This document shows, in pieces, positions 1 to 47,509 of a stretch of 47,509 nucleotides of DNA. The notes under the pieces are model-generated. The model was given only the letters and a program-made list of their open reading frames with translations, did not search any database and was not told the DNA's origin. The stretch comes from Psychromarinibacter sediminicola (GTDB taxonomy: Bacteria; Pseudomonadota; Alphaproteobacteria; Rhodobacterales; Rhodobacteraceae): positions 1 to 47,509 of the forward strand of contig NZ_JARGYC010000037.1 of NCBI RefSeq assembly GCF_029168335.1, written 5' to 3'. The position numbers and the translations under genes were made by a program. Numbering within the stretch: the stretch's first letter is position 1; each line of letters begins with the position of its first letter.

Positions 1-29
1 CGCTGCCCCCAGTATCTGCCCCAGGGTCA

Positions 30-354
30 GTGAATCAGTCCCTCGGCCGAATGGGAATCCCCAATCGATTCATGTCGGTGGGCAAACGCTCTAACGCAAC
101 GTTGTCGAGCATGGCGTCCGCAAGCAGCCGCTTCAGCTTCGCGTTCTCTTCTTCCACAGCCTTCAGCCGCTTCGCGTCGGACACCTCCATGCCGCCATAC
201 TTCGACTTCCAGGCGTAGAAGGTAGCGCTGCTGATCCCGCGCCGCCGGCACACCTCTGCCGTCGTCATGCCGGCCTCCTGCTCGCGCAGGACGCCGATGA
301 TCTGCTCCTCAGTGAACTTCGATCGCTTCAGCGTCCGGTCCTCTCGTTCGGTCG
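30..354 (-). pseudogene. IS3-family OrfA remnant (transposase helix-turn-helix protein)
   Basis: Read leftwards, the protein has the OrfA signature of IS3-family elements: a KRSKFTEEQI start region, a helix-turn-helix stretch EVCRRRGISSATFYAWKSKY, then a heptad-rich KLKRLLAD segment. The expected start codon is missing: the frame reads S-P-T-E-R with CCG where ATG would be, and the first in-frame ATG (268) is inside the DNA-binding domain. The similarity stops after about residue DNVAL, near base 95, and the usual C-terminus and OrfB never appear. It is therefore truncated at both ends. It almost touches the IS256-type fragment on the other strand, so two insertion events have eroded each other here. 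Family assignment is by recognition; the exact IS name cannot be given. Confidence 0.75.
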
Positions 355-368
355 GACTCTAACCACAG

Positions 369-563
369 ATGGAGGTGAAGGCGGGGGTCACAGCAGGGCC
401 GAACGCCAAGGGCCTGTCGGCCAAGACGATCACGCGGCTGAAGGCGGACTGGTGGTCTGAGTACGAGGCCTGGGAAAAGCGCGACCTCGGCACCCGGAGA
501 TTTCTCTACATCTGGGCCGACGGCGTCTACTTCAAGCCGCGTATGGCTGAAGAAAAACAATGC
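369..563 (+). pseudogene. IS256/Mutator-family transposase fragment
   Basis: About 65 codons match the middle of IS256-type transposases: LSAKTITRLKADWWSEYEAW, then RDLGTRRFLYIWADGVYF, then an EEKQC sequence. The WADGVYF motif carries one of the catalytic aspartates of the DDE triad. The frame loses all resemblance immediately after EEKQC, and neither the N-terminal third nor the C-terminal half is present. This is a dead internal fragment. Nothing recognisable fills the roughly 130 bases between its end and the response-regulator gene. Confidence 0.75.
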
Positions 564-695
564 TCGCGGAGACAGAGGGCTTGGCGAAGAAGGAAAGTAC
601 ATGCTCGAAGTCGGAATCTCCTCGACCCGCCACATTGCGCATTTCTGGGGTTTGACGCCATAGCCAAGCCGTCGGCGGGGTTCCACCTGAGGAGG

Positions 696-1085
696 TTATG
701 TCCTTGCGACCGATTTGAATGCCTCGTTCATTGCGGCACGCAGGCTGTCCGTGCTGAAGGGCTTGGTGAGTCTTGGCGCGTCTCGGATGGCCGCCTCGTC
801 GTTCGGCTCTCTCCCGTATCCGGTGCAAAGCAGAAACGGGACACCTCGAGCGACGAGTTCCTCCGCGACCGGGGTGATGCGCTTGCCGTGCAGACTCATG
901 TCGAGCAGAGCGCCGTCCAGGTCGTTCAGGCGGATCGTCGTTAGGGCTGCGTCGACAGACGCCACCAGTCCGACGATCTCGCAGCCGACTTCGTCCAGTA
1001 TGGCCTCGATATCCAGCAGGATGAGCATCTCGTCTTCGGCGACGAGAATGCGCAGGCCCGCCAGTCCTTCAATGGGAAACAACAT
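696..1085 (-). CDS. Single-domain response regulator (CheY-like receiver)
   Basis: The 129-residue protein is only a receiver domain: ILVAEDE at residues 13-19 supplies the acidic pocket, ALLDMSL near residue 60 the phospho-acceptor Asp, LLCTGYG near 86 the conserved Thr/Ser region, and LTKPF near 106 the switch Lys. There is no output domain. The start is set by ATG 1085 with AAGGAG nine bases upstream, a site that lies inside the last codons of the preceding kinase gene, so the two are very likely translationally coupled. As partner of the HWE kinase it probably acts as phosphate relay or sink. It is not PhyR, because it lacks the sigma-like N-terminal domain. Confidence 0.88.
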   Translation of the reverse strand: MLFPIEGLAGLRILVAEDEMLILLDIEAILDEVGCEIVGLVASVDAALTTIRLNDLDGALLDMSLHGKRITPVAEELVARGVPFLLCTGYGREPNDEAAIRDAPRLTKPFSTDSLRAAMNEAFKSVART

Positions 1086-1088
1086 CGT

Positions 1089-4000
1089 TCATGACTCCTT
1101 GGGACTGCGGGAACGGATGGCCTCGTGCCAGGGGAAGGCGATGTCGCAGTGCAGGCCCTCCTCTCGAAAGTTCAGCGCGGCAGTGCCGCCAAGCTGATGG
1201 GTAATGCTTCGCTCGATCAGGGTCGATCCGAACCCGCGACGGGCGGGCACAGTCACCGGACGACCGGCGGCCTCTGTCCACTGCAAATGAATCCATGGGC
1301 CGTCATCGCGGTCTTCCCGGTCCCAAGTTACCTCGAGCTGCCCGCTTTCGTCAGAAAGGGCGCCATACTTCACGGCGTTGGTCGCAAGTTCGTTCAGGAC
1401 CATGGCCATCGCAACGCCTGCCTCGGGTGCCATGATCAGGCTTGGCCCTTCAGCGCGGATCCGGTCTTCCATCCCATGAGGCGCCATCGTCCTGCGAACA
1501 AGCTGGTCCAGATCGGCGCCGCTCCAGTTTTCGCTGACCAGCAGGTCGTGAACCCGAGCCAGCGAGTTCAGACGCCCCTTGAATGCCAGCTTGAACTCTT
1601 CCAGCGTGCTGCTCTGGCGCAGGGTCTGCGACCCGATCGACTGCACCATCGCAAGCATGTTCTTCACGCGGTGGCTCAGTTCGTTGATCAGGGTCTGGCG
1701 CAGGGTCTCTGCGTCGTGGCGCTCGGTTACGTCCTCGATGGCCAGAAGTATCAGGTTCGCATGATCCCCTCCGTTGGCCAGCTTGCGCGCGTTGAGCAAC
1801 ATGTGACGTCGGCCCCGATTGGGGAAGACATGCTCGATCTCGAAGCCGTCGAACGACCGCCCTTCGCTCAAGACCTTGCCAAGCAACTGGCGCAGTTCGG
1901 GGATGTCCCAGGCAGCGTGGTCCAGTTCGTGCAGAAGATAACCCTTGGACTCGTCTTCGGAGCAGTTGAACGCGTCGGAAAACGCCGGATTGATGGACTG
2001 GACCCGCAATTCTCGATCGAGCACCAGCACCGGGTGCCTGACCGTATCGATGATCGCCTCGGCAAAAAGTCGTGCCTCATTGACCTCATCCTGCGCCATT
2101 TTTTGGACCGTGATGTCGATGAAGGCGATCACGACGCCAGCGATCCGATCCTCATGGGTCCGGTAGGGAAGCACACGCCGCAGATACCAGCGGCCCGCGC
2201 TGCTGCGAACTTCCGCGTCGATGCCGGTCAGCTTCTGAAGCACGGTCCGGGCATCGGACAACAGATCCTCGTCTTGCACCTTCCATGCGAAGTGGCTGAC
2301 GGGCCTGCCGATATCCGTGTCGACCAGCTCGAGAAGCTCCTTGCTGCTGGGTGAGAACCACCTGATGCAGTAGTCCTTGTCGAGAAACACGGTCGCGATC
2401 TCGCTGCTGGCCAGCAGGTTGTTCAGCGTGTCGGTGGTGTTCACCAGTTCATGGTTCTTGTTGACGAGCTGACTGTTGACCGTCTCGAGTTCCTCGTTTG
2501 ACGACTGGAGCTCCTCTTTCGACGTCTCCAATTCCTCGTTGGTCGACTGAAGCTCCTCGTTCATCGAGGTGACTTCCTCGTTCGCGGCCTTCAGTTCCTC
2601 GTTGGTGCGCTCGAACTCGTCGATCGTGTCCCGCAGTTCCGCGCGCGCCGCGCGGAGTTCATCCTCGAAGGCTTCGTGCGTGATTTGGATATCACCCTCG
2701 TCCGCCGTCCCGGGAGAACTCGGAGCATCGTCCAGATTGCGGAAGCTCACCAGAAGCAGGTTCTCGGACGGCTCGGGCAGCGGCGCCACCGTCACCGCGA
2801 CGGCCTGCTCGTGGCCGTCTTGCCGGATCCGGACACGGAAATCGACCGCTCGTCCTTCCTCGATGGCCTGCCGCACGCCGTGGCGCAGCTTGGCGCGCAG
2901 GCCATGCCGGGCCATCGCCAAAACATCGCGGCTGGGCTCGCCCGGCGGCGCTTCCAGGTAGGGCCCCGTCGATCCGTGGAACCAGACAACCTGCCCGTTC
3001 CGCTCGATCAGAACCGAAGCGGGGGCAAAGCGCTCGATCAGCGCGCGTTGTGCCACGTCCACGATGCGCTGGTGCGGTCGGTCATCGTCAGCCATGGCCA
3101 ACTCCTTGTCGTCGGGCCGGATCCGGCCGGGCAGAAGAGGAAAGTCGAGGATGTCGTGGCGGGTCGGACCGAGCCGACGGAAGATGCGCCACTTCTTCGA
3201 GATTGTCTCGAACAGATCTTCACGCCCCGAGACGCTCTCGGCATTGCCCAGCAGCAGGTGGCCACCCTGCCGCAGCGCGAAATGCATCAGCGCCAGCGCG
3301 CGCTTCTGCGCCGCGGGTTCGAGATAGATCAGGAGGTTGCGGCAACTGACGAGGTCGATCTTCGAGAACGGCGGATCCCGCAGCAGGTTATGGCGGGCGA
3401 ACACGACCATGTCGCGCAGTTCGTCCTTGACCCGGTAGATGCCATCGAGCTTGTCGAAGTGGCGCTCGAGAAGATGCTTCGGAACGCCGGTCACGGCGCC
3501 CTCCGCATAGCGGCCGGCACGCGCGGCTTCGAGGTTGTCGTCGCGGCCATCTGTCGCGAAAAGCTTGATGTCGAAATGCTTGCCCGCCGTCTCGCTTCTG
3601 TCGACCAACAGCATGGCGAGGGTGTAGGCTTCCTCGCCTGTGGCGCAGGCAGGCACCCAGAGGCGCAGCGCCGCGCCGCTGTCGCGATCGGCGACCAGCG
3701 GACCCAGAACAGTCTCGTCGAGGCTGGTCCATGCCTCCGGGTCGCGGAAAAAGGCGGTCACGTTGATCATGAGATCGCGCGCGAGCGTTTCCATCTCCTC
3801 CGGCCTGGAACGCAGGATTGCGACGTAGTCCTCGACGCTGTGCAGATCGCAGAGTCCCATGCGCCGGTGGATCCGTCGCGTGAGCGTGCTGCGCTTGTAG
3901 TGGCGGAAGTCGTGGCCGGCGCGGGTCCGCAGAAGCGCAAGGACCGGGTCGATCGAGCCGTCGTCCGAAGGGCCCCTATCCTCGACAAGTTCGGCACCCG

Positions 4001-4676
4001 CCGCATAGGTATGGCGCGCGTAGCGCATCAGCACATCGGGCATGTCCTCCGGGGCGAGGACATGATCCGCGAGGTCCGCCTCGATCGCGCTCCGCGGCAT
4101 GGCGTCGAAACGCGCGGTCGACGGCTCCTGGACCAGGACGCAACCGCCTTCGGCCTTGACCTCCTTCAGACCTTCGGTGCCGTCGCTGCCGGAACCCGAC
4201 AGCACGATGCAGACCGCCCGCTCGCGCCGATGCCTCGCCAGCGACTCGAAGAGCCGGTCGATCGGGTAGCGCGCGCCGCGCCTCTCGACCGGTTCGGTCA
4301 GCCTCAATTGTCCGTCGTCGACGGTCAGCGAGGAGGCCGGGGGAATGACATAGATGTGGTCGGGCTCGATCACCATGCCGTCGGCGGCCTCGGCCACTGT
4401 CATGGTGCTGTGCTGGCCCAGGAGATGCACGAGCCCGCTCTCACGTGTCGGGTCGAGATGCATCACGACGAGAAAGGCCATGCCGCTTTCGGCCGGCATC
4501 GCCTCGAACAGGCGGATGAGCGCCTCGATACCGCCGGCCGAGGCACCGACCCCGACGACAGGCCCCAGTCGCGGCTGGTCACCGGTCGCTTCGGCGGTAT
4601 TGCGGTCGACCTCGGGTGGGGACCGGGCTGCCTTGGCACGTTGGGTCGACGTCCGCTTCAAGCGCTTACCAATCAT
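1089..4676 (-). CDS. CheB/CheR-PAS-HWE hybrid sensor histidine kinase
   Basis: A protein of about 1195 residues with domains in this order: CheB-type methylesterase (GVGASAGG with the catalytic Ser near residue 46, MHLDPTRESG, then GSGSDGTEG); CheR-type methyltransferase (N-terminal helices from about 240, SAM-binding VPACATGEEAY near 340); a long coiled coil of repeated NEELxxxNEE units (about 665-750); a PAS domain (about 755-870); a second PAS (about 880-990); and an HWE-type kinase with phospho-acceptor His in ELSHRVKN near 1002, LNELATNAVKYG, and the family W-x-E as WTE. No membrane segment is seen, so it should be cytoplasmic. The start is uncertain: ATG 4676 precedes the CheB domain closely but has no clear ribosome site, and ATG 4712 is an in-frame alternative. 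The frame stays open upstream to 5090, but that stretch looks non-coding. Confidence 0.9.
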   Translation of the reverse strand: MIGKRLKRTSTQRAKAARSPPEVDRNTAEATGDQPRLGPVVGVGASAGGIEALIRLFEAMPAESGMAFLVVMHLDPTRESGLVHLLGQHSTMTVAEAADGMVIEPDHIYVIPPASSLTVDDGQLRLTEPVERRGARYPIDRLFESLARHRRERAVCIVLSGSGSDGTEGLKEVKAEGGCVLVQEPSTARFDAMPRSAIEADLADHVLAPEDMPDVLMRYARHTYAAGAELVEDRGPSDDGSIDPVLALLRTRAGHDFRHYKRSTLTRRIHRRMGLCDLHSVEDYVAILRSRPEEMETLARDLMINVTAFFRDPEAWTSLDETVLGPLVADRDSGAALRLWVPACATGEEAYTLAMLLVDRSETAGKHFDIKLFATDGRDDNLEAARAGRYAEGAVTGVPKHLLERHFDKLDGIYRVKDELRDMVVFARHNLLRDPPFSKIDLVSCRNLLIYLEPAAQKRALALMHFALRQGGHLLLGNAESVSGREDLFETISKKWRIFRRLGPTRHDILDFPLLPGRIRPDDKELAMADDDRPHQRIVDVAQRALIERFAPASVLIERNGQVVWFHGSTGPYLEAPPGEPSRDVLAMARHGLRAKLRHGVRQAIEEGRAVDFRVRIRQDGHEQAVAVTVAPLPEPSENLLLVSFRNLDDAPSSPGTADEGDIQITHEAFEDELRAARAELRDTIDEFERTNEELKAANEEVTSMNEELQSTNEELETSKEELQSSNEELETVNSQLVNKNHELVNTTDTLNNLLASSEIATVFLDKDYCIRWFSPSSKELLELVDTDIGRPVSHFAWKVQDEDLLSDARTVLQKLTGIDAEVRSSAGRWYLRRVLPYRTHEDRIAGVVIAFIDITVQKMAQDEVNEARLFAEAIIDTVRHPVLVLDRELRVQSINPAFSDAFNCSEDESKGYLLHELDHAAWDIPELRQLLGKVLSEGRSFDGFEIEHVFPNRGRRHMLLNARKLANGGDHANLILLAIEDVTERHDAETLRQTLINELSHRVKNMLAMVQSIGSQTLRQSSTLEEFKLAFKGRLNSLARVHDLLVSENWSGADLDQLVRRTMAPHGMEDRIRAEGPSLIMAPEAGVAMAMVLNELATNAVKYGALSDESGQLEVTWDREDRDDGPWIHLQWTEAAGRPVTVPARRGFGSTLIERSITHQLGGTAALNFREEGLHCDIAFPWHEAIRSRSPKES

Positions 4677-5086
4677 TGCTGAACGATTATTTCGCGGTCC
4701 GAATGCTGCCATATCCAGAGCGGCAGTGCCGGATTTGGCGCGACCAAGAGGAGCGCACGGCGTCGTTCGGTGCTCGAAGTTCCATACCACGAGAGTACTT
4801 CGAAGCACAGACCGAACCACAACATAAGTCAGCCACATGGGAGTCTTCTTGCGGCAGCTTCGAGAGGGCCTGCTGCCGACTGGCAACGGTGCCCGCTCCA
4901 CCTTAGGGCGGAGCGCGGCGTTGATAGGGGCGAGCCGCCTCACATCATCTGACGTCCGGGCTGCCGTATCCAGCACCTCTCTCAGCACCGTGGTGCCCTC
5001 GCTCAAGTGGACGCGTCGCAGGTCAAGCTGGCGCGCTTCGCCCGTCCGGCCCCGCTGGGATAACCGATGGATGTTGCCGGCGACCG
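4677..5086. other. Intergenic region upstream of the hybrid kinase
   Basis: About 410 bases separate the AI-2E family gene from the kinase gene, both read leftwards. The kinase frame stays open through the region, but the implied sequence is rich in Arg, Ser and Pro, lacks a ribosome-binding site and does not look like protein. The kinase promoter is expected here. A GGAAC on the minus strand (near 4771) was tested as a general-stress -35, but no CGTT lies at an acceptable distance. No RNA gene or repeat was recognised. Confidence 0.5.
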
Positions 5087-6142
5087 TCAAGGATCAGCTT
5101 CTTCTTGTGCGTTCGCCCATTCCAGGAAGAGACTGTAGCCGACCGCGAGAAGTGCCGGGCCTACGAAGATGCCGATGAAACCGAATGCGAGGATGCCCCC
5201 GACGAAACCGAAAAGCCCCAGGACGACCGGGAGGTCGTTGGACTGGGAGAGGATGTACGGCCGCAGCAGGTTGTCGATGGTGCTGACGAGCAGCGCCCCC
5301 CAGGCTACCACGAACATGCCCCACCAGAAATCGCCCTGAACGAAGAGCCAGATCGCGACCCCACCCCACACGAGGGGCGGTCCGGCCGGCAGGAACGACA
5401 GCACGAATGTGAGGAAGCCGAGCAGGAGGGCCTGATCGATCCCGGCGATCCAAAAGCCCAGCGCGGCCAGAAGACCCTGGGCGAGCGCGGTTCCGATCAG
5501 GCCGAAGATCACGCCCTTGATGGTGGAGCCGATGAGGTTCAACAGGCGTAGTGCCCGGGGTCCGGCGATGCGTTCGGTGCTCCGGCGAACATATGCAGCG
5601 ATCCAACGGCCGTTCAGATAGAAGAAGAACGCGATGAATACGCTGAGGCCAAGCTCCAGAAGACCGACCCCGATGAAGGCTCCGCTCGCCATGGCGACAT
5701 CCGCGGCTGGCCCAGTGAACCGGCCCAGCGCGGCCAGAAAGGCGGGCGCGTTCAGCGCCAGGCTCTGCCAGTAGCCGGCCACGCCCTCGCCGATGATCGG
5801 TATGCCGCCGATCCAGGCCGGCGGCGCGGGTGGTCCCTCTTCGAAAACTCGGCCGAGCACGCCGACGAGATCACCTACGCTCTCAGCCAGTGCCGCCACG
5901 AGGAGTGCAAACGGCGCAACGATGACCAGCGCCACCGTCACGGTCATCAGGGCGGCTGCCAGACCTCTTCTGCCGCCGAGCGCCCTTTCATACCTGCTGT
6001 ATACCGGCCACGTGGACCAGCACAGGACCGCGGCCCACATGATCGCCGACAGGAATGGCCAGATCACCACGAGGCAGCCGGCCGCGAGCGCGACGAGCGC
6101 GACGAGCCCAAGGACCTTCTCGTGCTGATTCGCTGCGGGCAT
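5087..6142 (-). CDS. AI-2E family (UPF0118/PerM-like) membrane protein
   Basis: This 351-residue integral membrane protein has the AI-2E/UPF0118 layout: two paired N-terminal helices (about 10-45), a third near 60-85, a soluble insert (about 90-155), then a helical bundle with a GFLTFVLSFLPAGPPLVWG stretch near 242-260 and a final LPVVLGLFGFVGGILAFG hairpin. Family members have been linked to export of autoinducer-2 or to ion and proton transport. The substrate cannot be read from sequence, and PerM-like is a safer label than AI-2 exporter. ATG 6142 has an AAGGA nine bases upstream. It follows the transglutaminase-like gene by about 150 bases on the same strand and may be the last gene of that unit. 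Confidence 0.88.
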   Translation of the reverse strand: MPAANQHEKVLGLVALVALAAGCLVVIWPFLSAIMWAAVLCWSTWPVYSRYERALGGRRGLAAALMTVTVALVIVAPFALLVAALAESVGDLVGVLGRVFEEGPPAPPAWIGGIPIIGEGVAGYWQSLALNAPAFLAALGRFTGPAADVAMASGAFIGVGLLELGLSVFIAFFFYLNGRWIAAYVRRSTERIAGPRALRLLNLIGSTIKGVIFGLIGTALAQGLLAALGFWIAGIDQALLLGFLTFVLSFLPAGPPLVWGGVAIWLFVQGDFWWGMFVVAWGALLVSTIDNLLRPYILSQSNDLPVVLGLFGFVGGILAFGFIGIFVGPALLAVGYSLFLEWANAQEEADP

Positions 6143-6294
6143 GCCGTCGTGTCCTTGTGTGATGGCGGTGACTCTCGGGATGCACTCAGGACGACTGGTA
6201 CACCAAGGCGGGAGTACGGCGCACGATCTTGTCGACCGTCAGGGCGAGTTCGGGCTCCGGCGTCCCGCGCCTGCATCGCGACGAAGCTGCCGCG

Positions 6295-7152
6295 TCAGCT
6301 GGACGTGACACTGACCTCGACGCGCATGCGGATCAGCGCGTCCGACCCGCCGGTGAAACTCCCGGCGACGGGGACAGCCAGACGGATGTCTCGTGCGACG
6401 GCCACGGGGATGAGGTTCTTCGACCCCACGCTCCGGTTGGTGGGGTCGAAGGTGATCCAGCCCGCGCCGGGGATGAAAATCTCCACCCAGGCATGCGTGG
6501 ACCCTGTGCCCGCGGATCCGACCAGATCGTTCTCCGGGTCGAACAGATAGCCTGAGACAAGGCGCGCTCCGAGCCCGAGCCGCCGCGCGGCCTCCGCGAG
6601 CAGGACCGCAAAATCACGGCACGATCCCTGTCCCCGGCCCAAGGTCGCCAAGGGCGACTGCGTGCCCTCGTCCTCGCGAACCTCATACACGATTTGCGAG
6701 GAAATACCGTTGCTGATGTCCTTCAGCAGCGACAGCGTGTCCGTAGGGCGCTGGAACACGAAACCCTCCACCCATCGGGAGAAGCGGCCGCCATCATCCA
6801 GATATTGCGGCTGCGTCAGCGCGCCGAGGTCGGTCCAGTCGTCACCGGAATACAGGAACGGATACTGGATCGCGCTGGCAGCGATCGGAAAGACCGGCCA
6901 CAAGGGCGCGGTCAGTTCAAGCTGCGATCGGCTGACGATCGTCAGCCGATCAGTCTGGGAGCGAAAGGTCGCAGATGCAATCGCGTTCCCCGCCACATCC
7001 TGCGACCACGCGACGTCTGCCGCGGGCTCGAGTTCGATCTCGTGCGAAACCAGTCTGAGGTCGCGGGTCTCGCGCGGGCGCAGCATCAGACGGTGCGGGC
7101 CGAGCGAGACGGCGTGCTGGTAGGAGTATTCAGTCCTGTGAAACGTGGTCAT
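6295..7152 (-). CDS. Transglutaminase-like cysteine peptidase family protein (copy 1)
   Basis: This is a 285-residue protein with a bacterial transglutaminase N-terminal beta domain (about 1-85) followed by a transglutaminase-like core. The complete catalytic triad is visible: Cys178 in GQGSCRDFA, His220 in STHAWVEIF, and Asp236 in WITFDPTNR. Such proteins are papain-fold enzymes that act as peptidases or amidases, usually without a proven substrate. There is no signal peptide, so a cytoplasmic role is likely. I chose ATG 7152 because it overlaps the stop of the preceding small frame as TGATG; ATG 7158 and 7164 are in-frame alternatives. It differs from the second transglutaminase-like gene at 9368-10249, which lacks the catalytic His. 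Confidence 0.87.
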
Positions 7153-7349
7153 CAGCATGTGCATGCCCGAGGGACTTCGGTCGCGATCGTCACATCGCTG
7201 CGACGCCAAGTGGTCGCGTTCAACTGGATCATCTGCCATTCGGACCTCAGCTCCCAGATCCACGACGCGCCGTAGTCGCGCAGAAAAGGCCCCGCCTTCA
7301 CCGCCGGCGCTAACTCTGCGTGTAAAGTCACGCTAACTGACGAATTCAT
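7152..7349 (-). CDS. Small protein of unknown function, coupled to transglutaminase gene
   Basis: A 65-codon frame begins at ATG 7349 behind one of the best ribosome sites in the window (GAGGAGGG, about eight bases away) and ends in a TGATG overlap with the transglutaminase-like gene. The product contains [18 protein letters not shown] and a basic, Thr-rich tail ending in Cys-Thr-Cys. I do not recognise the family. It could be a genuine small protein or only a leader that brings ribosomes to the next gene. The strong initiation signal and the coupling argue for translation. Confidence 0.5.
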
Positions 7350-7391
7350 CTTCGGATCCCTCCTCTATCGTCGCGTGCCATCCCTGCCCTG

Positions 7392-9176
7392 CTAGAAAGG
7401 GAAGAACACGGGGATCGCAAGAACGGCGGCGACACCGACGATAACGTTCATCGGGACACCGATCTTCACGAAGTCGGCAAACCTGTAGTTCCCCGCGCCA
7501 TAGACCAGAGTGTTCGTCTGGTAGCCGATCGGCGTCGCGAAGCTCGCGCTTGCCCCGAACATCACCGCTACCACGAACGGGCGCGGGTCAACCCCCAGCT
7601 GGGTGGCGAGGCCGATGGCGAGCGGCGTCACCACGACGGCCACCGCGTTGTTGGTAACCGCCTCGGTCAGCGCCGACGCGAGAACATAGACCGCGGCGAG
7701 CGCCACGAGGGGTGGCAGCCCCTCAAGCGCCGGTGCGATTGCCTCGACGATGAGTTCGACGGCCCCGGAGTGCTGCAGGCCCGCCCCCACGATCAGCATG
7801 GAAAAGATGAGCACCAGGACGCCGGCATCGATCGAGGCCCAGGCTTCGTCATTGTCTATGCACCGAAGCACGAGGATCGAGGCGACCGCGACCAGCGCCA
7901 GCACGCTGATCTCGGCAAGGCCTACAGCGGCGAGGGCAACGACCGCGATCAGCGCGAGCATGGCGATTGGCGCCTTGCGCCGACGGAAAGCACGACCCCC
8001 GGTTTGCGTGATCGCTGCGAGATCGCCCGCCTCGGTGAGACGGGCGAAGCCCTCCGGAGTGCCTTCCAGCAGCAGTTTGTCTGCGGGGCGCAGGAGCGCA
8101 GTCGACAGATCAGGGCCCAATGCCTCCCCATGGCGGTGAGCGCCAAGCACGCGCATCCCGTAGCGATGTCCCATCGCGAGCTGCGCGATACGCACTCCGC
8201 GACTGCGGCGGGACAGAGTCACGATCGCCTCTGCCACCGCCAGATCCAGGGCATCCTCGGCTACCGGTCCCTGACGCAAACCGACATCCAGCCCGCGGAG
8301 GTTTCTGAAGGTCAGAAGTTCGGACGTCGTCACCATGGCGATGATCCTGTCGCCTTCCTCCAGCACGTGTTCGCCCACGTCCTCGCGTATGACGCTCGAT
8401 CCCGTGCGGACACCGACGATCGCCACGCCCGGGCGGTTCAGGGCGTCGATCTGGCCAATGGGCGTGCCGAAACCTCCGTAACCCTCCCGCGGGCGCAGCT
8501 CCGTCAGGAAGGTCGCCTCTCCGTCATCTCCGGGGTCTGCCTGATCCCGCCGGTCGGGCAACAAGAGCGGGCCGAGCACCAGGAGGACCAGCCCGCCCGT
8601 GGCCGCGGCAACCAGGCCGACCGGAGTGATCTCGAGGATCGAGAACGGCGCCATCCCGGTCTCGCGGGCCACACCGTCGACAAGCAGGTTGGTCGAGGTG
8701 CCGATCAAGGTGCACGTCCCACCCAGGACCGCCATGTAGGAGAGCGGAATCAAGAGGCGTGTCGCCGAGAGGTCGAGACTTTGCGCCAGCCGGATGGCCA
8801 CCGGGATAAGGACCAGCACGACCGGCGTGTTGTTCATCAGGGCCGATGCCAGCAGCGTTGCCAGCAAGAACACGGCAGTTCCCGCAATCGGTCTGCGGCT
8901 TGCGGCAGAGACGACGCGGTTCGCGAGCGCATCGAGAAGCCCGGTCCGGACCAGCGCCCCGCTGATGATGAACATGGCTGCGATCGTGATGGGTGCCGGG
9001 TTCGAGAACGCCGCCAGAACCTGATCGGTAGGTACCAGGCCGAAGGTGACGAACAGGGCTGCCGCGCCCGCAGCCGTGACGTCCGGCGCGAAGCGCTCAT
9101 ACACGAATCCCGCGAACAGGAACAGCAGCAGTCCAAGCGCGAGATAGGGCTCATAACCGGTCATGAGGTCGGCCAC
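7392..9176 (-). CDS. SLC13-family anion permease with two TrkA-C (RCK-C) domains
   Basis: The 594-residue protein is a divalent-anion:sodium symporter-type permease. The N-terminal membrane half (about 1-205) contains the LLASALMNNTPVVLVLIPVA motif, and the C-terminal half (about 405-594) the matching ALTEAVTNNAVAVVVTPLA, each carrying the family Asn-Thr/Asn-Asn ion-site signature. Between them lies a soluble stretch of about 190 residues with two TrkA-C regulatory folds (GVAIVGVRTGSSVIREDVGE, then LLLEGTPEGF). Such proteins carry sulfate, dicarboxylates or similar anions; the substrate is unresolved. The start is GTG 9176, with TGAGGA seven bases upstream; the internal ATG 9164 has no such site. 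The small frame and transglutaminase-like gene follow closely on the same strand. Confidence 0.88.
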   Translation of the reverse strand: MADLMTGYEPYLALGLLLFLFAGFVYERFAPDVTAAGAAALFVTFGLVPTDQVLAAFSNPAPITIAAMFIISGALVRTGLLDALANRVVSAASRRPIAGTAVFLLATLLASALMNNTPVVLVLIPVAIRLAQSLDLSATRLLIPLSYMAVLGGTCTLIGTSTNLLVDGVARETGMAPFSILEITPVGLVAAATGGLVLLVLGPLLLPDRRDQADPGDDGEATFLTELRPREGYGGFGTPIGQIDALNRPGVAIVGVRTGSSVIREDVGEHVLEEGDRIIAMVTTSELLTFRNLRGLDVGLRQGPVAEDALDLAVAEAIVTLSRRSRGVRIAQLAMGHRYGMRVLGAHRHGEALGPDLSTALLRPADKLLLEGTPEGFARLTEAGDLAAITQTGGRAFRRRKAPIAMLALIAVVALAAVGLAEISVLALVAVASILVLRCIDNDEAWASIDAGVLVLIFSMLIVGAGLQHSGAVELIVEAIAPALEGLPPLVALAAVYVLASALTEAVTNNAVAVVVTPLAIGLATQLGVDPRPFVVAVMFGASASFATPIGYQTNTLVYGAGNYRFADFVKIGVPMNVIVGVAAVLAIPVFFPF

Positions 9177-9367
9177 TTCGCTGTCCTCAAGCCGGATGCA
9201 TTGGCAGTCAAGACCGTCTCACCTGTCCACTCGCTCGACCAGAGAAATCCGGCGATCGTCCTGATCGAGGCGGTCACCTTGCTTCTCCCGGATGGTGTCA
9301 TGCTGCGAGGTTCCGTCCGGACAGGCGGACAAACATCCCGGCCGGCGAGTCGGGATAGTCCGGCGCC

Positions 9368-10249
9368 TCACGCGCCAGCCTTGTTTCGCGAACCGGATGG
9401 CGCCTCGGCGGGGTCATCGTTGGCATCCCATGTCCAGACGTCGAACTGCGTCAGCGTGCCCGGCCCGAATGTCTGGGTCAGAGGCACGTCGGCGGCGTCC
9501 CGACCGCGCGCGATCAGGATCCTGCCCTTGCGCGGGCTGTTGTTTCTCGGATCGAAGACCCACCAGCGGCCGCCCAGGAAGACCTCCATCCAAGCCGCGA
9601 AATCGTCGGGCGGATGGGGCTCCGGCTGGCCGAATTCGCTGAGATAGCCTGTGCAGTAGCGCGCCGGGATGTTCATGCAGCGGCAGAGGGCGATGGCGAG
9701 ATGGGCGAAATCCCGGCAGACGCCCTGCCGTCCGGCCAGAGTTTCGGAGGCCGTCCGGGTCGCGCTGGCCGCCATGTAGTCGAACGAAACCGAGGAATGC
9801 ACGAAGTCGCAGATCGCCTGGACCCGCGCCCAGCCCGGCGGCGTGGTCTCGAAAAGGCGCCAGGCTTCTTCCGAGAGAAGATCGGTATCGCAGTAACGAC
9901 TGCCGAGAAGATAGACGAGCGTTTCGAAGGGCAGGTCCTGAACCGCATGCTGCGCGGCATCGGTTGCCGTCGGATCGCGCAGTCCGGTGTCGCGGAAGAT
10001 CCCGTCGGTGGACAGGGTGAAGTCTCCCGCCGGGGCCACCATCCGCGTGCACCAGTTGCCGAACCCGTCGCGATAGCTTTGCAGCGGCACGCTCGGCTGC
10101 GTCACGAGATAGTCGGCACGCTCCAGATCGCCGAAGCGCGAATAGTGCACGTTCAGCATGGCTATGATGGGTGTCGGCTGGGTCAGCCGATAACGCAGGC
10201 GACAGCCGATCCGCATTCGTATGCCGGATGTCTCGCCCGGGTGCGACAT
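9368..10249 (-). CDS. Transglutaminase-like protein (copy 2), catalytic His replaced
   Basis: About 293 residues with a transglutaminase N-terminal domain (about 14-90) and core. Cys178 in RQGVCRDFA and Asp233 in WVFDPRNN are in place. The position matching the catalytic His of copy 1 is Ala218, in DDFAAWMEV. Family variants with other residues here exist, so the enzyme may be altered rather than dead. The ARGRDAADVPL segment near the C-terminus is typical of the subfamily. Start choice is uncertain: ATG 10249, TTG 10267 (overlapping the upstream gene, with GGGGAG before it) or ATG 10216. It is the last gene of a minus-strand group beginning at 11221, about 190 bases before the SLC13 gene. 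Confidence 0.82.
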   Translation of the reverse strand: MSHPGETSGIRMRIGCRLRYRLTQPTPIIAMLNVHYSRFGDLERADYLVTQPSVPLQSYRDGFGNWCTRMVAPAGDFTLSTDGIFRDTGLRDPTATDAAQHAVQDLPFETLVYLLGSRYCDTDLLSEEAWRLFETTPPGWARVQAICDFVHSSVSFDYMAASATRTASETLAGRQGVCRDFAHLAIALCRCMNIPARYCTGYLSEFGQPEPHPPDDFAAWMEVFLGGRWWVFDPRNNSPRKGRILIARGRDAADVPLTQTFGPGTLTQFDVWTWDANDDPAEAPSGSRNKAGA

Positions 10250-10256
10250 GGGAGCA

Positions 10257-10745
10257 CTATCGTCCAAGAAGGCGCTCCCCGTCCGAGAGCTGAACGCTGC
10301 GGTCGCAGAGCCAGCGGTTTCCGGGTCGATCGAGATGGGCGTTCGTCAGGTAGCCGTTCTCGGGAACCGCAATCGGAACGCAGTCACCGCCATGGCTCCG
10401 CGGCTCTGCATTCTCGGGCAAAGGTGCAGTACCGTCCCGCGCGAGGACGGGAAAGGCAATCGATGCAATGACGCCGGCCAAGACTGCCATTCGCTTGACC
10501 AGCCTTGTCCTTGGGTGTCTCGTCGTTTTCTCTTTGTGTTGCGACCGCTCCTCACTTGCGGACCGGAGGCCCTCTGCCGCCGCGCGTGTCTTCGACAGCC
10601 CCAGCGTGAGGGTTCCGCTCAACCGCTGGGCGCGCGCGGTCGGTGGCGGGGCGTCCCTGCGCGAGGATCGCGATGGCATGCCTTCGTTCTCGGCCACCTG
10701 GATCGAGAAGTCCTGCGAGGCTGTCGGGCGGGTGCTACCGGTCAT
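10257..10745 (-). CDS. Unknown single-pass membrane protein
   Basis: The 162-residue product is not recognised. About 83 polar, Arg- and Ser-rich residues precede one hydrophobic helix, MAVLAGVIASIAFPVLA (about 86-102), followed by about 60 residues with two cysteines (GGDCVPIAV and RWLCDRSV) that could pair in the periplasm. The start is fixed by a 4-base ATGA overlap with the upstream gene. If translation instead began at the internal Met 86, the helix would serve as a signal peptide and the mature protein would be a small secreted one; the sequence alone cannot exclude this. The strand, coupling and overlap with the next start suggest one transcript with its neighbours. Confidence 0.55.
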   Translation of the reverse strand: MTGSTRPTASQDFSIQVAENEGMPSRSSRRDAPPPTARAQRLSGTLTLGLSKTRAAAEGLRSASEERSQHKEKTTRHPRTRLVKRMAVLAGVIASIAFPVLARDGTAPLPENAEPRSHGGDCVPIAVPENGYLTNAHLDRPGNRWLCDRSVQLSDGERLLGR

Positions 10746-11221
10746 CGCGTCGACACCTTGACCAGAGCCGCGGCCGCAAGGGCGTGTTCCTTCTGGTGGT
10801 AGTCACCGTGAAACATGCCGTCGACCTTCACCTCCCAGATGGCGTTTCTTTCGCGCACCTGAACCCCACTGCGTTGCGCCGGCCTGTTCATGGAAGAATC
10901 CTGTGCTCCTCTGCTTTTCGGCGGCACGGGTTTCATGTCGGTCATGTCCGGCTCCTTCGCCCTTGGCGCGCGTGCCTCTTCGATGAGCATCACGGCGCGA
11001 ATGAATTTTTCCGCGTAGTCGTCGGTTTCGCGGAAATCGTGTTCGTATTTCGCCATGCGCATTGGTTCCACGAACCGGTCTCTCAGATGGTCGATGAAAC
11101 GCGGTTCCGTCCGTGCCATGTAGGCAATCAGCGCTTGCAGGATCCGTTCATGGGCCAGCACCCGCCGTTCTAGATCGGGCGTCTCTTCTGGTGTCCCCGA
11201 AGGATTTTCGACTGGCGACAT
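10742..11221 (-). CDS. Conserved hypothetical protein with C-terminal DUF2188-like segment
   Basis: The 159-residue protein begins at ATG 11221, preceded by AAGGA at about ten bases. Residues 15-90 are helical and charged (LERRVLAHERILQALIAYMA, then FRETDDYAEKFIRAVMLIEE). A linker follows, then a compact C-terminal segment reading W-E-V-K-V-D-G near 135, with a H-x-x-x-x-H-A-L-A-A-A-A-L-V-K ending. That pattern resembles the short DUF2188 fold (a strand with conserved Trp, a Gly turn, an Ala-rich helix). Function is unknown. It heads the group that continues into the single-pass protein and transglutaminase-like copy 2. The DUF2188 match is by eye only. Confidence 0.6.
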   Translation of the reverse strand: MSPVENPSGTPEETPDLERRVLAHERILQALIAYMARTEPRFIDHLRDRFVEPMRMAKYEHDFRETDDYAEKFIRAVMLIEEARAPRAKEPDMTDMKPVPPKSRGAQDSSMNRPAQRSGVQVRERNAIWEVKVDGMFHGDYHQKEHALAAAALVKVSTR

Positions 11222-11451
11222 GGGCCTGCATCCTTCGCTCTGCGGGGGCAACCCAGGAGGCTCCGTATCGGCGCGGCGGCAGTCGGGCCGTCACTTCGTC
11301 GCCATCCAGTTCTTAACAATTCACCTACCACTTGGACCGACATCGCGTGCTGATGCAGGTTAGGACCGCGAAACTCTTGCCGGCTCGTCTCGCGCGGACG
11401 TGAAAGGATTCCGGGCGCGGCAGTCCGAATGCCATGAAGAGTTGCGGACCG

Positions 11452-12012
11452 TCAGCGGAAGCAATTCCTTGCCACAAGTGATCGGGCGGCCGGCACACCG
11501 CACAAGGCTGCACTGCGGATCGCGCGGAAGCGCCATCGTGCACCCTGCTTGCCGATAGCCCAGATGACCACCAGCGTGGACAGCGAAAGAAGCAGGATCG
11601 CGGCCGCTTCGATCAGGATGTTCGCAGGCGCCATTTCCTTGCCCTGCAACACGACCAGCCGACCGACCGCGGTGATGGCGATGAATATCGGATAGACGAA
11701 TACGGAGTTGCGCCGCGCATAGTAGACCGACACCATTCCGATAACCTCCAGATACAGAAACATCAGGAGGATGTCGGCCAGCAGGATCGTTCCCAGCCGA
11801 TAGACGGCCAGGATCTCGAAGACGACGGCGAGAACGGTCATGGCCACGATGACCACAAGCAGCAACCGCTCGATCAGATGGAATAAACCGAGGGCAAAGA
11901 GCCTTTCGCCACGCCCCGCGCGAGTGTACGCCTGCGGGTCCGCGGCAGTAAACGCCTCCGTCCGGGTTCGATCCTCGGGATGCCAGTCATCCACGACGGG
12001 GGTCTGTCCCAA
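11452..12012 (-). CDS. PsiE-family (phosphate-starvation-inducible) membrane protein
   Basis: The 186-residue protein has four predicted membrane helices and the PsiE-family core LLADILLMFLYLEVIGMVSV (near 77-96), followed by a short charged loop and VYPIFIAITAVGRLVV (near 106-121). PsiE proteins are induced by phosphate starvation in some bacteria, but their molecular role is unknown. The N-terminal 40 residues are hydrophilic, and the last 30 are basic and poorly conserved in appearance, perhaps a late extension. It is the third gene of a minus-strand trio starting at 12685, with an 18-base gap to the gene before it. Confidence 0.82.
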   Translation of the reverse strand: MGQTPVVDDWHPEDRTRTEAFTAADPQAYTRAGRGERLFALGLFHLIERLLLVVIVAMTVLAVVFEILAVYRLGTILLADILLMFLYLEVIGMVSVYYARRNSVFVYPIFIAITAVGRLVVLQGKEMAPANILIEAAAILLLSLSTLVVIWAIGKQGARWRFRAIRSAALCGVPAARSLVARNCFR

Positions 12013-12029
12013 CGCCTTGCGCGCTGCCC

Positions 12030-12374
12030 TCAGAGGTCAAGCTCCGCCAGGCAGCCTTGCGCGATGTCGCGGTCCGGGGCATCGGTTCCCGGCATTGTCG
12101 CCCAGCCCGCTTCCATGAGCGCGTCGCGCCGCTGGTAAGTCGAGGCGGCCCGGATCGTCGCCATCTTGTCTGCCCGCGCCGGATCGGAGCGCGCCATGTC
12201 GAGGCAGACCGGCACCATGGACGCAACTACGGTGTCACGAGACATCGCCATGGCCCTGTCGTTCGAGGTGCCGCCGGTCACCCAGCCGCCCCAAGTGAAT
12301 CCGACGACACCGACAAAGACTGCGCCGATCATCGCGCCATAGAGGCCGGGCTTGAGCCATTCGGGAGTGTTCAT
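12030..12374 (-). CDS. Conserved small membrane-anchored protein, unknown function
   Basis: The product is 114 residues: one N-terminal transmembrane helix (LYGAMIGAVFVGVVGFTWGG, about 11-30), then an exported-looking soluble domain with two cysteines, in VPVCLDMARS and IAQGCLAEL. ATG 12374 has an excellent GGAGGA seven bases upstream and overlaps the stop of the preceding gene by four bases. Proteins of this type are familiar as uncharacterised genes in alphaproteobacteria. The coupling to PsiE and the preceding gene suggests a shared envelope function. Confidence 0.7.
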   Translation of the reverse strand: MNTPEWLKPGLYGAMIGAVFVGVVGFTWGGWVTGGTSNDRAMAMSRDTVVASMVPVCLDMARSDPARADKMATIRAASTYQRRDALMEAGWATMPGTDAPDRDIAQGCLAELDL

Positions 12375-12685
12375 GTTCCATCCTCCTGCGGGGGAAGCGC
12401 CGCACCGCCGTGATTGTTCGCCTCGGATGTGTCGGCGTCCCGGCGCAGCGCCTCTTTCAGGTCGCCCTCGGTTGTCGCGCGGAACTCACTTCGCCCCGCG
12501 CGAGCGCCCGTGCCGCTTACCGTCAGGTAGGTCGCCGTCCGGCGATACGCCTCGAAGCTGAGCCCCTGGAGAAGCTCTTCTTCGACGAGGACCTCGTAGT
12601 CGCCCGCAGGCAGATCGCCCAGGTATCCCGGCAAGGTGAACGGGTTCGAAAACGTCACCGTCGATCTGGTCGACCGCATGTTCAT
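12371..12685 (-). CDS. Conserved small hypothetical protein
   Basis: The product has 104 residues. The recognisable part is a beta-rich N-terminal half, STVTFSNPFTLPGYLGDLPA, followed by GDYEVLVEEELLQGLSFEAY and RRTATYLTV, a pattern seen in short uncharacterised rhizobial and rhodobacterial proteins. The C-terminal 40 residues are charged and probably disordered. ATG 12685 has GGAGA six to seven bases upstream; a second in-frame ATG lies six bases downstream. It is the first gene of the trio ending in PsiE, and the junction with the next gene is an ATGA overlap. Confidence 0.65.
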   Translation of the reverse strand: MNMRSTRSTVTFSNPFTLPGYLGDLPAGDYEVLVEEELLQGLSFEAYRRTATYLTVSGTGARAGRSEFRATTEGDLKEALRRDADTSEANNHGGAALPPQEDGT

Positions 12686-12957
12686 CTCTGGTCTCCGCGA
12701 TGTTGGCAGATCCGTCGTTCATGGTTTCTGACGGCCCCTTGTGGTCGGGGCGCGACCAGTCGAACGATGTGTCCTCTTGTACGTCGGGATGGTTCGACTG
12801 GCGCTGACCCATGTTAGCCCCGCGCGTCGAACCGGTTGTGAACTCTCTGCAGTTCGTCGTCGGCACTGATCTGTGCAAGGGCGGCGAGACCGACCGTCGC
12901 GTATCCATTGCGGAACAGGGATGATCTGCAGCCCTGCAAACCTTGAAAGGATTGGCG

Positions 12958-13383
12958 ATGGCCGACCCCAATGTTCCCAACCCGCACCCGCCCGAGTTCG
13001 ATCGGTTTCTCCATGCCTCCGTCGGCGAGGACCGGAACGGCTATGCCGTGACTGTGCTCTCCACGCTTGCGCGGCTTGGCCTCGATCCATGGAAGGAAAC
13101 GGCTGAACTGGTCACGCTGGGGCGCGACGCCGCGCGGGCACGATTGGGAACGCTGCTTGCCCGATTTCGGGACGTTCCTGCGCTGGCAAGCGATCACGGC
13201 AGGATCGCAGGAGACCTGAGCCAGCTGCTGCCCGAAGGCCGCATGCCGGGCAGCCTGAAGCGGGCAGCCTCTACGGCGGCCGATAGCCGCCCGGGCACAC
13301 GCGGCCTGATCTGGTCGATGCTCGCGATCATCTTCGTGCTGGCACAATTGCTGACCGCCGGCGGATCGGGGTCGGGCAAATGA
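12958..13383 (+). CDS. Conserved hypothetical tail-anchored membrane protein
   Basis: This 141-residue protein starts at ATG 12958 with AAGGA eight bases upstream. It is mostly helical and charged (FDRFLHASVGEDRNGYAVTV; LGLDPWKETAELV), with one C-terminal hydrophobic helix, GLIWSMLAIIFVLAQLLTAG, followed by a Gly-Ser tail. That layout suggests a tail-anchored inner-membrane protein facing the cytoplasm. I do not recognise a named domain. It is the first of two plus-strand genes joined by an ATGA overlap and is divergent from the PsiE trio across about 270 bases that probably hold both promoters. Confidence 0.68.
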   Translation: MADPNVPNPHPPEFDRFLHASVGEDRNGYAVTVLSTLARLGLDPWKETAELVTLGRDAARARLGTLLARFRDVPALASDHGRIAGDLSQLLPEGRMPGSLKRAASTAADSRPGTRGLIWSMLAIIFVLAQLLTAGGSGSGK

Positions 13384-13793
13384 CCGCTTTCACACGAACC
13401 GCCCGAAAACCGGCCCGTGTGGCGCGTGGGTCCAGCACGCTGTCGCCGCGCGAACAGGGCGTTCTCTGGGACATGGAGGAACACTTCTGGACCAGCGGCG
13501 CCGAGAGCGCGCGGGCGACAACGGCACCCAACGCCGTCACGGTCTTCCCCTATCCGCCCGGCATCCTCCATGGAGACCAGATCTGGAGCCATCTTCGGCA
13601 GAGAACCGGCTGGCGATCCGTCGTCATGGCCGAACGGCGCGTGACGCCGTGTCGTGACATCGCCATTCTCACCTACCGGGCCTCGGCAGAGAAACCCGAC
13701 GTGCCGATCTACAGGGCCCTCTGTGCCTCGACCTACCTCAACGATGACGACAGGTGGCTGAGGATTTCCCATCAGCAGACCGCGGTTGCTTGA
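13380..13793 (+). CDS. NTF2-like / DUF4440-type small protein
   Basis: The 137-residue protein overlaps the preceding gene by four bases. After a disordered, Arg-rich first 25 residues, a single compact domain follows: a helix ending in MEEHFWTSGAESARA, a hydrophobic strand TVFPYPPGI, a helix with W-S-H-L, then long beta strands ending DDRWLRISHQQT. That is the cone-shaped NTF2/SnoaL/DUF4440 fold pattern, usually a small-molecule binding or accessory domain. No catalytic role can be assigned. The gene is followed by a hairpin immediately after the stop. Confidence 0.65.
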   Translation: MTAFTRTARKPARVARGSSTLSPREQGVLWDMEEHFWTSGAESARATTAPNAVTVFPYPPGILHGDQIWSHLRQRTGWRSVVMAERRVTPCRDIAILTYRASAEKPDVPIYRALCASTYLNDDDRWLRISHQQTAVA

Positions 13794-14187
13794 GTGCGGC
13801 GTCGACCTGCTCAGACGCCGGGCTAACCTCGATCAGTGCAGCGTGGCGTAGACTCGGGTCAGACTTGAATTGTCAGCCGAGTATTTGGTGGGACAGTTTT
13901 TTCGAGCACCCGAGAAGCGTGTTGGCATGCCGTCGCCCAAAAAGCCGGCATGTCGACGCGCTTTTTATTTTCGGAACGTCCGAGTGGATGAATTCCGATG
14001 ACTCCCGAACCTGACAGGAGCGATGAGAGGAGGTGGGGCGCCCAAGCACCTTTGGGCTGCCGGCTGGGTCTTCTAGAAGAAGCATCACGCCGCAACGCGC
14101 AGCGGACGCGACACATCAAATCGACCTTCCATGACACGCCGCATCTTGTCCTCACGCCGACTGTGCCTCTTGATCTCGGAGCTTGAC
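13794..14187. other. Convergent intergenic region with two hairpins
   Basis: The region lies between convergent genes. Just after the upstream stop, CGGCGTC (13797-13803) pairs with GACGCCG (13814-13820) across a ten-base loop, without a T run. Further on, AAAAAGC (13939-13945) and GCTTTTT (13960-13966) form a symmetric pair whose A and T tracts could serve as a bidirectional terminator for both strands. Short open frames occur, for example 13998-14186, but they have no ribosome site or recognisable product. No gene is called. Confidence 0.45.
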
Positions 14188-14922
14188 TCAATTCAGAAGC
14201 GGGCCGGAATGATCGAGATAGGCGGGATCGAACTCGGCCAGGTCGACCAGACGGTCGAGGTCGTGAAATGTCACATGGCCTTCGCGGAATGTCACCAGTC
14301 CCGTTTCTCGGAGCTGCCGCAGGACGCGGTTCACATGGACAGCGCTCAGCCCAAGCGCATCTGCCAGATGATACTGAGTGAGCGGACATTCGAATCCCGC
14401 CTTGCTGCCCAATCCCACGAGCAAGAGCCGTGACCCCAGTTCCAGCAGGAAATGCGCCATGCGCGCGTCGGCGTCCCGCCTGCCGATTCCGACGAGATGC
14501 TCGACCACCATCGCCTCGTCCCGTGACGCCGCCCAGAGGATTGCGGTCGCCAGGCGCGGCGTCTCCGCAAACGCATCGAGAAGGTCCTTGGTGAGAACCT
14601 CGGCGGCTTCGATGTCGACGACGGGTTCGAAGCTGTGGTCCGAGGTGCGCAAGAGCACGCTGCGCAGGCCGAGGAAATCACCGGGAACCTGGAAATCGAC
14701 GATCTGGCGCGTCCCGTCCGCCTGGATCTTGTAGGAACAGACCCAACCCGTGGACAGGATGTATGCTGTCTGTTCGGACTGCCCCTGATGCACAATGTCC
14801 CGTCCGGCTACGAACGTCCTGCGGCGCCGGTGCAGACGCGCGAGAACGGCCAGTTCGACCTCCGACAGGGCGACGAAGGCCGAGAGCTTGCGGATCAGGG
14901 GGCTGTGCTCAGCCGGTGTCAT
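14188..14922 (-). CDS. Crp/Fnr-family transcriptional regulator (copy 1)
   Basis: This 244-residue regulator has an N-terminal cyclic-nucleotide-type sensor barrel (about 10-140, with RQIVDFQVPGDFLGLRS near the phosphate-cassette position) and a C-terminal winged helix-turn-helix. The recognition region is YHLADALGLSAVHVNRVLRQ (about 185-204). There is no Fnr-type N-terminal cysteine cluster, so it is not a classical oxygen sensor. ATG 14922 is preceded by GGGAGG at five bases. It stands alone between a convergent neighbour and the MCE operon. Its upstream region holds two palindromes that could be autoregulatory operators. A close paralogue lies at 46181-46906. Confidence 0.88.
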   Translation of the reverse strand: MTPAEHSPLIRKLSAFVALSEVELAVLARLHRRRRTFVAGRDIVHQGQSEQTAYILSTGWVCSYKIQADGTRQIVDFQVPGDFLGLRSVLLRTSDHSFEPVVDIEAAEVLTKDLLDAFAETPRLATAILWAASRDEAMVVEHLVGIGRRDADARMAHFLLELGSRLLLVGLGSKAGFECPLTQYHLADALGLSAVHVNRVLRQLRETGLVTFREGHVTFHDLDRLVDLAEFDPAYLDHSGPLLN

Positions 14923-15019
14923 GTTGCCTCCCGGTGTGTCGTGACCCAAGGGCGCAAATCTGTCCTGAATGCTGATCCGGTCCCGTCAAGCATACAGCAT
15001 TTCCCGCGAGGCGTGTGCA

Positions 15020-15059
15020 TGCAATTGCACCTCGTCTCCCACCAATGCGCGATGTCGCG
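15020..15059. promoter_or_regulatory. Two palindromes upstream of Crp/Fnr copy 1
   Basis: TGCAATTGCA (15020-15029) is a perfect 10-bp palindrome, and CGCGATGTCGCG (15048-15059) is a 5+5 inverted repeat with a 2-base centre. Both sit about 100-140 bases upstream of the regulator start, in the gap behind the MCE operon. Either could be an operator; no promoter hexamers stand out. Confidence 0.35.
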
Positions 15060-15104
15060 TTGAAAAGGCTGCCGTACCGGCGCGCGTGCCGCTGGCCGCC
15101 GGCT

Positions 15105-15728
15105 TCACGTCACCACCCGGACCCAGGCCACCGCTTCGCTCAGGACCCTCTGCATGGCGTCATCGAGACCGGCCACGAGGGCAACGGTCGTGTCGGACGA
15201 CACCGCGCGCAGGCTGTCGAACCGGCGCGTTCCCGCGATTTCGCGGTCTGACTCGCGGATCAGCGTCGATTGCACCGAAACATGGACCTGCGCCGATGCG
15301 GGAGGGACGCCGTGAAGCTCCGCCTGGAACGCGATGATCTCGGTCATCAGCGTGAAATCGGGATTCAGCCCCGCCCCATCCCGGCTGATCAGCCGCAGGC
15401 CGCCCCGGGACAGAAGCGAGCTCACCAGCAGCGTCTGCACCATGGCCGGGGCCGGCTCGCTCCAGCGCGCACCCGGCAGATACTCGGCCTGCCGTGGGGA
15501 AACCTTTATCAGGATGCGGTCGGTTGCCAGTTCGCCCCCCGAAGTGGGCAGTTCCACGACAAGATGACCGCGGCCTCCGGTCTCCGACGGCGCACCCTGC
15601 AGCGGCGACAGCGTGTAGGTGTCGAGCGGATCGCTTGCCGTGGAGACAGCGGACAGGGCGCCGCAACCCGGAAGAGCGCCGAAGACGGAAAGGGACAGAA
15701 ACTTGCGGCGCGACTGCGTTTTTTTCAT
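15105..15728 (-). CDS. ABC-type transport auxiliary lipoprotein (PqiC/LptE-like partner of MCE system)
   Basis: The 207-residue protein begins with a basic n-region and a hydrophobic stretch ending GALPGCGALS. The Cys near residue 22 is the likely lipidated residue, although Pro before Gly makes the lipobox non-standard. The remainder fits the ABC_trans_aux family: DTYTLSPL, then RILIKVSPRQAEYLPGARWS, and a helical C-terminal part. Such lipoproteins help MCE proteins carry lipid across the periplasm. It is the last gene of the four-gene operon and overlaps the MCE gene by four bases. Confidence 0.84.
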   Translation of the reverse strand: MKKTQSRRKFLSLSVFGALPGCGALSAVSTASDPLDTYTLSPLQGAPSETGGRGHLVVELPTSGGELATDRILIKVSPRQAEYLPGARWSEPAPAMVQTLLVSSLLSRGGLRLISRDGAGLNPDFTLMTEIIAFQAELHGVPPASAQVHVSVQSTLIRESDREIAGTRRFDSLRAVSSDTTVALVAGLDDAMQRVLSEAVAWVRVVT

Positions 15729-16621
15729 TTTCGGTACTCCGGTGTGTCATTACCCAGCAGGAACCGCCCCGGATCGCTTCCGATCTGACGGGCGAGAGCG
15801 TCGAATGTGGCAATCACGCCGCTGGCGTCCTGGATCAGTGTGTTGACCTGCGCCGACAGCCTCGGCACGTCGCCCCGCGCCACCTCGCGCACCGCAGTCA
15901 TCGCCACGCGTGTGCTGTCGACGGCGGCCTTGAGTCCCTCCACGAGTTCGGGGATGTCCCGTGCAAGGAGACCGTCGGCGGAGCCAAGGCTCGTCTCGAC
16001 GGCGCTCAGTGCGCCATCCACTCGGGAAAGCGTATCCTCCGCCCGGGTGGCCAGCGCATCGATCCGTCCGGTCGCGTCCTGAAGGTTGACGAGGATCCCC
16101 GCGACGGCATCGCGGTTTCCGGGCGTGACAAGGCCCCGCACCTCGGCAATGAGCGCCGTGGCCTCGGCCAGCAGTTCGGGACCGGTGACCAGCAGATCCT
16201 GCACCACCGACCGCTCCGAACGGATGACCGGAAGCTCTGCCGGCGGCACGGCCGTCAGCCGCTCCGCCCCGGCGCTGCCGCCCTCGAGGGCGATGAAGGC
16301 GACGCCGGTCACGCCTTGCGACGCGAGTGTGGCGACCGTGTCGGTGCGCACGGGTGTGCTGGCGAAGACCTCGACGCGCACCCGCACGAGGGCGGGGTCG
16401 TCCCGGTCGAGACCGATGGACAGGACGTGCCCGACATCGACGCCGTTGTAGCGCACGGCGGCAGTCTGGCTCAGACCCGCGGCCGTTCCAAGGAGGATGT
16501 CGTATTGCGCATATGTCCGGTCGATCTGCACCTTGGCCAGCCAGAGGACGAAGCCCAGCATGGCGACGAAGCCTAGAACCGTGAACAGGCCGATCAGCAC
16601 GAAGCGCGCGCGGGTTTCCAT
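15725..16621 (-). CDS. mlaD: MCE-domain lipid-binding protein (MlaD-like)
   Basis: The 298-residue protein has one N-terminal transmembrane anchor (FVLIGLFTVLGFVAMLGFVL, about 7-26) and a single MCE domain (about 38-115) with the diagnostic AAVRYNGVDVGHV and GVTGVAFIALEGG motifs. A long helical tail (about 150-290) probably forms the periplasmic lipid-conducting barrel with its homo-oligomer partners. Classical MlaD is much shorter, so the tail is closer to the Pqi/Yeb or plant-TGD2-like versions. It starts at ATG 16621, sharing the A of TGATG with the ATPase gene, which implies tight coupling. Confidence 0.88.
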   Translation of the reverse strand: METRARFVLIGLFTVLGFVAMLGFVLWLAKVQIDRTYAQYDILLGTAAGLSQTAAVRYNGVDVGHVLSIGLDRDDPALVRVRVEVFASTPVRTDTVATLASQGVTGVAFIALEGGSAGAERLTAVPPAELPVIRSERSVVQDLLVTGPELLAEATALIAEVRGLVTPGNRDAVAGILVNLQDATGRIDALATRAEDTLSRVDGALSAVETSLGSADGLLARDIPELVEGLKAAVDSTRVAMTAVREVARGDVPRLSAQVNTLIQDASGVIATFDALARQIGSDPGRFLLGNDTPEYRK

Positions 16622-17397
16622 CAGCTACTTCCCGCCACCGCAAGGGCGGCATGAGCGCGGGGGCCGTTGAAATAGGAACGCACCCAGGCATCATCGACAT
16701 CGCGCATCTCGGCCATCGTGCCGGTGGCCAGCACGCGTCGATCGGCCAGGACCGCAATCCGGTCGCACGTCGCCTGCAGGGTATCAAGGTCGTGCGTGAC
16801 CAGGAACACGGTCAGACCGAGAGACGTGCGCAGCGAATTGAGCAGGGTATCGAAGGCCGACGCGCTGATCGGGTCGAGACCGGCGGTCGGTTCGTCCAGA
16901 AACAGGATCTCAGGGTCGAGCGACAGGGCCCGCGCCAGCCCGGCGCGCTTTCGCATCCCTCCCGAAAGCGCCGAGGGAAACAGATCTCCCGCCCGCGCGG
17001 GCAGGCCGACCATCGCGATGCGAAGATCCGCCAATGCCCGCCGGGTGACGGCGTCGACCGAAAGGCGTTCGCGCATCGGTGCTTCGACGTTTTCGCGGAC
17101 GGTCAAGGCCGAGAACAGCGCGCCATCCTGGAACATGACGCCGGTGCGCACGCTGACGGCTGCCCGGTCAGCCGCGCTCGCACCCAGCACATCCGTGCCA
17201 AGCATGGTGATCTGGCCGGCGCTTGGCGCCATCAGCCCGACGATGCTGCGCAGCAGCACCGACTTGCCGCTGCCCGAGGCGCCGACGACTCCCAGCACCT
17301 CGCCCCGATGGACGTCCAGCGACAGGTTCTCGTGCACCACCGTCTTGCCGAACCTGTTGGTCAGGCCGCGGATGGCGATCACCGTCTCGGCCACCAT
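16621..17397 (-). CDS. mlaF: ABC transporter ATPase of MCE system (MlaF-like)
   Basis: The 258-residue ATP-binding subunit shows Walker A GASGSGKS (about 40-47), the signature LSGGMRKRAGLARAL (about 143-157), Walker B ILFLDEPTAGLDP (about 164-176) and the switch His in FLVTHD. It powers retrograde or anterograde phospholipid transport with the adjacent permease and MCE protein. ATG 17397 shares its A with the stop of the permease gene (TGATG). The upstream frame stays open past the start only because it reads through the permease gene. Confidence 0.92.
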   Translation of the reverse strand: MVAETVIAIRGLTNRFGKTVVHENLSLDVHRGEVLGVVGASGSGKSVLLRSIVGLMAPSAGQITMLGTDVLGASAADRAAVSVRTGVMFQDGALFSALTVRENVEAPMRERLSVDAVTRRALADLRIAMVGLPARAGDLFPSALSGGMRKRAGLARALSLDPEILFLDEPTAGLDPISASAFDTLLNSLRTSLGLTVFLVTHDLDTLQATCDRIAVLADRRVLATGTMAEMRDVDDAWVRSYFNGPRAHAALAVAGSS

Positions 17398-18494
17398 CAC
17401 ACCCCCCAGACTGCAAAGAACACGGAAAACAGCGCATCCGTCACGATCACGAGAAAGATCGCGGTCACGACCGCGCGTGAGGTCCGCATGCCGAGGGACT
17501 CCGCGTCGCCCTTGACCTGCAGGCCGTGATAGCAGCCCACCAGCGCGATGATTGCCGCGAAGACCGGTGCCTTGGACAGCCCGACCAGCGCCTGCGCAAC
17601 CCCCACATCCGCAAGCAATCGCGTGCGGAACTGGCTGGGCGAAATCCCAAGCTCCGTCCACGCCATCAGCCCGCCGCCGAACAGGCCGGAGAGGTCGGCG
17701 ACGAAGCCGAGGATCGGCAACACGATCACCAGCGCGAGGAGGCGCGGCAGCACCAGAAGCTCGATCGGGTCGAGACCCAGGACGCGTATCGCGTCGATCT
17801 CCTCGCGCATCTTCATCGATCCGATGGCTGCGGTGAAGGCCGATGCCGAACGCCCGGCGACGATGATGGCGGTCAGCAGGACCCCCAGTTCGCGCAGGAT
17901 CGATACGGCGATCAGGTCCACGACGAAGACCTCGGCCCCGAACTGGCGCAATTGGGCGGCCCCCTGGAACGCCAGGACGATCCCGATCAGGAAACCCATC
18001 AGCGCCACGATGGGAACGGCGTTCAGCCCGACTTGCTGCATGTGATGGACCACGGACGTGAGCCGCAGTCGCCAGGGGCGCACCAGCAGACCGGCGAGGC
18101 GCGCCACGACGATACCCACGAAACCGAGGCCTTGCGCCACGGCAGCGAAGTGCGCGCCGACGGCAATGCCGACACCTGCAAGGGGGTCTGCCATCCGATG
18201 GTGGACCTTGCGGGGCGCAGCTTTCACGTCTGGCGGAAGGGCGTCCCGTACGGCGGCCAGCAGCAGGCTTTGCGCGTCGGTGGCGCCGAGGATAGGTCGC
18301 CCCGAAGACGCCAGCAGCCAGGCCCCGGCCGTGTCCAGACGGGTGACAGCGGAAAGGTCGGCCGGAGCCGTGGCTTCGGTCTGCTCGAAGCGCGTGCGGA
18401 TGTCGGCGATGTTTGCCAAGGTCACGGGCCCGCAGATGACCACTGGCGCATGATCTGAACTGGCATCTGATTGTTGTGGCAGCACCGCTGTCAC
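17397..18494 (-). CDS. mlaE: MlaE-type lipid ABC permease with N-terminal STAS-like domain
   Basis: The C-terminal 260 residues are a typical MlaE permease, with five or six membrane helices and the coupling motifs GLNAVPIVALMGFLIGIVLA, ILRELGVLLTAIIVAGRSAS and MKMREEIDAIRVLGLDPIE. The first 100 residues (VVICGPVTLANIADIR, then LDTAGAWLL) look like a STAS/MlaB domain fused in front, so no separate MlaB is needed. The start is unsettled: GTG 18494 (used here, 365 residues) or GTG 18485. ATG 18635 would add an Arg/Pro-rich stretch unlike protein and has no ribosome site. It is first in the operon, and a candidate general-stress promoter lies about 65 bases upstream. Confidence 0.85.
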   Translation of the reverse strand: MTAVLPQQSDASSDHAPVVICGPVTLANIADIRTRFEQTEATAPADLSAVTRLDTAGAWLLASSGRPILGATDAQSLLLAAVRDALPPDVKAAPRKVHHRMADPLAGVGIAVGAHFAAVAQGLGFVGIVVARLAGLLVRPWRLRLTSVVHHMQQVGLNAVPIVALMGFLIGIVLAFQGAAQLRQFGAEVFVVDLIAVSILRELGVLLTAIIVAGRSASAFTAAIGSMKMREEIDAIRVLGLDPIELLVLPRLLALVIVLPILGFVADLSGLFGGGLMAWTELGISPSQFRTRLLADVGVAQALVGLSKAPVFAAIIALVGCYHGLQVKGDAESLGMRTSRAVVTAIFLVIVTDALFSVFFAVWGV

Positions 18495-18560
18495 TTGGCG
18501 ATCCAGGGGCGCAAGGCAGTCGAAACGCGGTGTCGGCAGCGGGATATCAAAGGACCGGCG

Positions 18561-18587
18561 AACGACATGGCACTGCGACCTTGTTCC
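18561..18587 (-). promoter_or_regulatory. Candidate EcfG (general stress) promoter of MCE operon
   Basis: On the minus strand, GGAAC (18587-18583) and CGTT (18564-18561) match both boxes of the alphaproteobacterial EcfG consensus exactly. They are separated by 18 bases, one more than the usual 16-17. The predicted transcript would start about 60 bases before GTG 18494. The EcfG-like sigma gene lies divergently beyond it, which makes the match more attractive. Confidence 0.35.
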
Positions 18588-18789
18588 AGAGGGCGCGCCG
18601 CTCCGGTGGGGGATCGGCGGCGGGAGCCGTTGCATGACGATCGCGAAGGCACGACTGCAGAACCCTCCGACCTTCGCCCTGGACCACCGCTGCGCAGGCG
18701 ACGAAACTCCAATCTGGCCGGTTCGCGCCGGTTCCGCACTTACCTGGATCAGTCTGGCGCCATCACCCGCCATGACCGGGCCGGCTAAC

Positions 18790-18800
18790 GTGGATCAGCC
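18790..18800 (+). repeat. 11-base motif shared upstream of both sigma genes
   Basis: GTGGATCAGCC occurs here, 141 bases before the sigma gene start, and again at 46979-46989, 158 bases before the second sigma gene. A weaker relative, CTGGATCAGTC, lies at 18744-18754. The two long copies sit at similar distances from paralogous genes, which suggests a conserved upstream site or shared ancestry of the upstream DNA. Confidence 0.35.
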
Positions 18801-18940
18801 CGAATCGCTCGTGTTGCCCGCATGGTGTTTTCAGATTTCCCGGATTCCGCGGCGCTCCTTCAGCGTGGCGCACGACGCTGCCTCAGCCTTCCGGGCGACG
18901 GGCCGCCCATCCGTGGCCAGACCGAAGCAAAGGAGGCTCC

Positions 18941-19687
18941 ATGCACCGCACCGTGACGACCACCTTCGGCACCGACCATGGCTTTTTGGCCAACGATTGC
19001 AGCGCTGGGCAGTCGAGGCCGGCGGAGATCGCCGCCGACCGTCGTGATGAATTCGAGCACCACCTGCCTGCGCTGCGAGCTTTTGCCCTGGTTCTGGTCG
19101 GAAAGCGCGCACTGGCAGACGATATCGTGGCCCATACAATCGTCGTCGCCTGGGCCAACATCGACGCCTACGACCGCGGGACGAGTCTGCGTGTCTGGCT
19201 GTTCAGGATGCTTCACACCCTCTACTTCGCGCAGCTGCATCCGTCCGAGCGCAGCACCGCAAGCGACATCGGTGTTCGCCTCGACGTCACCGCGTTACAG
19301 GTGCGCCCTGTTGCCGGACCAGCGGATCCCCGCTTCTGGCGCTCCTTCAGCGCCCTTGCGGTGGAACAGCGCGAGGCGCTGATCCTGATCGGGCCGGCCA
19401 GATTCTCGCACGACGAGGCCGCTTCAGTTTGCGGCTGCACCCAAGCGACGATCCGGAGCCGGTCAAAACTAGGGCGCCGCAAGCTCGCGATGTTGGTGCT
19501 GCAGGAGAGCCAGGCGGCAAACCCGGCGAACTCGGTCGTGGCGCAGGCGCCACTCGGGATCAGGGGGCCTCGGCTGCCGGCAGGATCGCAGGGCGCACCC
19601 GCCCCGGACCGCCAGAATGAAGCAGGCCCTCTCGTCGCTGGCGCCGGGCGGCCCGGAGCCAGCGTCGCGGCGCATCCAGATGACTGA
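18941..19687 (+). CDS. ECF sigma factor, EcfG-like (copy 1)
   Basis: The protein has a sigma region 2 (LPALRAFALVLVGKRALADD to SLRVWLFRMLHTLYFAQLH, about 43-100) and a region 4 (FSALAVEQREALILIGPARF, then a helix-turn-helix SHDEAASVCGCTQATIRSRS, about 135-180). Both resemble the EcfG/ECF15 group that drives the alphaproteobacterial general stress response. An AAGGAGG stands four bases before ATG 18941. At 248 residues it is longer than usual: the last 60 residues are Ala/Pro/Gly-rich and extend towards the desaturase start. No NepR or PhyR gene is adjacent, so its anti-sigma control is not explained locally. Confidence 0.83.
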   Translation: MHRTVTTTFGTDHGFLANDCSAGQSRPAEIAADRRDEFEHHLPALRAFALVLVGKRALADDIVAHTIVVAWANIDAYDRGTSLRVWLFRMLHTLYFAQLHPSERSTASDIGVRLDVTALQVRPVAGPADPRFWRSFSALAVEQREALILIGPARFSHDEAASVCGCTQATIRSRSKLGRRKLAMLVLQESQAANPANSVVAQAPLGIRGPRLPAGSQGAPAPDRQNEAGPLVAGAGRPGASVAAHPDD

Positions 19688-20795
19688 TGCCGCCCAACAT
19701 GCGCCGAATGATGGCCCGCGCGCCCCCCGCGTCCGGCCTCGGACCGAGGAGATGACCTTGCCGACCACAGCATTGCATAACCGCGCCAGCGCCCCCGCCG
19801 CGCCTACCGACGCGCGCGACTGGGTGGCCCTGCTCGCGTGCTACCGCGAACCGTCGCGCTGGCGCAGCACCTGGGAGATCGCCGTGACGGCGGTTCCGTT
19901 CATCGGTCTCTGGGCCCTGGCGTGGTGGAGCGTCGATGTCAGCTACGCGCTCGCCGTCCTGATCGCCATTCTGAACGCCTCGTTCCTCGTGCGGCTGTTC
20001 ATGATCCAGCACGATTGCGGGCACGCCGCCTTTTTCCGCAGCCGGATGCTCAGCGACTGGATCGGTCGCGCCATCGGGGTGCTGACGCTGACGCCCTACG
20101 ACGTCTGGCGCCGCCTTCATGCCGCGCATCACGCAGGCACCGGCAACCTGGAGAAGCGGGGGATGGGCGACGTCCTGACGCTGACCGTCGCGGAATACCG
20201 CGCCCTGTCGTGGCGCGGGCGCCTTGGATACCGCATCTACCGTCACCCGGCCGCCCTGTTCGGCGTGGGGCCGTTCTACCTGTTCTTCCTGCGCAACCGG
20301 CTGCCGCACGGGCTCATGCGGGCGGGCGCGAGATACTGGGTCAGCGCGATGGGCACCAACGCGGCGATCGCGGCGCTGCTGGCCGGGATCGGGTATCTCG
20401 GCTGCATCGACGTGCTTCTCTTCGTGTTCCTGCCCACGATGCTGGTCGCGGCCTCGATCGGGGTCTGGCTGTTCTACGTCCAGCACCAGTTCGAGGAGAC
20501 GAGCTGGGACCACGACCCCGACTGGCAGCTTCACGAGGCGGCGCTTCACGGCAGCTCGCACTACGTCCTGCCGGGCCCGCTGCGCTGGCTCACCGCCAAC
20601 ATCGGGATGCACCACGTCCACCACCTCCAGTCCCGCGTGCCGTTCTACCGTCTGCCCGAGGTCCTGCGCGACCACCCGCAACTCGCCGATGCGCAGCGCC
20701 TGACGCTTCGGGAAAGCCTCGGCTGCGTCCGCCGGCACCTGTGGGACGAGAAGAACCGCAGGCTCGTTTCCTTCGCTGCGGCGCGCGCGGCATGA
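19680..20795 (+). CDS. Membrane fatty-acid desaturase
   Basis: The protein of about 371 residues is an integral-membrane di-iron desaturase. The three histidine boxes are HDCGH, HAAHH and HHVHH, placed between membrane helices in the usual order, with the third box followed by SRVPFYRLPEVLR. It would introduce a double bond into an acyl chain, so it fits the membrane-remodelling theme. The start is uncertain: ATG 19680 overlaps the sigma-gene stop by eight bases and suggests coupling, ATG 19752 is preceded by GAGGAG too closely, and ATG 19617 lies well inside the sigma gene. The conserved part begins at DWVALLACYREP. Confidence 0.87.
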   Translation: MTDAAQHAPNDGPRAPRVRPRTEEMTLPTTALHNRASAPAAPTDARDWVALLACYREPSRWRSTWEIAVTAVPFIGLWALAWWSVDVSYALAVLIAILNASFLVRLFMIQHDCGHAAFFRSRMLSDWIGRAIGVLTLTPYDVWRRLHAAHHAGTGNLEKRGMGDVLTLTVAEYRALSWRGRLGYRIYRHPAALFGVGPFYLFFLRNRLPHGLMRAGARYWVSAMGTNAAIAALLAGIGYLGCIDVLLFVFLPTMLVAASIGVWLFYVQHQFEETSWDHDPDWQLHEAALHGSSHYVLPGPLRWLTANIGMHHVHHLQSRVPFYRLPEVLRDHPQLADAQRLTLRESLGCVRRHLWDEKNRRLVSFAAARAA

Positions 20796-20861
20796 GGAGG
20801 CTTCCGAAGAAAGTCGAGAAGATCGACCCGGGCAGGCTTGTGTCGCCTCCATGATCTCACC

Positions 20862-21296
20862 ATGTACCATCCAAGTGGATGGGAAAAGTTCGTGCCGCGA
20901 CAGATCAAGCAGACCGACACCGAGAAGATCACGATCAACCTCGGCTATGTCGACCTCGGACGTATCGACCTTCTGATCGAGGAAGGGTTCTACACCAACC
21001 GGACCGACTTCATCCGGACCGCGATCCGGGGGCAGCTCGGCCTCCACGCGGACGAGGTCGGACGGCTCATCGAACGGCGCACGCTCGACCTGGGTCTGCG
21101 CGATATTTCCCGCAGCGACCTCGAAGCCGCGCGGGACTCGGGCGAGGTGCTGCACATCCGGGTCGTGGGCCTCGCACGACTGGCCCCCGACATCACGCCG
21201 GAACTGGCACTCGCAACCATCGGCTCGATCAACGTCCTCGGCGCGCTTCATGCGCCGCCCGATCTCCGCGCCGCTCTGGCGGACCGCATCACGTAA
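20862..21296 (+). CDS. CopG-type ribbon-helix-helix transcriptional regulator
   Basis: A protein of about 144 residues whose N-terminal third is a ribbon-helix-helix fold: the strand EKITINLGYVDL, helix GRIDLLIEEG, and second helix NRTDFIRTAIRGQL. The rest (about 70-140) is a conserved extension, ERRTLDLGLRDISRSDLEAA, then a LHIRVVGLARLAPDITPELA segment. I recall this protein type beside esterase/PHB-depolymerase genes in alphaproteobacteria, so it may control the next gene, 32 bases on. The start could be ATG 20862 or GTG 20892; neither has a strong ribosome site. Confidence 0.78.
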   Translation: MYHPSGWEKFVPRQIKQTDTEKITINLGYVDLGRIDLLIEEGFYTNRTDFIRTAIRGQLGLHADEVGRLIERRTLDLGLRDISRSDLEAARDSGEVLHIRVVGLARLAPDITPELALATIGSINVLGALHAPPDLRAALADRIT

Positions 21297-21328
21297 CGGC
21301 CAAGGCCGTCACCGAAAGGCAGAAGAAA

Positions 21329-22417
21329 ATGAACGACGATTTCGCGGCGGCCATGCGCCAGTCGCTTGAACAGACGCGCGCGGGCAAGCCGTTCGAGGCG
21401 ACGCGTACCATCCAGGCAGCCCTGGCGGGCAACGCGGGCTCTGCCGTTCGGCAGTCGCCCGCGCAGAAGCCGTCACTCAAGCAGGCTCGCCCCGCATCGC
21501 CGCGCTGGCGCCTGTCGAAGGTCATCTCCGAGCTGTCGCGGAAGCCTCCGGGGCTCGACGCGCACTCCGGGCGAAAGGCGCCCGCGCCTGCCGCGCCGGA
21601 GGGCGCCATCTTCGAACGCAGGCACCATGCGGGGCATCACGGTGCGCGCGACTACTTCCTGTTCCACCCATCCAACCACGACGCGCCCCTTCGCGGGGTG
21701 ATCCTGATGCTGCACGGTTGCACCCAGTCGCCCGAAGATTTCGCCACCGGCACGCGGATGAACGACCATGCCGAGCGGCACGGGCTCATCGTCGTATATC
21801 CCGAGCAGGTGCGCAGCGAGAACGTCTCGCTCTGCTGGAACTGGTTTCGCCCGGGCGACCGTTCGCGATCGGGGGGCGAGGCGGCGCTTCTTGCCGGGCT
21901 CGCCGCAACCGTTGCGGCCGATCACGGCGTGCCGTCCGGCTCGGTCTTCGTCGCGGGCCTGTCGGCAGGGGGCGCGATGGCCGCGATCCTTGCGCAGACC
22001 CATCCCGAGGTCTTTGCGGCGGCAGGCGTCCATTCCGGGCTGGCGCCTGGTTCAGCCAACGACGTCGTTTCTGCCTTCGCAGCGATGCGAGGAGACCTCG
22101 CGCCTGGTGCCGAAGCGCTGAACGCGCCCGCAATCGTCTTCCACGGCTCTGCCGACGGGACCGTGGCACCGCTGAACGCCGGCCATCTCGCGGGCCGGCT
22201 CGAGGCAGCCGCGACGCGGACAGGCGAGGCTTCCGGCCGGCGATACGACGTCCTGGCGGCGCGGAATGCGGACGGCCATCCGGTCGAGGTCTGGCGGATC
22301 GAGGGCGCAGGCCATGCCTGGTCGGGCGGCGACACGAACGGCAGCTACACGGACCGCATGGGACCGGACGCATCGGCCGAGATGGTGCGATTCTTCCTCG
22401 AACAGGTGCAGGCGTAG
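21329..22417 (+). CDS. PHB-depolymerase-family extracellular-type esterase (LpqC-like)
   Basis: The 362-residue alpha/beta hydrolase belongs to the polyhydroxybutyrate depolymerase/feruloyl esterase (LpqC) group. It has the oxyanion motif LMLHGCTQ, nucleophile Ser in GLSAGGAM (about 215), acid Asp in HGSADGTV (about 278), and catalytic His in GAGHAWSGG (about 331). The first 90 residues are a charged, Pro-rich linker without a signal peptide, so it is either cytoplasmic or exported by another route. The substrate may be short-chain polyhydroxyalkanoate or other esters; the sequence does not decide. It lies directly behind the ribbon-helix-helix gene. Confidence 0.85.
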   Translation: MNDDFAAAMRQSLEQTRAGKPFEATRTIQAALAGNAGSAVRQSPAQKPSLKQARPASPRWRLSKVISELSRKPPGLDAHSGRKAPAPAAPEGAIFERRHHAGHHGARDYFLFHPSNHDAPLRGVILMLHGCTQSPEDFATGTRMNDHAERHGLIVVYPEQVRSENVSLCWNWFRPGDRSRSGGEAALLAGLAATVAADHGVPSGSVFVAGLSAGGAMAAILAQTHPEVFAAAGVHSGLAPGSANDVVSAFAAMRGDLAPGAEALNAPAIVFHGSADGTVAPLNAGHLAGRLEAAATRTGEASGRRYDVLAARNADGHPVEVWRIEGAGHAWSGGDTNGSYTDRMGPDASAEMVRFFLEQVQA

Positions 22418-22523
22418 GTTCCTTGCGGCGCCGAGGGAACTACGGTGCGGCGGCGGGCTTTCCTGATGGACGGCGGCCGGCGCTGCGAGGCGGCGGCCGG
22501 AACACGTTGAGGAAGGCCGGGTC

Positions 22524-23990
22524 ATGAGTGGAACACGTCTGATCCTGCGACCTGGCGACACCTGCTGGCGCATCGAGACGGCTGACCGGCTTTCGGTGAT
22601 CGTCGACGCAGCCGACTACTTCGCCGTCCTCCGCGAGGTCATGCAGAAGGCTCGGCACAGCGTCATCATGATTGGCTGGGAATTCGACACGCGGATCACG
22701 CTCGACCCGCGCGAGGACGAGGGGCAGGTGCCCAACCGGCTCGGCGATTTTCTGAGCTGGCTCGTCCATCGGCGCCCGGAACTCGACATCCGTCTGCTGC
22801 AGTGGGATGTGGGCGTTCTCGGCACGCTCGCCCGGGGCTCCACGCCACTCCGGCTGGCCGACTGGCTGATCGGGCGCAAGATCCGCCTCAAGCTGGACCA
22901 TGCCCATCCCTCGGGCGCGGCGCATCACCAGAAGATCATCGTGATCGACGATGTCCTTGCCTTCTGCGGCGGCATCGACGCGACGGCTGACCGCTGGGAC
23001 ACGCAAGACTATGCCGACGATAGCCCCTACCGGGTCAGACCCACCACGAAGCGCCCCTACGGCCCGTGGCACGACGCGACCGTTGCTGTCGGTGGCGACG
23101 CGGCGCGCGCCCTGAGCGAGCTTGCGCGGACGCGGTGGGAACATGCCACGGGCGAGAGGATCGCGGAGGCGCCCGCCGCCCCGCCGATCTGGCCGGAGGG
23201 CCTCGATCCCATGCTTCGGGACGCGGAGGTCGCAATCTCACGCACGCTGCCTGCCCATGCCGGCCGCAAGGAGATCCACGAGATCGAGTCGCTTTATCTC
23301 GCGATCATCGCGGCGACCCGGTGCACGCTCTACATCGAAAGCCAGTACTTCGCCTCGCGCCTTCTGGCCGAGGCCATCGCCGTGCGGCTGGCGGAACCGG
23401 AGGGCCCCGAGGTCGTCGTCGTGAATCCCGAGTCGGCGCAGGGCTGGCTCGAGGACGCGGCGATGGGTTCGGCCCGCGCACGGCTTCTCGATGTCGTGCG
23501 CAAGGCCGACGTGCATGGCCGCTTCCGCCTTTACACGCCAGTGACCGACGGCGGCACTCCGATCTACGTGCACGCCAAGATCGTCGTCATGGACGACCGG
23601 CTGATGCGCGTGGGATCCTCCAACCTCAACAATCGCTCGCTCGGCTTCGACACCGAGTGCGACCTCTCGGTGGAGGTGCTGCCCGGCGTACCGGATGAGG
23701 CAGACCTGCGCGCGCACATCGGAGGCCTCAGGAACAGGCTTCTCGCCGAGCATCTGGGCGTTGCACCGACGACGGTGAAGCACGCGATCGATACGGCTGG
23801 CGGTTCGCTGATCGGTGCGATCGAGGCATTGAGCGGTCCCGGCCGATCGCTCGTGCCCTTCGAGCCGCCCGAATTCGGCGTCGTCGCAGACGAGATGCTG
23901 CGCGAGAACGATCTGCTCGACCCGGAGCTTCCGGCGCGCAGGTGGCGCCGCGGCAGGCTCCGTCGCCTGCGACAGCGCATCTTCGGATGA
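22524..23990 (+). CDS. Phospholipase D-family protein (two HKD motifs)
   Basis: This 488-residue soluble protein carries both phosphatidyltransferase HKD motifs: HHQKIIVIDD followed by FCGGIDAT (about 134-153), and VHAKIVVMDD followed by VGSSNLNNRS (about 349-372). There are no N-terminal membrane helices, unlike cardiolipin synthase A, so it looks more like a bacterial phospholipase D or a soluble cardiolipin synthase C-type enzyme. It would cleave or transfer phospholipid head groups. ATG 22524 follows a GAGGAAGG-type site. It stands about 100 bases behind the esterase gene on the same strand. Confidence 0.86.
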   Translation: MSGTRLILRPGDTCWRIETADRLSVIVDAADYFAVLREVMQKARHSVIMIGWEFDTRITLDPREDEGQVPNRLGDFLSWLVHRRPELDIRLLQWDVGVLGTLARGSTPLRLADWLIGRKIRLKLDHAHPSGAAHHQKIIVIDDVLAFCGGIDATADRWDTQDYADDSPYRVRPTTKRPYGPWHDATVAVGGDAARALSELARTRWEHATGERIAEAPAAPPIWPEGLDPMLRDAEVAISRTLPAHAGRKEIHEIESLYLAIIAATRCTLYIESQYFASRLLAEAIAVRLAEPEGPEVVVVNPESAQGWLEDAAMGSARARLLDVVRKADVHGRFRLYTPVTDGGTPIYVHAKIVVMDDRLMRVGSSNLNNRSLGFDTECDLSVEVLPGVPDEADLRAHIGGLRNRLLAEHLGVAPTTVKHAIDTAGGSLIGAIEALSGPGRSLVPFEPPEFGVVADEMLRENDLLDPELPARRWRRGRLRRLRQRIFG

Positions 23991-24199
23991 TTGCAGCCGT
24001 CGGACCGCCGATACGGCCGACGGGTCGCACGGTCACATGCGCCGGGCGGTCTCGGCACCGCACCGGAAGAGGACAATATTTTTCGCGCCGAGGCTGCTCT
24101 CGATCAGTCCGGCGCTTCCCACCCTCTGCGATGGTGGCGGGGTCGGGCAACCGCTGCAAGGTCGCCAGACGACACCCCTGCACGGAAGGACGCTACAAG

Positions 24200-24439
24200 A
24201 TGCCATCCACCAACGAGCTGTCCGGCATCGCCGCCCTGTCCATCTGCGAGTCGCTGCTGCTTGCGATGAACGATCACGACCTGCTGCCGGAGAGCGAGAT
24301 CGTCGGGGTCCTGAGCGACGCGGCGGCCACGCACGAAAGCGCCATCGGCGCCGATGGCGAAGCGGATGTCACGCACCGGGCGGTGGCAAGCCTGATCAGG
24401 ACGATCATCGCCGGCGGCAACTCGGTTCGGCGCAGGTGA
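24200..24439 (+). CDS. Small conserved protein (copy 1), unknown function
   Basis: The 79-residue protein contains AALSICESLLLAMNDHDLLP and ends IIAGGNSVRR. A paralogue with the same core and ending lies at 45784-46017. It is helical and soluble-looking, with no named domain known to me. ATG 24200 has GGAAGGA nine bases upstream. The upstream 200 bases contain an AT-rich patch (GACAATATTTTT, near 24072) that may be the promoter. Because each copy occurs in a block with a Crp/Fnr regulator and an EcfG-like sigma factor, a role in stress regulation is plausible but unproven. Confidence 0.72.
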   Translation: MPSTNELSGIAALSICESLLLAMNDHDLLPESEIVGVLSDAAATHESAIGADGEADVTHRAVASLIRTIIAGGNSVRRR

Positions 24440-24643
24440 TTGTGGCTTTGTCCCTTGCATCGGGCGGTTCAACCTTCTGGTACACCGAGAGACGCACTGT
24501 GAGCACGCCGGGCACCAGATGGCCGGACCCTTCAGGGCCAATCAGGAGGAAGCATGGGGCGGCGCGCGGGCGCAGGCTCCCGACAGACGACACTGGCCGG
24601 GTGGATCCTCCACACGGCCGTTTACCCACCGATGGAGAACGCA

Positions 24644-24775
24644 ATGGCCAAGGGTCAGAAACGCAGCAACCGAGAAGTGAAGAAGCCGAAGCAGGAAAAG
24701 AAGACGCCTCCTCCGGCAGCTTCGCCCTTCGACAAGGTGTCGCAACCGGCCAAGCCGACATCGGGCAAGAAGTAG
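24644..24775 (+). CDS. Very small basic protein (MAKGQKR type)
   Basis: The 43-residue Lys-rich product begins MAKGQKRSNREVKKPKQEKK and ends in a Pro/Ser/Lys tail. I have seen near-identical short proteins in many proteobacterial genomes without assigned function. ATG 24644 has GGAGAA about five bases upstream. A longer in-frame start at ATG 24554, behind AGGAGG, would add 30 residues unlike this family. The high charge suggests nucleic-acid or ribosome association, but that is only inference. Confidence 0.6.
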   Translation: MAKGQKRSNREVKKPKQEKKTPPPAASPFDKVSQPAKPTSGKK

Positions 24776-24911
24776 CGGACGCGACACTGCCGGGTGTGCC
24801 CTGGCGGGGAAAGCCTTCGCCGGTTTCTGCCGAGGGGTGGTTGATCGCTGCCGAAAAAAGCGCAGGCCGGCGGGGCAAACCCCCGCCGGCAGGCCAGATC
24901 GACGGCGGACA

Positions 24912-27900
24912 ATGATGCGCTTGACGCAGTACCTTGGCTGGGACGCGTCCGCCGGCGCGATACCCTGGAACGACGCGAGGCCGATCCGCGAGGAGTTGTT
25001 CGGGATCGAACGGCTGGAACAGCATGGGCGAAGCCTCGCCGCCGCCCACCGTGTCGTGACCCGGCCGCTGCGGGTGCCGTCGCTGCAGTCGCGCCTTTCG
25101 GACAACGCCGCAGCATTGCTGGCGACCTACCGCGCCAGCGCACGGGAAGTCAGTCAAGGCCGCAGCGAGGTGCCGGCGGCAGAGTGGTTGCTCGACAACT
25201 ACCACCTCGTCGAGGCGCAGATCCGCGAGATTCGCGAGGATCTCTCTCCGGGCTACTACCGGCAGTTGCCGAAGCTCGCCGACGGGCCCTTTGCCGGTTA
25301 TCCCCGGGTCTTCGACCTCTCCTGGGCCTTCGTCGCGCACAACGACAGCCAATTCGACCCCGAGACGCTGCGGCATTACCTCGTCGCCTACCAGTCGGTC
25401 GAACCGCTGACGATTGGCGAACTGTGGGCAGTGGCGATCACCCTCCGCATCGTCCTGGTCGAGAACCTGCGCCGTCTCGGGGACCAGATCACCGCGGAAC
25501 GTCGGGAGCGAGCGTCGGCCGATGAGCTGGCCGACGATCTGCTGGCGCCCGGACGTGCGCACACCGCGCTGTTCACCGACATCGCCACCCGCCATCCGGG
25601 CGCCTTGTCCGAGCAGTTCGCGGCGCAACTGAGCAAGCGCCTGCGCGACCAGGACCCTAGGACAACTCCGGCGCTCGATTGGCTCGAGCAGCGGCTCGCA
25701 CAGCAGGACGCCACTGTCGAGGATGTCGTGCGGCACGTGCAGGAGCGACAGGGCGCCGCGAATGTCAGCGTGCGCAACGTGATCACCAGCATGCGCCTCG
25801 TCTCCGAGACCGACTGGGCCGATCTCTTCGAAAGCGTCAGCCTGGTCCACGCGCGTCTCTGCGACGGAAGCGGCTATGCGGCGATGGATTTCCCGAGCCG
25901 CAACCTCTACCGCAGCGCCATCGAGGACCTATCCCGCGGGTCCTCGCTCAGCGAACTCGAGGTGACTGACCGCGTCCTCAGCCGGTGCCGCGACAAGGCG
26001 GACGGCCGTGACCGGACGACCGATCCGGGCTGGCACCTCCTTGCGAGGGGACGCCGCGCGTTCGAGGCGGAGATCAGCTTCCATCCCTCTCCGCGCCTCT
26101 GGGCCAGTCGCATCTCGCTCCGGCTCGGCATCGGCGGATACGTCGGCGCGATCATGGCGCTGACGTCCGTGCTCGTGGGACTGTCGCTCTGGGCGCTCTG
26201 GCTCCCGGGCCTCGGCGCCGGCTGGCTCACGCTCTGGGCGCTCTGTGCGCTGTGGCCGGCAAGCGAGGCGGCGACGGCGATCGTCGACAGGTTCGTAACC
26301 TGGAGCTTCGGCGCGAACACTCTGCCGGGGCTGGAGCTCAAGGACGGCATCCCACCGGAGCTGCGGACGCTGGTCGCGGTGCCGACGCTGCTGACGACCG
26401 AGGCCGCGCTCCGCGAGCAGGTCGAGCGGCTCGAGGTGCATCACCTCTCGGGCAGCGGCGGAGACATTAGCTTCGCGCTGTTGACCGACGGGCGCGACGC
26501 CGACACCGAGACCGTCGAAGGCGACGCTCAGCTTCTGGCGCTCGCGGCCGAGGAGATCGCGGCGCTGAACCGTCGCTATCCGCCCGAATCCGGTGGGGCG
26601 CGCTTCCGGCTTCTCCACCGGCGCAGGGAATTCAATCCCGGCGAAGGCGTCTGGATGGGGTGGGAGCGCAAGCGCGGCAAGCTGCACGCGCTCAACCGCC
26701 TGCTGCGCGGCGCAACCGACACGAGCTTCGTGACGGTGGCAGGTGTCGCGCCCGACGTGCCCGAGGGCGTGCGCTACGTCATCACGCTGGATGCCGACAC
26801 CAGGCTGCCGCGCGATGCGGCGGCGCGGCTCGTGGGCAAGATGGCGCATCCGCTGAACCGGCCCGTCTTCGACAACGAGGCGGGGCGGGTCGTCGAAGGG
26901 TACGGCATCCTGCAGCCGCGCATAACGCCGGCCCTGCCGACGGGACAGGAGCGTTCGCTCTATCAGCGCACGGTTTCGGGTCCGGGCGGAATGGACCCCT
27001 ACGCGGCGGCGGTCTCCGACGTCTACCAGGACCTCTTCGGCGAGGGCTCCTATACCGGCAAGGGCATCTACGACGTCGATGCGTTCGAGGCGTCGCTCGC
27101 GGGCCGCGTGCCCGAGAACGCGATGCTCAGTCACGATCTCTTCGAGGGGATCTTCGCCCGCGCCGGACTCGCGTCCGATGTCGAGCTCATCGAGGATTTC
27201 CCCTCGCGCTACGACGTCGCCGCCAAGCGCCAGCACCGCTGGACGCGCGGCGACTGGCAGCTGCTGCCGTGGCTCCTGCGGGGCCGGCTTCCGGCGATCG
27301 GCCGCGGCAAGATGCTGGATAATCTCCGACGGTCGCTCCTGGCACCGTTCGCGCTGGCGACGCTGGGGGTGACCTGGCTGCTACCGCTGCCGGCGGCGCT
27401 CACCGGGACCTTGCTGCTCCTCGCCGCGCTGCCGATCCCGCCGCTGCTCCCGCTCCTGTCGTCGATCCTGCCGCGTCGCGCCGGGCTCCGCGCCGTCGAC
27501 CATCTTCGCACACTGGCGGGAGACCTGCGGCAGGCAGCGGCGCAGACGTTCTTCGCGATCGCCTTCCTGCCCGACCACGCTCGCCGGATGCTCGACGCCA
27601 TCGTGCGCACGCTGGTGCGGCTCTACCGGACGCGCCGCAGGCTGCTCGAATGGACGACGGCCGCGCAATCCTCCGGCAGTCCCCGGCTGACCCTCGCGGG
27701 TTTCGCACGCGGCATGTCGGGTGGCGTCGCGCTGGGGCTGGGTGTGGCCGGCGCCGCAGTGGCGCTGGCTCCGGCGAACTGGCCGCTGATCCTCCCCTTC
27801 TCGCTTCTCTGGCTTGGCGCGCCGGCGGTTGCCCTTTGGGTGAGCCGCCCCCCGACTCCGGCGCGGAGGAGCGCGCTGACCGACCACGACGCCCGCGAGC

Positions 27901-30900
27901 TTCGCCTGATCGCGCGCCAGACCTGGCGCTACTTCGAGACCTTCGTCACGCCGGCGGAGAACTTCCTGCCGCCCGACAACCATCAGGAGGTGCCGCGGCC
28001 AGTCACCGCCACCCGCACCTCGCCAACGAACATCGGGCTCTACCTCCTGTCGGCGGTCGCCGCGCGCGACTTCGGCTGGGCCGGCACCGCCGAAACGATC
28101 GAGCGGCTGGAGGCGAGCCTCGCCACGATCCGCCGCCTGCCCAAGCTGCAAGGGCACCTCTACAACTGGTACGACACGCGTGACCTGCGGGTCCTCGAGC
28201 CCGCCTATGTTTCCTCGGTCGACAGCGGCAACCTCGCCGGGCACCTCGTCTCGCTCGCCAACGCATGCGAGGAATGGGCCCGGGCGCCGCAGATCGCCGA
28301 CGCGCGCGTCGGCCTGCTCGACGGGGCCCGGCTGGCGCTCGGCGCGATTGGCGACCTGCCGCCGGCAAGGGCCGCCGAGGTCGGAAGACTCCTTGAGCCA
28401 ATCGCGGAGAAGCTCGCCGGCGCGCAGCCGCTTGAGGAGATCTCGCCCGCTCTGCTCCGTATGGCGGACAAGGCAAGCACGGCGGCCGCGTCAGACCTCC
28501 GCCCGGAGAACTCCGAGCCCGATCTGAACTACTGGATCGGCGCGCTTCGGCGCGGGCTCATGGAGCACGACCGGGACCGCACCCTCTCCGACGCGGCGGA
28601 GCGTCTGACCGCCCTCGGGCAAGAGGCGCGCCGGATCGCGCTCGCGATGAACTTCGCGTTCCTGCTCGACCCGGATCGCAAGCTCCTTTCCATCGGCTAC
28701 TCCGCAGCCGAGAACAGCCTCGACCCCAGTTGCTACGACCTGCTCGCCTCCGAGGCGCGACTGGCGAGCCTCTTCGCCATCGCCAAGGGCGATGCACCGA
28801 CGCGGCACTGGTTTCGCCTCGGCCGGACCGCGACCCCGGTGGGCGCCGGAGCTGCCCTGGTCTCGTGGTCGGGATCGATGTTCGAGTACCTGATGCCGCT
28901 GCTCGTGATGGCCGAGCCGCCGCGCAGCCTGCTCGCCGAAAGCAACCGCCTCGTGGTGCGGCGGCAGCAGGCCTACGGCCGCTCGCTCGGGGTGCCATGG
29001 GGCGTGTCGGAATCGGCCTTCAACGCCCGGGATCTCGAGTTCACCTACCAATACTCGAACTTCGGCGTTCCAGGCCTCGGCCTGAAGCGCGGCCTTGCCG
29101 ACGACGTGGTGATCGCGCCCTACGCGACGGCGCTCGCCGCGATGGTCGACCCGCACGGCGCCGCGCTGAACTACGAGCGGTTGGCCTCGATGGGGGCGCG
29201 CGGACGCTACGGCTTCTATGAGGCCCTGGACTTCACCGCCACGCGCCTGCCGGAGAGTGGCGAGGTCGCGATCGTGCGAAGCTTCATGGCCCACCACCAG
29301 GGGATGACGATCGTCGCGATCGCGAACGTCCTCCTCGATGGCCGGATGCAGGAGCGCTTCCACCGCGAGCCGATGATCAAGGCGAGCGAGCTTCTGTTGC
29401 AGGAACGTATGCCGCGGGATGTGCCCGCATCGCATCCGCGTGCCGAGGAGGTCCGGGCGACGCCGACCGACGCCGCCGCCGACGTCCAGGCTGTCCGACG
29501 GTACGAGGGTGGCTTGCCCGGGGTCCCTGTCACGCACCTGATGTCGAACGGCCGCTACTCGGTCATGCTGACTGCTGCGGGCGGCGGCTACAGCCGCTGG
29601 GGCAATCTCGCCGTCACCCGCTGGCGCGAGGACCCCACCCGCGACGACTGGGGCTCCTTCATCTACCTCAGGGACATGGCAAGCGGCGCGGTCTGGTCCC
29701 CGGGCCGGAACCCCGTCCCTCGTTCCGCCGACCGTGCCGAGGTGCAGTTCACCGAGGACCGCGCCGAGTTCACCCGCCTCGACGGCCGCCTGACCACGAC
29801 CCTCGACGTCGTGGTCTCGGGGGAAGACGACGGCGAGGTGCGGCGCGTCTCGCTGGTCAATGGCGGCCGGACGCCACGCGAGATCGAGGTCACCTCCTAT
29901 GCCGAGCTTGTGCTGGCCCCGCCCGCCTCGGACGCGGCGCATCCGGCCTTCTCCAAGCTCTTCGTCCAGACCGAGTACCTGCCCGAATACGGCGCGCTGA
30001 TCGCCACGCGCCGCCCCCGCTCGCCCAGCGAGCCGCCGATCTGGGCCGCCCACTTCGCCGTCGTCGAAGGCGAGCCGCTGGGCGCGCAGGAACACGAGAC
30101 GGACCGGGCCCGCTTCCTCGGGCGCGGGAATAGTCCGGCCACCGCCGCCGCAATCAACGCGCCTCTCTCCGGCACCGTCGGCACCGTCCTCGATCCGGTC
30201 TTCTCGCTCCGCCAGCGCCTGCGCGTGCCGCCGGGCCGCGCTGCGCGCGTCGCCTTCTGGACGGTGGTGGCGCCGACCCGCGACGCGCTCCTCGACCTTA
30301 TCGACATGCACCACGACCGCAGCGCGTTCGAGCGGGCGCGGACGCTCGCCTGGACGCAGGCGCAGGTGCAGCTCCGCCATCTCGACATCAAGGCGCAGGA
30401 GGCGGCGGACTTCCAGCGCCTCGCTGCGGCCATTGTCTACACGGACGCACGCCTTCGAGCGCCGCCGTCCGCGATCCTCAAGGGCGGCGGCCCGCAGTCG
30501 GACCTCTGGCGGCATGGCATCTCCGGAGACCTGCCAATCGTGCTGCTGCGGATCGGCGACATCGGCGACATCGCGCAGGTGCGCCAGATCCTGCGGGCAC
30601 ACGAGTACTGGCGGATGAAGCGGCTCGCCGTCGACCTCGTCATCATCAACGAGCATCCGTCGTCGTACATCCAGGATCTGCAGACTGCGATCGAAACGGC
30701 GGTGCGCAGCAGCCAGTCGCGCCCGCGCTTCGGACGGGACCTCGCCGAAGGGGCGGCCCACGTTCTGAGGGCGGACACGATGCCTTCGGAGGCGCGGGCG
30801 ATCCTCGCCGCGGTGGCGCGCGTGAACCTCTCCGCCGCGCGGGGCAGCATCGCCGAGCAGCTGGCCCTTTTCCCGGCCGTGCCGGCGACCCTGCTTCCCC

Positions 30901-33341
30901 CGCCCGCCCGCCGCGCGGCTGTCTCGCCGCCCGCGGCGTCCCTGCCGGAGCTGGAGTTCTTCAACGGAGTTGGTGGCTTCGCCAAGGACGGGCGGGAATA
31001 CGTCACCATCCTCGACGGCGACGCGACGACGCCCGCCCCGTGGATCAACGTCATCGCCAATCCCGGCTTCGGCTTCCAGGTCTCGGCCGAGGGCAGCGGC
31101 TACACCTGGGCCGAGAACAGCCGCGAGAACCAGCTGACGCCGTGGTCGAACGACCCCGTGGCCGACCCTGCGGGCGAGGCGCTCTACGTTCGCGACGAGG
31201 CGACCGGCGATATCTGGACCGCCACCGCGCAGCCGATCCGCAACGGCGGCCGCTACATCGCCCGGCACGGCTTCGGCTACAGCCGGTTCGAGCACGAGGC
31301 GCACGGGATCGCGCTCGACCTCCTGCACTACGTTCCGCGAGCGGACCCGATCCGGATCTCGCGCCTGACGCTGCGCAACACCTCGGGCCGCGCCCGGCGC
31401 CTGTCGGTGACCGCCTACGCCGAGTGGGTGCTCGGCACGTCGCGCGGTGCGTCGGCCCCGCACATCGTCAGCGAGAGGGACAACGAGACCGGCGCGCTCA
31501 TGGTCCGGAACCCCTGGAGCACCGCGTTTCCCGGCCGCGTCGCGTTCGCCGACCTGAACGGTTGCCAGTCCTCCTGGACGGCCGACCGCAGCGAGTTCCT
31601 GGGCCGCGGCGGCAGCCCCTCATCGCCCTCGGCGCTTGAGCTCGGCGCCCACCTTTCCGGCGGAACAGGCGCCGCGCTCGACCCCTGCGCTGCGCTTGCC
31701 CGCACGGTCGAGCTGGCCCCGGGCGAAAGTGCCGAGGTGGTGAGCTTCTTGGGCCAAGCCGGTTCGGCCGAAGGAGTGCGAGAACTCGTCCGGCGCTACC
31801 GCGCCGCCGACCTCGATGGCGTTCTCGCCGAGGTCGAGGCGCATTGGGCCCGGCTTCTGACCAAGGTGCAGGTCGAGACGCCGGACCGCGCGATGGACGT
31901 CATGCTGAATGGCTGGCTGCTCTACCAGACCATCGCCTGCCGCATCGAGGCGCGCGCGGCGTTCTACCAGGCCAGCGGCGCCTACGGGTTCCGCGACCAG
32001 TTGCAGGACAGCATGGCATTGAGCTTCGCGGCGCCGGAGACCGCGCGGGCGCAGTTGCTTCGCGCCGCCTCGCGGCAGTTCCTCGAGGGTGACGTCCAGC
32101 ACTGGTGGCTGCCGCATTCCGGTCAGGGCGTGCGGACCCGCATCTCCGACGACCGCGTCTGGCTGGCCTATGCCGCCGCCGCCTACGTCCAGTCGTCGGG
32201 CGACGTGGCCGTGCTCGATGCCGAGGTGCCGTTCCTGGAGGGTCCGCAGGTGCCGCCGGACGCCCATGACGCGTTCTTCGTCCCGTCCGAGGCCGACGAG
32301 ACGGCATCCCTCTTCGAGCACTGCGCCCGCGGGCTCGACCAGTGCCTCGGGCTGACCGGCGCGCACGGGCTACCGCTGATCGGAACCGGAGACTGGAACG
32401 ACGGCATGAACCGCGTCGGCGAGCATGGCCAGGGCGAAAGCGTCTGGCTCGGATGGCTGCTCCTGCGCACCATCGCGCAGTTCGCGCCGCTGGCCGACAT
32501 CCGCGATCCGGCGCGCGCCGCACGCTGGCGCGCGCATGGAAAACTGGTGCGGGAGGCGCTGGAGCGCGAGGCCTGGGATGGCGCCTGGTACCGCCGCGCG
32601 ACCTTCGACGACGGCAGCTGGCTCGGCACCGGCACGGACGACGAATGCCGGATCGACTCCATCGCCCAGTCCTGGGCCGTCTTGTCCGGCGCCGCCGACC
32701 CCGGGCGTGCCGCTCTGGCGATGGCGTCCCTCGACCGCGAGTTGATACGGCGCGACACCGGGCTCGCGCTCCTCTTCACGCCGCCCTTCGACACGACGCC
32801 GCGCGATCCCGGCTACATCAAGGGGTACCCGCCGGGCCTGCGCGAAAACGGCGGACAATACAGCCACGCCGCCATGTGGGCGGTCCTCGCCTTCGCCGAG
32901 ATGGGCGACGGCGACAAGGCGGCAGAGCTCTTCGCTCTCCTCAACCCGATCAACCACGCCCGAACGCCCGCCGAGGTCCGGCGCTACAAGGTCGAGCCCT
33001 ACGTGGTCGCGGCCGACGTCTATTCCGTGCCACCCCACGCGGGACGTGGCGGCTGGACATGGTACACCGGCTCCGCCGCCTGGATGTACCGCGCAGGCAT
33101 TGAAGGTATCCTCGGCCTCCGCCGCGAAGGAACGTCTCTCGTGATCACGCCCCGTTTGCCCAGTACATGGCCTGGCTTCAGCGTCACCATTGCCGTGGGC
33201 GCGGCCACGATTGCGGTCCAGATCATCCGCGGTGCCGAACCAGCTTCGGTACTGGATGGAGTGATCATCGCTGCAGGTGCTTCTGTCCGCGTGCCCCTCG
33301 ACGGCCTCTCTCACGATGCGCGGATTGTCCTGTCAAAATAG
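24912..33341 (+). CDS. ndvB: Cyclic beta-1,2-glucan synthase (NdvB/ChvB type)
   Basis: At 2809 residues this is the largest gene here and the usual size for the family. Order: N-terminal domain (about 1-400); two membrane helices (about 410-460); GT84 glucosyltransferase with ITLDADTRLP (about 626) and QHRWTRGDW (about 773); further membrane helices (about 810-855 and 935-978); two carbohydrate-binding/GH94 N-terminal repeats, the later one starting around 2000; and a C-terminal GH94 phosphorylase domain with the catalytic Asp in TGDWNDGMN (about 2493). The enzyme makes, exports and cyclises periplasmic glucan used in osmotic adaptation and host interaction. The start is ATG 24912 or 24915; upstream codons look non-coding. 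Its stop (33339-33341) lies at the border of the mobile element. Confidence 0.93.
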   Translation: MMRLTQYLGWDASAGAIPWNDARPIREELFGIERLEQHGRSLAAAHRVVTRPLRVPSLQSRLSDNAAALLATYRASAREVSQGRSEVPAAEWLLDNYHLVEAQIREIREDLSPGYYRQLPKLADGPFAGYPRVFDLSWAFVAHNDSQFDPETLRHYLVAYQSVEPLTIGELWAVAITLRIVLVENLRRLGDQITAERRERASADELADDLLAPGRAHTALFTDIATRHPGALSEQFAAQLSKRLRDQDPRTTPALDWLEQRLAQQDATVEDVVRHVQERQGAANVSVRNVITSMRLVSETDWADLFESVSLVHARLCDGSGYAAMDFPSRNLYRSAIEDLSRGSSLSELEVTDRVLSRCRDKADGRDRTTDPGWHLLARGRRAFEAEISFHPSPRLWASRISLRLGIGGYVGAIMALTSVLVGLSLWALWLPGLGAGWLTLWALCALWPASEAATAIVDRFVTWSFGANTLPGLELKDGIPPELRTLVAVPTLLTTEAALREQVERLEVHHLSGSGGDISFALLTDGRDADTETVEGDAQLLALAAEEIAALNRRYPPESGGARFRLLHRRREFNPGEGVWMGWERKRGKLHALNRLLRGATDTSFVTVAGVAPDVPEGVRYVITLDADTRLPRDAAARLVGKMAHPLNRPVFDNEAGRVVEGYGILQPRITPALPTGQERSLYQRTVSGPGGMDPYAAAVSDVYQDLFGEGSYTGKGIYDVDAFEASLAGRVPENAMLSHDLFEGIFARAGLASDVELIEDFPSRYDVAAKRQHRWTRGDWQLLPWLLRGRLPAIGRGKMLDNLRRSLLAPFALATLGVTWLLPLPAALTGTLLLLAALPIPPLLPLLSSILPRRAGLRAVDHLRTLAGDLRQAAAQTFFAIAFLPDHARRMLDAIVRTLVRLYRTRRRLLEWTTAAQSSGSPRLTLAGFARGMSGGVALGLGVAGAAVALAPANWPLILPFSLLWLGAPAVALWVSRPPTPARRSALTDHDARELRLIARQTWRYFETFVTPAENFLPPDNHQEVPRPVTATRTSPTNIGLYLLSAVAARDFGWAGTAETIERLEASLATIRRLPKLQGHLYNWYDTRDLRVLEPAYVSSVDSGNLAGHLVSLANACEEWARAPQIADARVGLLDGARLALGAIGDLPPARAAEVGRLLEPIAEKLAGAQPLEEISPALLRMADKASTAAASDLRPENSEPDLNYWIGALRRGLMEHDRDRTLSDAAERLTALGQEARRIALAMNFAFLLDPDRKLLSIGYSAAENSLDPSCYDLLASEARLASLFAIAKGDAPTRHWFRLGRTATPVGAGAALVSWSGSMFEYLMPLLVMAEPPRSLLAESNRLVVRRQQAYGRSLGVPWGVSESAFNARDLEFTYQYSNFGVPGLGLKRGLADDVVIAPYATALAAMVDPHGAALNYERLASMGARGRYGFYEALDFTATRLPESGEVAIVRSFMAHHQGMTIVAIANVLLDGRMQERFHREPMIKASELLLQERMPRDVPASHPRAEEVRATPTDAAADVQAVRRYEGGLPGVPVTHLMSNGRYSVMLTAAGGGYSRWGNLAVTRWREDPTRDDWGSFIYLRDMASGAVWSPGRNPVPRSADRAEVQFTEDRAEFTRLDGRLTTTLDVVVSGEDDGEVRRVSLVNGGRTPREIEVTSYAELVLAPPASDAAHPAFSKLFVQTEYLPEYGALIATRRPRSPSEPPIWAAHFAVVEGEPLGAQEHETDRARFLGRGNSPATAAAINAPLSGTVGTVLDPVFSLRQRLRVPPGRAARVAFWTVVAPTRDALLDLIDMHHDRSAFERARTLAWTQAQVQLRHLDIKAQEAADFQRLAAAIVYTDARLRAPPSAILKGGGPQSDLWRHGISGDLPIVLLRIGDIGDIAQVRQILRAHEYWRMKRLAVDLVIINEHPSSYIQDLQTAIETAVRSSQSRPRFGRDLAEGAAHVLRADTMPSEARAILAAVARVNLSAARGSIAEQLALFPAVPATLLPPPARRAAVSPPAASLPELEFFNGVGGFAKDGREYVTILDGDATTPAPWINVIANPGFGFQVSAEGSGYTWAENSRENQLTPWSNDPVADPAGEALYVRDEATGDIWTATAQPIRNGGRYIARHGFGYSRFEHEAHGIALDLLHYVPRADPIRISRLTLRNTSGRARRLSVTAYAEWVLGTSRGASAPHIVSERDNETGALMVRNPWSTAFPGRVAFADLNGCQSSWTADRSEFLGRGGSPSSPSALELGAHLSGGTGAALDPCAALARTVELAPGESAEVVSFLGQAGSAEGVRELVRRYRAADLDGVLAEVEAHWARLLTKVQVETPDRAMDVMLNGWLLYQTIACRIEARAAFYQASGAYGFRDQLQDSMALSFAAPETARAQLLRAASRQFLEGDVQHWWLPHSGQGVRTRISDDRVWLAYAAAAYVQSSGDVAVLDAEVPFLEGPQVPPDAHDAFFVPSEADETASLFEHCARGLDQCLGLTGAHGLPLIGTGDWNDGMNRVGEHGQGESVWLGWLLLRTIAQFAPLADIRDPARAARWRAHGKLVREALEREAWDGAWYRRATFDDGSWLGTGTDDECRIDSIAQSWAVLSGAADPGRAALAMASLDRELIRRDTGLALLFTPPFDTTPRDPGYIKGYPPGLRENGGQYSHAAMWAVLAFAEMGDGDKAAELFALLNPINHARTPAEVRRYKVEPYVVAADVYSVPPHAGRGGWTWYTGSAAWMYRAGIEGILGLRREGTSLVITPRLPSTWPGFSVTIAVGAATIAVQIIRGAEPASVLDGVIIAAGASVRVPLDGLSHDARIVLSK

Positions 33342-33431
33342 GCCGCAGTTGCCTTCCACTCCTGCCTTCTGGATCGCGCCCCGCGACAGCCCGACATGCG
33401 CGGCGTACTGGCGCTCGCTCATGCCTTGCAT
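33333..33431 (-). pseudogene. Truncated phage/terminase-small-subunit-like gene at element border
   Basis: Read leftwards from ATG 33431 (CGGAG seven bases before it), the frame encodes MSERQYAAHVGLSRGAIQKA and then nine residues without resemblance before a stop that overlaps the end of the glucan-synthase gene. The first part matches the N-terminus of small helix-turn-helix proteins annotated in Rhodobacterales as elements of external origin or terminase-like. Resemblance ends near base 33363, which probably marks where element or phage DNA joins resident DNA. Confidence 0.55.
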
Positions 33432-33462
33432 CGACGGCTCCGATTATCATTCAGAATCATGT

Positions 33463-33481
33463 GCTTATTGAGTTGATAAGC
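33463..33481. promoter_or_regulatory. Inverted repeat in the left divergent promoter region
   Basis: GCTTAT and ATAAGC form a 6+6 inverted repeat with a 7-base spacer, in the only AT-rich stretch of the 33432-33542 interval. It lies about 60 bases before the first rightward gene of the element and about 30 before the truncated leftward gene, a good place for an operator serving either. Confidence 0.35.
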
Positions 33482-33542
33482 GTCACGGACAGAGCGAACG
33501 TCCTGTCAGAAGGACGATGCAACTCACCACGGAGCCACCACG

Positions 33543-33815
33543 ATGACCACGCGCCTGAACCCGATCACCACCCCGCGCCACGAACTCCGCGCCGAGAGGG
33601 CGCGCAGGAACAAGGAAGCCGCGCTCGCGGCCTTCATCGGCAAGAAGGCCGAGATCGACGAGATGCTCGCCCGCCTGCAGGCGCTCAGCGACGACCATTT
33701 CAACTGCGCCCCCGACGAGGCGGGCTGGGCGATGGTCGGCACCCTCGAACACTACGCCAGCCTCTTGAAGCGCATCACCGACAGCGCCTTCGGCGAGGGC
33801 GAACACGCCCGCTGA
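33543..33815 (+). CDS. Small conserved hypothetical protein of the mobile element
   Basis: The 90-residue protein is helical and charged: RHELRAERARRNKEAALAAF, then KKAEIDEMLARLQALSDDHF and a DEAGWAMVGTLEHYASLLKR segment. No named domain is recognised; similar short proteins occur just ahead of DUF3489 genes in other rhodobacterial elements. ATG 33543 has GGAG about nine bases upstream. It is followed after about 95 bases by the DUF3489 gene on the same strand. Confidence 0.6.
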   Translation: MTTRLNPITTPRHELRAERARRNKEAALAAFIGKKAEIDEMLARLQALSDDHFNCAPDEAGWAMVGTLEHYASLLKRITDSAFGEGEHAR

Positions 33816-33910
33816 TCTCCGGCAACGCCGGAACTCCCGCCGCGCGCCCAGCGCGGCTCGGGGTCGTAGAAGGCGCCGCATGTCGCGGGCCCAAATACGG
33901 AGACGACCCC

Positions 33911-34483
33911 ATGACGAAGATTTCCGATACCCAAGCCATCATCCTCAGCGCCGCCGCACAGCGCGAGGACCGCATCGCCTTGCCGCTGCCCGAGAGCCTG
34001 CGCGGTGGGGCTGCCGCCAAGGTGGTCGGCGCGATGCTCGCCAAGGGCTTCCTGCAGGAGGTCGACGCGGACATGCTTAAGGGCGAGACCGTCTGGCGCG
34101 AGACCGGCGACGGCCACGGCGTCACGCTGGTCGCCACCGAAGCGGGCCTCACCGCCATCGGCATCGAGACCGAGGACGCGAAAACCGCGCCTGCGGGCGC
34201 GACGGACGCGGCGACCGAGGAGCCCGAGCCGGACACCCCCACCGAACCGAAGGCCGCGCCCAAGGCGCGCATACCGCGCGAGGGCACGAAGCAGGCCACG
34301 CTGATCGCCATGCTGCGCGCGCCGGACGGCGCGACCATCGAGGAGATCATGGCCGCGACGGGCTGGCAGTCGCACACGGTGCGCGGCGCGATGGCCGGGG
34401 CGCTGAAGAAGAAACTCGGGCTCGAGGTGACCTCGGAGAAGGTCGAGAACCGGGGGCGCGTGTACAAACTCCCCGCCGCCTGA
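33911..34483 (+). CDS. DUF3489-family protein
   Basis: The 190-residue protein has an N-terminal domain (about 1-85; DTQAIILSAAAQREDRIALP and a GFLQEVDADML segment), an acidic Pro/Ala/Thr linker, and the DUF3489 C-terminal winged-helix-like domain (about 125-185). The latter reads REGTKQATLIAMLRAPDGAT, then IEEIMAATGWQSHTVRGAMA, then KVENRGRVYKL. Such domains resemble small DNA-binding modules, and they are nearly always found in integrative elements beside serine recombinases. A role in controlling element genes is likely but not shown. Confidence 0.83.
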   Translation: MTKISDTQAIILSAAAQREDRIALPLPESLRGGAAAKVVGAMLAKGFLQEVDADMLKGETVWRETGDGHGVTLVATEAGLTAIGIETEDAKTAPAGATDAATEEPEPDTPTEPKAAPKARIPREGTKQATLIAMLRAPDGATIEEIMAATGWQSHTVRGAMAGALKKKLGLEVTSEKVENRGRVYKLPAA

Positions 34484-35013
34484 CGCACCGGACCCCGACA
34501 AGTTGATGGACGCCGTCCCTCCGGGGCGGCGGTCGATCATTTGGCGCTCCGCATCCGGATGGCATCGAAGATGCCGCCGCAAGGCAAAGGACATAAGCCC
34601 AGTTACGAATTTCACGCGGGTTACGGCGCGGATGACATCATAGGAGCGCCGTCAGAACCGGTTGTATCCGGAGCGGCAATCATGATCGGTGATTTACTTC
34701 ACGGGGCGATCGGTCCCCTTGAGATGGATTCCATGGTGCTGGCTCCCACCGGAGTCCGGCTGGATTCCGGATGCGCCACGGAATCCACCACTTGAGCGCC
34801 TCGAACGCCAACAATCATTGGCCAGGTGGCATACGTTCTGGACTCCAATTTCCGGGGTGGCTTCCCAAAATTTCGGCCCTGTCGCTGGCGATAGTGCGCG
34901 CTGTGCCCTCCCGTATACACAATCGCCCAGAAGGAACCAGAAACTTCAACGGGTTAGCGGGTGGACCCCGTCTGGACCCCGGTGCGGAGTCCGGGGTCCA
35001 GTGGGGAATCCGG
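34484..35013. other. Convergent gap in the element containing a strong hairpin
   Basis: About 530 bases lie between the DUF3489 gene (rightward) and the leftward three-gene operon. A frame at 34541-34795 has no ribosome site and no recognisable product; I do not call it. The GGGTGGACCCC at 34959-34969 recurs at 39481-39491, and the perfect hairpin listed separately lies next to it. This gap holds the end of both transcripts and perhaps a recombination or replication site. Confidence 0.45.
34972..35001. terminator. Perfect 11-bp stem-loop between convergent genes
   Basis: CTGGACCCCGG (34972-34982) pairs perfectly with CCGGGGTCCAG (34991-35001) around an eight-base loop. It sits directly behind the end of the leftward operon (stop at 35014) and beyond the rightward DUF3489 gene. 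No T run follows on either strand, so it could terminate transcription inefficiently, protect a 3-prime end, or be a protein-binding site. Confidence 0.45.
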
Positions 35014-35223
35014 TTAGGGTTCCTGCGCGTCCGCCCTGCTTTGCCGCGGCCCATACAGCTTCTCGCCCAGCTGTCGGACCAGCTCCCGCTCTGGCCAGCT
35101 GAGGCGCTCATCGTCAATTGAGATGGCGAGCACGCCCTGATCGCGCCACCCGTCCCTTTTCACGCGGTCCGGGTCGCGGCGCTCGCCACCATAGCCCGGA
35201 GGATGCCAGCGCATCGTCTTCAT
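35014..35223 (-). CDS. Small conserved protein, third gene of TOPRIM-helicase operon
   Basis: The 69-residue protein is Arg- and Asp-rich, with RDQGVLAISIDDERLSWPER and LVRQLGEKLYGPR as the conserved-looking parts. ATG 35223 has AGGAGG eight bases upstream and overlaps the previous stop by four bases. No domain is recognised. Its fixed place behind the TOPRIM-helicase gene suggests it works with that enzyme. Confidence 0.65.
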   Translation of the reverse strand: MKTMRWHPPGYGGERRDPDRVKRDGWRDQGVLAISIDDERLSWPERELVRQLGEKLYGPRQSRADAQEP

Positions 35224-35747
35224 CCGTGCCCCTCCTGCCGCTCTCTTTCCAACGCCGCACGGGCTTGCTGGGCTCGGCGACGGTCGCGGTCGTTATCGAG
35301 GTCGATCCGGCTCTCGCCGGTCTCGCGGCTGATATGGCAGCCCTTGCCGTGACGCGCCCAGGCGATGAAGGCGTTGTCGATCCTGCCGTGGAGCGCGATC
35401 AGGGAGCTCTGGTTGGCGACCGAGATGAGCGGTGCGAGATGGCGCGAGAGGAACGGCAGCCAGTCCGCGGGGTTTGGGACGATGACATGCTCGACGAAGG
35501 AGAGCGGCGTTTCGATCAGCACGAAGAAGCCGTGGATCTCGCTCGGCCAGAACCGGATCTCGAGCGCACCGCCCAGCAAGCCCTCCTCGGTCAGCAGCGT
35601 GTATTCGCAGTCGAGGACACGCTCGAGCGCGCGATGCCAGTCCACGCGTTCGGTTTCGCTAATGCGCACGGCCGCATGATACCAGTCGGGCAACTCCGTG
35701 TCGTGAAATCGCCCGGCGTCGTAGAGGCGCATCCTGTCAAAACTCAT
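35220..35747 (-). CDS. Conserved hypothetical protein, second gene of TOPRIM-helicase operon
   Basis: The 175-residue protein has a well-folded core: YDAGRFHDTELPDWYHAAVR, DCEYTLLTEEGLLGGALEIR, and a HGFFVLIETPLSFVEHVIVP stretch, followed by a charged helical tail rich in Arg and Asp. I do not recognise the fold. It overlaps both neighbours by four bases (ATGA), so the three genes are made together. There is no signal peptide or membrane helix. Confidence 0.65.
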   Translation of the reverse strand: MSFDRMRLYDAGRFHDTELPDWYHAAVRISETERVDWHRALERVLDCEYTLLTEEGLLGGALEIRFWPSEIHGFFVLIETPLSFVEHVIVPNPADWLPFLSRHLAPLISVANQSSLIALHGRIDNAFIAWARHGKGCHISRETGESRIDLDNDRDRRRAQQARAALERERQEGHG

Positions 35748-38700
35748 GCCTCGGTCTCCTCTTCTGGTTGGGGGTGGTGGGTGCGGCGCAGGGCGGCGGG
35801 CTTCGCGGCGTCTAGCCGCGCAGACAGCGCTTCGAGCGCAGCGCGGCGCGCGGCGAGCACGGCCTGCATGCTGGCGGTCAGGCGGGATGCGAGGGTGTCG
35901 AGGCGTGCCGCCGCGGCGGGATCGGGTGCGTCAGATCCGGAGCCCGCGATCGACCGCATCTCGAAGCTGGCGAGCGGCCCGAGGCGGTTGGTGAGCCAGG
36001 CTTCCGGATCGGGAATGCGGGAGAGATCGACGCGGGCGGTGCGGGCGCGATGACCGGGACCCTCCGGGCGATAGGTCACCTCTGCGGAGGAGTGTGACAT
36101 TTGGCTATTATAGAGGTCTCTATAATAGCAGTTTGTCACACTCCTCGACCGATCCTGCCGCGCGGCGGCGGCCGTGGACCACAGCTCGGGGAAGCAGGCG
36201 GCCATGTCGGCGGCGTTCTCGATCTCGATGCCGGTCAGCGCCATCAGGTCGCGCCGGGTCGGGCGGAGGTCGGACCAGGGCACCAGCGCATCGACGGTGA
36301 CCGGCAGGACCACGTCCGTGAGCAGGTCGATCTCGAGCGGCGTGGCGGCGGTGCGGTTGACGCCGCGCCCGCGCCCCATCGCCTGGATCAGCTCGCCCTC
36401 GCAGATGCACCAGCGCACGGCCTCGGCGATGGGATCGGCATGTTCCTCCATCGCGAGCGGCGCGGTCCGGTCGTCCGCGAGCCGGACACGGCGTTCGAGC
36501 ATCGGATACCACCAGCCCGCGTCCTCCGGGTTCGGCGCGGGCACGCGGCCGGTCAGCGCCGTGGCAATCAGTTCAACGGTGCGCGGCGCGGGAAGCGTGC
36601 GGCCCAGCACCACCATGCCGCCGATCCCGCCCCAGCGGTCGAGCCCGCTCAGCGCGTTGAAATGCACCGCCTCAACCCGCGGCGGCAGCCCCGCGGACCT
36701 GAGCGCATCAATGGCGGTCTTCTGGCCCACCACCAGCAGATCGATTGCCTGGCCAGGGCGACGGCATTGGCGGGCCCGGAGGTCGATCCAGGCGCGGAGG
36801 TCGCGCAGCCGGGTCGCGGCGGCCTTGCGGTCGCGCTCGGGCGCATCGGCGGAGGGCGTCAGGGCGCGGGCCGAGGTCGGGCTGCCGGTGACTTGGCGGA
36901 CGCGGACCTGCGGCTGGCGCGCGGCGACGGGCGCGCCGATATCGATCCGTGGCAGGTAGGTCTGCACGAGTTCCGGCCGCAGCGTCGCGTCGAGATGCAG
37001 GATCGGCGCCTGGGCCGCCCAGCCGGTCCGCATCGGGCTGCGCCAGCGCAGGCGGAGGGCGCGGACCGAACCGGCCTCGGTCATGTCGTGCACGAGCTCG
37101 GCGCCGGCGGCGTCGTGGCCGTTCTCCAGCGCCTCGGCGAGGATCAGCCAGAGCGTGGCGCAGCGCCCGGGCGGCGCCCATGGCTCGCCCGCGGGCGGCA
37201 GGACCGCCTCGATGCGCTTGCGTCGCTCGACGGGCGACATGCCGGGGCGGAGGCCCGCGTCGCGCATCCGGCGGCGTTCCAGCGTCGCAGCATGGCGGCA
37301 GTCCTCCGGGGTGAGACCGACGGCTTCCAGCAAGCCCACACGCAGCGGACCGGGCTCCGTGACCCGCAGCGCCTTGCAGAGCCGCTCCCGCGCGGCGACG
37401 AGGTCGGCGGTGGCGCTGACATCCATCTTCCCCTTGCCGGTGTAGCAGGTGAGCGAGGTCCGGCCGGGCTCCAGCCCGTCCTGCGTGAGCGTCGCCTTGC
37501 CGTCGAGACCGCGCAGGCCCGACTGCCAGAACGCCTCGTCGATGACGAGGAGCCCGACCTCGCCGATGGCCTGCGGCTTCATGTGGAAAAGGCTGTCATG
37601 GGCGCAGACGATGACCTGCGCCGCCTGCGCCAGCGGCTTCTGGCGCTGGTAGCCGCAGTCGTGGAACCAGGGGCAGAGCAGCAGTTCCGCGCCGTTCTTG
37701 ACCTTGCAGCAGCTCTGTTCGACCGGATGCTCGATCTCGAGCGCGTCGAAGGTGGCCTCCGTGTCGAGGCACATGAGTTGGTCGGGATTGTCCGGCGTGG
37801 GATCGGACGCGGTGCGCCCCTTCCAGAGCATGGCGCTGAGGCCGAGCGCCTCGAAGGCCGCGACCTGCTCGGCCCCGAGATCGTGACGCGGCACGGCATA
37901 GACGACCTTGCGTGGCCCAAGCCCGCCCGCGGCGATCAGCTCGGCGATGGCGACGCGCGCGCTCGAGGTCTTGCCGAGGCCCACGTCGACCGGCAGGCCG
38001 AGAAGCGGAGGCAGCGCCGCCCGTGCAACGATGTTGAAATCCAGCGGATCGCGATTGGAGTCGGGGTTCTTGGCCTCCTCCTGCGCCGCCTCGACGGCGG
38101 CCCAGTAGTCCGGGATCGCGGTCATGAAGCGGGCGATGGCGTCGGCCAGGCAGGCGCGGGCCTCATCGGGCGTAAGGACCGGCGCGGGATAGGTCGGCGG
38201 TGGCGGCGGTATCCGGGCGGCACCAGCCACCAGCGCCGCAACGGCGTCCGGCCCCTCGGCGCAGAACAGGTCGTTGGCGTCGCCCGGGCTGCCCGGCGCG
38301 GCCAGACGGCCGTCGACCGCGAGAGCGACCTTGCGGGCCGCCTCGACACCGGGATTGCCATTGCGGTCGGGCTTCTCGTCGTTGTCGGCGACCAGGACGA
38401 GGTCGGCCGCCGGAAAGCGCGCCCGCAACGCCTCGGCCACCGGCATCAGGTTGCCCGCGTCCATCGCCGCGATCACGGTATGACCCGTGGCGATGTGCAG
38501 GCTCGCGCCGGTCGCCCAACCCTCGCAGATCAGGACGGGGCCGTTGGGCTCCCCGAGTGGCCCCGGCTCCGCGCCCACCACCGCGAAATGCCCCCGCTTT
38601 GCGCCGCCAGCGAGGAAGCGCTTGGCGCCGTCCGGCGCGATGGTCTCAACAGTGTGCAGGCGGCCGTCGCCGTCTTGCAGCGGCACGACGAGATGTCCGC

Positions 38701-39235
38701 GCGCGTCCATGCGCAAGCCGAGCGGCGCAACCTTCTTGGCAGTGAGATAGGAATGGTCATCCGGGGCTGGACGTGCGCTGGTCCAGATCCGCTTGGCGCG
38801 AGCTGCGGCTTCCTCTGCACGGGAGACGGCCGGGTCTGCATCGTCGTGAGGCGTCTGAGGCGCGGTTTCCGCGCCCGGCTGGGCCGGAGGTGAAACCGGC
38901 TTGTTCGTCGACAGGAACGATGGCGCCGGGTGCGTCCGGGTCGGCCGATGGCGTCGCCCGATGCCGATACGATCGGCCGTCCAGTCCAGCGCGTCGCCGC
39001 GGGAGAGACCGAGATCCCGGCCAACCAGATCGACGAAACCACCGCCGTCGCCCGTCTCATGGTCGAACCACATGCCCGCCTTGGCGCCGCCGATCACGAC
39101 CGCGAGGCTGCCCTTGCGGCCCCAGCGCCATTCCTGGCCCGCCCGGAAGGTCGGCTTGCCCAGCAGCTCCACCGCCAGTTCCGGCACGCGCGCGCGCAGC
39201 TCCGCATCGAAGGCCCGCCAGTCCCGCGCGCTCAT
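35744..39235 (-). CDS. TOPRIM-domain protein fused to a DinG/XPD-like helicase
   Basis: About 1163 residues. The N-terminus (1-75) resembles primase-associated domains (WRWGRKGSLAVVIGGAKAG, then FDHETGDGGGFVDLV). A TOPRIM domain follows (about 225-330) with the Glu in LICEGWATG and the acidic pair in LVADND. From about 410 comes a helicase-like part: Walker A VGLGKTSS (about 418), a four-Cys cluster QSCC..C...C (about 510-530) like the iron-sulfur region of DinG/XPD helicases, AAQVIVCAHDSLF, and a LLVIDEAFW motif II (about 562). The C-terminus is Arg-rich. It would prime or unwind DNA for the element. ATG 39235 is used; GTG 39247 is an alternative. A 60-bp palindrome lies within codons about 1030-1050. 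Confidence 0.8.
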   Translation of the reverse strand: MSARDWRAFDAELRARVPELAVELLGKPTFRAGQEWRWGRKGSLAVVIGGAKAGMWFDHETGDGGGFVDLVGRDLGLSRGDALDWTADRIGIGRRHRPTRTHPAPSFLSTNKPVSPPAQPGAETAPQTPHDDADPAVSRAEEAAARAKRIWTSARPAPDDHSYLTAKKVAPLGLRMDARGHLVVPLQDGDGRLHTVETIAPDGAKRFLAGGAKRGHFAVVGAEPGPLGEPNGPVLICEGWATGASLHIATGHTVIAAMDAGNLMPVAEALRARFPAADLVLVADNDEKPDRNGNPGVEAARKVALAVDGRLAAPGSPGDANDLFCAEGPDAVAALVAGAARIPPPPPTYPAPVLTPDEARACLADAIARFMTAIPDYWAAVEAAQEEAKNPDSNRDPLDFNIVARAALPPLLGLPVDVGLGKTSSARVAIAELIAAGGLGPRKVVYAVPRHDLGAEQVAAFEALGLSAMLWKGRTASDPTPDNPDQLMCLDTEATFDALEIEHPVEQSCCKVKNGAELLLCPWFHDCGYQRQKPLAQAAQVIVCAHDSLFHMKPQAIGEVGLLVIDEAFWQSGLRGLDGKATLTQDGLEPGRTSLTCYTGKGKMDVSATADLVAARERLCKALRVTEPGPLRVGLLEAVGLTPEDCRHAATLERRRMRDAGLRPGMSPVERRKRIEAVLPPAGEPWAPPGRCATLWLILAEALENGHDAAGAELVHDMTEAGSVRALRLRWRSPMRTGWAAQAPILHLDATLRPELVQTYLPRIDIGAPVAARQPQVRVRQVTGSPTSARALTPSADAPERDRKAAATRLRDLRAWIDLRARQCRRPGQAIDLLVVGQKTAIDALRSAGLPPRVEAVHFNALSGLDRWGGIGGMVVLGRTLPAPRTVELIATALTGRVPAPNPEDAGWWYPMLERRVRLADDRTAPLAMEEHADPIAEAVRWCICEGELIQAMGRGRGVNRTAATPLEIDLLTDVVLPVTVDALVPWSDLRPTRRDLMALTGIEIENAADMAACFPELWSTAAAARQDRSRSVTNCYYRDLYNSQMSHSSAEVTYRPEGPGHRARTARVDLSRIPDPEAWLTNRLGPLASFEMRSIAGSGSDAPDPAAAARLDTLASRLTASMQAVLAARRAALEALSARLDAAKPAALRRTHHPQPEEETEA
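36087..36146. repeat. 60-bp nested palindrome inside the TOPRIM-helicase gene
   Basis: Two perfect inverted pairs share one centre at 36116.5. The outer arms are GAGGAGTGTGACA (36087-36099) and its complement at 36134-36146. The inner arms are GCTATTATAGAG (36104-36115) and its complement at 36118-36129. The four-base spacers between arms do not pair. The core is AT-rich inside a GC-rich gene, yet the reading frame passes through it intact. Confidence 0.9.
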
Positions 39236-39725
39236 CGCCGCCCCCACGGGATGGGCGCATGCGCGCCGGTCGGCAAAGGAGCCGCGGCGGCATGGTGCGA
39301 GAGTTGGCGGAGACGGACGGACACGGGGGCTGCGGAACCGGTTGAAGGGCGTCGTTGCCCTCGGTTCTGCCGCGCATCAGACCGCCCTCGCGACGTCGGA
39401 ACCGGTCCGCCCGGCCACAGGCCATCGCTCCGGAAAGGGGTGATCCCTTCCGCCAAGGCATTGAAATAACGTCAATTAATGGGTGGACCCCAACGGGCCC
39501 AACGACCCCTGTGGAGCGCCTTCAGCGGCCGCGGCCGATCAGAGGGGTGACCCCTCGTCCGCGCGAACGCAGTGAACGGTTCCGCCCTTCATCGAGACGC
39601 CCAGCGTCCGGGGGCCGCATTTGCAACAGGGGTATCGAGGGCAATGGTAACGGCACGGGCCAGAGCCAGCCGCCGCCATAATCGCGTTGTCCCCAACAAC
39701 GCGCTTGCGGGCGCCTTCGCCGATC
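39236..39725. other. Upstream region of the TOPRIM-helicase operon with operator-like repeats
   Basis: This 490-base gap contains three palindromic sites of related sequence: AAGGGGTGATCCCTT (39435-39449), GGGTGGACCCC (39481-39491, identical to one at 34959) and GAGGGGTGACCCCTC (39542-39556). An AT-rich patch (TTAATTAATG-like, about 39471-39482) marks the probable promoter of the operon. Open frames here on both strands look like shadows. No gene is called. Confidence 0.55.
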
Positions 39726-40439
39726 CTATCCGGTCTGGCGCAGATCGGGCCCCAGCACCCGCTTCGCGCCGCCGCGCTGTGCCGACGGCAGCCGGATCAG
39801 CGTGGCCATGGCGTCGGCCAGCTTGTTCGACACCGGCTCGCCCTCGATCTGCTGCTCGAGGAACCAGTCGACGAGGCAGTCCTTCTTGCCCTGGTCCTCG
39901 GCCGTGATCCCGAAATGTGCAATCGCGGTCTGCATCAACTCGAGATAGGGCGTGGTGTAAATCGCATCTGCCGCGTCCTGTGCAGGCCGCACCGGCTCCG
40001 GGATGTAATCCGGCCAGATCGCCTTCACGAGGAAACGCGCCACGCGGATGTCGATGAATTCCCAATCCCGCGCGGTCAGTCGCCCGAATGAACACTTGCC
40101 CTCGCGCCACTGCTCCGGGCGGATGCTGGTGTGGTAGCCCGAATGCAGACCGAAGCCGCTGCTGCTGCCGCCATTTCCCCAGCCATGCGTCCGCTCTTCG
40201 GTGTAACGGCCCTGCGCCAGAAGATCGCCGTCCCTCAGCGCGACGAGCAACTCGGTCTCCCCTTCCGCCTTCCAGGCCACAGCGGGATCCTGCGGCGGGT
40301 TCCAGGTCTGGTATTCCGGCACAGGCTTCGGCGGCAGCTTTGCCGCCTCCGTGGCGCGCCGTGCGACGGTCACATTCTGCACATGGGCCAGCGCCTCTGC
40401 ATAACTCCATTGGGTACGGTCGAGCGTTTGCAGCGACAT
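39726..40439 (-). CDS. Uncharacterised protein of the element under a LexA-type promoter
   Basis: The 237-residue product is not recognised. Its middle is Gly-, Ser- and aromatic-rich (RTHGWGNGGSSSGFGLHSGY), with conserved-looking segments EWREG/FGRLTARDWEFIDIRVA and a helical C-terminal part (TPYLELMQTAIAHFGIT; VSNKLADAMATLIRLPSAQR). No membrane helix or signal peptide is present. ATG 40439 has CGAGG six bases upstream; earlier in-frame codons would cross the promoter. An SOS box overlaps its -10 region, so it should be induced by DNA damage. It lies between the TOPRIM-helicase operon and the recombinase cassette. Confidence 0.65.
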   Translation of the reverse strand: MSLQTLDRTQWSYAEALAHVQNVTVARRATEAAKLPPKPVPEYQTWNPPQDPAVAWKAEGETELLVALRDGDLLAQGRYTEERTHGWGNGGSSSGFGLHSGYHTSIRPEQWREGKCSFGRLTARDWEFIDIRVARFLVKAIWPDYIPEPVRPAQDAADAIYTTPYLELMQTAIAHFGITAEDQGKKDCLVDWFLEQQIEGEPVSNKLADAMATLIRLPSAQRGGAKRVLGPDLRQTG

Positions 40440-40471
40440 GGGCGGCCTCGTGAATCGATTGGGGACAGTTC

Positions 40472-40501
40472 GAACATAATGGGAACGCCCTGACCCCTCA
40501 A
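40472..40501 (-). promoter_or_regulatory. Promoter with LexA (SOS) box
   Basis: GAAC-ATAATGG-GAAC (40472-40486) is an exact GAAC-N7-GAAC, the alphaproteobacterial LexA box (GTTC-N7-GTTC on the other strand). On the minus strand, TTGAGG (40501-40496), a 17-base spacer and TATGTT (40478-40473) make a good sigma-70-type promoter, with the LexA box covering the -10. The gene start at 40439 follows about 27 bases after the predicted transcription start. Confidence 0.7.
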
Positions 40502-40509
40502 CCCACCAC

Positions 40510-40523
40510 GGTGTTGCAACACC
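40510..40523. promoter_or_regulatory. Perfect 14-bp palindrome in divergent promoter region
   Basis: GGTGTTGCAACACC is a perfect palindrome just upstream of the -35 of the LexA-box promoter and about 85 bases before the first gene of the recombinase cassette. Next to it are AAGGG-N5-CCCTT (40525-40539) and GGGGTGACCC (40553-40562), related to the sites in front of the TOPRIM-helicase operon. Confidence 0.5.
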
Positions 40524-40606
40524 TAAGGGGTTCACCCTTTCCGGCCGGGCACGGGGTGACCCGTTCCGAGGTCGCGGTCATCGGCGCAATCCGGCACCGA
40601 TGGATC

Positions 40607-40831
40607 ATGATGTTCGATCCCGGTCCCATTCGTCGCCCCAACCCGCTCGCCCCTTCGGCGATGACGCTCGCAGAGCGTCGCGCCGAGATGTGTGGTCTGC
40701 TGGCGCTCGGGCTAGTTCGGTTGCGGATGCGGGAGACGGGCGAAGTATCTGACGATACTGGAGAACGTTGCCTACACTATCCGCCCGACCAATGCCGTCA
40801 TGCAACTCCAACGCACCGGAGAAATGCATGA
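40607..40831 (+). CDS. Small leader protein of the recombinase cassette
   Basis: The 74-residue protein contains MTLAERRAEMCGLLALGLVR, LRMRETGEVS and a LHYPPDQ(C/S)RHATP-type ending, a form seen in front of DUF2924 genes in other elements. Its stop overlaps the DUF2924 start as ATGA. ATG 40607 or 40610 could start it; neither has a clear ribosome site. The function is unknown, but its tight coupling makes it part of the recombinase unit. Confidence 0.65.
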   Translation: MMFDPGPIRRPNPLAPSAMTLAERRAEMCGLLALGLVRLRMRETGEVSDDTGERCLHYPPDQCRHATPTHRRNA

Positions 40832-41283
40832 ACAAGCCCGATCGCATCCCCGCGCGCCTGGCCGCGCTCAAGACCACGCCGACGCCCGACCTGAAGAAAC
40901 AGTGGCGCGACCTGTTCGACAGCGAGCCGCCGCCGTTCAACCGGCGCAATCTGGAGAGCCGCCTGGCCTATCGCATTCAGGAACTCGCCTATGGCGGACT
41001 GCAGCCGGAGACGATCCGGCGGCTTGAGCGGCTGGGCGAGGAACTGGACGGCGGCGACAGGAAGAAGCGCGGCATGCGCGCCAACCGCGACCGCCCGATC
41101 ACCGGAACGCGGCTGCTGCGCGAGTGGCAGGGCGTCGAACAGGTCGTCACCGTCACCGCCGACGGCTTCGAATGGCAAGGGCGGCCGTACAAGTCGCTGT
41201 CCGCCATCGCGCGCGCGATCACCGGCACCCGCTGGAACGGATGGGTCTTCTTCGGGCTCAAGAACCACAGGGGGCGGACATGA
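40828..41283 (+). CDS. DUF2924-family protein
   Basis: The 151-residue protein is a typical DUF2924 member: LKKQWRDLFDSEPPPFNRRN near the N-terminus, LAYRIQELAYGG, then GTRLLREWQGVEQVVTV and a DGFEWQGRPYKSLSAIARAI stretch ending in GTRWNGWVFFGL. Members almost always precede a serine recombinase and are thought to help it, perhaps as recombination directionality or accessory DNA-binding factors. ATG 40828 has GGAGA six bases upstream and an ATGA overlap with both neighbours. Confidence 0.88.
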   Translation: MNKPDRIPARLAALKTTPTPDLKKQWRDLFDSEPPPFNRRNLESRLAYRIQELAYGGLQPETIRRLERLGEELDGGDRKKRGMRANRDRPITGTRLLREWQGVEQVVTVTADGFEWQGRPYKSLSAIARAITGTRWNGWVFFGLKNHRGRT

Positions 41284-42605
41284 CGAAGCCGCCGGAAAAA
41301 TCGAAGGTCGTCCGCAAGCTGCGTTGCGCGGTCTACACTCGCAAATCCTCCGAGGAAGGGCTGGAGCAAGAGTTCAACTCGCTCCACGCCCAGAGGGAGG
41401 CCTGCGAAGCCTACATCGCCAGCCAGCGCTCCGAGGGCTGGGTGCTTGTCCGCGATCAGTATGATGATGGCGGCATCTCCGGCGGCACGCTGGAACGGCC
41501 CGGCCTGAAGCGGCTGCTGGAGGACATCGAGGATGGGCTGGTCGATGTGGTGGTGGTCTACAAGATCGACCGCCTCAGCCGCTCGCTGGCGGACTTCGCC
41601 AAGCTGGTCGAGGTATTCGACCGCAACGGCGTGACCTTCGTGTCGGTCACGCAGTCGTTCAACACCACCACCTCCATGGGCCGGCTGACGCTGAACATCC
41701 TGCTGTCCTTCGCCCAGTTTGAACGCGAGGTGACCGCCGAACGCATCCGCGACAAGGTCGCGGCGAGCCGGAAGAAGGGCATGTGGATGGGCGGGGTGCC
41801 GCCGTACGGCTACCGCGTCGAGAACCGCAAGCTGGTAGTGGACGAAGAAGCCGGCAAGCATGTCCGCTGGATCTTCTCCCGCTTCCTCGAGATCGGCTCT
41901 GGAACGGAACTGGCCCGCGAGGTCGCGAAGCGCGGCATTCGCACGCCCCGCGGCAACCGGATCGACAAGAAGTACCTCTACCGGATGCTGAACAACCGCG
42001 CCTACGTCGGCGAGGCCGTCCACAAGGGCGATAGCTACCCCGGCGAGCACGACTCGATCATCGACCGTGAGACATGGGACCGGGTCCACGCCATCCTGCA
42101 GGAGAGCCCCCGTAAGCGGGCGATGCGCACCCGCGCTGCGACCCCGGCGCTGCTTAAGGGCCTGTTGTACGGACCCGACGGCGCGGCCTTCTCGCCGACC
42201 CACACGCGCAAGGGCGGCAGGCTCTACCGCTACTACGTCAGCCAGACGGTGCTGAAACACGGCGCCGGATCATGCCTGGTCGGCCGCGTACCCGCAGGCG
42301 AGATAGAGGCCACTGTCATCGACCAGCTGCGCGCCGTGTTCCGCCAGCCGGAGATCGTGGCGGGTACGTGGAAGGCGGCGCGCGCCCACGCCGACGACAT
42401 CACCGAATCCGAGGCCCGCGCGGCCCTGCAGCAGCTCGATCCACTGTGGGACGAACTGTTCCCCGCCGAGCAGGCGCGCATCGTGGCGTTGCTGGTCGAG
42501 CGCGTGGACATCGGCACGGAGGGCCTGAACGTCCGCCTCCGCGTCGATGGCCTTGGCGGCCTTGCGCGCGAAATGCTGGCTGGAGATATGGGGGCAGCGG
42601 CATGA
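41280..42605 (+). CDS. Large serine recombinase (resolvase-domain site-specific recombinase)
   Basis: The 441-residue protein has a resolvase catalytic domain (about 14-165; nucleophile Ser23 in VYTRKSSEEG, then SLHAQREACEAYI, IDRLSRSLADF, and LLSFAQFEREV) and a recombinase domain (about 170-300; GVPPYGYRV, then YLYRMLNNRAYVGEA). The zinc-ribbon position at about 305-345 reads GLLYGPDGAAFSPTHTRKGG, with Gly and Ser where cysteines usually sit, as I recall for this DUF2924-linked group. At 441 residues it is compact for the class. It is the likely integrase/excisionase of the element and overlaps both neighbours by four bases. Confidence 0.92.
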   Translation: MTKPPEKSKVVRKLRCAVYTRKSSEEGLEQEFNSLHAQREACEAYIASQRSEGWVLVRDQYDDGGISGGTLERPGLKRLLEDIEDGLVDVVVVYKIDRLSRSLADFAKLVEVFDRNGVTFVSVTQSFNTTTSMGRLTLNILLSFAQFEREVTAERIRDKVAASRKKGMWMGGVPPYGYRVENRKLVVDEEAGKHVRWIFSRFLEIGSGTELAREVAKRGIRTPRGNRIDKKYLYRMLNNRAYVGEAVHKGDSYPGEHDSIIDRETWDRVHAILQESPRKRAMRTRAATPALLKGLLYGPDGAAFSPTHTRKGGRLYRYYVSQTVLKHGAGSCLVGRVPAGEIEATVIDQLRAVFRQPEIVAGTWKAARAHADDITESEARAALQQLDPLWDELFPAEQARIVALLVERVDIGTEGLNVRLRVDGLGGLAREMLAGDMGAAA

Positions 42606-42994
42606 CGCGGGGCGCACCGATCCCGGAGACTGTGACGCTCCACATCCCTTACCGTGTCGTGAAGCGCGGTGGCCGGAAGGAGATGCAGCTGCCGGAGGGA
42701 GCCGTGCTGCCACGGCGGGCTGATAACACGCTGGTCAAAGCGCTGGCGCGCGCGTTCCGTTGGAAGCGGATGCTGGAGTCGGGTGAGTTCGCTACCATCG
42801 CCGAACTGGCCGAGCGCGAGGGGATCGCACCGTCCTACATGACCCGGGTCCTCCGGCTCACGCTGCTCGCGCCGGACATCGTTGAGGTGATCGTAGCCGG
42901 CGCGCAGGGACCGGAGGTGACGCTGGCGAGCGTGCTCGAGCCGTTTCCGTTAGAGTGGGCAGCCCAGCCGGAGCAATTCAGGCAGAATGGCTAA
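42602..42994 (+). CDS. Helix-turn-helix protein of the recombinase cassette
   Basis: The 130-residue protein has an N-terminal beta part (PETVTLHIPYRVVKRGGRKE) and a KorB/ParB-like helix-turn-helix near residues 55-85 (ATIAELAEREGIAPSYMTRV, LRLTLLAPDIVE). It closes the four-gene cassette with an ATGA overlap. A DNA-binding accessory or regulator of the recombinase is likely. It is also a candidate for binding the palindromes scattered in the element's control regions. Confidence 0.75.
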   Translation: MTRGAPIPETVTLHIPYRVVKRGGRKEMQLPEGAVLPRRADNTLVKALARAFRWKRMLESGEFATIAELAEREGIAPSYMTRVLRLTLLAPDIVEVIVAGAQGPEVTLASVLEPFPLEWAAQPEQFRQNG

Positions 42995-43344
42995 AGCGGC
43001 CGTTCGTGATCGGCACGGCGAACTGGTGCTCCGAGCCCTGGTTGACCACGGCGTGCCAAGCCGACTTCGCGCGTGCCGCGAGGAACTCGCTATCGCTGCC
43101 GGCCCGTAGCCGCCGTTCATCGGCGGCAGCATGCGGCGGCGCAGCTTCCCGGAAGCGGCCTTTCGTGCCGGTGTGCAGCATGATCCGATCTACGAAGACC
43201 GGCAGTGCGAGTTTTGCCACCGTTCCTTGCGCGCCCAGGAAGACCGACGTCTGCGCATCGTCAGGTCGAACCGCTCCATAGATTCCGGAGTGCGCCGGGC
43301 AGGATCTTGTGCAAACACGGGCTTCAGCAGCCGCTGTCGTCGGG
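42995..43344. other. Right border region of the element, no confident gene
   Basis: About 350 bases lie between the cassette and the cyclopropane synthase gene. Frames on both strands (for example 42978-43220 minus and 42955-43281 plus) are open but have no ribosome site and mirror each other's composition, as random GC-rich DNA does. The resident-element junction is probably here, but no copy of the left-border sequence was seen. Confidence 0.45.
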
Positions 43345-44556
43345 CTACATGTCGGCCTTCTCCAGGTTTCGCTCCACGTCGGTCATGTAATCTCGTGTTA
43401 TCGGGACGGCGTCGATGCGCCGGGCGATTTGCATCTGGAAAACGATGTTCGTGCGCTGCCGAAATCCGATTTCGCTCAGCACAAGATAAAACTCCCACAT
43501 GCGGAAAAAGCGTGCGTCATACTGCGTGATGACATCGGCCGACCGCGCTGTGAAACGCTCGCGCCAACGGCGCAGCGTCTCGGCATAATGCAAGCGCAGA
43601 ATTTCGAGATCCGTGACGAAGAGGCCGTTGGGTTCGGCCGCGCCGAAGACTTCGGACATCGACGGAAGATCCGCCCCGGGGAAAACATACTTCCGTATGA
43701 ACGGATTGATCGGCCCCGGTGCATCGGCGTAGCCGATCGAGTGGACAAGGGCGATGCCGTCTTCGGTCAGAAGCGCGCGAAGGCGGGCGAAGAACTCCGG
43801 GTAATTCTTCTTTCCCACATGCTCGAACATTCCGACCGAAACGATCCGGTCGAAGTGCCCCTCAATCTCACGGTAGTCTTGGAGTTCGAAACGAACGCGC
43901 TCGCTGGCCGGGGAGTCGGCCGCTCTGCGCAGGCTATAGCTGTGCTGCTCCTTGCTTAGCGTGACACCGGTGACCTCGGCGCCGAACGTCTCTGCCAGAT
44001 ACAATGCCATGCCGCCCCAGCCCGACCCGATGTCGAGCACGCGCAGCCCCGGCCGATCCAGGCACAGCTTCGCGGCGATGTGCCGTTTCTTGTTTTCCTG
44101 AGCGGCATCGAGCGTTTCGTCCATGCTCTTGAAGTAGGCACAGGAATACTGCCGATCCTGGTCCAGGAAGATGTCGTAGAACTCGGGCGAAAGGTCATAG
44201 TGATGTGCCACGTTGCGCTGCGCCCGGCCCATCGGGTTGGACTGCTTCAGTCCCCTGCGGAGCCGTTTGAGGAAGACCAGCCAAGGGTGCTGTCCCCCAG
44301 GACCGAAGTTTCGGGCCACAACGTCCAGAAAGTCGTAGAGGCTGCCGTCCTCGATCACCAAGCGGCCGTCCATGTAGGCCTCGCCGACCGAAAGCGCCGG
44401 GTTAACGACCATCGTGTACTCGCTCAGCTTGGAGGTCAGACGCAGTGTTGCCTTGGGGGCTGAACCATCTCCAATATGGTGAGCTTCGCCGGACGCGTCG
44501 ATCACGCAGAGACTGCCGTCGCGAACAATGGATCCGAGCATTGCCACGAACGCCAT
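43345..44556 (-). CDS. cfa: Cyclopropane-fatty-acyl-phospholipid synthase
   Basis: The 403-residue enzyme is a full-length CFA synthase: an N-terminal lipid-binding part (about 1-100), AQRNVAHHYDLSPEFYDIFL (about 108-127), SAM-binding VLDIGSGWGGMALYLAE (about 168-184), GVTLSKEQHSY, MFEHVGKKNYPEFF, and a C-terminal helical end with TRDYMTDVERNLEK. It methylenates double bonds of membrane acyl chains, a stationary-phase and stress adaptation, and so complements the desaturase. ATG 44556 has AGGAGG five bases upstream. Upstream codons to 44655 are non-coding in character. Confidence 0.92.
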   Translation of the reverse strand: MAFVAMLGSIVRDGSLCVIDASGEAHHIGDGSAPKATLRLTSKLSEYTMVVNPALSVGEAYMDGRLVIEDGSLYDFLDVVARNFGPGGQHPWLVFLKRLRRGLKQSNPMGRAQRNVAHHYDLSPEFYDIFLDQDRQYSCAYFKSMDETLDAAQENKKRHIAAKLCLDRPGLRVLDIGSGWGGMALYLAETFGAEVTGVTLSKEQHSYSLRRAADSPASERVRFELQDYREIEGHFDRIVSVGMFEHVGKKNYPEFFARLRALLTEDGIALVHSIGYADAPGPINPFIRKYVFPGADLPSMSEVFGAAEPNGLFVTDLEILRLHYAETLRRWRERFTARSADVITQYDARFFRMWEFYLVLSEIGFRQRTNIVFQMQIARRIDAVPITRDYMTDVERNLEKADM

Positions 44557-44747
44557 GAAGACCTCCTGGAGCCTGCCGGGCAGCGCATCCGCGCAGTGAC
44601 GCGGCCAACGTTCCCCATTGCAGGCGCAGTTTGGCTTCTCACGCAACGGGGTCAAGTGCCCTTGGGTCGAGCGAGCGGACCTGGTTTCCTGCAGTCACGC
44701 CACAACTTGGGTGCCGCCATTGCCGCAGCACCAACAAATGTCGCCAT

Positions 44748-45713
44748 TCACCGCGCTTGGGCACCCCTCCGCAGCCAACCATGAACGAACGCCAGCTTTT
44801 GGCGCGCGACATCCGAAAGAACGAAGGGATAGATGTCGGGCAGTCCCATCGAGCGGTTGACGTGATTGATCCCCATGACGAGCGAGATCGCGACGCGGAT
44901 CAGGTGGTCTGCGTCCGGTTCGGCATAAGCGTCCCAGCCGGCAACCGGAAGGCCCGGCGCGGAATGCCCGGCGGCGGACAGGCTGTCGCAGATGTCGGCC
45001 AGGTGCAGGAGGTGTGCGGCCGTTTCGGCCCAGTCCTCGTGCGGATGCGCCGAGGCGTAGGTGGTCACGAAGCGCGCCCGCCAGTCGGGCGGAGGGCCGT
45101 TGCTGTAATGGCGCCGCAACGCAGCCGGGTAATCCTCACGTTCGTCGCCGAACACCGCGCGGAACGCCTCGAGGAAATCGGCGCGCAGGCTGAGACGCCA
45201 CCAGAGCATGTGCGCGATCTCGTGGCGCATATGTCCGATCATGGTGCGATAGGGTTCCTGCAGTGCTTCGCGCCGTGTCATTCGCAGAACCGGGTCGGCC
45301 TCGGCTACGCTGATGGTCACCACGCCGTTCGCGTGCCCCATGGCGACCGGCGTCGGGCCTTCCGCCAGCATGTTGAAGACGGGTCGCGTTCCGGGGTCTT
45401 CGGGCCGGAACCAGTGCCACCGGCCGAGATTGTCGAGCACCCAGCGCTTCGCGGCTTCGGTCTGAGCCCAATTCGGCATGGCATTGGGGATGGACGTGTC
45501 GGGCGCCAGCGCCGTCATCGCGCAGGATCGGCAGAAGGCGCCCGGCTGAGGCGCGATCCAGTTGCACCCGATGGTCTCGCGGTTCGCGCAGAACGGCGGG
45601 ATCGCGACGAACGCGCGTGCCTGCGGATCGTAGCCGACAGGGTTTCCGTCCGCGGTGGCGAGGTTGTCGAACCAGAGTGATCCGGCCCCCACCGGGTTTG
45701 AAAAGATGCGCAT
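44748..45713 (-). CDS. Putative zinc-binding metallopeptidase
   Basis: The 321-residue protein belongs to the uncharacterised zinc-peptidase family (formerly DUF2248). It has an N-terminal zinc-ribbon-like part with four Cys (PPFCANRETIGCN, FCRSCAM), and the metal-site HEIAH in MIGHMRHEIAHMLWWRLS (about 160-177). GDEREDYPAALRRHY follows, as is usual for the family, and HPHEDWAETAAHLLH (about 225-240) probably supplies the third ligand. ATG 45713 is chosen; TTG 45722 would add three residues. It lies about 190 bases upstream of the cyclopropane synthase gene on the same strand. Confidence 0.83.
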   Translation of the reverse strand: MRIFSNPVGAGSLWFDNLATADGNPVGYDPQARAFVAIPPFCANRETIGCNWIAPQPGAFCRSCAMTALAPDTSIPNAMPNWAQTEAAKRWVLDNLGRWHWFRPEDPGTRPVFNMLAEGPTPVAMGHANGVVTISVAEADPVLRMTRREALQEPYRTMIGHMRHEIAHMLWWRLSLRADFLEAFRAVFGDEREDYPAALRRHYSNGPPPDWRARFVTTYASAHPHEDWAETAAHLLHLADICDSLSAAGHSAPGLPVAGWDAYAEPDADHLIRVAISLVMGINHVNRSMGLPDIYPFVLSDVARQKLAFVHGWLRRGAQAR

Positions 45714-45783
45714 GCAAGGCAAGCTCCGCGGTAATGATTTCGAGGGACAACGTTTGCCGACGCAATTCGATGCGGCGCGCTTT

Positions 45784-46017
45784 TCAGGGCCGACGCACCG
45801 AATTGCCGCCGGCGATGATTCCGTTGATGAGCTGCGCCACGGCCGTGTGCAGGTCGTCGTCCGAGCCTGTCGAGGCGTGTCCGTGCGCGTCGGCCGCGTC
45901 CCGGAGGATGCCGACGATCTCCTTTTCTGGTAAGATTTTATGATCGTTGAGCGCGAGAAGCAGCGATTCGCAGATGCTCAGTGCAGCGGTGCCGGCGATG
46001 TCGTGTTGCGCGGTCAT
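45784..46017 (-). CDS. Small conserved protein (copy 2), unknown function
   Basis: The 77-residue protein shares the core AALSICESLLLALNDHKILP and the IIAGGNSVRR ending with copy 1 at 24200-24439, differing mainly in the middle (AHGHASTGSDDD). ATG 46017 has AAGGCG seven bases upstream. It is divergent from Crp/Fnr copy 2, and a 19-bp palindrome lies between them, starting 18 bases before this start. Function is unknown; the conservation of the C-terminal AGGNSVRR suggests a binding surface. Confidence 0.72.
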   Translation of the reverse strand: MTAQHDIAGTAALSICESLLLALNDHKILPEKEIVGILRDAADAHGHASTGSDDDLHTAVAQLINGIIAGGNSVRRP

Positions 46018-46034
46018 TATGGTTCGCCTTCAAT

Positions 46035-46053
46035 CCGGAATTTGAAAATCCGG
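46035..46053. promoter_or_regulatory. 19-bp palindrome between small gene and Crp/Fnr copy 2
   Basis: CCGGAATTTGAAAATCCGG is symmetric at every position except the centre and one pair (CCGGA-N-TTT-N-AAA-N-TCCGG). It also contains ATCCGG twice as a direct repeat with the flanking bases. Placed in a divergent promoter region, just upstream of the small gene, it is a strong operator candidate, probably for the adjacent Crp/Fnr regulator or another dimeric repressor. Confidence 0.55.
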
Positions 46054-46180
46054 CTGGGGCTGCCGGAAAGAAGTGACCATAGGCCCTTTGGGGCGGGACG
46101 GACTGATGCACAGCAGCCCGATACGCAGAAATTCCGGCTATCCGCGGACGGATATCTTTCTCCAGAGAGCACCAGACGCG

Positions 46181-46906
46181 ATGCATCAAAGCGCCCTGAG
46201 CCTGAAACTCTCCACCTTTGTCAGCCTGTCGGAAACCGACCTCGCGACGCTTGCGCGCTTCTTAATCCGGCGGCGGAACTTCACTGTCGGATACGAACTG
46301 ACCCACGAAGGACAGGTCAACGCCTCGGCCTTCGTGCTCGCCGAGGGGTGGGCCTTTTCGTACAAGACGACACCGGACGGCGATCGGCAGATCGTCGACT
46401 TCCAGGTGCCCGGCGATTTCCTCGGCCTGCGCAGCATTCTCTTCCGCACATCCGACCACAACGTCGAGGCCCTTACCCGCATCGAGGCGACCGAGGTTCT
46501 CGCCTCGGACCTGTTCGATGCCTTCGCCGACGCACCGCGGCTGGCCACCGCCGTCCTGTGGGCAGCGTCGCGCGACGAGGCCATGGTCGTCGAACATCTG
46601 GTGAATCTTGGGCGGCGCACGGCCGAGGAGCGTACCGCGCATCTATTGCTTGAACTGGGAGCGCGCCTGAAACTCGTGGGACTGGCCGACGATGCCGGGT
46701 TCGACTGCCCGCTTACGCAGTATCACCTTGCCGATGCGCTGGGTCTCAGCGCCGTGCACGTCAACCGTGTCCTGCGGCACCTGCGCGAGCAGAAGCTCAT
46801 GACCTTCCAGAAGGGACGCGTCGTCTTCGACGACTTCGCCAGGCTTACGGACCTCGCGGGCTTCGACACCTCGTACCTGGATCAGGACGGTCCGCTCTTG
46901 CGGTAA
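46181..46906 (+). CDS. Crp/Fnr-family transcriptional regulator (copy 2)
   Basis: This 241-residue paralogue of the regulator at 14188-14922 keeps the same sensor core (RQIVDFQVPGDFLGLRS), the AVLWAASRDEAMVVEHLV helix, and an almost identical recognition helix-turn-helix (YHLADALGLSAVHVNRVLRH, about 183-202). It too lacks an Fnr-type cysteine cluster. The near-identical recognition helix means the two probably bind the same sites, while the sensor surfaces differ. ATG 46181 has only a weak ribosome site (GAGAGC). The second sigma gene follows about 240 bases downstream. Confidence 0.87.
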   Translation: MHQSALSLKLSTFVSLSETDLATLARFLIRRRNFTVGYELTHEGQVNASAFVLAEGWAFSYKTTPDGDRQIVDFQVPGDFLGLRSILFRTSDHNVEALTRIEATEVLASDLFDAFADAPRLATAVLWAASRDEAMVVEHLVNLGRRTAEERTAHLLLELGARLKLVGLADDAGFDCPLTQYHLADALGLSAVHVNRVLRHLREQKLMTFQKGRVVFDDFARLTDLAGFDTSYLDQDGPLLR

Positions 46907-47146
46907 CTCGCGTGCAGGACGGCGCTTCCGGCGCAGCCTCCGGGCGTTCTTCCGGCAACAATAGTCATCACGACTGATGTGGATCAGCCGGGACCGAGCT
47001 CGGTTGGGGCATGATCGCCAGACGGTCCCCGACTCAGTCGCGCGGTTCGAGCGCGCTGCCCCACAGGATCACCACACTTCTGCCGGAGCGCTGCGCTCTG
47101 CTGAGGCGCCGCGCAGGCGAGTCGGGCAAGACACAAAGGAGTTGCC

Positions 47147-47449
47147 ATGGACTGCCGAGTCACGAGCGTCCACAGCCCCATCAAGGTCTGTACCGTCGAC
47201 GACGCCCGCGCGCGTCGCTCACTGGTGGCGAACACGACGAACGACCCGCGCAATGGGATCGAGCAGCACTTGGCCGCGCTGCGCGCCTTCGCGCTCGTTC
47301 TCGCCAGTAACCGCGGGTTTGCAGACGACATCGTTTCGCTGACCGTGATCGAGGCATGGGCCGGAATCAAAGCCGCCGACACCGGATCGGGCTTGCGGGC
47401 CCGCCTGTTCCGGATGGAGCTATGCCCGAATTTGGGTGACGCTGCCTGA
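47147..47449 (+). pseudogene. ECF sigma factor, EcfG-like (copy 2), interrupted near right edge
   Basis: The frame starts at ATG 47147 behind AAAGGAG and runs through the first part of sigma region 2: LAALRAFALVLASNRGFADD, VSLTVIEAWAGIKAADTGSG, LRARLFRM. It matches copy 1 (LPALRAFALVLVGKRALADD and so on) until LFRM at about base 47418, where copy 1 continues with HTLYFAQLH. Here it switches to ELCPNLGDAA and stops. The remaining bases to the window end resemble no part of a sigma gene and may be the end of an inserted element. The rest of region 2 and all of region 4 are absent, so it is unlikely to be functional. Confidence 0.72.
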
Positions 47450-47509
47450 TCACGCGGCGCGGGTTTTGGTGTCGCCCTGGGCGACGCCGTCGGTGAATGT
47501 GACACCCTC

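Follow-up and report, generated by a model that had tools for sequence, protein, structure and literature searches.

A predicted LexA-repressed early gene in a prophage family of Rhodobacteraceae and some other Alphaproteobacteria, and its product as a possible switch of the replication module

The window, that is the whole stretch of 47,509 nucleotides of Psychromarinibacter sediminicola DNA that was analysed, carries on its minus strand the gene of a 237-residue protein (P0001). Judged from its upstream region and from those of its relatives, this is very probably an early gene of a prophage family, directly repressed by the LexA of the host and released by RecA-driven cleavage of the repressor, and the element family would probably wake on DNA damage of the cell. 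The role of the protein we infer to be that of the element's regulatory switch, acting on the promoter region of the TOPRIM gene, and we give this a little short of an even chance. Taken as a whole, the reading of a LexA-repressed early gene together with a protein serving as regulatory switch for the replication module appears fairly probable.

In the proposed course of events, the host LexA, bound to GTTC-N7-GTTC over the -10 hexamer, would keep RNA polymerase out of the early gene. Upon DNA damage, RecA-driven cleavage of LexA would allow the 237-aa protein to be made, and this, as an activator or antirepressor, may act on the promoter region of the TOPRIM-helicase gene, which is a separate one and rich in palindromes. 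Once that gene is on, the element would replicate and complete prophages would enter the lytic course. The features of the promoter region are the following.

39726-40439, minus strand: LexA-boxed gene, 237 aa (P0001), ATG start at 40439; N-terminal part variable, C-terminal approx. 75 residues conserved
40472-40486, minus strand: LexA box, GTTCCCATTATGTTC, a direct repeat GTTC-N7-GTTC; the forward-strand letters are GAACATAATGGGAAC
40473-40478, minus strand: -10 hexamer TATGTT, read from the sequence, contained in the LexA box
40496-40501, minus strand: -35 hexamer TTGAGG, with a 17-base spacer to the -10; its TTG is kept in 31 of 31 aligned sequences
40528-40537, no strand assigned: palindrome GGGTTCACCC, upstream of the -35, of the same type as in the TOPRIM leader

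The initial annotation had described GAAC-N7-GAAC at 40472-40486, covering the -10 of a promoter TTGAGG, 17 bases, TATGTT in front of a 237-residue gene, and all of this could be read in the sequence. It had also noticed this box as the only exact one of LexA type between genes, but the window holds three (9006, 12829 and 40472), and the one at 12829 is likewise not within any gene of the codon model. Since 1.27 exact boxes are expected by chance and 9 of 100 shuffled windows reached three, the bare GAAC-N7-GAAC match is not significant. The whole 5.03-Mb genome contains 97 exact GAAC-N7-GAAC words, vs 59 for the reversed pattern. A stringent sigma-70 scan of positions 39000-41000 returned no promoter; it demands 9 of 12 letters, and the TTGAGG/TATGTT promoter has 8. 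In the same interval an Rfam search gave no match. Scanning the island for GAAC-N7-GAAC revealed no second exact LexA box, and the box at 40472 is unlikely to govern the DUF2924 and recombinase genes on the other strand, the DUF2924 start being 342 bp off in an island without a second exact box. A perfect 14-base palindrome, GGTGTTGCAACACC, is found at 40510-40523, between the -35 and the upstream palindrome, and is present in only part of the relatives.

For a host LexA matrix, the genome's own RecA, UvrA and ImuA-like proteins (the ImuA match being under the curated cut-off) were used as queries in 41 genomes of the same family and 30 loci were taken per protein; some of the weakest loci in the ImuA set could belong to other proteins. 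Exact boxes were present within 400 bp upstream of recA in 27 of 30 loci, of uvrA in 24 of 30 and of the imuA-like gene in 22 of 30, while in the control, 420 bp inside the same genes, they occurred in 3, 0 and 1 of 30, respectively. The matrix was built from the 72 exact boxes lying not more than 130 bp from the recA, uvrA and imuA-like starts; as these were picked for exact half-sites, it grades mainly the spacer. When the window and the genome were scanned with it, the box at 40472 reached 21.8 bits and ranked second among the 97 exact boxes of the genome, the boxes at 12829 and 9006 scored 10.6 and 7.7 bits, and 20 of the 72 matrix boxes outscored the 21.8 bits of the window box in a leave-one-out comparison. 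The rank alone is a weak guide, since the host's own boxes score 15.3 and 9.8 bits (lexA) and 15.8 bits (uvrA). The host carries LexA, with boxes upstream of both lexA and recA; lexA lies at C212:62755-63438 and two overlapping exact boxes are situated 45 bp upstream of it.

No exact box within 130 bp was present in 19 host SOS loci: 13 of these had no one-mismatch box either and 6 had one at the usual distance (the control gave 2 of 90). In 4 of the 6 the change is GTTC to GTTT, the one that also occurs in relatives of the boxed gene (below). The top-scoring LexA box of the genome, with 21.9 bits, is located at L019 1501-1515 (G000 contig C111, 48582-48596). It precedes the first start codon of a DUF3987 gene by about 40 bases, and this may be another gene of a mobile element that is under LexA control.

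Relatives of the 237-aa protein were collected from 8 viral contigs, 29 genome contigs and the viral contig L246, 38 loci in all. The genome contigs are titled mostly as Rhodobacteraceae, but Erythrobacter, Aquibium, BAL199 and a small number of differently labelled MAGs are also among them. L061 and L065, in which the 5' end is missing, do not enter the box count, and four loci found by profile (L126-L129), at least two of which coincide with loci already counted, are left uncounted. All the 36 loci having the 5' end carry a box within 130 bp of the start, exact in 31 and with one mismatch in 5, and in each of the five the mismatch is GTTC to GTTT. These 36 loci, related sequences and therefore not independent, amount to 31 distinct upstream sequences and 11 box strings. 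Thus the homologues do not lack the box, an absence that the initial annotation had named as speaking against its reading.

The upstream alignment comprised the window and 30 of the 35 then-known loci with a 5' end; L034, L040, L046, L049 and L053 were dropped, their 120 bp upstream being equal to those of kept loci. In these 31 sequences the half-site letters are conserved to 90-100%, the promoter-spacer letters -54 to -48 to 52-74% and the letters -32 to -27 past the box to 30-65%. The TTG of the -35, the letters -56/-55 directly behind the -35 (87 and 94%) and the -10 are likewise conserved, as expected of any promoter. The -10 is altered in L047 (TACGTT) and L062 (TAGGTT), both half-sites being intact. 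The promoter by itself was rejected as the cause of conservation of the first half-site: this is situated between the -35 and the -10 and has stayed the same, whereas the spacer letters -54 to -48 drift.

The protein alignment contained P0001 and 27 of 37 loci, without L034, L040, L046, L049, L053, L059, L061, L062, L065 and L064, the last of these having stops within the gene; L068, frame-shifted near its end, was aligned as it reads. Among the unbroken relatives the lowest protein identity is 41% (L067), and the frame-shifted L068 reads 33%. Exact boxes stand in diverged flanks too, in L063 (49% protein identity), L057 (75%) and L058 (74%). A chance match was rejected: the count in the window is ordinary, but the fit to the family matrix and the conservation among relatives are not, and because of these two the box is not considered a chance word. 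As far as sequence can tell, there is thus good support for the LexA control put forward in the initial annotation, and hence for a connection between the element and DNA damage.

The boxed gene lies in an island of about 9.6 kb. DNA conservation with relatives extends from about 33373 to 42968, and the remnant of a terminase gene is seen from 33363. The other features of the island are listed here.

33363-33431, minus strand: terminase small-subunit remnant at the island end, the first 23 codons followed by unrelated sequence; the same 23 residues as in the intact L238 gene
33543-33815, plus strand: 90-aa partner of the DUF3489 protein, no family match
33911-34483, plus strand: DUF3489 protein near the far end of the island, in a conserved block (PF11994, 9.4e-32)
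35014-35223, minus strand: 69-aa protein; a similar small gene stands in the same place in relatives, by eye
35220-35747, minus strand: 175-aa protein overlapping the TOPRIM stop, no family match, present in relatives
35744-39247, minus strand: TOPRIM primase-helicase-like protein, ATG at 39235 (Toprim_3, 1e-16; phage DNA primase family phrog_2249, 1.5e-64)
39236-39601, minus strand: conserved TOPRIM leader with GGGT-ACCC palindromes at 39481 and 39545 and a variant at 39436 (35-sequence alignment)
40828-41283, plus strand: DUF2924 protein, divergent from P0001 (PF11149, 3.9e-52)
41280-42605, plus strand: serine recombinase with zinc ribbon (PF00239, PF07508, PF13408)
42602-42994, plus strand: 130-aa HTH-like protein of the recombinase module, present in relatives (sub-threshold MarR and ParB/BhcR matches)

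Among the 38 boxed-gene loci TOPRIM is present in 35 (not in L052, L054 and L062) and DUF2924 in 32, several of the misses being short contigs. The initial annotation had spoken of a neighbouring TOPRIM-helicase operon. This should be read with caution, since direct control of TOPRIM by the box may be absent: TOPRIM has its own conserved leader of approx. 350 bp, and in L041, L046 and L051 a ParDE pair, which the window does not have, stands between the two genes (the families were tested in L041). Genes resembling restriction-modification genes by eye (N6_N4_Mtase by Pfam in L041) were seen past the recombinase/HTH end in L239, L240, L232 and L041, which suggests a cargo slot in this region.

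P0001 gave no Pfam or NCBIfam match past threshold and no PDB sequence match up to E 1, and the plasmid collection contained no match to it. One weak, local match to a Paracoccus phage (E 0.08) in the phage collection was judged to be chance. In genome samples the protein was found in 1 of 101 by the single protein (its own genome) and in 5 of 390 by profile, the own genome included. HTH_Tnp_Tc5 appeared below threshold in 15 of 28 family members, with a best E of 0.043. The structure models are of moderate confidence (AF2 pLDDT 67 for the whole protein, pLDDT 72 for the C-terminal domain); in them the C-terminal domain is helical and possibly HTH-like, and fold searches with the models against PDB and BFVD found no match at E 0.001.

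The regulatory role is proposed on two grounds. The TOPRIM gene has its own conserved leader, with palindromes of a type that is also found above the boxed promoter, and in L066 and L068 the promoter and the N-terminal block are exchanged with the box again present. In these two loci the promoter and the first approx. 160 codons are replaced, with no DNA match from 39959 to 40546 or 40557; the flanks remain 84-88% identical in DNA, and in the new block a one-mismatch box is present once more. Such a replacement resembles the exchange of immunity regions. The palindromes of the GGGT-N1-3-ACCC type are clustered at 39236-39601 and 40528-40562, in the leaders of TOPRIM and of the boxed gene; four GGGT-ACCC palindromes fall in 878 intergenic bases, vs 0.09 in single-base shuffles. 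They probably serve as repeats of an origin or as binding sites for a regulator of the element. The alignments, viewed by eye, showed no clear co-variation of the palindromes with the type of the N-terminal part. From its context, a regulatory switch is favoured over excisionase, replication accessory and host interference.

Recombination directionality factors of about 237-aa size exist, and the LexA-controlled gene could encode such an excisionase for the divergent serine recombinase, damage then triggering excision. The gene is indeed the divergent neighbour of the recombinase module, DUF2924 begins -388 to -426 from the P0001 match in 30 of the 32 loci showing it, and among 18 viral TOPRIM loci all the 8 with the boxed gene have the recombinase (7 of the 8 are contigs already among the 8 viral ones collected above). 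However, in G001, a genome of the same genus, the DUF2924-recombinase-HTH module is found at 81% DNA identity with another upstream module and without the boxed gene, so the gene and the serine integrase are not obligately paired in this one genome, which is listed as 10% contaminated. Moreover, in L066 the recombinase is 92% identical and the 237-aa protein 47%. The excision role considered in the initial annotation is therefore disfavoured, and we regard it as improbable.

An accessory of the TOPRIM-helicase in replication, active in origin binding or loading and not as a transcription switch, would also be compatible with LexA control; TOPRIM accompanies the gene in the 35 of 38 loci mentioned, and the palindromes common to both leaders could be origin sites. 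Against this, 10 of the 18 viral TOPRIM loci show no boxed gene (3 of them with approx. 400 bp or less upstream, 1 with a distant 27% match), and in 4 of the 18 (L248, L249, L254 and L256, apparently two pairs of near-identical loci) a 984-992-aa gene is found instead. Related TOPRIM proteins thus work without the boxed gene, and an accessory function is unlikely. In the same four loci the 984-992-aa gene replaces both the boxed gene and the recombinase and has no LexA box upstream; in L248, the one tested, it is an SNF2 helicase by Pfam.

The exchange of the N-terminal part between neighbours that stay alike is also what is seen in proteins meeting variable targets, and toxin-antitoxin and methylase genes surround these modules, so that the LexA-controlled gene might act on the host or on rival phages by division block, defence or counter-defence. 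However, no toxin, nuclease or defence family was matched in Pfam, NCBIfam or PHROGs and the gene has a fixed location between integration and replication genes; this role seems quite unlikely. That a regulator encoded by the element binds the direct repeat, whose likeness to a LexA box would then be coincidence, is very unlikely, although the element has its own palindromes with GTTCACC-like halves nearby: the spacing and spacer preference of the repeat match the host LexA matrix, the GTTC to GTTT change that it tolerates also occurs in the SOS promoters of the host, and GTTC(N7)GTTC is given as the consensus C. crescentus LexA site in the accessible part of PMC12907096.

The favoured reading of the island which carries this putative LexA-repressed switch is that of a truncated prophage, because at its end only the first 23 codons of a terminase small-subunit gene are left, and relatives have terminase, portal and tail genes. 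This is absent from the reading of the initial annotation. In the viral record G475 (27,676 bases) the same module is accompanied by terminase large and small subunits, a lambda-type portal, a head-tail adaptor and a GTA-TIM tail protein; the intact terminase small-subunit gene of G475 stands beside the 90-aa gene, at the place of the remnant in the window. An Erythrobacter contig with the module has terminase subunits too. The two contig ends of G475 (L238, L240) lie in late phage genes, one in the portal and one in the tail, which would fit a circular or extrachromosomal prophage. Six other late or middle proteins (terminase large subunit, portal, adaptor, holin-like, ParB-methylase and tail) had no match in the whole window; the late genes being gone, only the early part could still respond here.

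Three other loci show the compact form: L060 (17 codons retained, 15256-15306), L051 (about 19, 16583-16639) and, as a trace only, L041; in all three ordinary chromosomal genes come next, as judged by eye. The ends of the island in several genera fall within the first codons of this one gene, and an attachment site or a preferred breakpoint may lie in it. The compact form without late genes might be read as a PICI-like phage satellite, but its end inside the terminase gene points rather to truncated prophages, or to an attachment site at that place. In the genus's 4 other genomes a search for the empty site gave no match in which the two flanks adjoin, and the two island ends of the window have no common word of 10 bases or more.

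A wider picture can be proposed only tentatively, and we think it rather doubtful as a whole. A prophage family without its own damage-sensing repressor would be held down by the host LexA through one operator in front of a two-part switch protein; the cassette of promoter and N-terminal part would be exchanged like an immunity region, with the LexA operator always kept or regained; the protein would open the replication promoter; and the compact islands ending in the first codons of the terminase would keep the switch after loss of the late genes. Peptidase_S24 was absent from 6 of 6 viral records, all of them possibly fragments. The predicted operator offers a concrete SOS entry point into a mobile-element family that occurs in Rhodobacteraceae and in part of the other Alphaproteobacteria, the first responder being an uncharacterised protein. 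Should this be confirmed, damage to DNA would rouse these elements along with the toxin-antitoxin and methylase genes that some of them carry, and the 237-aa protein would represent a novel type of switch under LexA.

A literature search on DUF2924 (giving papers on Wolbachia), DUF3489 and LexA with prophage or Alphaproteobacteria yielded nothing on the element among the matches listed, subscription journals being thinly covered. The C. crescentus consensus cited above belongs to the alphaproteobacterial LexA regulon, in which, going by the available portions of PMC12907096 and PMC6473078, the operator is likewise a direct repeat of the same spacing placed over the promoter; in contrast, the target here would be a gene of a mobile element and not a repair gene. 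In the Salmonella Gifsy prophages the antirepressors GfoA and GfhA are LexA-controlled (PMC3121763, accessible part), and, as proposed in our case, a prophage gene with a host LexA operator ties induction to the SOS response. The Gifsy proteins, as portrayed there, are small and their target is a known non-cleaved repressor, in contrast to the 237-aa protein, which has no family match and for which no target was found. The lysogeny of the temperate phage GIL01 is kept by the host LexA (PMC6182141 and PMC4551915, in the parts available), which, as proposed here, sits directly on the promoter of early replication-side genes (PMC6182141). Lysogeny of the GIL01 type would go without a dedicated self-cleaving phage repressor, and no self-cleaving repressor domain was detected in the 6 viral records, possible fragments; however, GIL01 is a Bacillus phage which needs the phage gp7 together with LexA and has several boxes (PMC6182141), while here there is one box, a serine recombinase and a host of another class. 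Prophage-like loci are also described in Alphaproteobacteria: a tailocin locus is recA-dependent, its SOS link being ascribed, in the text available, to a proposed LexA-like repressor of the locus itself (PMC10811719), and LexA-like repressors are annotated in Methylobacterium prophages (PMC11409702, in part). In those loci the LexA-like repressor is locus-encoded, whereas the element described here would present an operator for the LexA of the host. Thus the logic, direct LexA control of prophage genes, is known, and it is the protein family and the host group that seem to be new.
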